The notes beneath the pieces were generated by a model that worked only from the letters and a program-made list of their open reading frames with translations, was not told where the DNA came from and ran no database searches. The translations under genes were made by a program, and so were the position numbers. From Betaproteobacteria bacterium (lineage in GTDB: Bacteria > Pseudomonadota > Gammaproteobacteria > Burkholderiales > Burkholderiaceae_A), in the NCBI GenBank assembly GCA_016868305.1, contig VGHK01000003.1, forward strand, positions 1-64,000: a DNA stretch of 64,000 bases, read 5' to 3'. Positions 1-64,000 of the stretch are shown here, piece by piece (position 1 is the first letter of the stretch; each line of letters starts with the position of its first letter).

Positions 1-54
1 TCGCAGCAGCTCTTTTTAATTAGGCTGGGTCAAAATATTTAGGAAAACCTAACC

Positions 55-630
55 ATGCTTAATCTGGTCCGCGCCATCGACTCTCTTAACAAGTCCATTG
101 GCCACTCGTTCGCCTGGTGTGTTCTGGTACTTACCGCCAGCACCTGCTTCGAAGTCTTTATGCGCTACGTGCTCAATTCGCCTACCGTCTGGGCCTTTGA
201 CATGAGCTACATGCTCTATGGCGCGCTTTTTATGATGTCTGGCGCCTATGCCCTATCGCGTGGCTCTCATGTGCGTGGTGACTTTATCTACCGCAAGTGG
301 AAGCCCACCACCCAGGCGCGGCTCGACCTGGTTCTCTACATCTTTTTCTTCTTCCCCGGTATTTTCGCCATGGTCTACACCGGGTCTCAGTATGGTTTTC
401 AGTCGGCCAGTATCCTGGAATCCAGTGTGAATAGCCCCGCCGGCGTTCCCGTCTGGCCGCTTAAGCTGGTGATCTTTGTGGCGGGCGTCACCCTGGCGCT
501 TGGCGGAATCGCCGAAGTGATGCGCTGCATTATTTGTATCCGTGAGGGCAAATGGCCTGGGCGGGAGGGTGATGTCGAAGAACTCGAGGTAGTTTTGCAG
601 CAGGAACATGGAAATAAGGAAGCCGCATGA
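55..630 (+). CDS. TRAP transporter small permease subunit (DctQ family)
   Basis: 191 aa, 4 predicted TM segments, followed by an overlapping DctM-like gene. Confidence 0.85.
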   Translation: MLNLVRAIDSLNKSIGHSFAWCVLVLTASTCFEVFMRYVLNSPTVWAFDMSYMLYGALFMMSGAYALSRGSHVRGDFIYRKWKPTTQARLDLVLYIFFFFPGIFAMVYTGSQYGFQSASILESSVNSPAGVPVWPLKLVIFVAGVTLALGGIAEVMRCIICIREGKWPGREGDVEELEVVLQQEHGNKEAA

Positions 631-2036
631 GTGATCCCGTTATCGCCCTGGTAATGCTGGGGCTCTTTATCCTCGTTATTTTTCTGGGCTTTCCTATTGC
701 CTTCACGCTGATGGCAATGGGCATAGGATTTGGCATGTACGCCTACTGGGATCCTGCCTCCGCCATTCTCGAAAATCGAATCTTTTATCTCTTTGTTCAG
801 AACACCTTTAGTGTTATGAATAACGACGTCTTGATCTCGATCCCGCTCTTTTTGTTCATGGGCTATATCATCGAACGGGCGAATATTCTGGATCGTTTGT
901 TCCTGAGTCTTCAGGTGGGTCTTCGGTTTTTGCCTGGTTCCATGGCGGTGGCAGCCCTAGTTACCTGCGCCCTGTTTGCTACCGCAACGGGAATTGTGGG
1001 TGCAGTGGTAACGCTTATGGGGCTTATTGCTTTGCCCGCCATGCTAAAGGCAGGTTACGACCAAAAGCTCTCCAGTGGCGTCATTACCGCGGGGGGTACC
1101 CTAGGCATCCTTATTCCCCCCTCTATTCTCTTAATTGTCTATGCGGCCACCGCAAGTGTCTCTGTTGTCAAGCTATACGCGGCCGCCTTGATTCCTGGTT
1201 TTCTGCTGGCTGGTCTTTATGTGGTCTATGTAATCACACGCGCAGTGATTAACCCATCGCTTTGCCCAAAGCCTAAAGATGTTGCCACCTATACAGTGCT
1301 CGAGAGCGCTTTAATGGTTCTCAAGGCCTTTGTGCCTTTGTTTGCGCTGATTATGGCGGTACTAGGAAGCATCTTGTTTGGTCTTGCAACGCCGTCAGAG
1401 GCGGCTGCCATGGGGGCACTTGGCGGCATTATTCTGGCAGTCGCCTATCGTGCCTTTAGCTGGACCCGTCTCCGTGAGTCGGTCTATCTCACGGCCCGAA
1501 CCACAGCAATGGTCTGCTTTTTGTTCGTGGGTGCAGCCACCTTCTCGTCGGTGTTCTCGTACCTGGGCGGCGAGCATATCGTTAAAGACGCCATTATGGC
1601 GCTTGACCTAACGCCTGTGCAGTTTCTGCTGCTTGCGCAGTTGATTATCTTTATTTTGGGATGGCCTCTTGAGTGGTCAGAGATCATTGTTATCTTTGTG
1701 CCGATATTCCTGCCGCTCCTGCCCATATTTGATGTCGATCCCATTCTGTTTGGAATCCTCATTGCCATCAACCTGCAGACGTCATTTTTAACGCCACCTA
1801 TGGCAATGTCGGCGTATTACCTCAAAGGGGTGGCCCCGCGAGACCTGCAACTATGGACCATCTTTAAGGGCTGTTTTCCGTTCGTGGGTTTGGTGATTCT
1901 TACCTTAGCGCTGACCTATGCCTATCCCAGCCTGGTCACCTATCTGCCTGATCAGTTCTTTGGGCAGGCCAAAGAGATTCCCTACGATCCCAACGATGAG
2001 TCGGTGGTGGACCCCAATATCTTCAAGAGCCTCTAA
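627..2036 (+). CDS. TRAP transporter large permease subunit (DctM family)
   Basis: 469 aa, many TM segments, 'GGTLGILIPPSILLIVYA' type motif; 4-nt overlap with the upstream small subunit. Confidence 0.9.
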   Translation: MSDPVIALVMLGLFILVIFLGFPIAFTLMAMGIGFGMYAYWDPASAILENRIFYLFVQNTFSVMNNDVLISIPLFLFMGYIIERANILDRLFLSLQVGLRFLPGSMAVAALVTCALFATATGIVGAVVTLMGLIALPAMLKAGYDQKLSSGVITAGGTLGILIPPSILLIVYAATASVSVVKLYAAALIPGFLLAGLYVVYVITRAVINPSLCPKPKDVATYTVLESALMVLKAFVPLFALIMAVLGSILFGLATPSEAAAMGALGGIILAVAYRAFSWTRLRESVYLTARTTAMVCFLFVGAATFSSVFSYLGGEHIVKDAIMALDLTPVQFLLLAQLIIFILGWPLEWSEIIVIFVPIFLPLLPIFDVDPILFGILIAINLQTSFLTPPMAMSAYYLKGVAPRDLQLWTIFKGCFPFVGLVILTLALTYAYPSLVTYLPDQFFGQAKEIPYDPNDESVVDPNIFKSL

Positions 2037-3385
2037 TGTCAGGCGTTAAGCCGACGACCGAGTTTCTGGTCGAAGACTGGAGATCTGCCTTCGTTTCGGG
2101 TCGTCTTGATATTCGATCTACGCTGGGCGCGCATGGTGCCTTTGTTGAAATGGCGGATCACGAGGTGGCGGCCTTTGTTGCCCTGGGTGAGGCAGAGCGT
2201 AATGCTCAGATTGACACCCTGGAGCAGGTCAAGCAGTCCGGCCAACAGCCAGGGGCCCTTTATGGGGTTTCTGTTGGCCTCAAAGATATTGTCGATACCG
2301 AAGACTTTCCTACTTCCTACGGCAGCCCGATCTACGAAGGCCGTTATGCCATTGCTGACGCCACCGTTGCCCGACGGATTCGGCGTGCTGGTGGTCTGAT
2401 TCTTGGAAAGACAGCCACCACTGAGTTCGCGACCTTTCACCCTGCAAAGACCCGCAACCCCCACAACCCACGGCATACGCCAGGTGGGTCCTCCAGCGGA
2501 TCTGCCGCGGCCGTTGCAGCCGGATTTGTACCCGTGTCCATAGGTACACAGACCAATGGTTCGGTCATTCGGCCGGCGTCATTTTGTGGGGTCTATGGGT
2601 TTAAGCCGAGTTTCGGGCTGATTCCGCGTACAGGTATCTTTGAGACGTCGCCTTCTCTAGACCAGGTGGGTTTTTTTGGTAGAAGCCTTGAAGATATGGC
2701 TGCACTGGCCCAGGTTGTGTCGGGCGATGACGGTCGCGACCCCGCAACAAAGGGGCGGTCTCCGCACCGCTTCTTCGATATCTGCAGTGAAGACTTTCCG
2801 ATTCCTCCTCGGTTCTGCTTTGTGCATACCCCCTGGTGGGACCAGGTGGCGCCCGATGCCCGTGAGGCCTATGAGGCATTTCTAGAGCTCATGGGGTCTG
2901 ATATCGACAAGCTTGTTCTTCCTGATGTGGTGAACAAGGCGGTCGACTGGCACTCGGTTGTCTACGAGGCTGAGCTTGCTGCGTCTCTGACCAGAGAATG
3001 GAGCCACCATAGGCAGCAGCTAAGTTCTGGGCTGCAGGCCCGGCTTGAAAAAGCCCAGGGCATTAAGGCAGTAGACTATCTCATGGCCCAGTCTCGAATA
3101 GACCACGTGACAGATGCATTTGGTGAGTTTTTCGACATCTACGATGCCATCCTCTGTCCCGCAGCGCTCGGCACCGCCCCCGAGGGGCTCTCGTCAACCG
3201 GTAACCCGATTATGCAAACGGTGTGGACCTTTGGCGGTCTGCCCTGTGTAAGCCTCCCCTTTCTAAGCGGGGAAAACGGCCTTCCGCTTGGGGTGCAGGC
3301 GGTCGGCCCTTACCTACAAGACGGGCGGTTACTGCGCGCCTTGCGTTGGCTTGTGCGTACCTTTGACCAAAGGAGTAGCGAATGA
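2036..3385 (+). CDS. Amidase (amidase signature family)
   Basis: 449 aa, amidase signature 'GGSSSGSAAAVAAGFVPVSIGTQTNGSVIRPASFCGVYGFKPSFG'. Confidence 0.92.
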   Translation: MSGVKPTTEFLVEDWRSAFVSGRLDIRSTLGAHGAFVEMADHEVAAFVALGEAERNAQIDTLEQVKQSGQQPGALYGVSVGLKDIVDTEDFPTSYGSPIYEGRYAIADATVARRIRRAGGLILGKTATTEFATFHPAKTRNPHNPRHTPGGSSSGSAAAVAAGFVPVSIGTQTNGSVIRPASFCGVYGFKPSFGLIPRTGIFETSPSLDQVGFFGRSLEDMAALAQVVSGDDGRDPATKGRSPHRFFDICSEDFPIPPRFCFVHTPWWDQVAPDAREAYEAFLELMGSDIDKLVLPDVVNKAVDWHSVVYEAELAASLTREWSHHRQQLSSGLQARLEKAQGIKAVDYLMAQSRIDHVTDAFGEFFDIYDAILCPAALGTAPEGLSSTGNPIMQTVWTFGGLPCVSLPFLSGENGLPLGVQAVGPYLQDGRLLRALRWLVRTFDQRSSE

Positions 3386-3588
3386 CATCTACTAAAAATA
3401 CCGATAGCGAATCCGGGCGTACCTTAGAAACTAAGAAAACCAAGCTGGGGGGGTTTATTGGCCTAGCCCTTCTTTTGGCTTTTTTTACGCCTTATGTCGT
3501 CAAGCTTCCCCAGATCGATATCACACTTATTTTGATTGGTGGCATGGTGCTCGCCATCGTGGACTTCATCACGGAGCACAAAGACTAA
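3382..3588 (+). CDS. Small two-TM membrane protein, unknown function
   Basis: 68 aa, start overlaps the amidase stop (ATGA), two hydrophobic segments. Confidence 0.65.
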   Translation: MTSTKNTDSESGRTLETKKTKLGGFIGLALLLAFFTPYVVKLPQIDITLILIGGMVLAIVDFITEHKD

Positions 3589-3606
3589 GGCAGAGACTAA
3601 GGTTTA

Positions 3607-5010
3607 TTAAGGCTGGGTACCGCCCTCGGTGGCCGTGTTTTGGCCACTGCGGGTTCGCAAACCCTTAAGAATAAGAAGCGCAGCAACGCCCACAGCCATC
3701 ACCCACAGTGAAATATGCACTGCCTCTTTGCTTGCCGCGTAGCTAATACTTGAGTAGGCAAGGTAGCCGCAGGCCAGGCAGAACAAGATTGGAGTGATGG
3801 GGTAGAGCGGAACCCGAAAGATATCGGCTGCGGTGGTGTTGCCCGATGCGTCGCGCCAGCGTGCAATGAAAAGCGAAATGCCTACGAGAAATAAGAAGCT
3901 CCAGAACACCGGAGCCGTGAACTCCACCATGGCCTCAAAGCCATCGGCCTGAAAGGCACCAAAGACAATTAAGGCCAGGGCAATGGCGGCCTGCACGAGA
4001 TGCGCCGTGACCGGTGTTCCCCGGTCCGCCTGCCACTGGCCCAGACCCCTTAGGGAGACCCAGTCTTTACCCAGGGCATGGTTGGTGCGCGCCCCCACGA
4101 TCATGGTGGAGTTGATGCTGGTGAGGGCTGCAATTGCCACCAAAAGACCCAGCGCCTTTTCAGCCCAGGGGCCTAAAAAGATGCCTAGAACATCGGCCCC
4201 AGCAGCCTTACTGGCGGCCAGACCTGAAAGACCAAGACCGAAGAGAAGCGCGATATTTACCAGCAGATAAATACCGGTAATGACGGCCAGGCTGATGACT
4301 AGAACGCGCACGATCGCCCGGGGCCCTCCCTTTACCTCTGAGGAAATATAGGCCGCCTCATTCCATCCCCCGAAGGTGAGAAGTACAAAGACCATCGCGA
4401 GACCCAGGAGTCCCATGGGCGGTGTTGTGGCAAAGGCAGCGGTGGGAATGGTCTCGGGACGGGCCGCGGAAAACCCTGCCACGACGATAGCGGCGAGGCC
4501 GGTGAGCAGCAGGATAACAAGAACCGTTTGGATACGGCTGGACGCATGCAGGCCCACCAGGTTGGTCGTTGTGAGTACTGACACAATGCCAAAGGCCCAG
4601 AGTGCTGAGGAGTACTCCCCGAGGCTAAATACCCTGGTCATGTAGTCGCCAAACACAAAGGCTAAAAGGGCGATTGAACCGGTATTAATGACCATGGCCT
4701 TTGCCCAGGCGTAGAGAAAGGAAACATCCTTTCCAAAGGCGCGAGTAAGAAAGTGATAGTCGCCTCCGGTATGCGGATACCGGGTGCAGAGTTCTGCATA
4801 GACCAAGGCACCTGCAAGTGAGATTACGGCCCCAGCCACCCATACCGTTACCAGCCAGCCTGCATCTTGGGTGATTCCAGCCACCATGCTTGGGGTCTTA
4901 AAGATACCGGCCCCGACCACGATCCCCACCACAATGGAAATCGCAGCCAGGGCCTTGAGTACCTTTTGCGGCTCAGATGTCTGACTTGAGGTGTTGGAAG
5001 GGGTGGACAT
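3607..5010 (-). CDS. APC superfamily amino acid permease
   Basis: 467 aa, about 12 TM, 'GIVVGAGIFKTPSMVA' APC N-terminal motif. Confidence 0.9.
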   Translation of the reverse strand: MSTPSNTSSQTSEPQKVLKALAAISIVVGIVVGAGIFKTPSMVAGITQDAGWLVTVWVAGAVISLAGALVYAELCTRYPHTGGDYHFLTRAFGKDVSFLYAWAKAMVINTGSIALLAFVFGDYMTRVFSLGEYSSALWAFGIVSVLTTTNLVGLHASSRIQTVLVILLLTGLAAIVVAGFSAARPETIPTAAFATTPPMGLLGLAMVFVLLTFGGWNEAAYISSEVKGGPRAIVRVLVISLAVITGIYLLVNIALLFGLGLSGLAASKAAGADVLGIFLGPWAEKALGLLVAIAALTSINSTMIVGARTNHALGKDWVSLRGLGQWQADRGTPVTAHLVQAAIALALIVFGAFQADGFEAMVEFTAPVFWSFLFLVGISLFIARWRDASGNTTAADIFRVPLYPITPILFCLACGYLAYSSISYAASKEAVHISLWVMAVGVAALLILKGLRTRSGQNTATEGGTQP

Positions 5011-5123
5011 GGTCGGCGGGCCTTTTTTATGGGAGTTGAATGACGGGGTAACACATTCGTGCGAAAGTTTTGGACTGACGGGAGTAGAGCATTACCACAA
5101 CGGGGTCTTAAAAAAGCAGACAG

Positions 5124-5987
5124 TTAACGCTGTCCGGAGAACTCCACAGCGGGGGCTGTGGTGATCAACTGGCCCGTAAGCTGCCGTCCACTGACGGTGG
5201 CAGTAACAGACACTTTGGATTTCTTGTCCGCTGTAGGATACTCGAACCGCATTTCTGCGCCATGCATACGGGCGGACTCTATGGGAATGGTCTGGCCGTT
5301 GATGGTAATGGTGCCCTGGAGCATTTGGTATTTTTGGGTGACCTTGAGCTGGGCTGGCTTGGTCTGCCCAGGAATCTTCAGGGACCAGTCGCCCGCGACC
5401 TGGGCCGGTACCACCCAGTAGAAGCCTCGTGCCACTGAGGTTTGAATGTTTTGGTCAGCCTCCCAGTCTCCCATGTCGAAGGAATGCGAGGCCACCCTGG
5501 TGCCCGGTTTCATTTTCAGGATGATGGGCCGCAGTCGAAGATTGAGGTCGGGCAGCAGGTAGAGCGTTACCACGTTTGCCTTGGAGAAATCTTCTACGAA
5601 GATATCCCCACGAATGATCTTGACCTTGCCGCCCACACCAGCGCGCTCGGCATTACGCTGGGCGAGGGAAGCCATGTCGGGGTTGAACTCAATGCCCACA
5701 GCCTGGGCACCGAACTGGCGGGCTGCAGCAATAGCGATCTTGCCATCGCCTGCGCCGAGGTCGTAGACGAGATCGTCTGAGGTAACACCGGCGGTCATGA
5801 GCATTCGATTGACCATTTCATCGGGGGTGGGCACCCAGATGACGTCTTTACCTTCCTGCCCGACTGATGGCCGGTATTTATCATCACCGAGTTGCTGCTG
5901 CGCAGACACACAGCCATTGGCAAGAACCAGGGCGGAGAGAAGTACACCACTACATAAGCTTCTAAGGGAGAGGCTGAACATGAACAA
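5124..5987 (-). CDS. Exported SAM-dependent methyltransferase-like protein
   Basis: 287 aa, signal/lipoprotein-like N-terminus, 'DLVYDLGAGDGKIAIAAARQFGAQAVGIE' motif I. Confidence 0.8.
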   Translation of the reverse strand: MFMFSLSLRSLCSGVLLSALVLANGCVSAQQQLGDDKYRPSVGQEGKDVIWVPTPDEMVNRMLMTAGVTSDDLVYDLGAGDGKIAIAAARQFGAQAVGIEFNPDMASLAQRNAERAGVGGKVKIIRGDIFVEDFSKANVVTLYLLPDLNLRLRPIILKMKPGTRVASHSFDMGDWEADQNIQTSVARGFYWVVPAQVAGDWSLKIPGQTKPAQLKVTQKYQMLQGTITINGQTIPIESARMHGAEMRFEYPTADKKSKVSVTATVSGRQLTGQLITTAPAVEFSGQR

Positions 5988-6049
5988 TTCCTTTGTGGGG
6001 GGATAATGAACAGAAGGCTAAGCGTACCGCAATCGCGAAGGGAGGAGGA

Positions 6050-7009
6050 TTGGACGCTATTTTCCTGGTCACGGCACCTTTTTTCGGACTGGTGTTAATG
6101 GGCTATATTGCCGCAAGGGCAGGAATGGTGCCACTGTCGGCGATCCCAGGGCTTAACGGCTTTGTGCTGTATTTTGCCCTTCCTTGCATGCTTTTTGAGT
6201 TTGGGTCAAAAACTCCATTTGAGAAATTAGTAGATCCCCGAGTAGCCTTGGTCTATCTGGCCACGGGCCTCATTCTGGTGGGGCTGGCCGTAGCCTGGGC
6301 GCGTCGTAGGGGGCTTTCCTTGAAGGACGGGGCCTTTGGGGCGATCACGGCCGCCTTTCCAAATGCCGGATTTATTGGGGTGCCGCTTTTGGTCACGCTC
6401 ATGGGTGCCGAGGCGGCCGGGCCCTTAATACTAATGATTATCATTGACATGGTGTTTATCTCGTCTGGCTGTCTAGCTCTGGCTGAGTCGGACCATAAGG
6501 GCGGCGCCTGGACGACGTTGGTCTCTTCTTTTAAGGCGATTGTGCGAAACCCCATGCCGATTGCCATTGTTGTGGGAGCGGCTTCCTCTTGGCTCGGAAT
6601 CACTCTATATGGGCCGGTAGAGAAACTAGTGGGGCTCTTAAGCAATGCCGCCTCGCCCGTGGCACTTTTTACCATTGGGGCTGTGCTTTGGCGTTCCGCG
6701 GTCTATGCCCAGCGGGCCGATTTTCAGCATCAGCCCTACCTGGATGTTGTGGTTTTAAAGTTATTGGTACATCCCCTACTAATCTGGGTGCTTGGCATGG
6801 CACTGATCTCCCTAGCCTATGGTCCTGATCCGAAGACCTTGGCAGTCATGGTCTTGTGTGCGGCGCTGCCTTCTGCGAGCAATGTCTCTTTGCTTGCAGA
6901 GCGCTTCGGTGCGGACAATAGCCGGATCGCCCGTATTATCCTGGTGACTACCGTGGTGTCCTTTTTCAGCTTCTCGGTGGTCGCCTGGCTCATGGGCGTG
7001 GAGGCATAA
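6050..7009 (+). CDS. AEC family (auxin efflux carrier-like) transporter
   Basis: about 10 TM; likely TTG start at 6050 behind a GGAGG Shine-Dalgarno; the ORF track opens at 5993. Confidence 0.85.
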   Translation: MDAIFLVTAPFFGLVLMGYIAARAGMVPLSAIPGLNGFVLYFALPCMLFEFGSKTPFEKLVDPRVALVYLATGLILVGLAVAWARRRGLSLKDGAFGAITAAFPNAGFIGVPLLVTLMGAEAAGPLILMIIIDMVFISSGCLALAESDHKGGAWTTLVSSFKAIVRNPMPIAIVVGAASSWLGITLYGPVEKLVGLLSNAASPVALFTIGAVLWRSAVYAQRADFQHQPYLDVVVLKLLVHPLLIWVLGMALISLAYGPDPKTLAVMVLCAALPSASNVSLLAERFGADNSRIARIILVTTVVSFFSFSVVAWLMGVEA

Positions 7010-7248
7010 AAAAGAGAGGAACAGTGTGAATAGCCAGAGACGTCATTGGATTGGAAGGGGCCCTGGTGCTTGAGGACCCCAGGGTAAAGTCTCGCGCGGC
7101 GCGCACTGCTGGCTTTGATAGCAACATTGGGAAATACACGAGCCTGGCCTTCTTGGAGGCCGAAAAGCTTGCCTTTTAGGGGCTTTTTCGCACTACCTGC
7201 GGCAGGCTGGATCGTTCACGATGATTTGCAGCTCTGGGCATTCATGGT

Positions 7249-7262
7249 TTGATCTTCATCAA
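7249..7262. promoter_or_regulatory. FNR/Anr-type binding site (TTGATCTTCATCAA)
   Basis: Perfect match to TTGAT-N4-ATCAA, about 128 bp upstream of the hemN remnant start. Confidence 0.7.
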
Positions 7263-7383
7263 AGCAGGTAAGGGGACGTGACGGCACACTGAAAGTGTGG
7301 AAACCCCGTCTATACCTCCTACAACTCTTCGATCTCCTCTATCTCTTCTATCTGCCGCTTGATGGCGAAAGGGAGTACTAAAC

Positions 7384-8162
7384 GTGACCCATCTCATTTC
7401 AAGTGACCTCCTTCGCCAGTTTGATGTGCCTGGGCCAAGGTACACCTCTTACCCGACTGCAGACCGGTTTGTCGAAGCATTTACACAAGAGAATTATATC
7501 CAGGCTCTGACACAGCGAAGAGGGTCTGGCCAGTCCTTCCCCCTGTCTTTGTATTTACATATTCCTTTTTGCGAGTCGGTGTGTTACTACTGCGCCTGCA
7601 ATAAAGTGGTAACTCGCCAGCACGGGCGGGCTATGTCTACGTAGGCATGGACCACTTTGCCCTGCCCGACGATGCCCTAGCGGTTGCGAAAAGACAGGGA
7701 AGGCTGCATCGCAACTTTCAGGGCTACAGCACCCAGCCGGACTGCGACCTTATTGCTCTGGGCTTATCGGCTATCGGACGCATGGCAGGCAGCTACAGCC
7801 AGAACGCCAAAACAATCGAGGAATACAAAGATGCGCTAGACCAAGGCCGCCTGCCGATCGTGCGTGGCATGGCCATGTCTCGGGACGACCTGATTCGCAA
7901 GGCGGTAATCATGTCTGTCATGTGCCAAGGCGAGATTGACTTTCAGGCCTTCGAGACGAGCTATCTCATCGACTTAAAGAGCTACTTTGCTGCTGAGCTG
8001 GAGTCTCTGGAGGACCTTGCAGACCATGGGCTTGTAGTCATAGAGCCTGCAGGAATCCAAGTGACCGAATTAGGCTGGTTCTTGGTGCGGGCTATTGGTA
8101 TGGTCTTTGACAAATATCTGCAGGCCGATCGCGACCGCGCGCGTTTCTCGAAGATTATTTGA
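7384..8162 (+). pseudogene. hemN: hemN (oxygen-independent coproporphyrinogen III oxidase) with a large internal deletion and frameshift
   Basis: 7384-7644 encodes the HemN N-terminus including CESVCYYCAC; 7629-8162, in another frame, encodes the C-terminus 'GYVYVGMDHFALPDDALAVAKRQGRLHRNFQGYSTQ...'; the central roughly 200 residues are missing. Confidence 0.9.
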
Positions 8163-8748
8163 GGCTGTCTCTGTTCCGAGTTGTATTCGATTCGGCTTTT
8201 CTGTCTTTTGCCAGTCGTTGTTGTTTTCTGCTGACTCGTACGGCGATCACAATCCGCCACAGGGCAATGGTGAGAAAGTAGGAGATTACTGCTCCCACCA
8301 CGGCGAAGATAGACAGACCCAGAAACATGGGCTTAGCGACATCGCCCACCGCATGCCAGCTAAATAATGAGGCGGGTTCGGTCGGGAGCACGGTGCCTTC
8401 CATGGCCGCTATCGAGGCGGGGTCAGGAGGCTGCCCGAGGATCAGGGTTCCCAGTTGATAGGCCAGAATAAAGATCGGCGCATAGGTAAATGGGTTTGAT
8501 ATCAGCGTGCTAAAGATTGCAACAGGAATATTGGCGCGAAACAAAATGGCACAGACCACAGCGCCGACGCTCTGCAGAACCGGAATAAGAAAACCCCAGA
8601 ACACCCCGATAGCAACGCTTTTGGGTACGGTTCGGCGGTTGAACTGCCAGAGCCAGGGACGATGTAGCAAAGGGCCAAGCCAGCGCAGCAGGCGGCTGGA
8701 GTGAATGGTTTCGGGTGCGGGCAGCCACTTGCTCACAAACTTCTTCAT
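8155..8748 (-). CDS. DUF2062 domain-containing membrane protein
   Basis: 197 aa, 'RNSVAIGVFWGFL...NPFTYAPIF'-like pattern (here 'RRTVPKSVAIGVFWGFLIPVLQ', 'SNPFTYAPIFILAYQLG'). Confidence 0.8.
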   Translation of the reverse strand: MKKFVSKWLPAPETIHSSRLLRWLGPLLHRPWLWQFNRRTVPKSVAIGVFWGFLIPVLQSVGAVVCAILFRANIPVAIFSTLISNPFTYAPIFILAYQLGTLILGQPPDPASIAAMEGTVLPTEPASLFSWHAVGDVAKPMFLGLSIFAVVGAVISYFLTIALWRIVIAVRVSRKQQRLAKDRKAESNTTRNRDSLK

Positions 8749-8790
8749 CGTGGCCGGGATTTTGTCAGGAAATGTGACGTTGTGGGGTCT

Positions 8791-9246
8791 TCATGGCGAA
8801 GTTTTTTCGCAGGCCCAGAGCAGGGTAACCCCGCCATCGGAGGGCATTATTTTAGACATATTGCGGCAGGTATCTGCAAGGCAGAGACTGAAGTCTTCGG
8901 TAAAAAACGACCGCGACAGTCGTAATGTGGGCAGAGCCACCTGCGCAGGTTGGTACTGGAACCAGCCATCGATTAACTGGCTGTCGGGCCCGGGTTCCAT
9001 ACCGGCCCCAGATCCCTTTACGCGCGCCCGCACAGGCACCAGCAGGATACCGGAATCTTCCCCTTGACCCGCCCGAACCTGAGCATCACGGGCCACCCGG
9101 TAGTCTTCTTCCCAGCGCTGCTTCTCAATGGAATGGGTCCAGGCGAGCGTAAAGGATTCTGTGGGAATGAATACGGTTGTCGCTGGGCTCATGGCAGCCT
9201 CCAGGGCAAGGCAGATACCCAGTATGCTGCTGCCTACGGTCGCCAC
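8791..9246 (-). CDS. DUF1850 domain-containing protein associated with TAXI-TRAP
   Basis: 'FTLAWTHSIEKQRWEEDYRV' motif; sits directly downstream of a fused TRAP permease. Confidence 0.8.
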   Translation of the reverse strand: MATVGSSILGICLALEAAMSPATTVFIPTESFTLAWTHSIEKQRWEEDYRVARDAQVRAGQGEDSGILLVPVRARVKGSGAGMEPGPDSQLIDGWFQYQPAQVALPTLRLSRSFFTEDFSLCLADTCRNMSKIMPSDGGVTLLWACEKTSP

Positions 9247-9262
9247 TCCCCGTGAACCCTGC

Positions 9263-11305
9263 CTACGGGGTTGGGGGTGCGATCTGCCCCGCTGCGATAC
9301 GCCGCTGCCGCCAGTAGTGCCAGGCTATCAACAGGGCCACCAGGCCAAGCCCGATTTCGTCGGTTATTGGCAGGGCGACCACCAACAGGCTTGCGGCACC
9401 AATCGCCCATAGCCTCTCCCACCAGGCCAGAGGCCCAAGGAGAAACCCGATAGCCCCAGCCCCCCACATGCCAATGGCCACCAGCGCCTTGAAGACGATC
9501 CAGGTGGTATCGAGCCAGGTGCCTGCCTGCAGCATGAGCGCTGGGCTATAGACAGCCATATAGGGAACAATAAATCCCGCAATGGCAACGCGTATGGCCT
9601 GCAGACTGATCTTCAGCCCCCGCTCTTTGGCAATCGGCGCGGCGGCGAAGGCCGCAAGGGCCACCGGCGGCGTGAGGTCTGCCATGATGCCAAAGTAAAA
9701 GACAAACATGTGCGAGACGATCAGGGGCACTCCCAGTTCAAGCAGTATGGGCGCGGCCAACGAACTGGTAATGATGTAGTTGGGGATCGTGGGAATGCCC
9801 ATGCCAAGCACCAGGCAGGTGATCATGGTGAGAAAAAGCGCCAGAAAGAGGCTCTGCTCCCCAATGCCGATGACCTTGCCACCCACTTCGGCCGCAACCC
9901 CTGTAAGGTTGATGACACCGATGATGACCCCTACCAGGGCGCAGGCAATGCCTACCGGCAGGGCATGCCGGGCCCCTTCCACCATGGCCTTGAGGGCCAA
10001 GGACCGTGTGTCTTGCCCCTGGCGCACGGCATAGCTCAGGCCAATAAGCAGGAAGATGACAACAAAAAAGATGCCCACCCCGTAGGCAAAAAATCCCGAG
10101 CAGCCTATGCCTAGCAGGATCCAAAAGACCATGCGTAGCGGCAGACTCGGTAGGCCTGAGGCAACACAGACTCCGAATATCAGAATGATGGTGAGCGCCA
10201 GGCCAACGCTGCCCGAGAATAAGGGCGTAAATCCGGAGAAAAGCAGGCCGACCAGGCCTGCCAGTGGAATGATGAGATACCACTGCTTCTTGATAGCGGC
10301 AAAGGGGTCGGGGCACTGGTCTTTGGGAAGCCCGAGCAGCGAGCACCGGCCGGCCTCGAGATGCACCATCCAGAAGGCGGTGGTGAAATAGAGCAAGGCA
10401 GGAATGAGCGCTGCGATACAGATCTGCAGGTACGGCACATTAATAGTCTCGGCCATGATGAACGCCACAGCGCCCATCACGGGGGGCATGATCTGCCCCC
10501 CCATGCTTGAGGTTGCCTCTACGCCCCCGGCAAAGGCTGGTCGATAGCCAAATTGCTTCATCAGGGGAATGGTGAGTTGGCCGGTGGTGACGACGTTGGC
10601 CACTCCCGACCCATTAATCGTTCCCATCAGCCCGGAGGAGATCACCGCAACCTTTGCAGGGCCGCCACGGGTATGCCCCACCGTACCCATAGCGAAGTCG
10701 GTGAATAGCCGGATCATACCGGCTTGCTCGAGAAAAGCGCCAAAGAGAATAAAGAGAAAAATATAGGTGGAAGAGACATAGGTTGGCGTGCCAAAAATAC
10801 CTTCTGTGCCAAAGCCCAGGGTGCCCACGACCTGATCAAGACCGAAGCCCCGGTGGGCCAGTGCGCCGGGCAGGTATTCTCCAAACATGGCGTAGGCCAA
10901 GAAAACCGCGCAGATGATCGGCAGTCCAAGCCCCATGACGCGTCGGGCAGCTTCAAATACCAATACGATGGTGACGATTCCTACCACCCAGTCGGCGGGG
11001 ATGAGTTCGCCGGCGCGCACGGTAAGGTCGGCCTCGTAGATCCAGTGATAAAAGCTCAGTCCAAACCCTGCCCAGGCCAATACCCACGAAATTGGGCCAG
11101 TGCGCCGGCCCTCTTGAGGCGATGCGGGATAGATCAGGTAAATAAGCAGAAGCAAAAAACCTACATGAAAGGCGCGAATCACCTGGCTTGAGAGCGGGTG
11201 AAACGAGGACATGACGAGCTGGAAGAGGCAGAAGGCAACCGCCACCCAGAAGATGGGCTTGGTCTTGTTCTGCGTGAAATAACTACCGAGAGCGGTATCG
11301 GTCAC
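9263..11305 (-). CDS. TRAP transporter fused (4TM/12TM) permease, TAXI type
   Basis: 680 aa polytopic protein next to a TAXI solute-binding protein. Confidence 0.92.
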   Translation of the reverse strand: MTDTALGSYFTQNKTKPIFWVAVAFCLFQLVMSSFHPLSSQVIRAFHVGFLLLLIYLIYPASPQEGRRTGPISWVLAWAGFGLSFYHWIYEADLTVRAGELIPADWVVGIVTIVLVFEAARRVMGLGLPIICAVFLAYAMFGEYLPGALAHRGFGLDQVVGTLGFGTEGIFGTPTYVSSTYIFLFILFGAFLEQAGMIRLFTDFAMGTVGHTRGGPAKVAVISSGLMGTINGSGVANVVTTGQLTIPLMKQFGYRPAFAGGVEATSSMGGQIMPPVMGAVAFIMAETINVPYLQICIAALIPALLYFTTAFWMVHLEAGRCSLLGLPKDQCPDPFAAIKKQWYLIIPLAGLVGLLFSGFTPLFSGSVGLALTIILIFGVCVASGLPSLPLRMVFWILLGIGCSGFFAYGVGIFFVVIFLLIGLSYAVRQGQDTRSLALKAMVEGARHALPVGIACALVGVIIGVINLTGVAAEVGGKVIGIGEQSLFLALFLTMITCLVLGMGIPTIPNYIITSSLAAPILLELGVPLIVSHMFVFYFGIMADLTPPVALAAFAAAPIAKERGLKISLQAIRVAIAGFIVPYMAVYSPALMLQAGTWLDTTWIVFKALVAIGMWGAGAIGFLLGPLAWWERLWAIGAASLLVVALPITDEIGLGLVALLIAWHYWRQRRIAAGQIAPPTP

Positions 11306-11337
11306 GTATCTGTCCCTTGGAGGCCCACCTAGAGAAA

Positions 11338-11368
11338 CGCCCCGCCTTCCTTTCGGGAAAGCGGGGCG
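11338..11368. terminator. Strong GC hairpin between TAXI binding-protein gene and fused permease gene
   Basis: CGCCCCGC-cTTCC-TTTCG-GGAAa-GCGGGGCG; 8 bp GC stem plus 4 bp inner stem. Confidence 0.65.
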
Positions 11369-11390
11369 GGACCACGGACTCTTCGAGGGT

Positions 11391-12362
11391 TTACTTTAGA
11401 ACACCCACTTCACGGTAGTAGCGCTCAGCGCCTGGGTGGAGCGGTACGGGCATTCCTTTTGTGGCATTGGGCCGTTGCATTGCCTTCGCGGCGTTGTGGG
11501 CGGCATGCATCGTATCAAGGTTGTCATACAGGGCCTTGGTCATTTGATAGGCAAGCTCATCCGACACGCCCGTATGGGTCACCAGGAAGTTGGGGATCGC
11601 TGCCGTAGGAATATCGGTGGTCTGCCCGGTGTAGGTATTGGCTGGAATAACCGTAGGCTGGTAGGCAGGATCACCGACCTTGGCCACAACATCGGCAGGG
11701 ATAGGAATAACCACGATCTTGATTGCGGTGGACAGGTCACGGATGGAGGCAACCCCAAGCCCCGCAGACTGCAGGGTGGCATCGAGCTGGCGGTTCTTGA
11801 TGAGCTCTACTGACTCGGCAAATGGCAGATATTCCACCCTGGCGAGGTCGTTGTAGGTAAGCCCTGCTGCCCGGAAGATCGCACGGGCATTGAGTTCCGT
11901 GCCCGAACGCGCGGCGCCCACCGAAAGCCTCTTGCCTTTGAGGTCCGCAAGGGTTCTGATACCTGAGTCGACATTGGCAACAATCTGGATGTAGTTGTTG
12001 TACGTGGCAGACAGGCCCCGAAGCTTATCGAGCTTGGTCTTGAACCCGGCATCTTCTACGCCATTCCAGGCGTCTGATAAGGCGTCGGCCAGGGTGAAGG
12101 CCAGTTCACCGCGGCCTGCCTGAAGCAGGTTGAGGTTTTCGGCCGAGGCCTTTGTCACCTGTGCCGTGGACCGGACATTAGGGATTGCCTTGGCGTAGAC
12201 CTGCGACAGCGCTACCCCGAGCGGGTAGTAGACCCCTGCCTGGCCTCCCGTAAGAACATTGACGAACTGCTGCTGAGCCTGAACCGCTGGCAGTGAGAAA
12301 ATCGCTGCAGAGGCGATAATGGCGGCGAAAGACCTCCGCAGGACACGATGGGTAAGGGTCAT
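11391..12362 (-). CDS. TAXI family TRAP transporter solute-binding protein
   Basis: Signal peptide 'MTLTHRVLRRSFAAIIASAAIFSLPAVQA', 'VNVLTGGQAGVYYPLGVALSQVYAK'; the ORF track opens at 12494 but the start with a signal peptide is at 12362. Confidence 0.9.
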   Translation of the reverse strand: MTLTHRVLRRSFAAIIASAAIFSLPAVQAQQQFVNVLTGGQAGVYYPLGVALSQVYAKAIPNVRSTAQVTKASAENLNLLQAGRGELAFTLADALSDAWNGVEDAGFKTKLDKLRGLSATYNNYIQIVANVDSGIRTLADLKGKRLSVGAARSGTELNARAIFRAAGLTYNDLARVEYLPFAESVELIKNRQLDATLQSAGLGVASIRDLSTAIKIVVIPIPADVVAKVGDPAYQPTVIPANTYTGQTTDIPTAAIPNFLVTHTGVSDELAYQMTKALYDNLDTMHAAHNAAKAMQRPNATKGMPVPLHPGAERYYREVGVLK

Positions 12363-12468
12363 AACTGGCTCCTGTGTGTATCGTTGTAAGTAACTGCGCA
12401 ACGTATCACAGTGCCATGTACGCGTGCGGATCCCTATCGGGAGTTTTACCAATAAGAGGAAGATAAGA

Positions 12469-12771
12469 ATGAACCTTGCGCATGACCTGACCACCGCAGA
12501 TAGCCCTATGAGCTTTGAGGCCTATGAGGCTTTTATTGCCCCTATTCGTGCCCGGTACGAGCGTACCCAGCGGCTCTTTGGGGGCGTCTTTTTCTTGTTG
12601 TTTATCGCGGCATGCGCCGCGCTGTATTTTGAAGAGGTCAGCCAGGGGCTGCTTTTTGGGCTTATCTCGATCTACTTTTTGGTGCGTTCCACAGAAGCCT
12701 CTCTGGCCATGGATGTGCTTGATGGCCAGAGGGTTGCTCTTTTGGTGCATCGACCCGATGCCTCAGGGTAA
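12469..12771 (+). CDS. Small membrane protein, unknown
   Basis: About 100 aa with two hydrophobic segments; ORF track opens at 12424. Confidence 0.45.
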   Translation: MNLAHDLTTADSPMSFEAYEAFIAPIRARYERTQRLFGGVFFLLFIAACAALYFEEVSQGLLFGLISIYFLVRSTEASLAMDVLDGQRVALLVHRPDASG

Positions 12772-12820
12772 GCCGAAGTCTGGTGCTGGCAGTTCCCAAA
12801 GGGTCTGGATCTGCCCTAGC

Positions 12821-13369
12821 TTAGTCCCCCTGAAGGCTGCGCAGTCGATTCAGTGCGTCTTGGTTCCGGCGTCGACGACGTTCATGCTGCTGGCGCTCGG
12901 CGGGCTGCGAGGCTTTCGCGGTTGGTTCGGCAGTTTCGGGCTGCCCCTTATGCGTTGAGGGTGGCGCAGCAGGCGCACTCATGGCAATGGCCTGTTGGGG
13001 CGGTGTTGGCACCTGATCGGTGGGGGCCGAAGGCGCAGCTGACTGGTCTTGAGCTTCCAGATCCGGAAGGTCATCGGCCAGGGCGCCTTTGGGCAGGCCG
13101 ATGGGATTGAGGATTTTCGAAGACGTGCGGTCTCGGCTGTAGTGCACAGGCACTTTGGGCGCGGTCTTCATTCGGCGTGCGGAGGGCGCGCCCGCTCCGA
13201 CACCTGCTTGGGTCGGCGGTGCAGGGTCAGGCTGCCCGAGCCGCATCACCGACTCGGCGTCGAGCAGTCGAGGGGTCCATCCACGAGGGGGGGCTGCCAG
13301 ACTGTCTGCGCCCATAGAGAGCCGCAACTGGTTGAGGCCAGGGTGGTCCAGAAAGTTGCTGAGCTTCAT
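12821..13369 (-). CDS. Pro/Ala-rich, largely disordered protein; last gene of ZorAB-like/vWA-PP2C-kinase operon
   Basis: 182 aa, structured-looking N-terminus 'MKLSNFLDHPGLNQLRLSMGADSL', low-complexity middle, Arg-rich C-terminus; 9 nt after the ZorB-like gene. Confidence 0.6.
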   Translation of the reverse strand: MKLSNFLDHPGLNQLRLSMGADSLAAPPRGWTPRLLDAESVMRLGQPDPAPPTQAGVGAGAPSARRMKTAPKVPVHYSRDRTSSKILNPIGLPKGALADDLPDLEAQDQSAAPSAPTDQVPTPPQQAIAMSAPAAPPSTHKGQPETAEPTAKASQPAERQQHERRRRRNQDALNRLRSLQGD

Positions 13370-13378
13370 CGCGCGGTA

Positions 13379-14074
13379 TCAGTATGCGGGGGCTGCGATG
13401 GACCGTGCGATCTTCGCCAGCCGCTCATCCGCATTGGTAACGATTCGAAATTCCACCCGCTGCGAGGCCGCCTCGTCAATACGTTGTCCCTGGCTCAAGA
13501 TGGGCCGCGATGAGGAAAGGCCATTGGCGGTCAGGCGCTCAATAAGCCAGGCCTCTTGAGCCCTCGCGCTGGGCAGCTGCATGACATATTCCAATGTGGA
13601 GCGCGTTCGCGCCTGAGACAGGGCCATGTTCTTAAAATAGGCATCTAGCCGGGATGGCGCGGCAGACCAGAAGGTGGAGGTATGTCCTTCGATGCGAACC
13701 TCTTTCACCGTATCAATGAACTTCTCGTTGGTAAGAATTGCGAGATAGCGGGGAATGAAGTCTTTCAGGATGTTCTGAAAGAGCGGCCTGAGCTGGTCGG
13801 ATCCGGTACTGAAGAGAACTTCAGGATTCTTAAATCGGATTGTCATATCTCCCAGAAGCTCTGCATCCCATTCCTGAAAGTTTTCGGCAAACTCGCTCTG
13901 CAGGGCACGGTGCAGGTCTTCCCGCGTGATTTCATACTCTTTGACGATAAGGGTAGTGGTCTGCTCAACCCGCGTCATGTAGAGGGCCGCCAGCAGCAGA
14001 AAGACCATCATCAGGCCCATCATGAGGTCGCTTAGCGGAATCCAGTGGCTGTTGTTACCGGAGCTGTCTGACAT
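13379..14074 (-). CDS. MotB/OmpA-domain stator protein, ZorB-like
   Basis: 231 aa, 'WIPLSDLMMGLMMVFLLLAALYM' single TM with conserved Asp, then an OmpA-like periplasmic domain ('VRIEGHTS', 'LSQARTRSTLEYV'). Confidence 0.85.
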   Translation of the reverse strand: MSDSSGNNSHWIPLSDLMMGLMMVFLLLAALYMTRVEQTTTLIVKEYEITREDLHRALQSEFAENFQEWDAELLGDMTIRFKNPEVLFSTGSDQLRPLFQNILKDFIPRYLAILTNEKFIDTVKEVRIEGHTSTFWSAAPSRLDAYFKNMALSQARTRSTLEYVMQLPSARAQEAWLIERLTANGLSSSRPILSQGQRIDEAASQRVEFRIVTNADERLAKIARSIAAPAY

Positions 14075-14149
14075 ACCAGGGGGCCTGAGGGGGTGCTCTT
14101 ATGGGAGAGTCTGGGAAGGGGGCTGCGGGGCTATGGCGTCTGAGGGCGC

Positions 14150-15511
14150 TTAGATTTTCCGAGCCATCTGCACCACCTCGCGTAGCCGCTCGGTAAGGGG
14201 CAGGTAGTCTTCTACAAACCGGTTGCTAAGCGCAGCAAGCTGACCCGCCAGAGCCTCCAGGGCGTCGTTAAGCTCTTTTTGCAGGCCCTTATCGAGCGCT
14301 AACACCCCTTCTTTGATGACACGGGCATTGTCCTGCAGGCCTTTTTTGAGTTCGTCCTGGGCCTGGCTGATGACTTCGCTGATCTGCTTTCGGAAGTCTG
14401 CCTGGCTGAGCTGCATCTGCACCCCAAGGTTCTCCGTGGCCCTTGCCATGGCCTGCTGCACGCGGGCGAGCTCCTCTTCCTGGGTCTTTGCGGTGCTGGC
14501 GACAATCCCACGCAGCTCTTGGTTGGCACCCAGAATCTCACCGGCCATTTCGTCAGAGACTGCGATGATCTTGTCTCGGATCTGACCAAGGCCTTGTTCC
14601 ACCTGGGTGAGCATCTCACTGGCCTTCTGCGAGAAGGTAGGCGTTACCGCACTCATCTGACCGAGCACATCGGCAAGGGCGCGCTGCTGGGCGAGCAGCA
14701 TGTCGCGGCCATTATTTAAGAACTCGATCTGCTCGGCCAAGGCCTGGGCGACCTTCTCGAATTGTCCAGCACTGGCCACGATGGTCTGCAGCGTGGCCGC
14801 TGCCTGGGCCAGTTCGCCAGCGGCCTCTCGTTGGCGCGCCTGCAGCAGGTCGAGCTCGTCTTTGTACTGCTGCTGCCAGACCACGAGGCGCTCCACCGCA
14901 AGGTTGAGCTGTTTGAAGTTGTCGCCGAACTGACTGCTAAGCTTTTCGTTGAAGTCACGAATCACTGATTCGAGCGCCTGAACGATTGCCTTCTGGTTGT
15001 TCTCCACCATGTGGGTGGCAAAGCCCCGGAACTCGGCGATCAGGGCCTCAGACTGGGCGCTTGCCTCTTCACGACCGCCAGAAATCTGGCTGCTGAGGCT
15101 CTGGGGCTCTGGGCCGGTAATCGCCCGGCGCAGACCCTGCAGGGCCACGACCACATCGTTGAGACTGGCGTTTCCGGCGGGGCCGTCTTCTTCTTCTTCG
15201 ATCTCTTGGCGCACCTTACGAAACCGCTGGGCAAATCGCAGCGTGAGGGCGCCGAAGACGCCTGCGAGCGAGGCCCAGAATGCGGTACGGATGCCCCCCA
15301 GAAGGCTAGGCACACTAGACTGAATGTCGTTGGGGTTAAAGCCGAAGAGTGCCACGGTGATTCCGGTAAAGCAGCCGAGAATGCCCATGGTGGTAAGCAC
15401 CTCGGGGCCATGGACTACGCTGAACCGGTCGAACCGAATATGAAAGAAGAGGGTCACCAGAGCAATGCTGGCGATAAAGAGAATCTCGAGAAGCAGGGTG
15501 ACATTGGTCAT
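14150..15511 (-). CDS. MotA/TolQ/ExbB-like channel protein with long coiled-coil tail, ZorA-like
   Basis: 453 aa; three TM segments in the first ~105 residues ('GPEVLTTMGILGCFTGITVALFGF', 'LLGGIRTAFWASLAGVFGALTLRF'), then ~340 residues of heptad-like helix. Confidence 0.85.
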   Translation of the reverse strand: MTNVTLLLEILFIASIALVTLFFHIRFDRFSVVHGPEVLTTMGILGCFTGITVALFGFNPNDIQSSVPSLLGGIRTAFWASLAGVFGALTLRFAQRFRKVRQEIEEEEDGPAGNASLNDVVVALQGLRRAITGPEPQSLSSQISGGREEASAQSEALIAEFRGFATHMVENNQKAIVQALESVIRDFNEKLSSQFGDNFKQLNLAVERLVVWQQQYKDELDLLQARQREAAGELAQAAATLQTIVASAGQFEKVAQALAEQIEFLNNGRDMLLAQQRALADVLGQMSAVTPTFSQKASEMLTQVEQGLGQIRDKIIAVSDEMAGEILGANQELRGIVASTAKTQEEELARVQQAMARATENLGVQMQLSQADFRKQISEVISQAQDELKKGLQDNARVIKEGVLALDKGLQKELNDALEALAGQLAALSNRFVEDYLPLTERLREVVQMARKI

Positions 15512-15578
15512 GAGACGAAGCCTAGAGGATTGTTACGTGTCCGCCAAGAAGTATGCACGCGCATGCCCAGTCTACCCT

Positions 15579-17105
15579 TTAGGAACGTTTGATCTGCGCG
15601 AGGATCTGCTGGTTGCGATGTCGGGGCAGCCGGGTGGAGATAGCCCGCGTCTTAAGCCTTTGTTTGGCAGCCTGGTTATTGCCGGCAAGCCGGAAACGCG
15701 CCTCCTCCACGGGTATGCGGTGGATCTGCGCGGGGCTATTGACCACCAGGCTCGCCTCCCCGATACCCTGGGAGAAAGAAGGGTGCGAGAGATACTGAAT
15801 CGGCTGAACCACCTCGGTCACTGCCACCCACTGCCCCACCCAGGCATAGTTCGGTAAGAGCCTGCTATCGAGTCCAGGGGTTTCGAGGAGTTCCGGCAGA
15901 ATCTTCACCCGCACCACATTACCACTGGATAGCGCCTGGAAGTCGATGTAGATATAAGGCCGCAAGGCAAGCTCCAATCCGAACCGGGTCTTTCCGGCGC
16001 GCACCTCTACCACCTGGCCAATGAGTTCGACTCGCCGACCAACAAGCCGTGCCACCTTGGGGAAGCTTGCTGCGGCAACCACTTCAAATGATCCCAGGTA
16101 GACCTTCGGGGGTGGGGGCAGGGCCGATCGGGAGACAGCCTGCTCAGCGCTGTTAGGCTTGACAGGGCGGGCCGCAGCCAGATCTTTGACGGGGACATTT
16201 CCCCGATAAAAGTCCTCTGCGCGCGGTACCCGATCGATGGGGGCCATGCAGATGAGGGCGAACTGTTTGACTGGCACGCTCAGACTGGCAACCCGCGCGG
16301 CCATGCCGAACGTCTGTGAGGCAAGGGGGTCGGCAAAGTCGGTTCCGCGAAAGACCAGGCCCTCTTCATCGCTATAGGTGCGGTCGTAGATCTCGGGTAG
16401 AGCCTCCAGTAGGCGCAAAGACAGATCGAGCACAATGAAGGCAAAGTCGTCGAGGCGAAGGTTAAAAAAGCTTTCGTTACGCAGCGGATGCTGAAAGTTC
16501 ACATGCCCAAGCTCAGAGGCCTTTAGACTTGAGAGTTGGGGAACAAACATACCGTCATAGTCGATAAGGGTGAGGCTATCGGCCTCGGGGCTCACCAGTA
16601 TGTTTCCGAGCTGTATATCGCCATGGGCAATCTCAAGCCTGCGCAGGTCTGCGCAGAGGTCTCGCAGGGATAGCCGCAGCTGCCGGAGTTTGAGCGTATG
16701 TTTGTGATGAACAGCCAGATAGTCTCCCAGGGTCTGGCCTTTGGCCCAGGCCATCTTTAACAATGGCACCCGGTTGCCCTCCACCAGCATACCTCCGGGT
16801 TCGTAGTCAAAGGCCACGAAGGTCTCTCTTCCCAGGGTGCGGTTTGCCGCATGGGTTGCCTTTGCAATGGCGCTGTAGCGCTGTTCAATCTCTTTGGAAA
16901 CCCGCGTGAAGCAGCGCAATGCCAGGGCCTTGCCATGGGCCGTTGCCTTAAACACCAGTGCGAAGTTACCCGAACGTGCCCGTGGCATGCCCAGGGCGTT
17001 GGTCTCAATCTTTGCCTGATGTAGATCGGGGTCTGCGAATACCTGACGCGGTGGCTGCTGCAGCGCGCGCAGGTACTGCTCTAGGTTGGGCAGGGTGAGA
17101 GCCAT
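15579..17105 (-). CDS. Divergent protein kinase with C-terminal OB-fold-like region
   Basis: 508 aa; 'HGDIQLGNILV' catalytic loop and 'LIDYDGMFVPQL' metal-binding segment; beta3 motif 'LALRCF'. Confidence 0.85.
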   Translation of the reverse strand: MALTLPNLEQYLRALQQPPRQVFADPDLHQAKIETNALGMPRARSGNFALVFKATAHGKALALRCFTRVSKEIEQRYSAIAKATHAANRTLGRETFVAFDYEPGGMLVEGNRVPLLKMAWAKGQTLGDYLAVHHKHTLKLRQLRLSLRDLCADLRRLEIAHGDIQLGNILVSPEADSLTLIDYDGMFVPQLSSLKASELGHVNFQHPLRNESFFNLRLDDFAFIVLDLSLRLLEALPEIYDRTYSDEEGLVFRGTDFADPLASQTFGMAARVASLSVPVKQFALICMAPIDRVPRAEDFYRGNVPVKDLAAARPVKPNSAEQAVSRSALPPPPKVYLGSFEVVAAASFPKVARLVGRRVELIGQVVEVRAGKTRFGLELALRPYIYIDFQALSSGNVVRVKILPELLETPGLDSRLLPNYAWVGQWVAVTEVVQPIQYLSHPSFSQGIGEASLVVNSPAQIHRIPVEEARFRLAGNNQAAKQRLKTRAISTRLPRHRNQQILAQIKRS

Positions 17106-17851
17106 TATCCGAGGTCTACGATAGCCAGGGTGGTATCGTCTTTGCGCATCTTCCCTTGCAATCGCGACTGGGTGATCCAGTAGCGAAAATCGTTCTCAGG
17201 GAGGTTTAATGCCTTTTCACACTGCGTCCATTCTCCCGCTATGGCAAGCTCCAGGGCATAGCAGCCCAGGGCATCGGTCATGAGGAACATCCGCTGTCCC
17301 AGGACTTCGCTTTTGGGCAGTCGTCTGACCGACCAACGGCTGCGCTCCCGTTCAAAGACCACACTGTCGCCGCGTGCATCGGAAGACAAAAGCACCGGGT
17401 GCTTTTTGAATTCATCCGGGGTCTGCAGCACATGACTCTGAATCTGGCCCCGGGGATCCTTCCAAAGCGCCACGGTGTCTCCAATGCCAAGGACCAGAAC
17501 GTCTGGGCCGGCATCGACCAGACCGAGAATACTGGAGAAATTGCCCCTATCGAAGGCTGCCTGCTGCGACCAGGACAGCTTCCTCTGGGCAACGATTCCC
17601 AGAAACATTGTGCGCGCCTGTATAACGATGCTGCGAATGGCGGTGTCGTTAAGCGCAGGTGTTGGAGTCTGGGAGAAGGTCTGGGTAAAGACCTGACAGA
17701 GCAGCCTTCCCCAGGTACGCGAATCAAACGATTCGCTGGCGCCATCGCTCATGGCACATGCAAACCCTTCCGTCGTCCAGAAAAAGAAGTCATCGTTGGC
17801 GTCGGGGTAATCGGGATCCTTCGGGAAGGAGAGGCTTCGAACTACCCGCAT
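17105..17851 (-). CDS. PP2C-family protein phosphatase
   Basis: 248 aa; 'DANDDFFFW', 'FACAMSDGASESFDSRTWGRLL', 'GIGDTVALW', 'RKDDTTLAIVDLG'; 1-nt overlap with the kinase gene. Confidence 0.85.
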   Translation of the reverse strand: MRVVRSLSFPKDPDYPDANDDFFFWTTEGFACAMSDGASESFDSRTWGRLLCQVFTQTFSQTPTPALNDTAIRSIVIQARTMFLGIVAQRKLSWSQQAAFDRGNFSSILGLVDAGPDVLVLGIGDTVALWKDPRGQIQSHVLQTPDEFKKHPVLLSSDARGDSVVFERERSRWSVRRLPKSEVLGQRMFLMTDALGCYALELAIAGEWTQCEKALNLPENDFRYWITQSRLQGKMRKDDTTLAIVDLG

Positions 17852-17857
17852 AGAGAC

Positions 17858-18706
17858 TTAACGCAGCATCAGGGATTGCGAAGAGGCTCGGGTGCCAATA
17901 TCGAAAAATTCCACTACCTCGACTGGCTCGACGTTGAAAAAAAAGCCCCGGGCATGGGGTGACACCTGATAGCCCTTTTCCCTGGCGGCCTGGGCAACCG
18001 CAGCGGGAAGCTCGCTCGACATGCGAAACAAGCTCTTGCCGTAAGGGTCGATTACATGGTTTTCATCGTCTGCAAACTTAAGCGGACTGCCCTTGGCCTG
18101 ACCGCTATGCAGGTTGAACAGCAGGATGTCGCCATCATCGGTACCAATCTGTCGCAGCTGCTCTGCCACCGGCTCTGGGTCGCCATCGGAGGGCTCGCCA
18201 TCGGTGACATGCAAGACCGTGGGGGGATAAGACTCGGCATGCTCATCGCACCAGACCGCTAGAGACTCCGCAGCGATACGGAGCGCCTTGCGCATAGGGG
18301 TGCCGCCATCGGCCTGGGGCGTAAACCAGATCGGAAACTGAATGGTCTGTTCGATAACTCCGCCCGCGCCGTCGGGAACCTTCTGTCGCCTTTGCTCAAT
18401 CGAAATCGGACTCTTCTCAAAGTCAGAAATCGGGTGAAACATTTTTGATGCAAAGGGGCCTTTCAAGGCATTTCCTACCTGTGCCCCCCCGTAGCCAATG
18501 GCACCGATTTCAAAGTAGTCGCGAACGCCCTCAGACTTTGAGCAACGGGCAATGAGGTTGACCACCACCCGGTTTAAGGCGTCGCTGACAAACTGGGCGC
18601 GCGACATCTTGGTCTGGCCTACAGGGTCTGCCATGGACCCAGACTGGTCTATGAGGAATAAAAACGCCGTAGGACTGGTACGACTAATTTCGGCGCTGTA
18701 GCTCAT
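17858..18706 (-). CDS. vWA domain protein (TerY-like)
   Basis: 282 aa; intact MIDAS: 'LIDQSGSM', 'DGGTPM', 'VTDGEPSDGD'. Confidence 0.9.
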   Translation of the reverse strand: MSYSAEISRTSPTAFLFLIDQSGSMADPVGQTKMSRAQFVSDALNRVVVNLIARCSKSEGVRDYFEIGAIGYGGAQVGNALKGPFASKMFHPISDFEKSPISIEQRRQKVPDGAGGVIEQTIQFPIWFTPQADGGTPMRKALRIAAESLAVWCDEHAESYPPTVLHVTDGEPSDGDPEPVAEQLRQIGTDDGDILLFNLHSGQAKGSPLKFADDENHVIDPYGKSLFRMSSELPAAVAQAAREKGYQVSPHARGFFFNVEPVEVVEFFDIGTRASSQSLMLR

Positions 18707-18723
18707 GGCAGTTCTCCTAAAGA

Positions 18724-19587
18724 TTATTTCTTAAATGTCTCACGCAGACTTTCCGAAATCGCCTTCGCGCGCTCCTCCATGCTGTCACAGTTCGCGGTGA
18801 GGGTGACCTCAGGCTTTACAGGAATCGAGCCCGTGTCGTAGTGGAAGTCTGGAAACCGGGCATTGGCGAGAAGCTTGATGCGCTGATTGGGCAGTGCCTG
18901 AAGGCTGGCCTTGCCATCGGCGAATTCCGCGGTTGGCCCGTCTGGCATCACCTTTGCCATGAATGCGCGCTCGTGAAAGGGGCATTCATTAATGAGGGTG
19001 ACCGAGACCCTGATGGGCTGGGGCGGGGCGACAACCTTCGAGAACAGGCCGATTGCTGCCTTGGCAGGCTCTGTTTCCAATAGACGCGTGAGGTTAAATC
19101 CCAGCCAGATGACGGCGACGGTTGCTGAGACTGCGCCTAAGGCTATCCCCCAGTTGCGAAGGCGGGTAACCGGATCGGAGGGCTCCTCAGGCGGTACCCA
19201 GAGTACCTTTGCCCTGCGCGGTGCATCCTCGTCTTCCAGGGGTGGGCTAAGCGGCGCACCGCCTGCCATGGGGTTGGCATCGTAGGGCGGCGCAGGGTAG
19301 GGGTCCCAAAGGTCTTCTCCAGCACTCGGGCCGCTCGTACTAGCCGCGGTTTTAGACCCTTCGTTGTCTGCCTCGGGAGGCTCAAACCAGTCGGCGCCCC
19401 GGGCAGACTGGGATGCCCTTGGCTTTTTGGTCGCACCCGGTGGAAGCGCCTGCGGCGGGATGGGGGGAAGATCGGGCTGAGATGCTACCGGGCCAGAGGT
19501 GGCCGCCGCGGGCGCGCCGGGCACGACGGGAACGGCAGACTCTTGTTCCGCAGCAATCTCTTCCAGGCTTCTTGGTTTGATTACCAT
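18724..19587 (-). CDS. Single-pass membrane protein with Pro-rich cytoplasmic region; first gene of the operon
   Basis: 287 aa; TM 'NWGIALGAVSATVAVIWLGFNL' after a ~140-residue disordered N-terminus; beta-rich extracytoplasmic domain with two Cys. Confidence 0.75.
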   Translation of the reverse strand: MVIKPRSLEEIAAEQESAVPVVPGAPAAATSGPVASQPDLPPIPPQALPPGATKKPRASQSARGADWFEPPEADNEGSKTAASTSGPSAGEDLWDPYPAPPYDANPMAGGAPLSPPLEDEDAPRRAKVLWVPPEEPSDPVTRLRNWGIALGAVSATVAVIWLGFNLTRLLETEPAKAAIGLFSKVVAPPQPIRVSVTLINECPFHERAFMAKVMPDGPTAEFADGKASLQALPNQRIKLLANARFPDFHYDTGSIPVKPEVTLTANCDSMEERAKAISESLRETFKK

Positions 19588-19670
19588 CGCCCAATATTAA
19601 CTGCTTACGACTCAATATCTGCGTACAACTGTCGATGCAAAATTATGGAAAGTTACCCGATTGCCCTGAA

Positions 19671-20069
19671 ATGCTGACGCGATTACGCCTCGCAACCCTT
19701 CTCTTTGTTGGCCTTTTCCTGGCGCCCTTAGGCACGGAGGCTGCCTACCTAATTCTTGAGCGTAACCGGTATAAGGTTGCCTACGTGGATCTTGCCACCG
19801 TTCAGGTAACCGAAAAGGGCCGAAAGTTTCTCGTGATTCACGACTTTTTAAACCCTGACCTGCTCGGTCACATGTCCCGGCGGCATGTGGAGGAGATTGA
19901 CTGTCTGGGAAAGCGTGCGCGCACGGTGGCCTATGCCTTGTTTACTGGCAAACGCGGAACGGGCAGGTCAAGCCTGGGCGAGGCCGGGGGCGAGACCACC
20001 CCCTGGAAGCCGATTCGTGGCAAGCAGGACCCTATGGAAGTCGCCCGTGCCCGTTTGTGCCCGGTCTAA
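19671..20069 (+). CDS. Exported protein, surface-adhesin protein E-like
   Basis: Signal peptide; 'YKVAYVDLATVQVTEKGRKFLVIHDF', 'EEIDCLGKRARTVAYALFTGKRGTG', 'WKPI' pattern. Confidence 0.55.
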   Translation: MLTRLRLATLLFVGLFLAPLGTEAAYLILERNRYKVAYVDLATVQVTEKGRKFLVIHDFLNPDLLGHMSRRHVEEIDCLGKRARTVAYALFTGKRGTGRSSLGEAGGETTPWKPIRGKQDPMEVARARLCPV

Positions 20070-20339
20070 TGCGCGGTGGCAGACAAAATTTCTTGCGCGT
20101 CGACCGCTTCTTGGTTTAGGTCTTGTTTGGCCTAAGCATGGTCACCACCAGCGTGATCACTGTGAGGGGCAGAACAAATCCCATCAAGGCATCCGAAAAT
20201 ATTCAAGTCCAAGCAAGAACAAAAAAAGATCGGACACGGAAGATCCTTCGGCGCGTTGAGAAACCAAAGCCGCAATCATGGCATGAATGTTCTCGGGCAT
20301 ACTTCTGCAGCAATTCACGTGCTTTTGAAAGGAATCGGG

Positions 20340-20855
20340 ATGAAAGCTGCGCCCACCACCGACCTCTGCGATGCCCACGAGCCGCTTTTGGCCTCTGGGG
20401 TTCTTCGGGTTCTCCCGCCGGTTTTTCAGAACTATGGCGGCGCGGAGTCGATGGCGGGTCAGGTGGTTACCTTGAAGTGCTTTGAGGACAATGCCCTGGT
20501 GCGCTCCACCCTGGAGACCCAGGGTCGTGGTCGTGTCCTCATGGTTGACGCTGGGGGAAGCGATCGTTGCGCCTTGGTAGGGGGAAACCTCGCCGCGATT
20601 GCCCAGGCAAAAGGCTGGGCTGGTATCGTGCTACATGGGTGTGTGCGAGACCTTGCGGAGCTTATCGAGGCGCAGCTTGGTATCTGGGCGATTGCCTCGC
20701 ACCCCCGGCGTGCAGCGAAGCTGGGCCTGGGCCAACAGGACATTGCGATCGATATGGCCGGAGTACTGGTGCAGCCCGGCGAATGGTGTTATGCCGACGC
20801 GGATGGTATTTTGGTGTCGCAAAAGTCTCTGCATGGCGCGGGGTCTAGCGTCTGA
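20340..20855 (+). CDS. RraA family protein
   Basis: 'TTDLCDAHE', '[44 protein letters not shown]', 'GCVRD' RraA signature; ORF track opens at 20256. Confidence 0.9.
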
Positions 20856-21017
20856 CAAATTGGTACCCGGATAAAAAGCCTGGCCATTTGTCAAATGAAG
20901 AATTTCAGGCGGTCAATTTTTAACCACCCTAGCTCGAGCCCGAATACGGGTCATTTTTTTGTAACAAACCCGGTTTTTTCCACATAGCCTGGGGATAACT
21001 TTTTTAAATTTTTTTGT

Positions 21018-22979
21018 GTGACGAAATCTAACTACGACGAATCCTCTATTCGGGTGCTCAAGGGTCTTGAGCCGGTGCGCCAACGGCCCGGCATGTATAC
21101 CCGCACTGAGAACCCATTGCATATCCTGCAAGAGGTAATTGATAACGCTGCCGATGAGGCGCTTGCCGGGTATGCGCGCACTATCTTGGTGACCTTACAT
21201 GTCGATGGCAGTGTTAGCGTTGCCGATGACGGCCGGGGCATACCTGTAGGGCCGCACCCCGAGGAAAAGGTGCCGGTGGTCGAGATTGTCTATACCAGGC
21301 TGCATGCCGGGGGCAAGTTCGATAAGGGCTCTGGCGGGGCCTATGCATTTTCGGGCGGTCTGCATGGGGTGGGTGTCTCGGTCACCAATGCCCTGTCAAC
21401 GAGGCTTGACGTTACCGTATGGCGTGATGGGGCCGAGTGGCAGATCGGTTTTGCAGGCGGGGAGGTCGTTGCGCCGCTGCAAAAAATCTCCAGGCTGAAA
21501 GACAGCCGATCGGGCACAAAGGTGCAGGTCTGGCCAGACCCGAAGTATTTCGACGACCGTGTTATTCCGCACCAAGAACTTGCTCGCAGCCTCAAGGCCC
21601 GTGCTGTGCTGCTGCCAGGGGTCACCACGATCTTGCTGTCTGAGAAAACCGGGCAGACCGAGCAATGGAAATACACCGGCGGCCTTGAAGACTACCTTCG
21701 CGAGTCGCTTGCCGATGCCGAGCTGGTGGTGCCCCTATGGAGTCACGAAGGCTACGTGGGAAAAGCAGATGACACCTTTGCCGAAGGCGAGGGAGCCCAA
21801 TGGGTACTCGCCTTCACCCAAGAAGGTGGTGTGGTGCGTGAGTCGTTTGTCAACCTTATTCCTACTACGGCAGGCGGTACCCATGAGGCCGGACTGCGCG
21901 ACGGCCTGTTTCAGGCGGTAAAGGGCTTTGTCGAGCAGCATGGCCTGCTGCCCAAGGGTGTCAAGCTCCTGCCCGAGGACGTCTTTGCGCGGGTGAGCTT
22001 TATCTTGTCTGCAAAGGTGCTTGACCCGCAGTTTCAGGGCCAGACCAAAGAAAAACTCACTAGTCGCGATGCGCTGCGTCTGGTTGCCAGCCAGACCAAG
22101 GGTCCCTTTGAGCTCTGGCTGCATCGTGACCTTGAGGCCGGAAAGAAAATTGCCGAGCTCGCCATTCGCGCGGCCCAGTCACGACAGCGTTCTGCCCAAA
22201 AGGTTGAAAAGAAAAAAGGCTCAGGGGTTGCCGTATTGCCGGGGAAGCTTACCGATTGCGAGTCCACCGACCTGCAGCGCAACGAGCTTTTTCTGGTCGA
22301 GGGCGACTCTGCCGGTGGCTCTGCCAAGATGGGCCGCGACAAAGAGTTTCAGGCCATTCTGCCGCTGCGCGGCAAGGTATTGAACACCTGGGAGGCTGAG
22401 CGTGACAGGCTTTTTGCCAATGCGGAGGTGCACGATATTTCGGTGGCCTTGGGCGTGGACCCGCATGGCCCGCAGGAGGCGGTCGATCTCTCAGGGTTGC
22501 GCTATGGCAAGGTCTGCATTCTCTCGGATGCCGATGTCGACGGCGCCCATATTCAGGTCTTGCTGCTTACGCTTTTTTTTCGGCACTTCCCGCAGCTCAT
22601 CGACCGCGGCCACATTTTTGTGGCTCGGCCCCCGCTGTTTCGGGTCGATGTTGAGGCCCGTGCCAAAAAGCCTGCACGTAAGATCTATGCCCTTGACGAA
22701 GGAGAGCTTACCCATGTGCTGGATAAGCTCAGGCAGGAAGGGCTCCGAGAAACGGCCTGGAGCATCTCGCGGTTTAAGGGCCTGGGCGAGATGAGTGCCG
22801 AGCAGCTCTGGGAGACCACGCTTAATCCCGATACCCGGCGGCTCCTGCCCATTAGCCTGGGTGCCTGGTCTGTGGGCGAGACCGGGCAGCGGTTTAACCT
22901 GCTCATGGGCAGAGGCGAGGCTGCCTCGCGTCGCAGTTGGTTAGAAGAAAAAGGCCATCAGGCCGAGGTAGATATCTAA
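21018..22979 (+). CDS. parE: DNA topoisomerase IV subunit B
   Basis: 653 aa GHKL/TOPRIM; '[12 protein letters not shown]', '[29 protein letters not shown]'; GTG start; followed by parC. Confidence 0.95.
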
Positions 22980-25378
22980 TGCCAGGACCACGGTCGCAAG
23001 ACCCCACGCTTGATTTGTTTTCTGAGCCTGAGGCGCGGGGCACACCCCCGCCGCCCGCGCCCCCGCAGTCCGGTCTGCCCGGGGGCATTGCATTCGATGG
23101 CGAATCGATATCCCTTGCGGATTTTGCCGAGCGCGCCTATCTCGACTATGCGGTGTCGGTGGTAAAGGGCCGCGCCCTACCTGATCTCTGCGACGGTCTA
23201 AAGCCGGTGCAGCGTCGCATTCTGTTCGCCATGGACCGCATGTCGTTGGCCGCCAATGCCAAGCCAGTGAAGTCGGCCCGGGTAGTTGGAGATGTGCTGG
23301 GCAAATACCATCCGCATGGTGACCAGTCTGCCTATGACGCGCTCGTGCGTCTGGCCCAGGGGTTTACGGTGCGCTACCCCCTTATTGATGGCCAGGGAAA
23401 TTTTGGCTCGCGCGATGGTGATGGTGCGGCCGCTATGCGCTACACCGAGGCACGGCTAACACGGTTTGCCGATTTACTGCTCTCCGAGATCGACGAGGGC
23501 ACCGTTGACTTCGGCCCGAACTACGATGGCTCAATGACCGAGCCGCTGCGGATGCCCGCCCGGCTTCCGGTCTGTCTTCTCAATGGCGCCTCGGGCATTG
23601 CCGTGGGCATGGCCACCGAGATTCCGCCGCATAACCTGCGTGAGGTTGCCGCCGCCGCCTTGGCCATGCTGGACACGCCTGATCTTTCTATGGCCGACCT
23701 TATGCGGCTCATGCCTGGCCCCGACTTTCCTGGCGGGGGGCAGGTGATCTCTTCTGCAGACGAGATTGTCGCTGCCTATAGCGCGGGCAAGGGTTCTCTA
23801 AAAATGCGCGCCCGGTGGGTCTTCGAAGAGCTTGCCCGCGGCCAGTGGCAGCTTGTGGTTACTGAGCTGCCCCACGGCGTTTCGGCCCAGAAGGTACTCG
23901 AAGAGATCGAAGAGCTCACCAATCCCAAGGTGAAAACCGGCAAGAAGTCTCTCCTACCAGACCAGCAGCAGACCAGGCAGCTTATCCTGGGTCAGCTTGA
24001 GTCGGTGCGCGACGAATCGGGAAAGGATGCCGCAGTACGACTTGTCTTTGAGCCGCGCAGCTCGCGGCTGGATCGTGACGAGTTTGTCACTCTGCTGCTG
24101 GCCCATACCTCGCTGCAGAGTTCTGTGGCCATGAACCTGGTGGCTGTTGACTTCGAGGGCCGACCAAGGGCCTTGTCCTTGCGCGATATTCTGGGCCAGT
24201 GGCTGCAGTTTCGGGTACAGACGGTGCGACGACGGTCTGCCCATCGACTGGCCCAGGCGGAGAAACGAATTCATGTGCTTGAGGGCCGCACCATCGCCCT
24301 GGCCCGGATTGATGATGTCATCCGTGTCATTCGCGAGAGCGACGAGCCCAAGCCGGCACTCATGTCTGAGTTTGGGCTTACCGAGGTACAGGCAGAAGAC
24401 ATTCTCGAGATTCGACTGCGCCAGCTTGCCCGGCTTGAGGCCATTAAAATCGAGAAAGAGCTCGCAGACCTTCGCGAGCAGGCCGATCGGCTGAGGCATC
24501 TGCTCGACAATGAAAAGGCACTGAAGAAGGCGGTCGGCAAAGAAATCTCCGAAGATGCCAAGACCTTTGGCGATGACCGACGCACCATCATTAAAGAAGA
24601 GGCCCGGGCCACGGTGGAGGTGCCGGTGCTTGATGAGCCGGTTACCGTGGTGGTCTCTGTCAATGGCTGGGTGCGCGCCCGTCAGGGGCATGGCCACGAC
24701 CCTATGGCCTTTGGCTTTAAGACGGGAGACGCGCTCTACGCCACCTTCGAATGCCGCACCGTGGATGCCCTGGTTGCCTTATCCAATACCGGCCGAAGCT
24801 ATAGCGTGGCGGTTGGGGGCCTTCCCGGAGCCCGAGGCGATGGCGCGCCCATGACCTCCATGATTGACTTAGAGGCTGGCAGCCGGCTCGTTGCCTTTGT
24901 TGCTGCGGATGCCGCAGCAACACTGATGGTTGGCACCGCCCGTGGCCAAGGTTTTCTTACCCGGCTCGAGGGACTTGTCGGCCGCAATCGCAGCGGCAAG
25001 CAGTTTATGACTCTTGATGCCGGTGACGAGCCCAGCATTCTCAGGCTGCTTCCAAGTCCTCAGGGTGCCCTGGCAGGTCTCACCGCCGAAGGCCGGCTGC
25101 TGATCTTCGGTCTTGATGAGGTAAAAGACTTGCCTACGGGGGGAAGGGGGGTGATCCTGATGGAGCTTGAGTCTTCTAAAGACAGCCTGATTGACCTGGC
25201 CTGGGTTCCGGATTCGGGCCTTGTGGTGCGCGGCGAGGGGCGGTCGGGTAGGCCTGCCGAGCAGCAGCTCTCGCGAAAGGAGCTTATGCCTTTTGTGGGC
25301 AAGCGTGCCCGTAAGGGCAAGTCTTTGGGCTTAAAGTTTCGACCCCTCGGGCTTGCGGCGCCGCAGGCTAAGCCCTGA
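22979..25378 (+). CDS. parC: DNA topoisomerase IV subunit A
   Basis: '[32 protein letters not shown]'; likely start overlaps parE stop (TAATG). Confidence 0.95.
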
Positions 25379-25498
25379 CCCTTGAAATCCGGGGCTCTGC
25401 CCTCACGTTACCCAATTGAAATTTGGAGGGTTCTGCCCGTGCCCAGTATTTTGCGGCAGGCCGCTAATGGCTTTACCTATATGACCATGGAGTAGCGC

Positions 25499-27511
25499 AT
25501 GTCTAAAGAAACCATGTCTTTTCAGACAGAAGTGAAGCAGCTTCTGCACCTCATGATTCATTCCCTATACAGCAACCGCGATATCTTTCTGCGTGAGCTG
25601 GTATCCAATGCCTCAGATGCCTGCGACAAGCTGCGGCTTGAGGCCCTGGCCAACGATGGGTTGTTTGAGGGCGACCCTGAGCTAAAGATTCGGGTGTCGT
25701 TTGACCCTCAGGAAAAGACGATTACCGTGGAAGACAATGGCATTGGCATGACCCGCGATGAGGTCATTGCAAATCTGGGAACCATCGCCCGTTCTGGTAC
25801 CAAGGAATTCTTTAGTAAGCTGTCTGGCGACTCTGCAAAAGACTCTGCCCTTATTGGCCAGTTTGGCGTGGGCTTTTATTCGTCATTTATTGTTGCCCAA
25901 CATGTAACGGTGCTCACCCGTCGCGCGGGGGCTGCTGCAGACCAGGCGGTTCGCTGGGAGTCTGATGGCACCGGAGACTTCAGCCTTGAGTCTGCCCATC
26001 GCACCGCCCGCGGCACTGCGGTTATTCTCAAGCTGCGGGCCCCCGAAGGTGAGGGCGAAGATCAGAAGAGCCATGACGACCTGCTCTCGCACTGGAAGCT
26101 CAAAGAGATTCTGAAGCGTTATTCCGATCACATCGGGCTTCCCATCGAAATGAAAAAGCGCGACTGGAACGAGAAGAAAAAAGAGTACGAGGAGAAGGAC
26201 GAATGGGAGGTGGTGAACCAGGCCTCCGCCCTCTGGACGCGGTCAAAGTCTGAGATCACCGAAGACCAGTACAAAGAGTTCTATAAGAGCTTGGCCCATG
26301 GCTTTGATGACCCTCTGGCCTACACCCATAACCGGGTGGAAGGACGCACCGAGTACACCCAGCTTCTGTATCTGCCCACCAAGGCGCCCTTCGATCTCTA
26401 CGACAGGCAGTCACGCCATGGCCTAAAGCTCTACATTAAGCGTGTCTTTATCATGGACGATGCAGAGCAGCTGCTGCCCAACTATCTGCGTTTCGTCCGC
26501 GGTATCGTCGATTCCGCCGATCTCCCGCTGAACATATCGCGGGAGATTCTGCAGGAGAGCCGTGATATCAAGGCGATCCGAGAGGGGTGTGCCAAGCGCA
26601 TTCTCAGCCTTCTTGAAGACCTGGCAGAAAACAAACCGGAGGACTACAAGACCTTCTGGCAGGAGTTCGGGCAGTGTATTAAAGAGGGCTTTGGCGAAGA
26701 CTTTGCGAACAAGGATCGTCTGGCAGGTCTTGCCCGTTTTGTGAGTACCCAGTCTTCTGGCGATACCCCAGAGGCGTCTCTTAAGAGCTATATCAGCCGT
26801 ATGAAAGACGGGCAGGAGAAGGTCTATGTGCTCACGGCCGACTCGCTGACAGCCGCGCGGTCAAGCCCGCACCTTGAGATCTTCAAAAAGAAGGGCATTG
26901 AGGTGCTGCTGCTCACCGACCGCATCGACGAATGGGTGCTTAACTTCCTCACCGAGTTCAACGGTAAGCAGATTCAGTCTGTCGCCAAGGGCGCGCTCGA
27001 CCTCAGTAAGGTTAAGGATGCCGAGGCGCCCGAGTCGGCCAAGGCACAAGAGAAGGCTCTGAAGGATGCCCAGACAAAGGCCAAGCCTGCCATCGAAAAG
27101 GCATCGAAGATTCTTGGTGACAAGGTAAAAGAGGTGCGTCTTACCCAGCGGCTCACCGATTCGGCCTGCTGCCTGGTTTCTGAGGACCATGACATGAGCG
27201 GACATCTGGAGCGACTGCTCAAGGCCTCGGGCCAGAAGACCCCGGACCGCAAGCCGATCTTGGAGCTCAACCCGCAGCACCCTCTGGTGCTGGCCCTGAT
27301 CGCCGAAAGCGATGCGGGGGGTGGCCAGATCGTGGGCAGCGATGGCCAGGCCGTTTCCGAGGGCATCTCAGACACCCTGCGCGATCTGGTATGGCTTCTT
27401 CACGACCAGGCGCTCCTCTCGGAGGGCGGCCAGCCCGAAGACCCCGCGAGCTTTGTCCGTCGGCTCAATGGTTTTCTGCTCAAAGGACTGGGGGTGGGTG
27501 CAAGGTCATGA
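25499..27511 (+). CDS. htpG: Molecular chaperone HtpG (Hsp90)
   Basis: 670 aa; '[33 protein letters not shown]'. Confidence 0.97.
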
Positions 27512-27607
27512 ATCAGTATCCCTCTGGCCAGTAGTGCTGCGCTGCAAGCGGGTGAGGAGGGGGGCGCCTCTGGTAATATGCGTGAGTGTGAATATTAAGG
27601 GGGCAAC

Positions 27608-27952
27608 ATGACAATAAAGACATCTGTGGCGGGCATTGGCTGCGGGCTGCTTCTGGCGGCCGGGGCTTTAGTATCGCTGCCCGCCTCGGCTGCAGGAAGC
27701 GCGGCCGAAGGCGCGAAGAAGAACTCCATGTGCATAGGATGCCATGGCATTCCAGAGTACAAAACGGCATTTCCGCATCTCTACCGCGTTCCCAAAATTG
27801 CCGGTCAGAGCGAGGCCTATATTGTCGCTGCAATGAGCGCCTACCGTTCGAGTGAGCGTAGTCATCCCAGCATGGTGGCAATCGCCAAGACCCTTACAGA
27901 CCAGGACATTGCAGACCTTGCGGCCTTTTACGCCCGCGGCGGTGCGCGCTAA
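27608..27952 (+). CDS. Small c-type cytochrome
   Basis: Signal peptide and CIGCH heme motif. Confidence 0.85.
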   Translation: MTIKTSVAGIGCGLLLAAGALVSLPASAAGSAAEGAKKNSMCIGCHGIPEYKTAFPHLYRVPKIAGQSEAYIVAAMSAYRSSERSHPSMVAIAKTLTDQDIADLAAFYARGGAR

Positions 27953-27971
27953 CTACCGGGGAAGATAAAAA

Positions 27972-28343
27972 ATGACATCAGACACGTTTGCAGTAAGCGG
28001 TGCGTTAAGGCGTCTTGTGCTCGGGGGCCTTGTGGCAGCCTGCTTGGGGTTGTCTATGGGCCTTGCCCATGCGGGTAACATCGTCCTTGGTAAAGAAAAA
28101 GCAGCCCAGGCCTGCGTGGCCTGTCATGGCGCAGATGGAGTGAAGGCAATTGATCCCAGCTATCCTGTTCTGGCAGGTCAGTACGAAGACTTTTTAGTTC
28201 GGGCGCTTACCGACTACAAAACGGGTGCCAGAAAAAATGCCATCATGGCTGGCATGGCCGCCCCGCTTACCAAAGAAGAAATCGCTAATCTGGCTGCCTA
28301 CTACGCCTCGCTTCCGGGCCCGTTAAAGATTATCAAGCGATAA
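27972..28343 (+). CDS. Small c-type cytochrome
   Basis: Signal peptide and CVACH heme motif. Confidence 0.85.
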   Translation: MTSDTFAVSGALRRLVLGGLVAACLGLSMGLAHAGNIVLGKEKAAQACVACHGADGVKAIDPSYPVLAGQYEDFLVRALTDYKTGARKNAIMAGMAAPLTKEEIANLAAYYASLPGPLKIIKR

Positions 28344-28347
28344 TCGG

Positions 28348-29493
28348 CTAGCCCCCGATATAGCTCATCTCCACCTTCGCCCGCGCCAGCGGGCGATTTT
28401 GTTTTTCCCGCAGCATGGCATCTCGCAGTTCGGAATACCGGTCTTCTCGGTGACGCCAGATTTTTTGAATCATCTGGCTGAGCATGGCATCGTCGGGCTG
28501 GGCTCTTACCGCCTGGCGCAGGTCAAAGCCCGAGGAGGCAAAAAGGCAGGTGTACAAAAGCCCTTCTGATGAGATGCGCGCGCGGGAGCATTCACCGCAA
28601 AAGGGTTTGCTAATCGAAGAGATCACGCCCACTTCTACATTGGGCAGGTCACGATAACGCCAGCGCTCGGAGACCTCGTTGGGAGTGGACCGCCCCACCG
28701 GCACAAGCGGGAATGACTGCGAGATGCGTGCGATTACCTCTTCAGACGCTACCACCTGATCAGCATGCCAGTCATTGGAGTTTCCGACATCCATAAACTC
28801 AATGAACCGCACCGTAGGGCCCAGTTCCCTAAATTTCTCGGCAATCGGAAGAATCTCGGCGTCGTTTACGCCCTTTTGAATAACCGTATTTACCTTCACC
28901 CTAAGACCGGCTGCCTGGGCTGCTGCAATTCCCGCAAGTACTTGATCGGGGCTGCTATCGGTGAGCCCTGCCATTTGTCGAAACCGGTTGGGGTCTAAGG
29001 CATCCAGGCTTACGGTAACGCGATTAAGCCCGGCGTCACGCAGGGCCTGCGCCTTTTGCGCAAGCAGTACCCCGTTGGTGGTGAGCGCAATTTCAACAGG
29101 CTGACCGCTGATTGTTTTCAGTGCTGCTAGGTCTGCGATCAATTCTTCGAGCCCCTTGCGCAGCAGTGGCTCGCCGCCGGTGATGCGCAGCTTCTCTACG
29201 CCTAGCCCCAGAAAAACCCGCGCCAGACGGGTAATCTCAGCAAAACTTAAGAGCTCATCGCGCGACAGAAAGACATAGTCTTTGTGGAAGACTTCTTTCG
29301 GCATGCAATAGCCGCAGCGAAAGTTGCACTGATCAATAACCGAGATACGCAGATCTCGCAATGGCCGGCCGCGGCGGTCCGCAAGAGAGACAGAGCCGTC
29401 GTCTGCCACCGGTTCCTGTCCATCGACCACCGGAACCTCTCTGCGGCGAAAGGCGTCCGATGAGATGGGGATAATGCGGTGGCCCTCGCTCAT
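28348..29493 (-). CDS. moaA: GTP 3',8-cyclase MoaA
   Basis: 'RDLRISVIDQCNFRCGYCMP', C-terminal 'CGECSRARISSEGLLYTCLF'. Confidence 0.95.
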   Translation of the reverse strand: MSEGHRIIPISSDAFRRREVPVVDGQEPVADDGSVSLADRRGRPLRDLRISVIDQCNFRCGYCMPKEVFHKDYVFLSRDELLSFAEITRLARVFLGLGVEKLRITGGEPLLRKGLEELIADLAALKTISGQPVEIALTTNGVLLAQKAQALRDAGLNRVTVSLDALDPNRFRQMAGLTDSSPDQVLAGIAAAQAAGLRVKVNTVIQKGVNDAEILPIAEKFRELGPTVRFIEFMDVGNSNDWHADQVVASEEVIARISQSFPLVPVGRSTPNEVSERWRYRDLPNVEVGVISSISKPFCGECSRARISSEGLLYTCLFASSGFDLRQAVRAQPDDAMLSQMIQKIWRHREDRYSELRDAMLREKQNRPLARAKVEMSYIGG

Positions 29494-29517
29494 ATCTGGC
29501 CTAAGGCTGCATCGTTT

Positions 29518-32298
29518 TCATGACTTCGTCTCGACCATGGTCAGAGGCTCATCCGCGCTGACGGGGGCTGCTCTTTTGAGCCGACGGCCTAAGGCTGGAG
29601 GTGGCTCTGCTGGGTCCTGCGAAAGGGCGATCGCCTTTTCGGGGTCGGTTTGTACCCACTGCAGACCAGCCTTTTCGAGGTCTTCTTCCAGGGGTGCAGC
29701 CGGGCTGACCGCGACCGCAATGGGGAGCACACTTGGCTCGGGGTCGACTGCGAATCTCGGAGAGGCTTCAGGCGTCGCAGGTGGCTCAGGTGTCTCAGGC
29801 GCCTGAGGCGGTTCAATCGCTTCAACCGGTTGAGCCGCCTGCGCTGGCTTGCGCGTTTCGGTTGGTTCGTGCACGACGGCTGAGGCGTACAAACCCGTAA
29901 CAGGCTCGGAATACCCAGACGGCGCCGACGAAGATGCTACCGCAGCCGATTCCGGAAGGCTGGGAACAATGATGGGGTCGGTGGCCATCTCGGGGATGGG
30001 CGGCTGACTGCCAGCCTCCTCTGCGGAGATGATATCGGTACCCGCGCTGGCCTCTGAACGACCCCCGCGACGGCGACGCCGGCGGGGGCGCTCTGCATTG
30101 CCCACAGCATCCGGTCCAGAGTCTGTCTGCGATAGCGAGGCCCGGTTATCCAAGCCCTCGGGCGTTTCTGCCAGGTCGGCTACAACGGGCGAGAGGGGCT
30201 GGTCCTGCAGGGGCGCTGCGGGCTCACGGCGGTCTTTCTGCTCGCGTTCTTTGCCGTTACGGCCTTCTCGGGATTCGCGCGGCTCTCGCGTTTCCCGGGG
30301 CTCTCGCGGCTGTTTCGGCTCTCTGGGCTCCCGCTGCTCGCGTCCTTGCGCCTCCTTGGTATCGCGCCCGTGGGAGCGGCCATTGCGTCCCTCGCGCCCC
30401 TCTCGAGGCTCTCGGGCTTCGCGGGGTTCTCTACCCTGCTCCCGCGCCTTGCCATGACCATGGCCTGGCTCACCGGCTGAGGCACTGCGGCCTTCACCTC
30501 GATCACGCTCTCGCCGACGGTCTTGCCCTCTGCCGCTGCGGCTACCGTTGGCATCCCCTTTACCAGGGCGACTGTGTGCGGTTGTCTTGGGCTTGGCGGG
30601 CGCCTGGGGCTCTGTCTTGAAAAACCCAAAGAGCTTGGACCAAAAGGACGGCGCAGTCTCTGCCACGGCCTCACGCTGCGGTGCAGGGGTTGCTGGCGTG
30701 ATTCCCTTTACCACAGCCTCCTGTCGTGGCTTTGCGGGGGCCGCGTCTTCTTTCTTTGCCTCGTAGGGAGACTCGGAGGCCGGCTGGTCGGCCATGGCAT
30801 AGCTGGCCTTGGTGTCTTCCAGGCGCGGATCATCGTGGCGCAGCCGCTCGATGGTGTAGTTGGGTGTCTCAATGAACTTGTTGGGGATTAAGACAATCGT
30901 GACCTTTAAGCGGGCCTCAAGCTTGGCAATATCGGTGCGCTTTTCATTGAGCAGGAAGCTTGCAACCTCCACAGGCACCTGCACGTGTACCGCTGCAGTG
31001 CCTTCCTTCATGGCCTCTTCCTGCAGGATACGCAGAATATGCAGGGCGCTGGAGTCGATATCGCGAATTACGCCCGTGCCATTACACCGGGGGCAGGTGA
31101 TATGCGATCCCTCGTTGAGGGCAGGGCGCAGTCGCTGACGCGAGAGCTCCATAAGGCCAAACCGCGAAATCTTACCCATCTGCACTCGGGCACGGTCGTG
31201 GTGAAGGGCATCACGTAGGCGTTGCTCCACGTCGCGCTGGGCCTTGGCCGACTCCATATCTATAAAGTCAATGACAATTAACCCGCCGAGGTCGCGCAGC
31301 CGAAGCTGGCGACCCACCTCTTCGGCCGCCTCCAGGTTAGTACGCAGTGCGGTTTCTTCAATGTCCGAGCCGCGGGTGGACCGGGCCGAGTTCACATCGA
31401 CGGCGACCAGTGCCTCGGTATGGTCTATCACCAGGGCACCTCCCGAAGGAAGCTGCACCATGCGCGAATAGGCCGTTTCGATCTGATGCTCAATCTGAAA
31501 CCGGGAGTAGAGGGGAATGTCATCGCGATAGCGCTTTACCCGCGGCGCGAGATCGGGCATCACGTGCAGCATGAACTGCCGGGCCTGCTCGTAGATGTCA
31601 TCGGTATCGATAAGAATCTCGCCGATATCGGGGTGAAAGTAGTCACGGATGGCCCGAATCACCAGGCTGGATTCTTGATAGATCAGGTAGGCACCGGGCT
31701 GCAGGGTACGGGCGTCGTCTACGGCCTTCCAGAGCTGCAGCAGGTAATTGAGGTCCCATTGCAGCTCGTCCACCGTGCGCCCGATACCGGCCGTGCGGGC
31801 AATCATGCTCATGCCGTTGGGTACGGCCAGCTGGTCCATGGCATCTTTGAGTTCCTGCCGGTCTTCGCCCTCAATGCGGCGAGAGACGCCGCCACCCCGG
31901 GGGTTGTTGGGCATCAGCACCAGATAGCGGCCTGCCAGTGAAATAAAGGTGGTCAGAGCGGCGCCTTTGTTTCCGCGCTCTTCTTTTTCGATCTGAACCA
32001 GAAGCTCGGTGCCCTCGGCAATCGCATCCTGAATCCGGGCACGACCGACATCCACGCCAGGCTTAAAGTACTCACGGGCAATTTCTTTAAACGGCAGAAA
32101 ACCATGCCGCTCCTCGCCGTAGTTTACAAAGCAGGCTTCCAGGCTGGGCTCCACCCGAGTAACCACGCCCTTATAGATATTACTTTTGCGCTGTTCGCGC
32201 CCAGCGGTTTCGATATCGAGGTCGACGAGCCTTTGGCCATCGACAATAGCAACACGCAGTTCCTCAGAGTGCGTGGCGTTAAACAACATACGTTTCAT
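29518..32298 (-). CDS. rne: Ribonuclease E
   Basis: '[30 protein letters not shown]', S1 domain, 'CPRCNGTG' zinc link, basic low-complexity C-terminal scaffold; ORF track opens at 32313. Confidence 0.95.
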
Positions 32299-32721
32299 GC
32301 AGACTTCTCCCAAACAACCCCCTGCGCCGCAGCTTTGCGATGCGCTAGCAGGGGTAACGCCGATCTACTGTCGGCAAAAGAGCGTCTGGGAAAGGGGCAG
32401 AGGTGGCCTATTTAGCCGAGCAGAGCACAGCCCCCCGAGAACCAGGGGGTTGATCGAAGGGGGAGACATGGGGGAACGAATAAGCAGCCCCGCACTAAAA
32501 GGGGGGCGCTTAGGAATCCTGTTACTGGAAACATCCGCCAAATTCATAGGTTCGATTCTGATCGACTTTCGAGGCCGGGCCGCAATCTCAGGTGAGTGCT
32601 CCACGGACAAAACTCATTTCTGTGTACGGACTCATCGGACGGAAAAGGCCAAGGCAGGGGTGTCCGGAATTCAGCACATCAGGCCTTTTTTACATAAGGC
32701 TAAGGCATAGTATACCCAAGA

Positions 32722-33810
32722 ATGGATAAAAACCCCTTTTCTAACCGACCCTTACCCGTGAATCCTGACCTTGTTCCCGCGCCCCTTGCGGCTGGGCGGT
32801 CGGGCCAGCGGCTTCTGGTTACTGAGGATGCCGATGGACAGCGTATCGATAATTTTCTGCTGGGCCATTTTAAGGGGGTTCCGAAAACCCGGGTCTACCG
32901 CATGCTGCGGACCGGCGAGGTCCGTGTCGACGGGGGGCGTATCAGGCCCGATTTTCGGCTTCAGGCCGGCCAGTGGCTCAGGCTGCCCCCCGTGAGGGTG
33001 CCAACCCCGGCCGAGCAGTCTGCGGAGTCTTCCCGGATGCAGGCGCAGAGGGCAGCAGAGTTCTCGGGCCGGCTGTCGGTATTGCTTGAGGATCAGGGGC
33101 TGCTCGCGGTCCATAAGCCGCCAGGAATCGCGGTTCATGGGGGGAGCGGCATTTCGCTGGGGGTGATCGAGGCCCTTCGGGCCACCCGACCCCCGGGATT
33201 TCTTGAGCTCGTCCATCGGCTCGACCGCGACACCTCGGGGGTACTGCTGCTTGCAACAGCCCGCAAGTCTCTCCTGCACGCCCACCGCCAGCTTCAGGAG
33301 GGCAGGATGCGTAAGCAGTATCTTGCCTGTGTGCTGGGAGACTGGTCAGCCGATGGTCAGTTGGATCGGCCCATGCAGGAGCCGTTGTGTAAGACCGTCG
33401 CAGCCAATGGTGAACGCTGGGTGCATGTCCACCCCGAAGGCCAGCCTTCGCTGACCAAGGCACGCCTGCTTGCATCGCTACAGCACCCAGACTTTGGCCC
33501 GGTCAGCCTGTTGCTCTGCGAGCCGCTGACGGGCCGCACCCATCAGATTCGGGTGCATCTGATGCACCGCGGCTTTCCTATTCTCGGTGATCTGAAATAC
33601 GGCCCCGCGCAAGAGAAGACGCCGATAATGACAAGGCTTACCGGTGCAGTCTCTGGGCGCCGTATGATGCTGCATGCCTGGAAGCTGTCTTTTGACCTGC
33701 CAGACTCGGGGCTTATCTCTCGCACCACGCGCACCACCATTACCGCCGAACCGGATGAGGATTTTGTGACTCGTTTGCATGCACTAGGTTTGCCATGGCC
33801 GGCCCGATAA
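32722..33810 (+). CDS. rluC: RluA-family 23S rRNA pseudouridine synthase (RluC type)
   Basis: S4 domain, 'LVHRLDRDTSGVLLLA'. Confidence 0.92.
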   Translation: MDKNPFSNRPLPVNPDLVPAPLAAGRSGQRLLVTEDADGQRIDNFLLGHFKGVPKTRVYRMLRTGEVRVDGGRIRPDFRLQAGQWLRLPPVRVPTPAEQSAESSRMQAQRAAEFSGRLSVLLEDQGLLAVHKPPGIAVHGGSGISLGVIEALRATRPPGFLELVHRLDRDTSGVLLLATARKSLLHAHRQLQEGRMRKQYLACVLGDWSADGQLDRPMQEPLCKTVAANGERWVHVHPEGQPSLTKARLLASLQHPDFGPVSLLLCEPLTGRTHQIRVHLMHRGFPILGDLKYGPAQEKTPIMTRLTGAVSGRRMMLHAWKLSFDLPDSGLISRTTRTTITAEPDEDFVTRLHALGLPWPAR

Positions 33811-34505
33811 GGCATCCCCAGGTGGTTATCTTCGACTGGGATGGCACCCTGGTCGATTCCACCCAGACCATCGCCCAGGCGATTCGCCTGTCTTGCCAGG
33901 ATCTCGGTCTTGCAGTGCCATCTCTGAAAGACGCCCAGTATGTGATTGGGCTGGGCCTGCAGGATGCCCTGCGTCGGGTGGCGCCCGACCTTCCTGCCGA
34001 ACGAGCGCCCGAACTCAGCCTGCGTTTTCGGTATCACTATCTATCGCGCGATCATCTGCTTGAGCCGTTTGATGGGATTCGCCCCCTGCTGCAGGACCTG
34101 CAGGCCGCCGGGGTGGTCATGACCGTGGCCACCGGCAAATCCCGCCAGGGCCTAGAGCGGGCCTTTGATGCCACCCAGACCCGGGATTTCTTTACCTTCT
34201 CCCGGTGTGCCGACGAGTCGGTTCCTAAGCCCGGCCCAGAGATGGTCTTGGAGATCTGCGAATACCTCGACTGTGATCCGCGTGATGCCCTGGTCGTTGG
34301 GGACACCACCCATGATATTCAGATGGCCCATTCGGCCGGGGCCCAGGCGCTTGCGGTCGGCTATGGCGCGCATGAGCCTGAGGCGCTGCGTAGCCTTTCC
34401 CCGCTCGACTGTCTAGAGACAGTGCATGCCCTAGACCTATGGGTTCGCAGGCACCTGCTTGATTTTTCGGTCGGCCTTCACCGACCGCCCCCGCCTTCCC
34501 CTTAA
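33795..34505 (+). CDS. HAD-IA family phosphatase (Gph-like)
   Basis: 'VIFDWDGTLVDST', 'VVGDTTHDIQMA'. Confidence 0.88.
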   Translation: MAGPIRHPQVVIFDWDGTLVDSTQTIAQAIRLSCQDLGLAVPSLKDAQYVIGLGLQDALRRVAPDLPAERAPELSLRFRYHYLSRDHLLEPFDGIRPLLQDLQAAGVVMTVATGKSRQGLERAFDATQTRDFFTFSRCADESVPKPGPEMVLEICEYLDCDPRDALVVGDTTHDIQMAHSAGAQALAVGYGAHEPEALRSLSPLDCLETVHALDLWVRRHLLDFSVGLHRPPPPSP

Positions 34506-34536
34506 CCCCTTTTTTTCCTGTTCTGCGAGACCCACT

Positions 34537-35511
34537 ATGGATACACAGCCGAGCCTTTCTGACCCATCCACTCAGATTACCGTCATGGAGAAGATACTCA
34601 TGGCGCATTTGGAGGAGCAGCGTCGCGCGCGGCGCTGGGCGATGCTGCGTCGTTTCATTACCCTGGGGGTGTTGGTAGGGATTGCCGTCATCCTCAGTCA
34701 GTCATTGTCAGGCTTTTCCGCCTCCGGTGGCCCAGAGGGGCGGCATACTGCGGTCATTAGTCTAAACGGCACCATTGAGGTCGATGGGCAGGTGGATGCG
34801 GTACAGGTGAATGAATCGCTTCGGGCTGCGTTTGATGAGCCGCAGGCCGCCGGCATTATTCTGCGGATGAACACCCCGGGGGGGAGCCCGGTTCAGTCCT
34901 CTTTAATCTATGAGGAAATTCTTCGGCTGCGCGCCCTACATCCTGATAAGAAGTTGATTGCAGTGGTGGAGGATGTCTGCGCCTCAGGCGGCTACTTCAT
35001 TGCCTCTGCCGCAGACCAGATTGTCGTAAATCAATCCAGCCTGGTGGGGTCGATTGGCGTTCTTATGAACGGCTTTGGCGCTCAGGGGCTGATTAACAAG
35101 CTTGGCATTGAGCGACGTCTTATCACCGCCGGCGAGAACAAGGCCATGCTCGATCCCTTTCTGCCAGTGAACCCCGCCCATCAGAAGGCCACCCAGGCGC
35201 TGATCGATGAGGTGCACCAGCATTTCATTGCCTCGGTGAAGCAGGGCCGAGGCGACCGGCTAAAGCCCGACCCGCAGATTTTTTCGGGAATGGTCTATAG
35301 CGGAGAAGGCAGCGTTGCCGTAGGGCTGGCAGATGGTCTTGGCTCAGTCGAGAGTGTTGCCCGTGAGGTCTTTCAGGCCGAAGAGCTGATTGACTATACC
35401 TACCGGGCCACGGTTCTGGAGGTCTTTGCCAGAAGGCTGGGGGCATCTATCGCGCAGACGCTGGCCCAGACTATGGGCTCGGCTCCAGCGGGTCTAGCCC
35501 CAATGCGATAA
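34537..35511 (+). CDS. sppA: S49 family signal peptide peptidase
   Basis: 'VEDVCASGGYFIASAADQIVVNQSSLVGSIGVLM'; ORF track opens at 34459. Confidence 0.88.
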   Translation: MDTQPSLSDPSTQITVMEKILMAHLEEQRRARRWAMLRRFITLGVLVGIAVILSQSLSGFSASGGPEGRHTAVISLNGTIEVDGQVDAVQVNESLRAAFDEPQAAGIILRMNTPGGSPVQSSLIYEEILRLRALHPDKKLIAVVEDVCASGGYFIASAADQIVVNQSSLVGSIGVLMNGFGAQGLINKLGIERRLITAGENKAMLDPFLPVNPAHQKATQALIDEVHQHFIASVKQGRGDRLKPDPQIFSGMVYSGEGSVAVGLADGLGSVESVAREVFQAEELIDYTYRATVLEVFARRLGASIAQTLAQTMGSAPAGLAPMR

Positions 35512-36187
35512 GGCCGTCGGTTACTGCGATAAGCGGCAGGCCAATGAGGGCTGTCGGGTCGTCCGAGTCGATCGAGGCGATCAGCGTAAGCCCCAGGCCC
35601 TCGGCCTTGGCAGCACCAGCGCAGTCGATTGGATTTTCCAGTGCCAGATAACGGGCGAGTCTTTCGGGGGGTAGTTCCTGGGCAGAACGCCAGGTAACCG
35701 TAGTGCCCACCGAGGCGATTCGAAGGTCTTGGATCTGCCCTATCTTTCCTTTCTGCCCCTGGTCAGCCAGTTTTTCGACCGGGGATACCCGGGCAAGGCA
35801 GACCGCGGTGTGAAAGACCGTGGTCTTACCTGCCTGAAACTGCAGCTGCTCCAGGGCCTTTTCAACGGTGCCCGGTTTGCCCAGGCGTCTGCCCGCGCAG
35901 ACGGCTACCTGGTCTGACCCAATAACAATTGCTCCGGGGTGGCGTTGGGCAACGGCCAGGGCCTTCTCCCTGGCGAGCCGCTCGGCCATGGTAGGGGCAT
36001 CCTCCCCGGCGACAGGGGTTTCGTCTACACCGGGTGCCTCGGCGGTAAAGGGCAGGCCCAGTCGCGAGAGCAGCATCTTCCGGTAGGTGCTGGTTGAGGC
36101 CAGAATGACCGGCGAATGGACCACAGAGGCACTGGGAGGCGGTGGCTGGTTTACATAAATGGCGGGGGAGTCGCGGTCAGTGGCCAT
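35471..36187 (-). CDS. Maf-family nucleoside triphosphate pyrophosphatase
   Basis: 'VILASTSTYRKMLLSRLGLPF', 'VIGSDQVAV'. Confidence 0.9.
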   Translation of the reverse strand: MATDRDSPAIYVNQPPPPSASVVHSPVILASTSTYRKMLLSRLGLPFTAEAPGVDETPVAGEDAPTMAERLAREKALAVAQRHPGAIVIGSDQVAVCAGRRLGKPGTVEKALEQLQFQAGKTTVFHTAVCLARVSPVEKLADQGQKGKIGQIQDLRIASVGTTVTWRSAQELPPERLARYLALENPIDCAGAAKAEGLGLTLIASIDSDDPTALIGLPLIAVTDGLIALGLDPLEPSP

Positions 36188-36205
36188 GTCGTTATCATCG
36201 CATTC

Positions 36206-36784
36206 ATGCAGAACCCAGCCAAACCAGACTTCCTTCAGCCTATAGCCAAGAAACGCCTGCAGGCTGACTTCCCGTCCGGTTTTGCGATAGACACAGACAT
36301 TGCTGTCGATGACTTTCGGCGCCTGGCCTCAGCGGGCATTGCACTGCGCGGGCCGCTTAGGGTGACAGCCCAGTTCAATGGCAGAGACCGCTTGGCAATC
36401 CAGCTTACTGGGGAGGCAACAGTTGCCTGTGCCCGATGCCTTGCGCCGGCGGGCCAGCAGATTTCGGCCGACTGTCGATTTCGTCTCTTTGAGACAGAGG
36501 CTCAGGCAGACCAGGCCGTCTCGGCCTTAGATCCGGAAGAGCCGGTATGCGATGCCGACGGCCAGAGTCTTGTGGACCTGATTGAAGATGAGGTCTTGAT
36601 GCAGATGACCGAACCGGTTTTGCATACCGACTGCGCGATACCAAGCGGTGCCGCACCAATGGCGGGCGCGCTGCCCGGCGCTGCCGCGAGCCCAAGGGCT
36701 GATGGTCAGGCCGACGACCGTCAGCGGCCCTTTGCCGGGCTCGGCGAACTCCTGGCCCAGACAAGACCAAGCAAAGGGTCGTAA
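36206..36784 (+). CDS. YceD family protein (DUF177)
   Basis: 'VACARCLAP', position directly before rpmF; ORF track opens at 36116. Confidence 0.85.
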
Positions 36785-36833
36785 GTGCCGCTATAATCGA
36801 AGGATTTTTCCAAGCCCTTGGAGCCGAAATACC

Positions 36834-37019
36834 ATGGCCGTTCAGCAAAACAAAAAATCTCCTTCGAAGCGTGGCATGCATCGCTCCCACGATTTTCTCA
36901 GCAACCCCCCAACGGCGGTAGAGCCCACCACGGGCGAGGTGCATCGTCGTCACCATATCAGTCCATCGGGCTTTTACCGCGGCAAAAAGGTAGTTAAAAC
37001 GCCTGGCACCGACGCGTAA
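36834..37019 (+). CDS. rpmF: 50S ribosomal protein L32
   Basis: '[22 protein letters not shown]'; internal start of ORF 36648-37019. Confidence 0.95.
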
Positions 37020-37072
37020 TCGCGCGTTCTGTTTTTCGAAGTCTCCGTTCGTTTCGGCCTTAGCCAGTCGCT

Positions 37073-38104
37073 ATGTCGGTCTGCGTTGCCGTAGACTGCA
37101 TGGGGGGTGACCATGGCCTCTCGGTCACGCTCCCTGCCTCTGCGGATTTTCTGAATAGACACCCTCAGGCACGTCTTATTCTGGTAGGACAGCAGCAGGC
37201 GGTCTTGGCAGAGGTTGCCCGCCTGGTGGGCAGGTCAGGCAGGCAGTTCAGCGTCTTGCAAGATTCCGCCAGGGTGACCATCGTGCATGCAGAGCAGGTG
37301 GTCGGTATGGACGATCCGCCGGCAGTGGCATTAAAGTCCAAACGGCAGTCTTCCATGCGCCATGCCTTTCAGGCGGTTGCCGACGGCAAGGCCGATGCGG
37401 CGGTAAGCGCCGGAAACACAGGCGCTCTCATGGCCATTTCGCGTTATGTTTTGAAGACCCTCGAGGGCATTGACAGGCCCGCCATTGCCACCGCTATTCC
37501 CAATCGCCAGGGTGGATCCACCTTGATGCTCGACCTTGGCGCCAATGTCGACTGCGGGCCGGAACATCTTTTCCAGTTTGCGGTAATGGGCGCGGCCTTG
37601 GTTTCGGTTATGCAGGACAAGCCCACCCCTACTGTCGCACTTCTGAACGTAGGCGAAGAGGCTATTAAGGGCAATGAGGTGGTGAAACAGGCTGCTGACC
37701 TTTTGCGAGCCAGCGGACTGCGGTTTATCGGCAATGTCGAGGGTAATGATGTTTATAAAGGCGGCACCGATGTCGTGGTCTGCGATGGCTTTGTGGGCAA
37801 TGTGGCCCTGAAGAGTTCCGAGGGCGTTGCCCAGATGCTTGGGGCATTTCTGCGCGAGGAATTCAAGCGCAACTGGGCAACCAAGTTTGCCGCGGTGGTG
37901 GCCAGCCCGGTACTGCGGGCATTTGCCGCACGGGTTGATCCGCGCCGCTATAACGGCGCGGTTTTGTTGGGGCTGCGCGGTGTGGTGGTCAAGAGCCACG
38001 GTTCGGCAGATGCCTATGCCTTTCGCCATGCCTTGGAACGCGCGGCCGATGCCGCGGAACATGGCCTGATTGCCCGCATCTCGGGGGCCCTGCAGGCAGG
38101 CTAA
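37073..38104 (+). CDS. plsX: Phosphate acyltransferase PlsX
   Basis: '[11 protein letters not shown]', '[17 protein letters not shown]'. Confidence 0.96.
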
Positions 38105-38115
38105 ACTCTGGGGCT

Positions 38116-39117
38116 ATGGCCAATTCACATCTGCAGGGTGGGGCGCCCTTCTCAAGGATTGTAGGAACCGGCCGGTTTCTGCCCGGTGAGCCGGTTACCA
38201 ACGATGCGCTCGCCCAGCGGCTCGCGGGCCATGGTGTTGAGACCAGCGACGCCTGGATTCAAGAGCGCACCGGTATCACGCAGCGTTATCTGGCGTCTGC
38301 GGAAGTCTCTTGCAGCGACCTTGCGGTAAACGCGGCGCGCATCGCCATGGCAGATGCGGGAATCGGGGCCGACCAGATCGACATGATTCTGGTGGCGACG
38401 TCCACGCCCGACATGATCTTTCCCTCCACTGCCTGCCTGGTGCAGAAAAAGCTGGGTATTACGCAGGGCGCGGCATTTGATGTGCAGGCGGTCTGTAGTG
38501 GCTTTGTCTATGCCTTGGCAACTGCCGACCTTTTTATTCGTGCGGGGAAGGCCCGCAATGCCCTGGTGATTGGCGCCGAGGTTTTTTCGCGCATTCTCGA
38601 CTGGAATGACCGTGGCACCTGTGTTCTCTTTGGAGATGGTGCCGGGGCTGTGGTGCTTCGGGCAAGCCAGACCCCGGGGGTTCTTGCCCACCGACTGCAT
38701 GCCCGAGGTGAGTACGAAGGCATTCTTCGCACGCCAGGGCAGATCAGCCATGGTAATGCCACGGGCCATCCTTTTCTGACCATGGACGGACAGGCAGTCT
38801 TCAAGCTCGCAGTCCAGGTGCTCGAGTCGTCTGCGCGCGAGGTCTTGTCCGATGCGCAGATGCAGCCAGACCAGGTCGACTGGCTCATTCCCCACCAGGC
38901 CAACGTGCGCATTCTGCAGTTCACGGCCAAGCGGCTTGGGCTCCCGCTGTCCAAGCTGGTGGTGACGGTCGATCAGCACGGTAATACCTCTGCCGCCTCG
39001 GTGCCCATGGCCCTGGATGTCGCGCGTCGCGATGGACGCGTGCAGCCTGGCCACCATGTTCTCTTGCAAGGTGTTGGCGGCGGCTTTACCTGGGGTGCTG
39101 CCCTGGTACGCATGTAG
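38116..39117 (+). CDS. fabH: 3-oxoacyl-ACP synthase III
   Basis: '[13 protein letters not shown]', '[13 protein letters not shown]'. Confidence 0.96.
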
Positions 39118-39172
39118 CCTCCGGCCGCATTCTGAATGACTACTTTCTGGCTGATGAAGAAGGGCAATACCA

Positions 39173-40114
39173 GTGAATAGACAAGACTTGGCATTTCTAT
39201 TTCCGGGTCAGGGCTCCCAGGCTGTGGGTATGCTCGCCGGATTCGGTGCGAATCGGGCAGTCGCCGAGGCTGTGGCGGCGGCCTCCGGTGCAATCGGACT
39301 CGATATTGCCGGCCTTGTGGCAGAGGGTCCGGCAGAGACGCTCAACCTCACGGTGAACACGCAACCCGTGATGCTCGCCTGCGCCGTGGGCTTTTTTCAG
39401 GCCTATCGCGCTGCCGGTGGACCCATGCCCTCTGCCATGGCGGGGCATAGTCTGGGGGAGTACTCGGCTTTGGTGGCCGCCGGCGCGCTGCCGCTTTCTG
39501 AGGCAGCCTCGCTGGTGCGGTTTCGGGCCGAGGCCATGCAGCAGGCGGTACCGGTAGGTCAGGGGGGAATGGCGGCAGTCCTGGGTCTTGCCTCTCAGAA
39601 AGTAGAAGAAGTCTGCCGTGGACTGTCCCGGCCGCAGGCAGTTGTTGAGGCGGTGAACTTTAACGCGCCCGATCAGACCGTGATTGCCGGCCATCTGGCG
39701 GCAGTGGAGGCGGCCTGTGGGGCGCTCAAGGCTGCCGGTGCCAAGCGAGCCCTAATGCTGCCGGTGTCTGCCCCCTTTCATTCGTCACTTCTTGCCCCGG
39801 CGGCCCAGGCGCTTTCTGATCGACTCGCACAGGTGGTCTTTTCGCAAGTGCAGGTACCCGTCTGGCACAACCTCAATGCCCAGCCCTGTGGAGATGCCCC
39901 GGCAATCCGGCAGGCGCTGGCCGCACAGGCCAAGAGCCCCGTGCTCTGGACACAGACGATCGAGGGACTTGCCAAGGTTGGAATTTCCACCTTCGTAGAG
40001 TGTGGTCCGGGCAAGGTTTTGGCGGGCCTGGTCAAGCGAATCAGCCCCGAGGCACGGGTACTCAACATCTTTGACCAGGCCTCGCTTGACGCCTGTAGGG
40101 AGGCCTTGCAATGA
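39173..40114 (+). CDS. fabD: Malonyl-CoA:ACP transacylase
   Basis: 'FLFPGQGSQ', 'MAGHSLGEYSALV'. Confidence 0.96.
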   Translation: MNRQDLAFLFPGQGSQAVGMLAGFGANRAVAEAVAAASGAIGLDIAGLVAEGPAETLNLTVNTQPVMLACAVGFFQAYRAAGGPMPSAMAGHSLGEYSALVAAGALPLSEAASLVRFRAEAMQQAVPVGQGGMAAVLGLASQKVEEVCRGLSRPQAVVEAVNFNAPDQTVIAGHLAAVEAACGALKAAGAKRALMLPVSAPFHSSLLAPAAQALSDRLAQVVFSQVQVPVWHNLNAQPCGDAPAIRQALAAQAKSPVLWTQTIEGLAKVGISTFVECGPGKVLAGLVKRISPEARVLNIFDQASLDACREALQ

Positions 40115-40845
40115 CCCGTGTTGCCCTTGTCACTGGCGCTAGCCGGGGAATTGGCCAGGCCATTGCGCTAGCGCTGGGCCAGTCGGGTTGCCAGGTTGTT
40201 GGCACGGCCACCACCGATGCTGGTGCCCAGGCGATCAGCGATTTTCTTGAGCAGTCGGGCGTGCACGGAAAGGGCATGCGGCTGCAGGTAACCGAGCCCG
40301 GCGCCTGTGAGGCACTTATTGAGGCCATTCTGAAAGACTATGGCCGTCTCGACATTCTGGTGAACAATGCAGGGATCACCCGCGACAACCTCGCGATGCG
40401 CATGAAAGACGAAGAGTGGGATGCGGTGATTCAGACCAACCTCACTGCGGTATTTAAGTTAAACCGTGCCGTCTTGCGCCCGATGATGAAAGCCCGATGG
40501 GGGCGGATTATTCAGATCACCTCCGTGGTGGGCGTGAGCGGCAACCCCGGGCAGGCCAACTACGCGGCGGCCAAGGCAGGGGTCGCGGGCATGAGTCGGG
40601 CCCTGGCCCGCGAGATCGCCAGCCGCGGTATTACGGTCAATTGCGTGGCCCCGGGCTTTATCGATACCGACATGACCCGGGCGCTCAGCGAAGACCAGAT
40701 CAGCGCCCTCACTGCGCAGATTCCCGCCCAACGTCTGGGAAAACCCACCGATATCGCCGCATCTGTCGTTTTTTTGGCCTCCGAGGATGCCGGCTACATC
40801 ACCGGCATTACCCTGAATGTCAACGGCGGCATGGTGATGAACTGA
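40111..40845 (+). CDS. fabG: 3-oxoacyl-ACP reductase
   Basis: SDR; 'ALVTGASRGIGQAIA', 'YAAAKAGV'. Confidence 0.96.
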   Translation: MTRVALVTGASRGIGQAIALALGQSGCQVVGTATTDAGAQAISDFLEQSGVHGKGMRLQVTEPGACEALIEAILKDYGRLDILVNNAGITRDNLAMRMKDEEWDAVIQTNLTAVFKLNRAVLRPMMKARWGRIIQITSVVGVSGNPGQANYAAAKAGVAGMSRALAREIASRGITVNCVAPGFIDTDMTRALSEDQISALTAQIPAQRLGKPTDIAASVVFLASEDAGYITGITLNVNGGMVMN

Positions 40846-40892
40846 TACAATCCGCTGTCTTAACTCCCTTTGGTGACGAGAGGAAATAAACC

Positions 40893-41132
40893 ATGGAAGA
40901 TATCGAGAAGCGCGTCAAGGCGATCGTTTCTGAGCAGCTTGGCGTGAAGCTAGAGGACATCAAAAACGAGTCCAAATTCGTTGATGACCTCGGCGCCGAT
41001 TCGCTCGACACCGTTGAGCTGGTAATGGCCCTAGAAGACGCCTTTGAGTGCGAGATTCCCGACGAAGAGGCCGAGAAGATCACCACCGTCCAGCAGGCAA
41101 TCGACTACGTCAACGCCAACCTCAAAAAGTAG
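40893..41132 (+). CDS. acpP: Acyl carrier protein
   Basis: '[22 protein letters not shown]'. Confidence 0.97.
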
Positions 41133-41209
41133 CAGCAGCGGGTGGCTGTGGCGGCCCCGTCGCTCCGACGCGGGCGCTCCTCCGGGCCAACCCCTCACCA
41201 CAGCCGCAC

Positions 41210-42460
41210 ATGGCCCATTCCTATCCCGGTCTTAGGCGCAGGGTAGTTGTTACCGGGCTGGGCTGTGTATCTCCAGTCGGAAACACGCCATTGGATGCCT
41301 GGCAGTCGCTGCTTGCCGGTTCCTCTGGAATTCAAACGGTCACTCGTTTTGACCACTCCGGTCTGCCCGTGCACTTCGCCGGTGAGGTCAAGGGGTTTTC
41401 GATTGAGGACTACATCCCTGCCAAAGAGGCGCGCCATATGGATACCTTCATCCACTATGGCATTGCGGCGGGCTTACAGGCGCTCGACGATTCGGGGCTG
41501 GTGGTTACCGATGCCAACACCGAGCGCATTGGCGTGATGGTGGGATCTGGAATTGGCGGCCTGCCGATGATCGAAGACACCCATTCCGAATACACCAATC
41601 GGGGGGCGCGGCGTATTTCGCCGTTTTTTGTTCCCGGCTCGATCATCAACATGATCTCCGGACACCTCAGTATTCTGCGCAATCTGCAGGGGCCGAACCT
41701 GGCCGCAGTAACGGCCTGCACTACCGGTTTGCATAGTATTGGTCTAGCCGCCCGTCTCATCCAGTATGGTGATGCCGATGTCATGGTGGCAGGCGGGGCC
41801 GAGTCCACGATCTCTCCGCTTGGTATCGGGGGGTTTGCTGCGGCAAGGGCACTTTCAACACGTAACGATGACCCCGCCACCGCGTCTCGGCCCTGGGACA
41901 AGGACCGCGACGGGTTCGTGCTCGGCGAAGGCGCGGGGGTGGTAGTGCTTGAGGAATATGAGCATGCCAAGGCCCGTGGCGCCACTATCTATGCAGAGCT
42001 CCGCGGGGTGGGCTTCTCTGGTGATGCATTCCACATGACGGCGCCAGACCGCGAGGGCCCCCGTCGGTGCATGGTCAATGCCCTCAAAGATGCCGGGGTG
42101 TCTGCCGAAGAGGTCCACTATGTGAACGCCCATGGAACCTCAACGCCCCTGGGCGATAAAAACGAAACCGAGGCGATCAAGCTTGCCTTGGGCGATCAGG
42201 CGCGAAAGCTGGTGGTCAATTCCACCAAGTCAATGACCGGCCATCTTTTGGGCGGTGCGGGTGGCCTGGAGTCTGTCTTTACCGTAATGGCCTTGCACCA
42301 GCAGGTCAGCCCGCCGACCATCAATATTTTCAATCAAGACCCTGAGTGCGATCTCGACTACTGCGCCAATCAGGCCCGTCAAATGCCGATATCGGTGGCG
42401 GTAAAAAACAACTTCGGTTTTGGGGGAACCAACGGCACTTTGGTCTTTTCGCGCATCTAA
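41210..42460 (+). CDS. fabF: 3-oxoacyl-ACP synthase II
   Basis: 'RRVVVTGLGCVSPVGN', 'VTACTTGLHSIG'; ORF track opens at 41048, inside acpP. Confidence 0.95.
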   Translation: MAHSYPGLRRRVVVTGLGCVSPVGNTPLDAWQSLLAGSSGIQTVTRFDHSGLPVHFAGEVKGFSIEDYIPAKEARHMDTFIHYGIAAGLQALDDSGLVVTDANTERIGVMVGSGIGGLPMIEDTHSEYTNRGARRISPFFVPGSIINMISGHLSILRNLQGPNLAAVTACTTGLHSIGLAARLIQYGDADVMVAGGAESTISPLGIGGFAAARALSTRNDDPATASRPWDKDRDGFVLGEGAGVVVLEEYEHAKARGATIYAELRGVGFSGDAFHMTAPDREGPRRCMVNALKDAGVSAEEVHYVNAHGTSTPLGDKNETEAIKLALGDQARKLVVNSTKSMTGHLLGGAGGLESVFTVMALHQQVSPPTINIFNQDPECDLDYCANQARQMPISVAVKNNFGFGGTNGTLVFSRI

Positions 42461-42466
42461 GGGTTT

Positions 42467-43069
42467 ATGGAACGCGAGGCCGATCAGGTCTTAGTCCGCC
42501 GCGTTCAGGATGGCGACCAGGCTGCCTTTAACCTTCTGGTTCTGAAGTACCAGCGTAAGGTGCTTCGGCTCGTGTCGCGAATCGTGCGCGATCCTTCTGA
42601 GGTGGAAGACGTGGTGCAAGAGGCTTTTGTGAAGGCCTACCGGGCCCTGCCCAAGTTTCGCGGCGAAAGCGCCTTCTACACCTGGCTCTACCGAATAGCG
42701 GTAAACACCGCTAAAAACCATTTGGTGTCTCTGGGCAAGCAGCCGATTCCCATGACAGACCTTACACCGGACGCGGATGATACGGAATCTTTTGAGGCCC
42801 GGTCTGTCGTAACAGACAACCAGACGCCGGAATCGCTCTTGCTGAGTCGGCAGATTGCCGAAACAGTGAATCAGTCGATTGAGTCTCTTCCGGCCGAGCT
42901 CCGCACGGCGATTACCTTGCGGGAAATTGAGGGTTTATCGTATGAGGAGATTGCAGAAGCTATGAACTGCCCAATTGGTACCGTCCGGTCGCGCATCTTT
43001 CGTGCCCGGGAGTTTATTTCGGCCGCCCTGCGGCCTTTGCTCGATACCCCTGACCATAAACGCTGGTGA
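42467..43069 (+). CDS. rpoE: RNA polymerase sigma-E factor
   Basis: ECF sigma; 'EREADQVLVRRVQDGDQAAFNLLVLKYQRKV'. Confidence 0.95.
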   Translation: MEREADQVLVRRVQDGDQAAFNLLVLKYQRKVLRLVSRIVRDPSEVEDVVQEAFVKAYRALPKFRGESAFYTWLYRIAVNTAKNHLVSLGKQPIPMTDLTPDADDTESFEARSVVTDNQTPESLLLSRQIAETVNQSIESLPAELRTAITLREIEGLSYEEIAEAMNCPIGTVRSRIFRAREFISAALRPLLDTPDHKRW

Positions 43070-43731
43070 TGCCTATGCCCCACTCCCCCTCACGACCCCC
43101 GTCACAATCCCCCGCACCCTCCTCTATGCAGCCCGCAAACCCTCCCCGCGACGCAGCCTCCCGCCCTGGCGCCTCCGCCGCAGACGCGCCGAGCGGCGGC
43201 CTGCAAGCCGTGGCGGCGGAATCCATTTCCGCCTTTATTGACAACAGCCTCACCGAGGCTCAGGCGCTTCGGGCTGCTGAGCGGCTTTCTCGGTCTGAAG
43301 CCTACCGGGCCGCTGCGTTACGGTACTGGCTGATCTCTGATGTTCTCGGTTCCGTAGGCTCTTCCGACCACCGTCCCAACCTCTGCGCCAAGATTGCAGA
43401 CCGTATTTCCAAGGAGCCTGTGTTCATGCCCCAGCCGGTTCGGTCCGCGCCTGCCCGGTCGTCGGGCCGTTCTTTGGGGCCTGGGCTCAGGCTTGCAGCC
43501 TCGGTTGCCGGCCTTGCATTTGTGGGTGCTGGTGCCTTTTTTCTACTCAGCCTTCCCACAGCGCCGGATTCCGAAACCCTATTGGCTGGAACAGGTACTC
43601 CCCCGGCTGTGGGCTCTGTCCCAGCGCTTGACCCGCGGGTGATGCGTGCCTCCTTTGACAGCCCGCAGGCCCGGGCCCTGCTCGACGCCCATGGCGCCTC
43701 CCATGTCCGGCTTAGAATGGACGACCGGTAG
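43066..43731 (+). CDS. rseA: Anti-sigma-E factor RseA-like
   Basis: 'ISAFIDNSLTEAQALRAAERLSRSEAYRAAALRYWLISDVL', single TM; follows rpoE. Confidence 0.85.
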   Translation: MMPMPHSPSRPPSQSPAPSSMQPANPPRDAASRPGASAADAPSGGLQAVAAESISAFIDNSLTEAQALRAAERLSRSEAYRAAALRYWLISDVLGSVGSSDHRPNLCAKIADRISKEPVFMPQPVRSAPARSSGRSLGPGLRLAASVAGLAFVGAGAFFLLSLPTAPDSETLLAGTGTPPAVGSVPALDPRVMRASFDSPQARALLDAHGASHVRLRMDDR

Positions 43732-43740
43732 CCTTCCACT

Positions 43741-44742
43741 ATGCGCTCTGTCATTTCCCTGCCATACGGTCACCTTTCCATGAGGGGCCTGTTGTCCTTG
43801 TTTGCGACCGCGTTTATCGCGTGCGGTGCGGCCTACTCGGGTGCCGCATGGGCGGAGTCTGACGCCGAGTTGGTGCAAAAGATTAGTCGGTCTGTTCAGT
43901 CGCTAAATTTCGAGGGTACCTATGTGCACCAGCAAGACGGTGGCCTTTACACCGCCCGTGTCTACCACCGCGTCTCTGCCAACGGAGAGCGCGTTACGCG
44001 CGTGCAGTCGCTTGATGGTCCGAGCCGCGAGGTGATCCGTTCTTCGCGAGAGATGCGGGCCTACCTTCCCGAGCAAAAGGTCATTCGCATCTATAAGGGT
44101 CCCATGGTGCGGCCCGACTTCCCCGCTATGTTTGTGGCCAACCCGTCTTGGGTGCTTGACCACTACCAAATTGAGCGGCGCCCCGGTAAGCGCATTGCGG
44201 ACCAAGAAACCGAGCTGCTGGTGTTTGTTCCCAGAGACCAGTTTCGTTGGCGTGTTCACTGCTGGCTAGAAAAACGCCATCATCTGCCGGTAAAACTCCA
44301 GCTGCTTGACCCTCAGGGACTGGTGCTCGAAGAGTACGCATTCTCCGAAGTGAAGATCAATCCGTCGCAGTCGCCGCAGGTGTCCCCGTCATTTCAGGGG
44401 GTATCCGACTGGAAGCGGGTCTATGCACCCATGGTGCCCAAAGAGGTGTCTCAGTCGATTGCCGCGGCTGGGCCTATGATCGGTTTTCGCCCAGTAGCCT
44501 CGGCCATGGTCTCTGAGCCATCGATCAGGTCCGTTGAGCAGTATGTCCTGTCTGACGGGCTGGCCGTGGTCTCGATTTTTATTGGCCCCTTGGTGGGGGC
44601 TGATGCACAGGCATCAGAGGTCTCTCGCAAGGGTTCTTTGAGCATGGTCGTGCGCAAGAAAGGCAGCCATTCCATAACTGCCATCGGCGAGGTTCCCACC
44701 GAAACCGTACAAGACCTTGTGGAGCGGTTTACGCCCCAGTAG
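43741..44742 (+). CDS. rseB: Sigma-E regulatory protein RseB/MucB
   Basis: 'LNFEGTYVHQQDGGLYTARVYHRVSANGERVTRVQSLDGPSREVIR'. Confidence 0.9.
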   Translation: MRSVISLPYGHLSMRGLLSLFATAFIACGAAYSGAAWAESDAELVQKISRSVQSLNFEGTYVHQQDGGLYTARVYHRVSANGERVTRVQSLDGPSREVIRSSREMRAYLPEQKVIRIYKGPMVRPDFPAMFVANPSWVLDHYQIERRPGKRIADQETELLVFVPRDQFRWRVHCWLEKRHHLPVKLQLLDPQGLVLEEYAFSEVKINPSQSPQVSPSFQGVSDWKRVYAPMVPKEVSQSIAAAGPMIGFRPVASAMVSEPSIRSVEQYVLSDGLAVVSIFIGPLVGADAQASEVSRKGSLSMVVRKKGSHSITAIGEVPTETVQDLVERFTPQ

Positions 44743-44783
44743 CCCAGTGTTTTTTCGCCTTGTGCGGCACCGATAATTTTTTT

Positions 44784-44809
44784 GGCCAGGTTTTCCTGGC
44801 CTCGTTTTT
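44784..44809 (+). terminator. Rho-independent terminator-like hairpin between rseB and mucD
   Basis: GGCCAGG-TTTT-CCTGGCC followed by TCGTTTTT. Confidence 0.75.
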
Positions 44810-44827
44810 CAGAAAGAGGAAGTCACT

Positions 44828-46342
44828 ATGCGCTTGAATAGACGTTTTTTTGTCACTGGTCTGGTATCGATGATTCTGGGGGTATCACTGTCTCTTAGCG
44901 TATCCCAGGCTTTCGCCCAGCGAGGGCTTCCCGATTTCACCGAACTCGTCGAGAAGGCCGGACCGGCAGTGGTTAATATTCGCACGCTCGAGCGGGCGAA
45001 GTCTCGAGGGCAGGGGTCAGGCCCGTCGGCTCCGCGTGGAATGCCACCAGGCATGGATGAAAACGATCCGTTTTATGAGTTCTTTCGCCGGTTCTTTCCC
45101 CCAGGCCATCCGGGCGCACCCGGAGCCCCCAGCGCGCCCGGTGGCGGCCGCGGTGAGCGCGGCCCCGATAGCCAGGCACCCGGAAGCCCAGACTCCGGGG
45201 CCCAGCGCCCGCGCGGGGTTGGTAGCGGCTTTATCATCTCTGCCGATGGCTATATTCTCTCGAACCATCACGTGGTCGAGGGTGCCGATGAGGTAATCGT
45301 TACCCTTGCCGATCAGCGTGAGTTTAAGGCCCGGGTGGTGGGCTCAGACCAGCGCACTGATGTGGCCTTGCTCAAGATCGATGCCTCCGGCCTGCCTACG
45401 CTGCCGCTGGGGGACCCCTCCAGAATAAAGGTGGGTGCCTGGGTCCTGGCCATCGGGTCCCCGTTTGGCCTGGAAAACACCGTTACGGCTGGTATTGTTA
45501 GTGCCAAAGGACGTGAAACAGGCGACTACCTTCCGTTTATCCAGACCGATGTTGCCGTGAATCCGGGCAATTCAGGGGGGCCGTTGTTGAACATGGATGG
45601 TGAGGTAATTGGCATTAACTCCCAGATCTACAGCCGTACCGGGGGTTTTATGGGCATCTCGTTTGCGATTCCGATCGATGAGGCCCGTCGGGTAGCCGAT
45701 CAGCTGCGCCAGTCCGGTCGGGTGGTACGTGGTCGTATCGGGGTGGCCATCGGTGACGTTACCCGAGAGGTTGCCGAGGCCTTGGGCCTGAAGGGCAATA
45801 ATGGCGCCTTGGTGCGCAATGTCGATCCGGATGGCCCGGCGGCAAAGGCCGGAATTGAGCCTGGTGACATCGTGTTGGCTTTTGCCGGGCGGCCGGTAAA
45901 TCGAATGTCAGACCTTCCTCGGCTGGTGGGCAATACCGTACCAGGCCGCACTGAGAGCATTGAGGTCTGGCGCCGCGGGGAGCGCAAGCAGCTGCGAATC
46001 CAGGTGGTCGAGCTGGAACCTGAGGCCCGGGCGCAGGCAGCCCCCGCCTCCAACGCCCCAAAGCCTGCTGCGGTGAATTGGCTCGGTCTGGGAGTGTCTG
46101 AGCTCTCCGATGCCCAGAAAAGCCAGCTTCGGCTAACCCAGGGCGTATTTGTCTCGGCAGCCTCGGGCCTGTCCGAACGGGCAGGAATCCGCCAGGGTGA
46201 CATAATCCTGTCCGTGGACAGGACTTCGGTAGGCTCGGTTGCTCAGTTTTCTACCCTAGTCGAGCGGCTAGACCGGAAGCGGCCCGTGGCACTACTGGTG
46301 CATCGGGACAACGCATCTTCCTGGATTGTAGTAAAACCGTAG
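44828..46342 (+). CDS. mucD: Do-family serine endoprotease (DegP/MucD)
   Basis: 'GNSGGPL' active site, two PDZ domains, signal peptide. Confidence 0.93.
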   Translation: MRLNRRFFVTGLVSMILGVSLSLSVSQAFAQRGLPDFTELVEKAGPAVVNIRTLERAKSRGQGSGPSAPRGMPPGMDENDPFYEFFRRFFPPGHPGAPGAPSAPGGGRGERGPDSQAPGSPDSGAQRPRGVGSGFIISADGYILSNHHVVEGADEVIVTLADQREFKARVVGSDQRTDVALLKIDASGLPTLPLGDPSRIKVGAWVLAIGSPFGLENTVTAGIVSAKGRETGDYLPFIQTDVAVNPGNSGGPLLNMDGEVIGINSQIYSRTGGFMGISFAIPIDEARRVADQLRQSGRVVRGRIGVAIGDVTREVAEALGLKGNNGALVRNVDPDGPAAKAGIEPGDIVLAFAGRPVNRMSDLPRLVGNTVPGRTESIEVWRRGERKQLRIQVVELEPEARAQAAPASNAPKPAAVNWLGLGVSELSDAQKSQLRLTQGVFVSAASGLSERAGIRQGDIILSVDRTSVGSVAQFSTLVERLDRKRPVALLVHRDNASSWIVVKP

Positions 46343-46383
46343 CCAAGTCAATGACTTGGCGTATATAAGCCTGTGTTGTTAAT

Positions 46384-48174
46384 TTGCAAAACATTCGTAA
46401 CTTTTCGATTATTGCCCATATCGACCATGGAAAGAGCACCCTGGCCGACCGCATCATCCAGATCTGTGGCGGCCTGCCCGACCGCGAGATGGAGGCGCAG
46501 GTGCTCGACTCCATGGACCTCGAACGCGAGCGTGGCATCACCATCAAGGCGCAGACGGCCGCGCTGAAATACAGAGCCCGTGATGGCCAGGTGTATGCCC
46601 TAAACCTTATCGACACCCCAGGGCATGTTGACTTTTCCTACGAGGTAAGCCGGTCGTTATCCGCCTGCGAAGGGGCGCTTCTGGTGGTAGATGCCTCCCA
46701 GGGGGTAGAGGCTCAGACGGTGGCGAACTGTTACACCGCCATAGAGCTGGGCGTTGAGGTCTGTCCGGTTCTCAACAAGATCGACCTGCCTGCTGCCGAT
46801 CCGGAGCAGGCCATTCAAGAAATCGAAGACGTCATCGGTATTCAGGCCTCCGATGCCATCCGCGCGAGCGCCAAAACAGGCGAGGGCGTCGAAGACATTC
46901 TTGAGATGATTGTGGCAAAGATTCCGCCGCCCAAAGGCGACTCCACGGCGCCGCTGCAGGCGCTGATTATTGACTCCTGGTTCGATAACTATGTGGGCGT
47001 GGTCATGCTGGTGCGGGTGGTCAATGGCACCTTAAAGGCCCGCGACAAAATTCTGTTGATGGCCACCGGAAGCACCCATCCGGCAGAGCAGCTGGGTGTC
47101 TTTACGCCCAAGTCGGTAGCCCGAGAGTCGCTCAGTGCAGGCGAGGTGGGCTTTGTGATTACCGGAATTAAAGAACTGAAAGCAGCCAAGGTGGGCGATA
47201 CCCTTACCCTGGCAGGCCGGCCCGCAGCCGCGCCGCTACCGGGGTTTAAAGAGGTGAAGCCGCAGGTATTTGCGGGGCTGTATCCGGTGGAATCAAGCGA
47301 GTACGACATAATGCGCGATGCCCTAGAGAAGCTTCAGCTCAACGATGCGGCCTTGCAGTTTGAGCCTGAGGTGTCGCAGGCCTTGGGCTTTGGGTTTCGT
47401 TGTGGATTTCTGGGGCTGCTGCACATGGACATTGTGCAGGAGCGGCTAGAGCGCGAGTACGACATCGACCTGATTACCACCGCGCCCACGGTTGTTTATC
47501 AGGTGCTCATGAAGGACGGCACGGTAATTGATGTTGACAACCCATCCAAGATGCCAGAGCCATCGCGTATTGAAGAGATTCGCGAGCCGATTGTGACCGT
47601 GTCTTTGTTTATGCCCCAAGACTATGTGGGCGTGGTGATGACCCTGTGCACCGGTAAGCGGGGTGTTCACACCGGCATGACCTATGCCGGCCGCCAGGTA
47701 AATCTCACCTACGAGATTCCCATGAATGAGATCGTGCTCGACTTCTTTGACAAGTTAAAGTCAATATCACGTGGCTATGCCTCGATGGACTATGAATTCA
47801 AAGAGTATCGTGCCTCCGACGTGGTGAAGATGGATATTCTTATTAATGGTGATAGGGTCGATACCCTGTCGGTAATCGTGCATCGTGGCGGGGCGCAGGC
47901 GCGTGGGCGCGAGCTTGCGGCCAAGCTGCGCGAGCTTATTCCCCGGCAGATGTTTGATGTCGCCGTACAGGCGGCAATCGGCGTGAATATTCTGGCCCGC
48001 GAAAATATCAAGGCCTTGCGCAAAAACGTGCTCGCCAAATGCTATGGCGGTGACATTACCCGCAAGCGCAAGCTTTTAGAAAAACAAAAGGCAGGTAAAA
48101 AACGTATGAAGCAGGTCGGAACGGTAGAGATACCGCAGGAGGCTTTCCTTGCCATATTAAAGGTGGACGGCTAG
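46384..48174 (+). CDS. lepA: Elongation factor 4 (LepA)
   Basis: '[20 protein letters not shown]', C-terminal '[28 protein letters not shown]'; TTG start. Confidence 0.97.
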
Positions 48175-48178
48175 CACC

Positions 48179-48979
48179 ATGAACTTCGCGCTTATTCTCT
48201 TGGTGCTCTGTCTGGTAACGGGCTTGCTCTGGTTCGCCGATCGTCTGGTCTGGAGAAAGTCCCGCCCAGCAGGCGCCCCACGGCCCGCTCTCTTGGAGTA
48301 CACAGCAGGTTTTTTTCCGGTCATATTCGTTGTCTTTGTTATTCGATCTTTCTTATTTGAACCTTTTAATATTCCCTCGGGGTCGATGATTCCTACGCTC
48401 CGTATTGGCGATCTTATTCTTGTGAAGAAGTACAGCTACGGGGTGCGGCTGCCGGTATCGCATACGCTGGTATTTGCAACCGGGCTGCCCCAGCGCGGCG
48501 ATGTTGCAGTGTTTCGCTATCCGCTGGACACTTCTGTGGACTACATCAAGCGCATCGTGGGCGTTCCGGGCGATTCGGTGGTCTATGAGAATAAGCAGCT
48601 CACGATCAACGGAGTGGCTGTTTCTAAAAAGGCTCAGGGCAGTTTTGTCGATGGCACTACGGCAAGGGTGTCGCGTCAGTATGGCGAGACCCTTGATAGC
48701 CGCAGCTACAGCACCTTAAACGACAATGGTTCTGGCGATTTTTATCTTTTGGAGTCGTTCCCCCATAAAGACGCCTGCCAACGGACAGCGCTTGGGCTGC
48801 GGTGCACAGTGCCTGCAGGGCATTACTTCGCCATGGGAGACAATCGCGATAACTCTGCCGACAGCCGTGTCTGGGGATTCGTACCCGAGGCCAATCTGGT
48901 GGGGCAGGCCTTTATGGTCTGGTTTAATGCCGGCGAGGTCTTCTCTGGGCAATTCGACCGTCTGGGATTTTTCGAGTAG
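48179..48979 (+). CDS. lepB: Signal peptidase I
   Basis: 'FNIPSGSMIPTL', 'YIKRIVGVPGD', 'MGDNRDNSADSR'. Confidence 0.96.
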   Translation: MNFALILLVLCLVTGLLWFADRLVWRKSRPAGAPRPALLEYTAGFFPVIFVVFVIRSFLFEPFNIPSGSMIPTLRIGDLILVKKYSYGVRLPVSHTLVFATGLPQRGDVAVFRYPLDTSVDYIKRIVGVPGDSVVYENKQLTINGVAVSKKAQGSFVDGTTARVSRQYGETLDSRSYSTLNDNGSGDFYLLESFPHKDACQRTALGLRCTVPAGHYFAMGDNRDNSADSRVWGFVPEANLVGQAFMVWFNAGEVFSGQFDRLGFFE

Positions 48980-48985
48980 CCGGTT

Positions 48986-49792
48986 ATGTCTGCAGCCGAT
49001 GATAATTTTCTTTCTTGTCTTGAGGGCCTGCAGGAGAAGATCCGGTATCGCTTCAATGATCCCGAACGGGCCAGGCTGGCCCTTACCCATCGCAGCTATA
49101 GCGCACAGCATTATGAGCGGCTGGAGTTCCTTGGCGACAGCGTTTTGAACCTTGCGGTTTCGAGCCTTTTGTATCGAGAACTGCATGGCTTTACCGAGGG
49201 CGACCTCAGCCGCGTGCGGTCAAACCTGGTGCGCCAGCAGGCACTGCACGATATTGCTCAGACCTTGTCTCTGCACCAGCATCTTTTTCTGGGAGATGGC
49301 GAGCGCAAGAGCGGTGGGCTGCGACGTCCGTCTATTCTTGCCGACGCCCTGGAGGCATTGATCGGGGCCGTATTTATCGACGGTGGCTATGATGCGGCCG
49401 CCCAGGTGGTCGAGCGGTTTTATCGTCCGATTCTCAACCAGGTAGACCCCAAGACCCTGGGTAAAGATGCCAAGACGCTTCTGCAAGAGTTTTTGCAGGG
49501 CCACGGCATGCCCTTGCCAATTTACCAGGTGGTGGCCACGCATGGGGCAGCCCATAACCAGGTGTTTGAAGTGGAATGCCTGGTAAGCAAGCTTGCCATC
49601 ACCGTGCTGGGTTCCGGATCGTCTCGCCGGGCGGCAGAGCAGGTGGCGGCTACGGAAGCGCTAGAGGCGGTAAATCGTGCGCTTACCGAGGCACCGAAAA
49701 AAGGGCGCCGCTCCAAAAAGGCAGAGCCCGCCCCTCAGGGCAAGCTCGAGTTCTTGTTGCCAAAGCAGACGCCGAGGCTCGAAGAAGGCTGA
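48986..49792 (+). CDS. rnc: Ribonuclease III
   Basis: '[16 protein letters not shown]' motif and dsRBD. Confidence 0.95.
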
Positions 49793-49793
49793 C

Positions 49794-50723
49794 ATGGCTC
49801 ACCGGGTTGGCTTTGTGGCGCTTGTCGGACGGCCCAATGTGGGGAAGTCGAGTCTTCTGAATGCCTTGGTGGGCATGAACCTGGCCATCACCTCGCGCAA
49901 GGCGCAGACCACACGGCATCGTATTCTTGGGGTGCGCACCACGGAGTCGCACCAGATTTTTTTTGTTGACACCCCTGGCATTCAGCACAGCCACACGGCT
50001 GCGCTTAATCGGCAGTTGAATCGCACCGCACTGTCGGCCCTGCAAGAGGTATCTGCCGTGACCTGGGTGATTGAGGCGCATAAACTGCGGCCCGAAGACG
50101 AGGCAGTTCTGGCCCGTATTCCGCCTGCCATGCCGGTGGTGGTGGCGATGAACAAGGCCGACCGTCTGGCTACTGAGGCTGACAAGGCAAAGGCATTTGC
50201 CCTGGTTGCGCAGTTGCAAAGCCTAAGGCCAAACCAGCCAGATCGGCCCGGTTTTAAGGCAATTGTTCCCGTATCGGCGGTCACGGGGTTTCAGGTGGAT
50301 GTTCTGGCCCAGGCGCTGGCCGATTGTCTTCCCGAGGGCCCTGCCCAGGTGGATGCCGATACCGTCACCGATCGCAGTACGCGTTTTTTTGTGGCCGAGA
50401 TCATTCGTGAAAAACTCTTTCGGTTTTTAGGGGATGAGCTTCCCTACGAGGCCGCAGTGGTGATCGACCAGTTCTCCGAAGAACCGGCCCAGGCGGACAG
50501 GCCGGCGAGGCTTGCGGTGGCGGCCACCATTATTGTGGGAAGAGACTCACACAAACCTATGGTGCTGGGCGAAGGCGGTGCTAGGCTGCGGCAGATTGGC
50601 TCGCAGGCACGCCACGATATTGCAGCCTTTTGCGATGCGCAGGTGCGGCTTGACCTTTGGGTGAAGGTGAAAGAAAACTGGGCTGACACCGAGTCGCTGG
50701 TGCGCAGTTTTGGTTACGAATAG
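49794..50723 (+). CDS. era: GTPase Era
   Basis: 'VALVGRPNVGKSSLLNALVG', KH domain; ORF track opens at 49677. Confidence 0.96.
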   Translation: MAHRVGFVALVGRPNVGKSSLLNALVGMNLAITSRKAQTTRHRILGVRTTESHQIFFVDTPGIQHSHTAALNRQLNRTALSALQEVSAVTWVIEAHKLRPEDEAVLARIPPAMPVVVAMNKADRLATEADKAKAFALVAQLQSLRPNQPDRPGFKAIVPVSAVTGFQVDVLAQALADCLPEGPAQVDADTVTDRSTRFFVAEIIREKLFRFLGDELPYEAAVVIDQFSEEPAQADRPARLAVAATIIVGRDSHKPMVLGEGGARLRQIGSQARHDIAAFCDAQVRLDLWVKVKENWADTESLVRSFGYE

Positions 50724-50745
50724 GGAATAGGGCGAGGCGCTAGAC

Positions 50746-51516
50746 ATGGTTCAGGGCTATGTGCTGCACAGTCTGGCCTGGCGAGAAACGAGCCTTATTG
50801 TGGAGGTGTTTACTCGGGAAGAAGGACGGCTGGGCCTGGTTGCCCGCGGGGCGCGACGCCCCCGTTCTCCGCTGCGCGGCCTGCTGCAGCCTTTTCAGCC
50901 ACTTGGGCTTCGGTATTCTGCCAAGGGGGAGTTGCGTAGCCTCATGGGGGCAGAATGGCTGGGGGGGGTGGGTACACCTTCCGGCGACTGCCTTCTCGCA
51001 GGGTTTTACCTTAACGAGCTCTTGATGCGGCTGATGCCCCGCGAAGACCCCCACCCATTGCTCTTCGATGCCTACGAGGCGGCCATGCACCGACTGTCAG
51101 AGGCTGGGCCAGAGGTGGGTGCGGTTCTGCGTTGGTTCGAATGTCGGCTGTTACGGGAAATGGGCGTTGCTCCCGAATTCGATACCGTGCAGGGTATGAC
51201 AGTGGAGGCGGCAGGCCAGTATGCGCTGGTATTTGGCGAGCCGGTGGTTGTGGCAAATGGGCAGGCAATTGCGGAGTCCGCGGGCATGCTGGTCTCGGGT
51301 CAGACGTTGTTGGCCTTGTCGCGATACGATGCGTCAGCAAACGGGCAGAGGTTAGACGACATGCATGCAGAGGTGAGCCTTGAGGCAAAAAGGCTGCTTC
51401 GGGGCCTGATTCGGCATCAGCTTGGGGAGTCTGGTCTGCAGTCCCGGCAGGCCATGATAGGGCTTGCACGACTGCGGCAGCGGCTGCTTGGTATCGGGTC
51501 AGAGACACCTCATTAG
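50746..51516 (+). CDS. recO: DNA repair protein RecO
   Basis: 'GYVLHSLAWRETSLIVEVFTREEGRLGLVARGARRPRSPLRGLLQPF'. Confidence 0.93.
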   Translation: MVQGYVLHSLAWRETSLIVEVFTREEGRLGLVARGARRPRSPLRGLLQPFQPLGLRYSAKGELRSLMGAEWLGGVGTPSGDCLLAGFYLNELLMRLMPREDPHPLLFDAYEAAMHRLSEAGPEVGAVLRWFECRLLREMGVAPEFDTVQGMTVEAAGQYALVFGEPVVVANGQAIAESAGMLVSGQTLLALSRYDASANGQRLDDMHAEVSLEAKRLLRGLIRHQLGESGLQSRQAMIGLARLRQRLLGIGSETPH

Positions 51517-51599
51517 AGTGTTGGGGCGACACCGGATGCCAGCTTTGCGGACAATAGCGATGAGCGTTTCTGACCCAAAAAAATAGGACGAAGATCACC

Positions 51600-52358
51600 A
51601 TGATAGAGCTTGGCGTGAACATAGACCATGTTGCGACCCTGCGGCAGGCAAGGCGCAGCTATGACCCCGACCCGATATGGGCCGCGGTGGAGGCCCATCT
51701 GGGTGGCGCCGATGGCATTACGGTGCACCTGCGCGAGGACCGTCGTCATATTCAAGACGAAGATGTGGGCCGGCTGCGCGACCTTACCCAGATTAAGCTC
51801 AACCTTGAAATGGCGGCCACCGTTGAGATGGTAGGCATTGCCGTGCGGCTCAAGCCCGAAATGGCCATGCTGGTGCCTGAAGGACGGCAGGAGGTGACCA
51901 CCGAGGGAGGCCTTGATCTTATTGGTCAGCAGGCGTCGCTGCGGTCTACGCTAGATCGGCTGAAGTCGGCAGACATTAGTGTGAGCGCCTTCATTGATGC
52001 TGACTTGGCGCAGATTGACATGGCTGCCGCCCTGGGCGTAGAGGTCTGTGAGGTGCACACTGGGCCTTATGCGGAGGTGTTCTATGCCCAAGGGCGTGAC
52101 GCTGAGCAGCCCGCGGTGCGTGCCGAACTCGAAAAGATTCGCGTCGCTGGCCGGGCGATTCAAGAACGCGGCATGCGGTTTAACGCGGGCCATGCCTTGA
52201 ACTACTTTAACGTGCAGCCAGTCGCGGCGATTGCTGGGGTACGCGAATTGCATATCGGACATGCCATCGTCTCGCGTGCGGTTTTCGTGGGACTGCGCGA
52301 GGCTGTGCGCGAGATGAAGCGGCTGATGCGTGAGGCTGCTTATACGGGCCGTCAATGA
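51600..52358 (+). CDS. pdxJ: Pyridoxine 5'-phosphate synthase
   Basis: 'IELGVNIDHVATLRQARR'. Confidence 0.97.
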   Translation: MIELGVNIDHVATLRQARRSYDPDPIWAAVEAHLGGADGITVHLREDRRHIQDEDVGRLRDLTQIKLNLEMAATVEMVGIAVRLKPEMAMLVPEGRQEVTTEGGLDLIGQQASLRSTLDRLKSADISVSAFIDADLAQIDMAAALGVEVCEVHTGPYAEVFYAQGRDAEQPAVRAELEKIRVAGRAIQERGMRFNAGHALNYFNVQPVAAIAGVRELHIGHAIVSRAVFVGLREAVREMKRLMREAAYTGRQ

Positions 52359-52762
52359 TCGCCGGTGTTGGTACTGATCGGGTGCTTATTAGCCGAATCC
52401 AGGCGATTCTCCTGCGCTGGGGCGACCGGTTTGTGGCCCGGGTACTGGGCCCTTTAGAGCAGTCAGAGTTTTATCGACGCAAGGCCCAGTCTGAACTGCG
52501 TGCGGCCTCGTACCTGGCCAAACGGTTCGCCGCCAAAGAGGCCTTTGGTAAGGCGCTTGGCTGTGGGCTTGCTTTCCCTATGAGCCTACATAGCCTCGAG
52601 GTACTCAATAATCCCAAGGGGGCTCCGTATCCGGTGTTTCATAAGGCATTGGCTGAGCATATGCAGAGGCAGCAGCTCAAAGGCTTTGTCTCCTTGTCTG
52701 ACGAGCAGGATGCCGCAATTGCCTTTGCCCTCATTGAATATGCACCGATCCAAAACCATTAG
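52355..52762 (+). CDS. acpS: Holo-ACP synthase
   Basis: 'IAGVGTDRVLISRI', 'LAKRFAAKEAFGKALG'. Confidence 0.93.
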   Translation: MIAGVGTDRVLISRIQAILLRWGDRFVARVLGPLEQSEFYRRKAQSELRAASYLAKRFAAKEAFGKALGCGLAFPMSLHSLEVLNNPKGAPYPVFHKALAEHMQRQQLKGFVSLSDEQDAAIAFALIEYAPIQNH

Positions 52763-52777
52763 GGGGTAAGCCTTACC

Positions 52778-53803
52778 GTGTCTGGTCCTTTTATTATTGA
52801 TCTGCAAGGCCTGGTTGCTACCGCCGAGGAGCTTGAGATTCTCGCCCACCCCTGGGTGGGCGGCGTCATTCTCTTTACGCGAAATTTCTCCGATCGTGAT
52901 CAGCTGTGTGGTCTCACGCAGCAGCTGCGTCAGGTGCGGCGGTCCGATGGTGTGCCTTTGCTTATTTCCGTAGACCATGAAGGCGGCCGGGTACAACGCT
53001 TTCGCGAAGGGTTCACAGCACTGCCTGCCTTTGGCACGCTGGGCATGCGCCTCACCGAGGCATTGGCAGATGCCGATGGGGTGCCCCGAACTGGCGCCGT
53101 AGAGGCGGCCTTGGCGCTTGCCCGGCAGGCGGGCCAAGACCTGGCTTTTGAGCTCAAGGCGGTGGGCGTCGACTTTAGCTACACCCCCGTGCTCGACCTC
53201 GACTATGGCCGCAGCGCGGTGATTGGTAATCGGTCCTTTGGCAGGCTTCCGCAGATTGTCACGCTTGCGGCCACGGCCGTATTGCAGGGTCTGGCCCAGG
53301 CGGGATTCCGTTCCTGCGGAAAGCATTTTCCAGGGCATGGCTGGGCGGAGGCCGATTCACACCATGCGCTGCCGGTCGATGACCGGCCACTCGATCAGAT
53401 CCTCGCGAACGATGTCTGGCCTTACGCGCGACTCTGTTCTGGGCCTTTCGATCGTGCGCTGGTGCAGGCTGTGATGCCTGCCCATGTGGTCTATAGCCAG
53501 GTCGATGCCCAGCCCGCGGGGTTCTCTTCACGGTGGATACGTGAGATCTTGCGGGGCCGTATCGGGTTCGAAGGGGTTGTGATTAGCGACGATCTCTCTA
53601 TGGCCGGTGCCGCCGTCTATGCCGATGTGGCCGATCGTGCCCAGGCTGCCTTTGAGGCAGGCTGTGACGCCACGCTTATTTGCAACCGGCCCGACCTGGC
53701 GATTCAGGCGCTCGACGCGGTGCCAGCACGTATGCCAGGGTTCTTGCATGACCCCCTGCGTCGGCATTTGTCGCTCCTGATGCCCCGGGCGACCTCGGTC
53801 TAG
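52778..53803 (+). CDS. nagZ: Beta-N-acetylhexosaminidase
   Basis: 'SVDHEGGRVQRFREGFTALP', 'GKHFPGHG'. Confidence 0.95.
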   Translation: MSGPFIIDLQGLVATAEELEILAHPWVGGVILFTRNFSDRDQLCGLTQQLRQVRRSDGVPLLISVDHEGGRVQRFREGFTALPAFGTLGMRLTEALADADGVPRTGAVEAALALARQAGQDLAFELKAVGVDFSYTPVLDLDYGRSAVIGNRSFGRLPQIVTLAATAVLQGLAQAGFRSCGKHFPGHGWAEADSHHALPVDDRPLDQILANDVWPYARLCSGPFDRALVQAVMPAHVVYSQVDAQPAGFSSRWIREILRGRIGFEGVVISDDLSMAGAAVYADVADRAQAAFEAGCDATLICNRPDLAIQALDAVPARMPGFLHDPLRRHLSLLMPRATSV

Positions 53804-53852
53804 GCGTACGCACGTGATGGCGTTTTTGGGTAGCTCAGGCGCGGCATAGTGT

Positions 53853-54521
53853 ATGCGGTCAACGCCTGAGATCTACGACCCTGACTGTCAGCGCTGCCCG
53901 AGGCTCGTGGCCTTTCTTGGCAAAGTGCAGCAGAAGCACCCCAGCTATTTTTGCAGGCCGGTACCCCCCTTTGGCGACCCACAGGCGGCACTGTTGGTGG
54001 TGGGGCTGGCGCCCGGCATGCATGGGGCCAACGCGACTGGGCGTCCCTTTACCGGTGATGCCTGTAGCGATCTGCTCTATGGCAGCCTATACGATCAGGG
54101 CTTTTCCACTGGCCCGCGGTCGGTACATGCCGAAGATGGTCTTACGATGATGAGCTGCCGCGTGACCAACGCAGTGAAATGTCTTCCGCCCGATAACAAG
54201 CCGCTTCCGATAGAGGCGAGCAACTGCCGGCCTTTTCTGCAGGCAGAGATCGCCGCAGTTGCGCCGCGTGTCATTCTCTGCCTAGGCGCCGTCTCGCACG
54301 ATGCGGTGGTGCGATGTTTCGATCTGACCCAGTGGGGTATAAGGCGCGCTGATCTGGCCTTTGCCCACGGTGCGGAATACCAGTTGGGTAGGTTCGTAGT
54401 CATCGATAGCTACCATCCCAGCCGATACAACATCAATACCGGACGGCTCACAGAGGCGATGTTTAAGGCGGTTGTGGCCCGGGCCCGTACGTTTGTAAAT
54501 GTAACAGCACAATCGCTATGA
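53853..54521 (+). CDS. Uracil-DNA glycosylase, family 5 (UDGb)-like
   Basis: '[19 protein letters not shown]', '[15 protein letters not shown]'. Confidence 0.82.
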
Positions 54522-56368
54522 CTTCCGCCCCCTCGTCAACCGATTTCAACCAAGACGCGTTTGATGCCAAGGCATTTATGGCGAATCTGCCAGGCCTGCC
54601 TGGTGTCTATCGGTTTATCAATACCCAGGGCCAGCTGCTTTACGTGGGTAAGGCCAAGGACCTCAGAAAGCGGGTGTCGTCTTACTTTCAGAAGACAGGT
54701 CATAGCCCCCGCATCGCCCATATGGTCTCGCAGATTGCGGCTGCCGAATTTACCGTGGTGCGCTCCGAGGCAGAGGCCCTGCTGCTAGAAAACAACCTTA
54801 TTAAGACGCAGGCTCCGCGCTACAACATTCTTTTTCGCGATGACAAGTCGTATCCGTTTCTGCGTATGAGTCGGCATCGGTATCCACGCATCTCCTACTA
54901 TCGCGGCGCGGTTGACAAAAATGCCGATTACTTCGGTCCGTTTCCCAATGCCTGGGCGGTAAAAGAGAGTATTCAGATTCTGCAAAAAGTCTTTCGCCTG
55001 CGTAGCTGCACGGACAACGTACTGTCGAATCGCTCGCGGCCGTGTCTTTTGCATCAGATACACCGGTGCAGCGCGCCCTGTGTCCAAGAGATTTCCGACG
55101 AAGACTACGGCCGAGATGTGGGCAGGGCCCTGTCTTTTCTGCGCGGCGGCCACGAGGAGGTGCTATCGGCATTGCAGGCCGATATGCAGAAGGCATCAGA
55201 CCAGCTCGATTTTGAGGCGGCAGCGGTCTACCGTGACCAGATCGGGGCGCTTTCGCGCGTACTGCAGCAGCATTCTATGGAAACGGAGTCGGTGCAGGAC
55301 TGCGACATTCTTGCCGTGGTGGGTGATGGCCAGCGGGCCGTAGTAAACCTCGCGATGGTGCGCGGGGGACGGCACCTGGGCGATCGTCCCTACTTTTCGG
55401 CTGCGATACATGGCCCCGAATCAGACGACACCCTGGATGAGGCCCTCTTAGCCTTTGCGAGCCAGCATTATCTCGATACACCGCCCGCCTCTACCCTTGT
55501 GGTCAACCGTGAGTCGGCTGTGCCTGCGCTTTTAGACTGGCTGGCGACAGGGCAGGCCAAAGGGGTGCGTGTGCTCCATGCACCGCAGGGCAAGCGTCGT
55601 GACTGGCTGCGGCTGGCAGAAGACAATGCCCGGCTTGCCCTGGTGCGGCGGGCGCAGGAGCAGGGGGGGGCAGAAGCCCGCACCCGACTGCTTGCCGAGA
55701 CCCTGGGCTTGGCCAGTGACACCGAAGACCTGGCCGAACTTCGCATCGAGTGTTTTGATATCAGTCACACTAGTGGTGAGGCAACCCAGGCCTCCTGCGT
55801 GGTCTACCATCACCATGCCATGCAGTCGTCTGATTATCGACGTTTCAATATTCGCGATATCACCGCGGGCGACGACTATGCAGCCGTGCGCCAGGCGCTT
55901 ACGCGTCGCTATGAGCAGGCTGAGACCCTACCAGACCTGGTGCTTATCGATGGTGGAAAGGGCCAGCTGTCGGTAGCCATGGATGTCTTTGCAGGGCTAG
56001 GCCATGACACCGGTATTCTGCTGGGCGTGGCCAAGGGCGAAGGCCGCAAAGTGGGTCTGGAGCGGCTGATATTTCCTGACGGGAGAGAGCTCGCACTCGG
56101 ACGAGACCACGGTGCGCTCATGCTGATCGCTGAGATACGCGACGAGGCCCATCGGTTTGCCATTTCCGGAATGCGGGCCAAGCGGGCCAAGGCCCGGATC
56201 GGCTCGGTACTCGATGAGATCGAAGGGGTCGGCCCGAAACGCCGGCAACGGCTACTTGCTCGGTTTGGTGGCCTGCAGGGACTAAAAAAAGCCTCGGTCG
56301 ACGAATTGGCTACCGTCGAAGGGGTCTCGCACGGCCTTGCCGAAGAGATCTACAGACGGCTGCATTAG
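54518..56368 (+). CDS. uvrC: Excinuclease ABC subunit C
   Basis: GIY-YIG '[25 protein letters not shown]', UvrC C-terminus with HhH. Confidence 0.97.
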
Positions 56369-56469
56369 GGCCAAATAGAGCCACGAGGGGCCATGTGGGG
56401 TCACCTAACCATTTACTGGCACTTAAGGCCACATACGGCTTGCATACCACCAGCGGTGTATGGCTTGCA

Positions 56470-57546
56470 TTACTGGGGCGGGCTGCTCGACTGTTCCTTG
56501 TCTTCAGGAGTAAATCCTTTTTCCAGTCCCAGGCTGGTGAGAATAGACCACAGCGATGAGCCACGGGCGGCCTCTGCCTGGGCGATCTCGGCTAAGGACA
56601 GGCCCGCCCAGTCAACGGCCCTTGCCAATAGCAGGGGTGCTGGGCTGTGGGGGTCGAGCTTTTCCAGGCGTTCGGTCAGCCGTGCTAGTTCCAAATAAGC
56701 CTGACGCCTATCTGGATCGCGGGACTGCCGGCTACCAGTGTCGGCCGCCGCAGCATGCGTTGCCTCCTCAGTCAGGTGTGCAGGCTGGTCGAAGGATTCT
56801 TCAGGATTGACATCTTTGCGCAGCCGGCCACAGGCTGTTGCGGTCTGTGCCAGCAGGGTATCGAGCGCTGAAAAGCTGGGATCGCGGGAAGGTGTAAGTT
56901 CCTGCAATAGTGCAGCAAGCCCCGTGAGATGGCCTCGGATGGCATCGACCAGACTGCTGACCGCGAGAAGCTGCGCCTGGTCAGACTGTGACAGGCTTGC
57001 CCGAAGGGCCTCTGCGGTGGGCTTTGCTGTTAACTTGCCAGTCTGCTGTCCTGCTGCTAACCGCTCCCAGTCATCAAGCGAAACGCCATACGAACGACTG
57101 GCGGTCTGGGGCAGGAGCATGACCTTCTGCCGAAGGGTGGCCGGTAGTTTTTGATTGAGCCAGAGAAAAGGGGCGAGCCGCGGGGAATTGTCCTCCTGAT
57201 CATCGGCTGGCCAGAGATGCGGCCAGAATCGACTGCAGAGTTCGGTCAGCAGAATCAGCCCGTGATCAAGCCCCACAAGCCCGTGCCGGTGAATCCAGGC
57301 TTCGCAGAGCCAGACCACCAGGTTGAGGTCCTTGCTTTGCTGCTCCAAAATAAGACCGATCTTTTGCTCGATCGCCTCCCAGTCGGCGCTCAGCAGAGGC
57401 CGAGTCCACTCCCCCATGGGCAGCGTGGGGTCCTCTTGAATGCGCATGCGGCTGATCTGCTGATAGACCTCTGCATACCGAAGCCAGTCCCCACATGGCT
57501 GGTCTGCGGAAATAGGCGCATAGAAGCGGTCGAGTGTTTCAGTCAC
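56470..57546 (-). CDS. tssA: Type VI secretion system protein TssA (ImpA N-domain)
   Basis: 'LDRFYAPISADQPCGDWLRY', 'DLNLVVWLCEAWIHRHGLVGLDHGL'; GTG start at 57546 preferred to the TTG at 57591. Confidence 0.85.
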   Translation of the reverse strand: MTETLDRFYAPISADQPCGDWLRYAEVYQQISRMRIQEDPTLPMGEWTRPLLSADWEAIEQKIGLILEQQSKDLNLVVWLCEAWIHRHGLVGLDHGLILLTELCSRFWPHLWPADDQEDNSPRLAPFLWLNQKLPATLRQKVMLLPQTASRSYGVSLDDWERLAAGQQTGKLTAKPTAEALRASLSQSDQAQLLAVSSLVDAIRGHLTGLAALLQELTPSRDPSFSALDTLLAQTATACGRLRKDVNPEESFDQPAHLTEEATHAAAADTGSRQSRDPDRRQAYLELARLTERLEKLDPHSPAPLLLARAVDWAGLSLAEIAQAEAARGSSLWSILTSLGLEKGFTPEDKEQSSSPPQ

Positions 57547-60500
57547 GGGCTTCCCCCGTTCGCTGCGCAAGGCTCGGAGCCCGTATGGCAAAGGTCTTGG
57601 GCCAGGCCAGAGGCGCCTGGCTGCCTGGGGCCGAGAAGCTCAGACCGACAAAGACTGTCGCTGCCTGGGTTGACAGGGCATTGGGCTGATCAGCAGGAAC
57701 CAAAGGAATGGTGAAGACGAGGGTGATCTTGCCGGGATCGGCTTCCTCAATGACAGACGATTTGAAGACCGCCACCATATCGAAAATAGACCAGGGGCCT
57801 CCCAAGCGCAGGCTGACGGTGCGGCCAGAAACGCGCATCAGTGCTGGCGGTTTGACTGCCGAGGGAATGAGCGGGGACTGGTCTGCAAATCGAAGCACCA
57901 GGCGCGTGTCGTCTCCAGGGCGCCAGATCATAGGTTTTTCAGAACGGCCGGTTGTCTCTACTGACTGACGGCCGATTCCAAAAGTCCAGCTCGCAATCTT
58001 ATTGCCTTCGGTCTCTTGTTGCGGATGGTCACGCAGCGTCACTGTCACCGCCAGTCCTGGCACCTGACCAGTCTCTGGGCTGTAGAGCGGCAGAAGAAGG
58101 CGACGTATTCCTTCCCACTGGGTGAGGAAGCCCTGAATGGCGTCTCTCTGACCCGGGGGCAGACTCTCTAGAGAGAGCTTGCCGTTGAGCACTGGGGTCG
58201 ATTCCAATAACCGTTTCATGGCGGCTCGGTCCGCGGCTAAGGGCTGGCCGGATTCATTGGCCAGCATCTCAGAAGTGAGCGCCGCCAATGGACGGCGATT
58301 GGCCAGGGTACGGTTGAAATCTTGGGAGAAGGCCGACCAGCGCTGGGCAAATCCCTCGAGACTTTCCATCTGGCAGTTTGCGAGAAGGGCTCGGTGCAGC
58401 TCTGCATACCGATGGTCGAAAAACCCGATAGGACGAAGCGGGGCTGGCGCTGCCGAAAGGCGTGCTGCGCAGCTTCTGGGGCTAGTGCTGTCTGTGACCA
58501 TGGTTAGAAAGCCTTCAAGCCGAGAAAGCCCGGAACGCGGGTCTTTCGCCCGGTACTGGTCGATGTCTTTGATAAAGCTCGCCCAGAAATCTCGGTCCGC
58601 CCGTGCGTTTGCCGGCAGCGCACGACGGTAGGCCGACGCTCGAACATAAAACGCTTCCATACGCTCTCTCTGGGCACCGAGGTAGTCCTGCAGAGCGGCG
58701 GCATCAAAGGGCAGCAGCGCCGTTCCCAGGTTTTCGCCGAGCTGGGGAAGCCCGATAAGGCTATAGGCTGAGAGCTGTAGAAATGACCCCTGAAGATCGA
58801 TAAGCCGGGTGCGCGCGTCAGAGGCCAGCATGGCCATGATGGTTGCCGAGGCCTGTGAATCTCCCATGGCGTTGAGGTCATTGGCTAGGCTTACAAGACG
58901 GGTGCGAGTCGCCTCGTAGTCTTCAAGGGCTATGGGAGGCTCTGAGGAATTAGGCGCCCTGGATTGATGAGCGACTTCCAGAATATCGTCGACCTTTTGG
59001 CTGGTCTGAAAAGAAACGCGTCGCTGTATCGGTTCTTGAAAGGCGTTGGGAAATCTATGCAGCTCATCTGCGAGGAATCGCTTATACGCGCCGACGATCG
59101 ATGAAGCCCTGGATAGTCCTGCCGCATCCCATGCGATGAGTTCAGCCTCCGGGGAGGCGACTAAGACACCGGTATTGACCGGTACCATAAAGGGCTGCAG
59201 ACGCAGGGCCTCTATGCTTGCCGCAAGTGATTTTCTCGATCCATTTTGCACCGGCGCAACGCCGGGCTCCTGACTGATCACAAGGCCTGGAAATCCAGGA
59301 GGTGGCACGAGGTCTTTAATGGCGCCTGCGAGCTGACTCGCCGCACGCGAGGTATTTAGCTGCATCTGCTCAGTAGCGCCTGGTCCAAGAATGCCGAGCG
59401 TTCGCGCGAGTCGGGTCTGTGACTCAAGTGCCTGCCCGAGAGACGGCTCGGGCCCAGACAGCCATTCACCCCCGCCCGCCTGCAGAAGTCTTTGCTGCTC
59501 GATTAGGCTAAGGTGAAACGATGTAATGAGTGCGAGGATTTCTGCCGAGGTCTGCTCCGATTTATCAAGCAGGTCCTCTTCGATTTCTCTCACCTTCGTT
59601 TCTGAAACCAATAAGGGATTCCGTTCCACCAGCTGGGTCAGAAGCGCCTGGTGTACTTTCGCTAGCCCGCACTGGCTAACCTGGCTGATCAGCGATGCGT
59701 CAATCAGCTGGGGAACGGCCTGGATACTGGCCTGAAAGAGCGCCGTGCTATCGGTTAGGGGGCCAAGAAATTCTTTGTCAAGGGCATAGCGCAGAACCAG
59801 TCTCAGGTCCTCTTCTGCGGTTGGTGATTTGGCCTGCAGTCGCTTTAGGGCAGAGAGGCTTTTGTCTAGCGCGACCAGTTCCCTGAGGTAATGAACCAGC
59901 CGCAGGTATTCGGGCTGCTGATCAATGGCAAGGGTGCGCAGCGCTGCGGTGTCCGTCGCAGAGACCTGCGCAAGGGGCGGTCGGCATTCCGACGGCGCAT
60001 AGATCAACGCATCGGTCCGAGGGTCGAAACCAACCCCAGTTAACTCAGCGGCTTTGCGGTAGATGGAGCGTCGAATGGTCTCAAGGGCTACCTGTTTGAA
60101 TTCCTCTTCTAGCCTGAGCTGCAACTGACTGAGCAAGGGATCGAAGATGGGCAGGCTTCCAGGCAGAAACAGGTTGATCCTAATCCCGCTTCTGTCTGCG
60201 CCAACTTCCGAAACCCGATTCATCTGCAGCTGCTCAAGGCCCAAAACAAGCGATACAGCCGTCTTCTTGCGCCAGTCGAGCCCAAAGGTGGCATCGTCTG
60301 TCTGACTCGCAGCCCGATGCTCCGCGTCTCGGTTAAGCCCTTCAATGCCTTCAGCCAAGGTTGGGAAGACTCGCCCAATCTGAAACGATGCGTAGGTGAG
60401 ACCAATGGCCCATAGGCCAATAAACCCGATCGCGACAGCCCGAAGCACCTTGCCCTGTATCGGCCGGGCAAGCTGGCTAGATCGGGCTGCGCGGCTTAGC

Positions 60501-61519
60501 CCAAACTCGGCAAAGACTTTCTGAGTAAAGAGGTCTTTGACAAAGACTGGCCGCTCGTGCTGACCTGTGAAATAAAGCCCTCGAAAAAAACAAGGCTCGT
60601 GAAAAGTCTGGCTGCCCATGAGCTGCTGGGTAAAGGTCTTGAGTCCCCAAGACAGTGATTCGATCTGCTTGGGCAGAAGGAGCAGAGCGGTCTGAGCCTG
60701 AGGCGGATGGCCGCAGGCCAGTTCGGTCGACAGCAGCAGAAGGCTAGCCTGGAGGCTGGAAACTGCCTCACCAATCCAGTGGGTGTGAAATCTTTGCGTG
60801 GGGTCATACGGGGAGGACCAGCCCAGCATGGAGTCACGCATATCCTGCGGAAGGCAGTTCAGTGCCTGAAAGCCGGGCAGTTCCTCCATGCCAGTGACGA
60901 CCAGATAGGCGGTCAGCCGGATGCCATAGCGATTCTGTGCGATACCAATTCGGCGAGATGCCCGGCTGGCCCGCAACTCCAGCGCAGCTCGGCCCTCGGG
61001 CGTCTGCGCCTGCAACAGCAGTGAGGCGGGCAGACTAACGACGATCGAATCAATCGGCCGATAGGGTCGATAGCTGCCTGCAAGACCCACGAAGTCTTCC
61101 CAGCGCTTTTCATCTGCGGGTCGATCACTCGCGCCAAGGCTGTCTGCGGAAAAGCCGATGACCACACCCTGATCGAAGATCATGGCCAGAGGCTGATGCG
61201 GGTCACGCGGTGCGTCCTCCGAGACCTGCTGACTGCCAGGCAGCGGTGTCTGAGACAGCAGCAGAGCATCGGCTCTATCTTCTGAGAGCACGACGATCCA
61301 GGGCACGTCATAGCGCTTTTTTGCCGCCCCGAGCTGTTGGTCCACACGACCAGACAGCCTCTGGAAAAGCGTGGCAATCGCCGCCTGTGGCAGCAGCTTC
61401 ACACCATCGGTCTGCTCGCCTCGTCGAAGTGCTGCAGCGACTGCCAGCCAGAGGATGACCAGCAGTAAGACGATGAGAAGAATGATGGCCCAGATGGGCA
61501 GCCCACTAAACATCGGCAT
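57539..61519 (-). CDS. tssM: Type VI secretion system membrane protein TssM (IcmF)
   Basis: 1326 aa, N-terminal TM, 'YGIRLTAYLVVTGMEELPGF', between tssL and tssA. Confidence 0.88.
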   Translation of the reverse strand: MPMFSGLPIWAIILLIVLLLVILWLAVAAALRRGEQTDGVKLLPQAAIATLFQRLSGRVDQQLGAAKKRYDVPWIVVLSEDRADALLLSQTPLPGSQQVSEDAPRDPHQPLAMIFDQGVVIGFSADSLGASDRPADEKRWEDFVGLAGSYRPYRPIDSIVVSLPASLLLQAQTPEGRAALELRASRASRRIGIAQNRYGIRLTAYLVVTGMEELPGFQALNCLPQDMRDSMLGWSSPYDPTQRFHTHWIGEAVSSLQASLLLLSTELACGHPPQAQTALLLLPKQIESLSWGLKTFTQQLMGSQTFHEPCFFRGLYFTGQHERPVFVKDLFTQKVFAEFGLSRAARSSQLARPIQGKVLRAVAIGFIGLWAIGLTYASFQIGRVFPTLAEGIEGLNRDAEHRAASQTDDATFGLDWRKKTAVSLVLGLEQLQMNRVSEVGADRSGIRINLFLPGSLPIFDPLLSQLQLRLEEEFKQVALETIRRSIYRKAAELTGVGFDPRTDALIYAPSECRPPLAQVSATDTAALRTLAIDQQPEYLRLVHYLRELVALDKSLSALKRLQAKSPTAEEDLRLVLRYALDKEFLGPLTDSTALFQASIQAVPQLIDASLISQVSQCGLAKVHQALLTQLVERNPLLVSETKVREIEEDLLDKSEQTSAEILALITSFHLSLIEQQRLLQAGGGEWLSGPEPSLGQALESQTRLARTLGILGPGATEQMQLNTSRAASQLAGAIKDLVPPPGFPGLVISQEPGVAPVQNGSRKSLAASIEALRLQPFMVPVNTGVLVASPEAELIAWDAAGLSRASSIVGAYKRFLADELHRFPNAFQEPIQRRVSFQTSQKVDDILEVAHQSRAPNSSEPPIALEDYEATRTRLVSLANDLNAMGDSQASATIMAMLASDARTRLIDLQGSFLQLSAYSLIGLPQLGENLGTALLPFDAAALQDYLGAQRERMEAFYVRASAYRRALPANARADRDFWASFIKDIDQYRAKDPRSGLSRLEGFLTMVTDSTSPRSCAARLSAAPAPLRPIGFFDHRYAELHRALLANCQMESLEGFAQRWSAFSQDFNRTLANRRPLAALTSEMLANESGQPLAADRAAMKRLLESTPVLNGKLSLESLPPGQRDAIQGFLTQWEGIRRLLLPLYSPETGQVPGLAVTVTLRDHPQQETEGNKIASWTFGIGRQSVETTGRSEKPMIWRPGDDTRLVLRFADQSPLIPSAVKPPALMRVSGRTVSLRLGGPWSIFDMVAVFKSSVIEEADPGKITLVFTIPLVPADQPNALSTQAATVFVGLSFSAPGSQAPLAWPKTFAIRAPSLAQRTGEARD

Positions 61520-62393
61520 GCCCTGTTGGTGAAGGGTGCTGCAGTCGGGATTGGGGACGGTCCATTAGGGCATCACGCACAGGGTAGGAGACCGCCAGCC
61601 AGATGATCTGTGAGGCAGCGAGCAGGAATAGGCATGCCGCCACGAAGAGCGCAACCCCTCGGGTTATGCGAAATACCCGTACGGGAACCAGATGCGACAG
61701 CACGTGCCGGTAGGCCTGTTCGCTCACCACCCGGCGCTGGGCGGATGCGATACGGGAACGGGCCGAAAGCGCCTCAGGTTCGCGCCGATAGGCGCGGCGA
61801 AACAGGCCATGGCGCAGCATCTGATGGGCCCGCGCAGCCATTGCCTCTGCGCCATCACGCAGCCGACCCTCGAATCCGGCATTTAAGGCCAGCAGGTAGA
61901 CTGCCGCGAGTGCGTCTGCATGGGCCGAAGGGTCTGAGAGCAATACTTCGACCCGGTCGATAATATGGTCCCCCGAGAAACTTGAGCCATATAACTGTCG
62001 TTCAACCAGGTAGCGAAAAAACACCTCTCGGCCGGGCCAGGGCCGGTGTAGCAAGAGTTCGTCTGCAACGGCTGCCTTCAAAAATCGCACCTCGTCAGCG
62101 ATCTCCCGGTCCGACTGCTGCCCTATTGATGCGAGCTCCAGGTCTTGGGCTGACAGCAGTCTCATCACCTCGGCACTGGCCTGACTTGCCACGGCATTTG
62201 CCTCAGGCTGACCAGCGCCCGCGGTTAAGGGCTGGCCTGAGGCATCGCCATCGGTGCGTATGGGCCCCTGGGTCGGGTTCAGCAGACTCTCTATAGCAGC
62301 CAGAAGATCAAGCAGATGACGCACGTGAATAGGGTAGGCCTGCGCCTGTTGGGACCCCGCCACTGGCTCAAGAGAAAATGCGTTATCGCGCAT
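61506..62393 (-). CDS. tssL: Type VI secretion system protein TssL (DotU)
   Basis: 295 aa, 'FLKAAVADELLLHRPWPG', single C-terminal TM. Confidence 0.88.
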   Translation of the reverse strand: MRDNAFSLEPVAGSQQAQAYPIHVRHLLDLLAAIESLLNPTQGPIRTDGDASGQPLTAGAGQPEANAVASQASAEVMRLLSAQDLELASIGQQSDREIADEVRFLKAAVADELLLHRPWPGREVFFRYLVERQLYGSSFSGDHIIDRVEVLLSDPSAHADALAAVYLLALNAGFEGRLRDGAEAMAARAHQMLRHGLFRRAYRREPEALSARSRIASAQRRVVSEQAYRHVLSHLVPVRVFRITRGVALFVAACLFLLAASQIIWLAVSYPVRDALMDRPQSRLQHPSPTGHADV

Positions 62394-62435
62394 GACAAAG
62401 GCGTGCAGTGGAGTGGGATCTGCAGGGAATAGCGG

Positions 62436-63770
62436 TCATCTCGCAGGCCGTGCGGTGTTGGCAACGTAGAGAACTACCGCCTTTGGCGGCTGCATCTGCG
62501 CAGAACGTGTGGTGGGGGCGATAACCAGTTGGGCTTCTGGCTCTCGTAGCTCTTCGGAGGGAATCAGCTCATAAAAGACTGTGCCAGGCAGGGGTTTGAG
62601 CGAGAGCTCTTCGGCCGCCGCAATCCGTGTCCTGCGCAGCCCCAGGACCCGCCGCTCCTGTAGCTCGGCATAACGGCTTGCCGGCCCAATGACGGCGGTC
62701 TCCATAAACAAGACCAGGTTTTCAGTCGAGGGTCCTTGCACCCCGACCACCAGCCGGCCATCGATCCAAGTGGGTTGTAGGTCAAGGGCAAAGACACCCT
62801 CACGAAAGCCAAAGCGGATCTCTCGGTAGCTCTGGCTAATCTCCTGGACTGCCTGTTCAATCTGACCGAGCAGCCGGTCGAATGCCGAATAGGGGTCCTC
62901 ATGCTGGTAGGCGGGTGTCGGTGGGGGAACGCTTGCCAAATGCAACTGACTGAGCTGCGCAGACATTCCCACTAATGCCGTGTAGGCGTTCCATGGGTGA
63001 ATCTCGGTGGATTGGGAAATCGCCTCTGCTGCTGGCAGAGCCAATACCATGCAGCTCAGTTGCTGCTGGACCAGTAGCTTTTCCTGCAGCCGCGAGGGGT
63101 CGGTCATGCCAGCCACCTGTCGCGCCACAAAGCTCGCCTTTGACCGTAGGTCTGCTGCGAGGCTGCGCAGCCGCGCAACCAGGGCCGGAGCGGCCGAGAA
63201 CCGCAACAGGGCTGGTAGCGTCTGAGTCATTCGCAGCGAGCCCCCTTCGTTGCGCACAGCGCCTAAGCGCAGGCGGGTGAACGACCCCGAGGGTGGTGGA
63301 CCAAGGGCCAGTGACAGGTTGAGCTTTAGCCTGGGTACGTCAATCGGCATCGCCTCGGAGACAAGGTCTGCTACTGGCGGCTCGTGGGCCGACAGGTACC
63401 GACCCGGTCGGTCCTCTGATTCGACGGCATGGGCGGTTGGCAGACGCAAGAAAAGATCAAGCGGCTCGTCTGTCGTCTGATTAAGCGCATCTGCTGCATC
63501 GATTTCAAGCGGGGGGTCTTCCTCGGCCTCGTACCAGACCGGGGTTCCATCCGGGAAGACGGCACGTAGCGAGAGCACCCGTATTCGGCCGCCGCTGAGC
63601 AGCGCGTTATCGAACTCCAGCCTCTCCACGCCCCAGCCCATGGGCTGCGATAGATAGGCCTTGAGCGCAGAATCAGTGGCTCGATGCAGGGCATCTTGCT
63701 GAAAATGCTGGGGGCTCAGAAGCATCCCCTCATGCCACTGTACTGGCAGGCTGGGTCGTTGAATGGTCAT
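62436..63770 (-). CDS. tssK: Type VI secretion system baseplate protein TssK
   Basis: 'PVQWHEGMLLSPQHFQQ'. Confidence 0.93.
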   Translation of the reverse strand: MTIQRPSLPVQWHEGMLLSPQHFQQDALHRATDSALKAYLSQPMGWGVERLEFDNALLSGGRIRVLSLRAVFPDGTPVWYEAEEDPPLEIDAADALNQTTDEPLDLFLRLPTAHAVESEDRPGRYLSAHEPPVADLVSEAMPIDVPRLKLNLSLALGPPPSGSFTRLRLGAVRNEGGSLRMTQTLPALLRFSAAPALVARLRSLAADLRSKASFVARQVAGMTDPSRLQEKLLVQQQLSCMVLALPAAEAISQSTEIHPWNAYTALVGMSAQLSQLHLASVPPPTPAYQHEDPYSAFDRLLGQIEQAVQEISQSYREIRFGFREGVFALDLQPTWIDGRLVVGVQGPSTENLVLFMETAVIGPASRYAELQERRVLGLRRTRIAAAEELSLKPLPGTVFYELIPSEELREPEAQLVIAPTTRSAQMQPPKAVVLYVANTARPAR

Positions 63771-64000
63771 CGGGGGACTCCTTGACGAACGGCCTGGCTC
63801 GGGCCGAAATCGATAAGCACCCTTGGGGCCAAGGGGTCGAGTGTGAGGCGGTGATCTCCGGGGGAGCGATAGCCGGTGAACAGAAAAACCCGCAGAGCCC
63901 GTTCGGTAGGCAGATCCTTCTGTAACACCCGCAGGCTGTCCCCCGGGGTCAGCTCCCAGCTGCGAATAACCAGGTCATCAGGCGCTGCCTGCTGGAGAGA
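63767..64000 (-). CDS. tssJ: Type VI secretion lipoprotein TssJ, partial (N-terminus outside window)
   Basis: 78 codons open to the window edge; 'ELTPGDSLRVLQKDLPTERALRVFLFTGYRSPGDHRLTLDPLAPRVLIDFG'; stop overlaps tssK start (ATGA). Confidence 0.7.
   Translation of the reverse strand, partial: SLQQAAPDDLVIRSWELTPGDSLRVLQKDLPTERALRVFLFTGYRSPGDHRLTLDPLAPRVLIDFGPSQAVRQGVPR

What the first reader, a model, noticed from the sequence alone, without database searches (positions are those of the whole stretch)
12821..19587. Candidate new system: ZorAB-like ion-driven motor fused in one operon with a vWA-PP2C-kinase signalling triad
Seen: seven co-directional minus-strand genes with gaps of 1-nt overlap to about 75 bp: TM protein, vWA (intact MIDAS), PP2C, kinase, MotA/ZorA-like with coiled-coil tail, MotB/OmpA-like with a SDLMxGLMMVFL helix, small disordered protein. 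Established: Zorya anti-phage systems pair ZorA/ZorB motors with cytoplasmic effectors (ZorC/D, ZorE and others), and vWA-PP2C-STK triads are described as TerY-P modules. Inference: here a phospho-signalling triad replaces the nuclease/helicase effectors, so an envelope-anchored motor would be coupled to kinase/phosphatase control. That could be anti-phage defence or an envelope-stress sensor; the sequence alone does not decide.
Basis: partly seen in the sequence, partly recalled or inferred. Interest (0 to 1): 0.9.

Follow-up and report, generated by a model that had tools for sequence, protein, structure and literature searches.

The report
Zorya motor joined to phospho-signalling defence
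In some aquatic bacteria, a membrane motor that elsewhere brings a DNA-cutting enzyme to the site of phage attack is instead encoded in one operon with a separate kinase-phosphatase phage-defence module, apparently linked by a short protein that keeps the cutting enzyme's attachment end but has lost its blade.

Summary
The seven-gene operon is real. Its two halves are both known: ZorA/ZorB sit inside the Zorya type II clade (best solved relative 8vvi), and vWA-PP2C-kinase is the OB-fold TerY-P triad, already a tested stand-alone anti-phage system. What I found no description of is the combination. ZorA-ZorB-tail behaves as one three-gene module. In the host family (26 genomes) it occurs in 7, always with the triad, while the triad also occurs alone, including at the same chromosomal site in sister species. 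The 'small disordered protein' is the key piece. Its first ~22 residues are homologous to the N-terminus of ZorE, the nuclease that ZorAB recruits, but no nuclease follows and the genome has no ZorE. I infer that a ZorE remnant now acts as an adaptor coupling the envelope motor to kinase/phosphatase signalling. A second, independent ZorAB + TerY-P operon exists in Obscuribacterales-related genomes with type-I-like ZorAB. The upstream TM gene belongs to the local operon but not to the motor link. Defence is the most likely function; activity and physical contact are untested.

The parts
12821..13369 (-). tail protein, 182 aa: ZorE-type N-terminal segment followed by a disordered region, no nuclease
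   Evidence: seven homologues in the same position after zorB; N-terminal homology to ZorE
13295..13369 (-). codons 1-25 of tail, MKLSNFLDHPGLNQLRLSMGADSLA: putative ZorAB-docking segment
   Evidence: hhalign to ZorE N-termini E=2e-6, in register; reverse HMM 17.5 bits, best non-ZorE hit among 9452 ORFs
12842..12865 (-). C-terminal motif NQDALNRL in tail, resembles the kinase C-terminal motif NQQILAQI
   Evidence: shuffle frequency 0.003 for the last 20 residues of this tail; present in 3 of 7 tails; suggestive only
13379..14074 (-). zorB-like: MotB/OmpA protein, TM helix SDLMMGLMMVF with Asp16
   Evidence: PADLOC ZorB2 E=1e-89; PDB 8vvi_A E=6.5e-66; tree
14150..15511 (-). zorA-like: MotA/ExbB channel part plus long coiled-coil tail
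   Evidence: PADLOC ZorA2 E=2e-129; PDB 8vvi_F E=4e-79
14171..14311 (-). conserved C-terminal end of the ZorA rod (residues 401-447)
   Evidence: conserved between triad-linked and ZorE-linked ZorA while the preceding coiled coil is not
15579..17105 (-). TerY-P kinase: kinase domain (about 1-310), OB-type region (about 340-465), C-terminal helix with NQQILAQI
   Evidence: PADLOC STK_OB E=2e-127; AlphaFold2 model pLDDT 87; kinase fold matches
17105..17851 (-). TerY-P PP2C phosphatase
   Evidence: Pfam PP2C_2 35.7 bits; PADLOC PP2C E=2e-46; active-site Asp residues invariant
17858..18706 (-). TerY-like vWA protein with intact MIDAS (D20-x-S22-x-S24, T136, D169)
   Evidence: PADLOC TerY E=9e-125; residues invariant in relatives
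18724..19587 (-). TM protein: disordered cytoplasmic part, one TM helix, small presumed periplasmic domain. Member of the local operon, not of the motor link
   Evidence: homologues precede triads without ZorAB in G004 and G005 (and a contig-end triad in G006); other paralogues lie away from any triad
12424..12771 (+). convergent small membrane gene marking the downstream edge of the ZorA-ZorB-tail module
   Evidence: a homologue directly follows the kinase in G004 (L176) and G005 (L180), which lack ZorAB

Best explanation
This is a composite anti-phage (envelope-breach) defence operon. A Zorya-II-type ZorAB motor (5:2 in solved relatives), anchored in inner membrane and peptidoglycan, senses a disturbed envelope and, as in Zorya II, changes the state of its ZorA cytoplasmic rod. 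In Zorya II the rod recruits the nickase ZorE. Here the nuclease is gone and only ZorE's N-terminal segment survives, as the head of a short disordered adaptor (the tail protein). The adaptor brings the resident TerY-P triad (vWA, PP2C, OB-fold kinase) to the activated motor, or is itself its phosphorylation target, so ion-driven sensing is read out as a kinase/phosphatase switch rather than as DNA nicking. Shown here: operon, family membership of the parts, linkage of ZorA-ZorB-tail to the triad, N-terminal homology of tail to ZorE, absence of ZorE, independent recurrence of ZorAB + TerY-P. Inferred: docking to the ZorA rod, adaptor role, direction of signalling, anti-phage function of this copy.
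For: Membership by profile, structure and tree. ZorA-ZorB-tail occurs in 7 of 13 family genomes with a triad and 0 of 13 without (Fisher p=0.005). Same-site comparisons with and without the module: window versus G004 and G005; five g3 genomes versus G014. ZorB and kinase trees agree, and triad-linked ZorB of the family form one clade, sister to a ZorE-bearing ZorB. Tail N-terminus matches ZorE N-terminus in both search directions. The ZorA rod end is conserved between ZorE- and tail-bearing systems. A second nuclease-less protein with the same N-terminus follows ZorB in G437. Independent ZorA-ZorB-vWA-PP2C-kinase operons in three Obscuribacterales-class genomes, one beside HerA and WYL genes. 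Published: ZorAB sends ZorE to the membrane on infection (PMC11890865); TerY-P protects alone (PMC7699616, PMC10889362).
Against: No experiment, and no prediction of tail bound to ZorA or to the triad. The shared segment is only about 22 residues. The C-terminal motif shared with the kinase is in 3 of 7 tails and two of those are close relatives. A further shared tail motif (YSRDxxxxKILxP) is in 5 of 7. Sister species keep the triad without ZorAB, so the triad does not need it. This site lies between parE/parC and a TRAP transporter, not in a defence island. Family genomes are mostly fragmented MAGs.
Confidence: 0.55

Rival explanations
1. Two independent defence systems share an operon. TerY-P works alone, and ZorA-ZorB-tail is a decaying or minimal Zorya II whose nuclease was lost, with no functional contact between them.
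For: TerY-P is a stand-alone system (PMC7699616, PMC10889362); triads persist without ZorAB at the same site; tail is short and variable.
Against: ZorA-ZorB-tail is never found without the triad in the family. All three genes are intact and conserved in seven species, with ZorB 67-75% identical. The N-terminal segment is kept in all tails. ZorAB + TerY-P arose a second time with a different ZorAB type. The G437 locus shows a nuclease-less protein with the same N-terminus outside this family.
Confidence: 0.22
2. Envelope-stress signalling, not defence: the motor reports peptidoglycan or membrane stress to a kinase/phosphatase switch controlling host physiology.
For: Site between housekeeping genes; conserved position in one genus; a TM gene with a presumed periplasmic domain stands next to the triad (the model is poor).
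Against: Patchy distribution with apparent losses; both halves are tested phage-defence systems elsewhere; one Obscuribacterales version lies near HerA and WYL genes.
Confidence: 0.13
3. The tail protein is itself the effector: a disordered protein released, phosphorylated or acting on membrane or DNA when the motor fires, with the triad tuning it.
For: The G437 relative carries a Lys/Ala-rich, histone-H1-like stretch after the same N-terminus; the window tail has a basic C-terminal stretch.
Against: Bodies of the seven tails share little beyond two short motifs, and some tails are only 51-78 aa long.
Confidence: 0.1

Closest known systems
Zorya type II (ZorA2-ZorB2-ZorE)
   Same: ZorA and ZorB family, gene order A-B-third gene, third gene begins with the same N-terminal segment, conserved ZorA rod end
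   Different: no ZorE nuclease in operon or genome; third gene is a short nuclease-less protein; joined to a TerY-P triad in one operon
TerY-P triad with OB-fold kinase (stand-alone system of Gao et al. 2020)
   Same: vWA, PP2C and kinase-OB in the same order with active-site residues kept
   Different: followed by ZorA-ZorB-tail; the kinase lacks the C-terminal membrane anchor seen in many stand-alone members (TM helix in 16 of 31)
TerY-P triads of CoCoNuT type II and III-A systems
   Same: a TerY-P triad used as an add-on to another defence system
   Different: there the kinase has a zinc ribbon and the partner is a McrBC-like system; no motor (PMC11090510)
Zorya type I and type III
   Same: ZorAB motor with swappable cytoplasmic partners; the Obscuribacterales version uses type-I-like ZorA
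   Different: partners are ZorC/ZorD or ZorF/ZorG, not kinase and phosphatase

Membership tests
Zorya type II | ZorA2 and ZorB2 of the type II clade | tested here: met
   diverged, below the NCBIfam cut-offs for ZorA2/ZorB2
Zorya type II | ZorE HNH nickase encoded next to ZorB | tested here: not met
   no ZorE profile hit in the operon or own genome
Zorya type II | third gene with the ZorE N-terminal segment | tested here: met
   necessary but not sufficient
Zorya type II | membrane Asp of ZorB and OmpA-like peptidoglycan domain | tested here: met
   Asp16 invariant; OmpA match (below gathering score) and alignment to 8vvi
Zorya type II | anti-phage activity | not testable with these tools
   needs plaque assays
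Zorya type I or III | ZorC/ZorD or ZorF/ZorG partners | tested here: not met
   no such hits among the seven proteins
TerY-P (OB-fold type) | adjacent vWA, PP2C and kinase-OB genes | tested here: met
TerY-P (OB-fold type) | anti-phage activity | not testable with these tools
   reported for other members in PMC7699616 and PMC10889362
ExbBD/TolQR | ExbD/TolR-type second subunit | tested here: not met
   no ExbD profile hit; OmpA/MotB-type protein instead
CoCoNuT-associated TerY-P | zinc-ribbon kinase with CnuB/CnuC genes | tested here: not met
   kinase ends in an OB-type region; no such genes in the operon

The most novel reading that the evidence does not exclude
ZorAB is a general envelope-breach sensor that reads out through a portable N-terminal docking segment. 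Different lineages plug different outputs into it: ZorE nickase, a kinase/phosphatase/vWA switch (this family), or an H1-like basic protein (G437); a kinase/phosphatase/vWA switch was also joined separately to type-I-like ZorAB in Obscuribacterales. This operon would be the first ion-driven defence motor coupled to protein phosphorylation.
Probability: 0.4. Interest if true: 0.85.

Novelty: new variant of a known kind. Interest (0 to 1): 0.66.

Why it matters
How ZorAB passes a signal from the envelope to its effectors is an open question. Here nature has removed the nuclease and kept about 22 residues of ZorE, and the ZorA rod end is conserved to match. That names a specific peptide and a specific surface to test. 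It also suggests that phospho-signalling can be an output of an ion-driven defence motor, and that two defence systems known separately can be wired in series.

Tried and rejected
Adhesin_E gene (19635-20069) as a component: genes of this broad family also lie beside the triad at the g3 site, but phmmer with the window protein finds no relative there, so not supported. TM protein as a core part: rejected. ExbBD/TolQR identity: rejected. Phage or plasmid carriage: only 2 distant plasmid kinase hits, 1 phage-record ZorB hit at 43%, no relatives in viral contigs. Single-sequence structure of the TM protein: uninformative, pLDDT 53. G009 versus G003 as a same-site pair: region similar but the site is not shown to be identical, so not counted. 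Shared NxxxLxxI motif between kinase and tail: kept as suggestive only, because it is short, chosen after looking, and in 3 of 7 tails. sigma-70 promoter scan: one weak match, below the shuffle mean.

Full report
Observation. Seven minus-strand ORFs run from 19587 to 12821 with gaps of 17, 6, -1, 67, 75 and 9 nt in transcription order. PADLOC profiles identify TerY (vWA, 414 bits), PP2C (156), STK_OB (424), ZorA2 (430) and ZorB2 (298); the first and last genes match nothing. NCBIfam ZorA2/ZorB2 match well below their cut-offs (118.9 of 700 and 193.4 of 400 bits), so these are diverged members, not the E. coli-type proteins. Active-site residues are intact: vWA D20/S22/S24/T136/D169, PP2C D36, D125, D193, D238, D239, kinase H161-G162-D163 and D182, ZorB Asp16.

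What the motor is. The ZorB and ZorA alignments match the solved complex 8vvi at E=6.5e-66 and 4e-79; MotB proteins match only at about 1e-5. I take 8vvi to be the S. kujiense Zorya II complex described in PMC11890865; that link rests on my own knowledge, since the PDB table gives only generic names. In a ZorB tree the seven triad-linked sequences of the family form one clade (98/96) whose sister is Burkholderia multivorans ZorB (100/99), 58% identical to the window's, which is followed by a ZorE (484 bits); both lie among other ZorE-linked ZorBs.

What the triad is. It is the OB-fold TerY-P triad. An AlphaFold2 model of the kinase (mean pLDDT 87) shows a kinase domain and a strand-rich region at about 340-465, and its fold search returns protein kinases; the OB assignment rests on the PADLOC profile. 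Triads of this kind stand alone in many Proteobacteria. They have been tested as anti-phage systems: against T7-like phages (Gao et al. as summarised in PMC7699616) and in P. aeruginosa against Autographiviridae with cell survival (PMC10889362).

Linkage. In the host family (26 genomes held) ZorB of this type occurs in 7 and a triad in 13, counting G003 and G018 whose contigs are cut; every ZorB genome has triad genes next to it (Fisher p=0.005). At the window's own site (parE/parC on one side, TAXI/TRAP transporter on the other) the sister species G004 and G005 have TM-vWA-PP2C-kinase followed directly by the convergent small gene, with no ZorA-ZorB-tail. At the g3 site (DUF502-like gene / PQQ dehydrogenase) five species have the module and G014 does not. 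The kinase tree needs three changes of state, and kinase and ZorB topologies agree, which fits one gain and later losses. In surveys of 400 genomes of the order and 303 of the class, ZorB hits outside the family were followed by ZorE or other genes, and none had a triad within the stretches read.

The tail protein. The seven tails begin with a segment like MK(L/I)xNFLxxxxLNxLRxxMxA. Profile-profile comparison with the N-termini of the three nearest ZorE proteins gives E=2e-6, residues 1-22 against 3-24. A tail profile run over 3985 ORFs has the B. multivorans ZorE N-terminus as its best non-tail hit. The reverse profile run over 9452 ORFs returns, after the ZorEs, the window tail (17.5 bits), an ORF just after ZorB in G437, and the tails of L009, L014 and L011. 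The G437 protein reads MNLPNFVNFEPFNKLRRDMRAS followed by a Lys/Ala-rich stretch, again without nuclease. The own genome has no ZorE. The ZorA rod end (401-440) is much more conserved across 17 ZorAs than residues 301-400, and is shared by tail- and ZorE-bearing systems. Published work shows that ZorAB sends ZorE to the membrane on infection (PMC11890865). I therefore infer that the shared segment docks on ZorAB; this has not been shown.

A possible second contact. The kinases of this triad type carry one or two copies of NxxxLxxI/L/M after the OB region (62 matches against 4.5 expected), and the window tail ends with the same pattern (NQDALNRL, shuffle frequency 0.003 for its last 20 residues; seen in 3 of 7 tails; 3.7% of background genes). 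This would let the tail bind a partner of the kinase, but it is suggestive only. Sixteen of 31 stand-alone kinases end in a TM helix and several others in a short amphipathic WLF-type end; none of the family's kinases do, with or without ZorAB.

Independent recurrence. Three genomes of the Obscuribacterales class carry ZorA-ZorB-vWA-PP2C-kinase, motor genes first, with type-I-like ZorA and a ZorB clade separate from the window's; in G797 the contig ends inside ZorB. In G789 the operon is close to WYL regulators and a HerA helicase gene. Joining ZorAB to TerY-P thus appears to have happened at least twice, which argues for a functional link.

Literature. No held paper was found that describes ZorAB with a kinase/phosphatase triad. 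A paper that names both TerY-P and Zorya treats them as separate systems. The library is incomplete: the Nature Zorya paper was not held, and the original Gao and Anantharaman papers were not read, so an earlier mention is possible.

Verdict. A real composite variant of two known defence systems with a plausible, specific and testable adaptor. Not a categorically new system.

Noticed in passing
window 15579-17105 and alignment A3: The VAIK-type lysine of the TerY-P kinase is Arg in all 36 aligned OB-type kinases (R64), while many other relatives have Lys (79 R, 16 K); the HGD and DYD Asp residues are kept. Whether these kinases are active is open.
   Followed up: partly
L182:5267-5770 (G437): After a ZorB and a 1340-aa ZorA, a nuclease-less protein combines the ZorE-type N-terminus with a histone-H1-like Lys/Ala-rich tail: possibly another ZorAB plug-in.
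   Followed up: partly
L066, L163, L164: Obscuribacterales-class operons join type-I-like ZorAB with a TerY-P triad and, in L066 and L164, two further kinase-like genes.
   Followed up: partly
L018-L056 kinase C-termini: Stand-alone TerY-P kinases often end in a Pro-rich linker plus a TM helix or amphipathic WLF end, suggesting that the known TerY-P system works at the membrane.
   Followed up: partly
window 18724-19587: TM protein with a small presumed periplasmic domain that exists in several unlinked copies in the genus; triad-linked copies share an N-terminal PRSLEEIAxER motif.
   Followed up: partly
window 19635-20069: Divergent Adhesin_E-family gene beside the triad; different Adhesin_E-like genes also sit beside triads at the g3 site.
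   Followed up: partly
   Followed up: no
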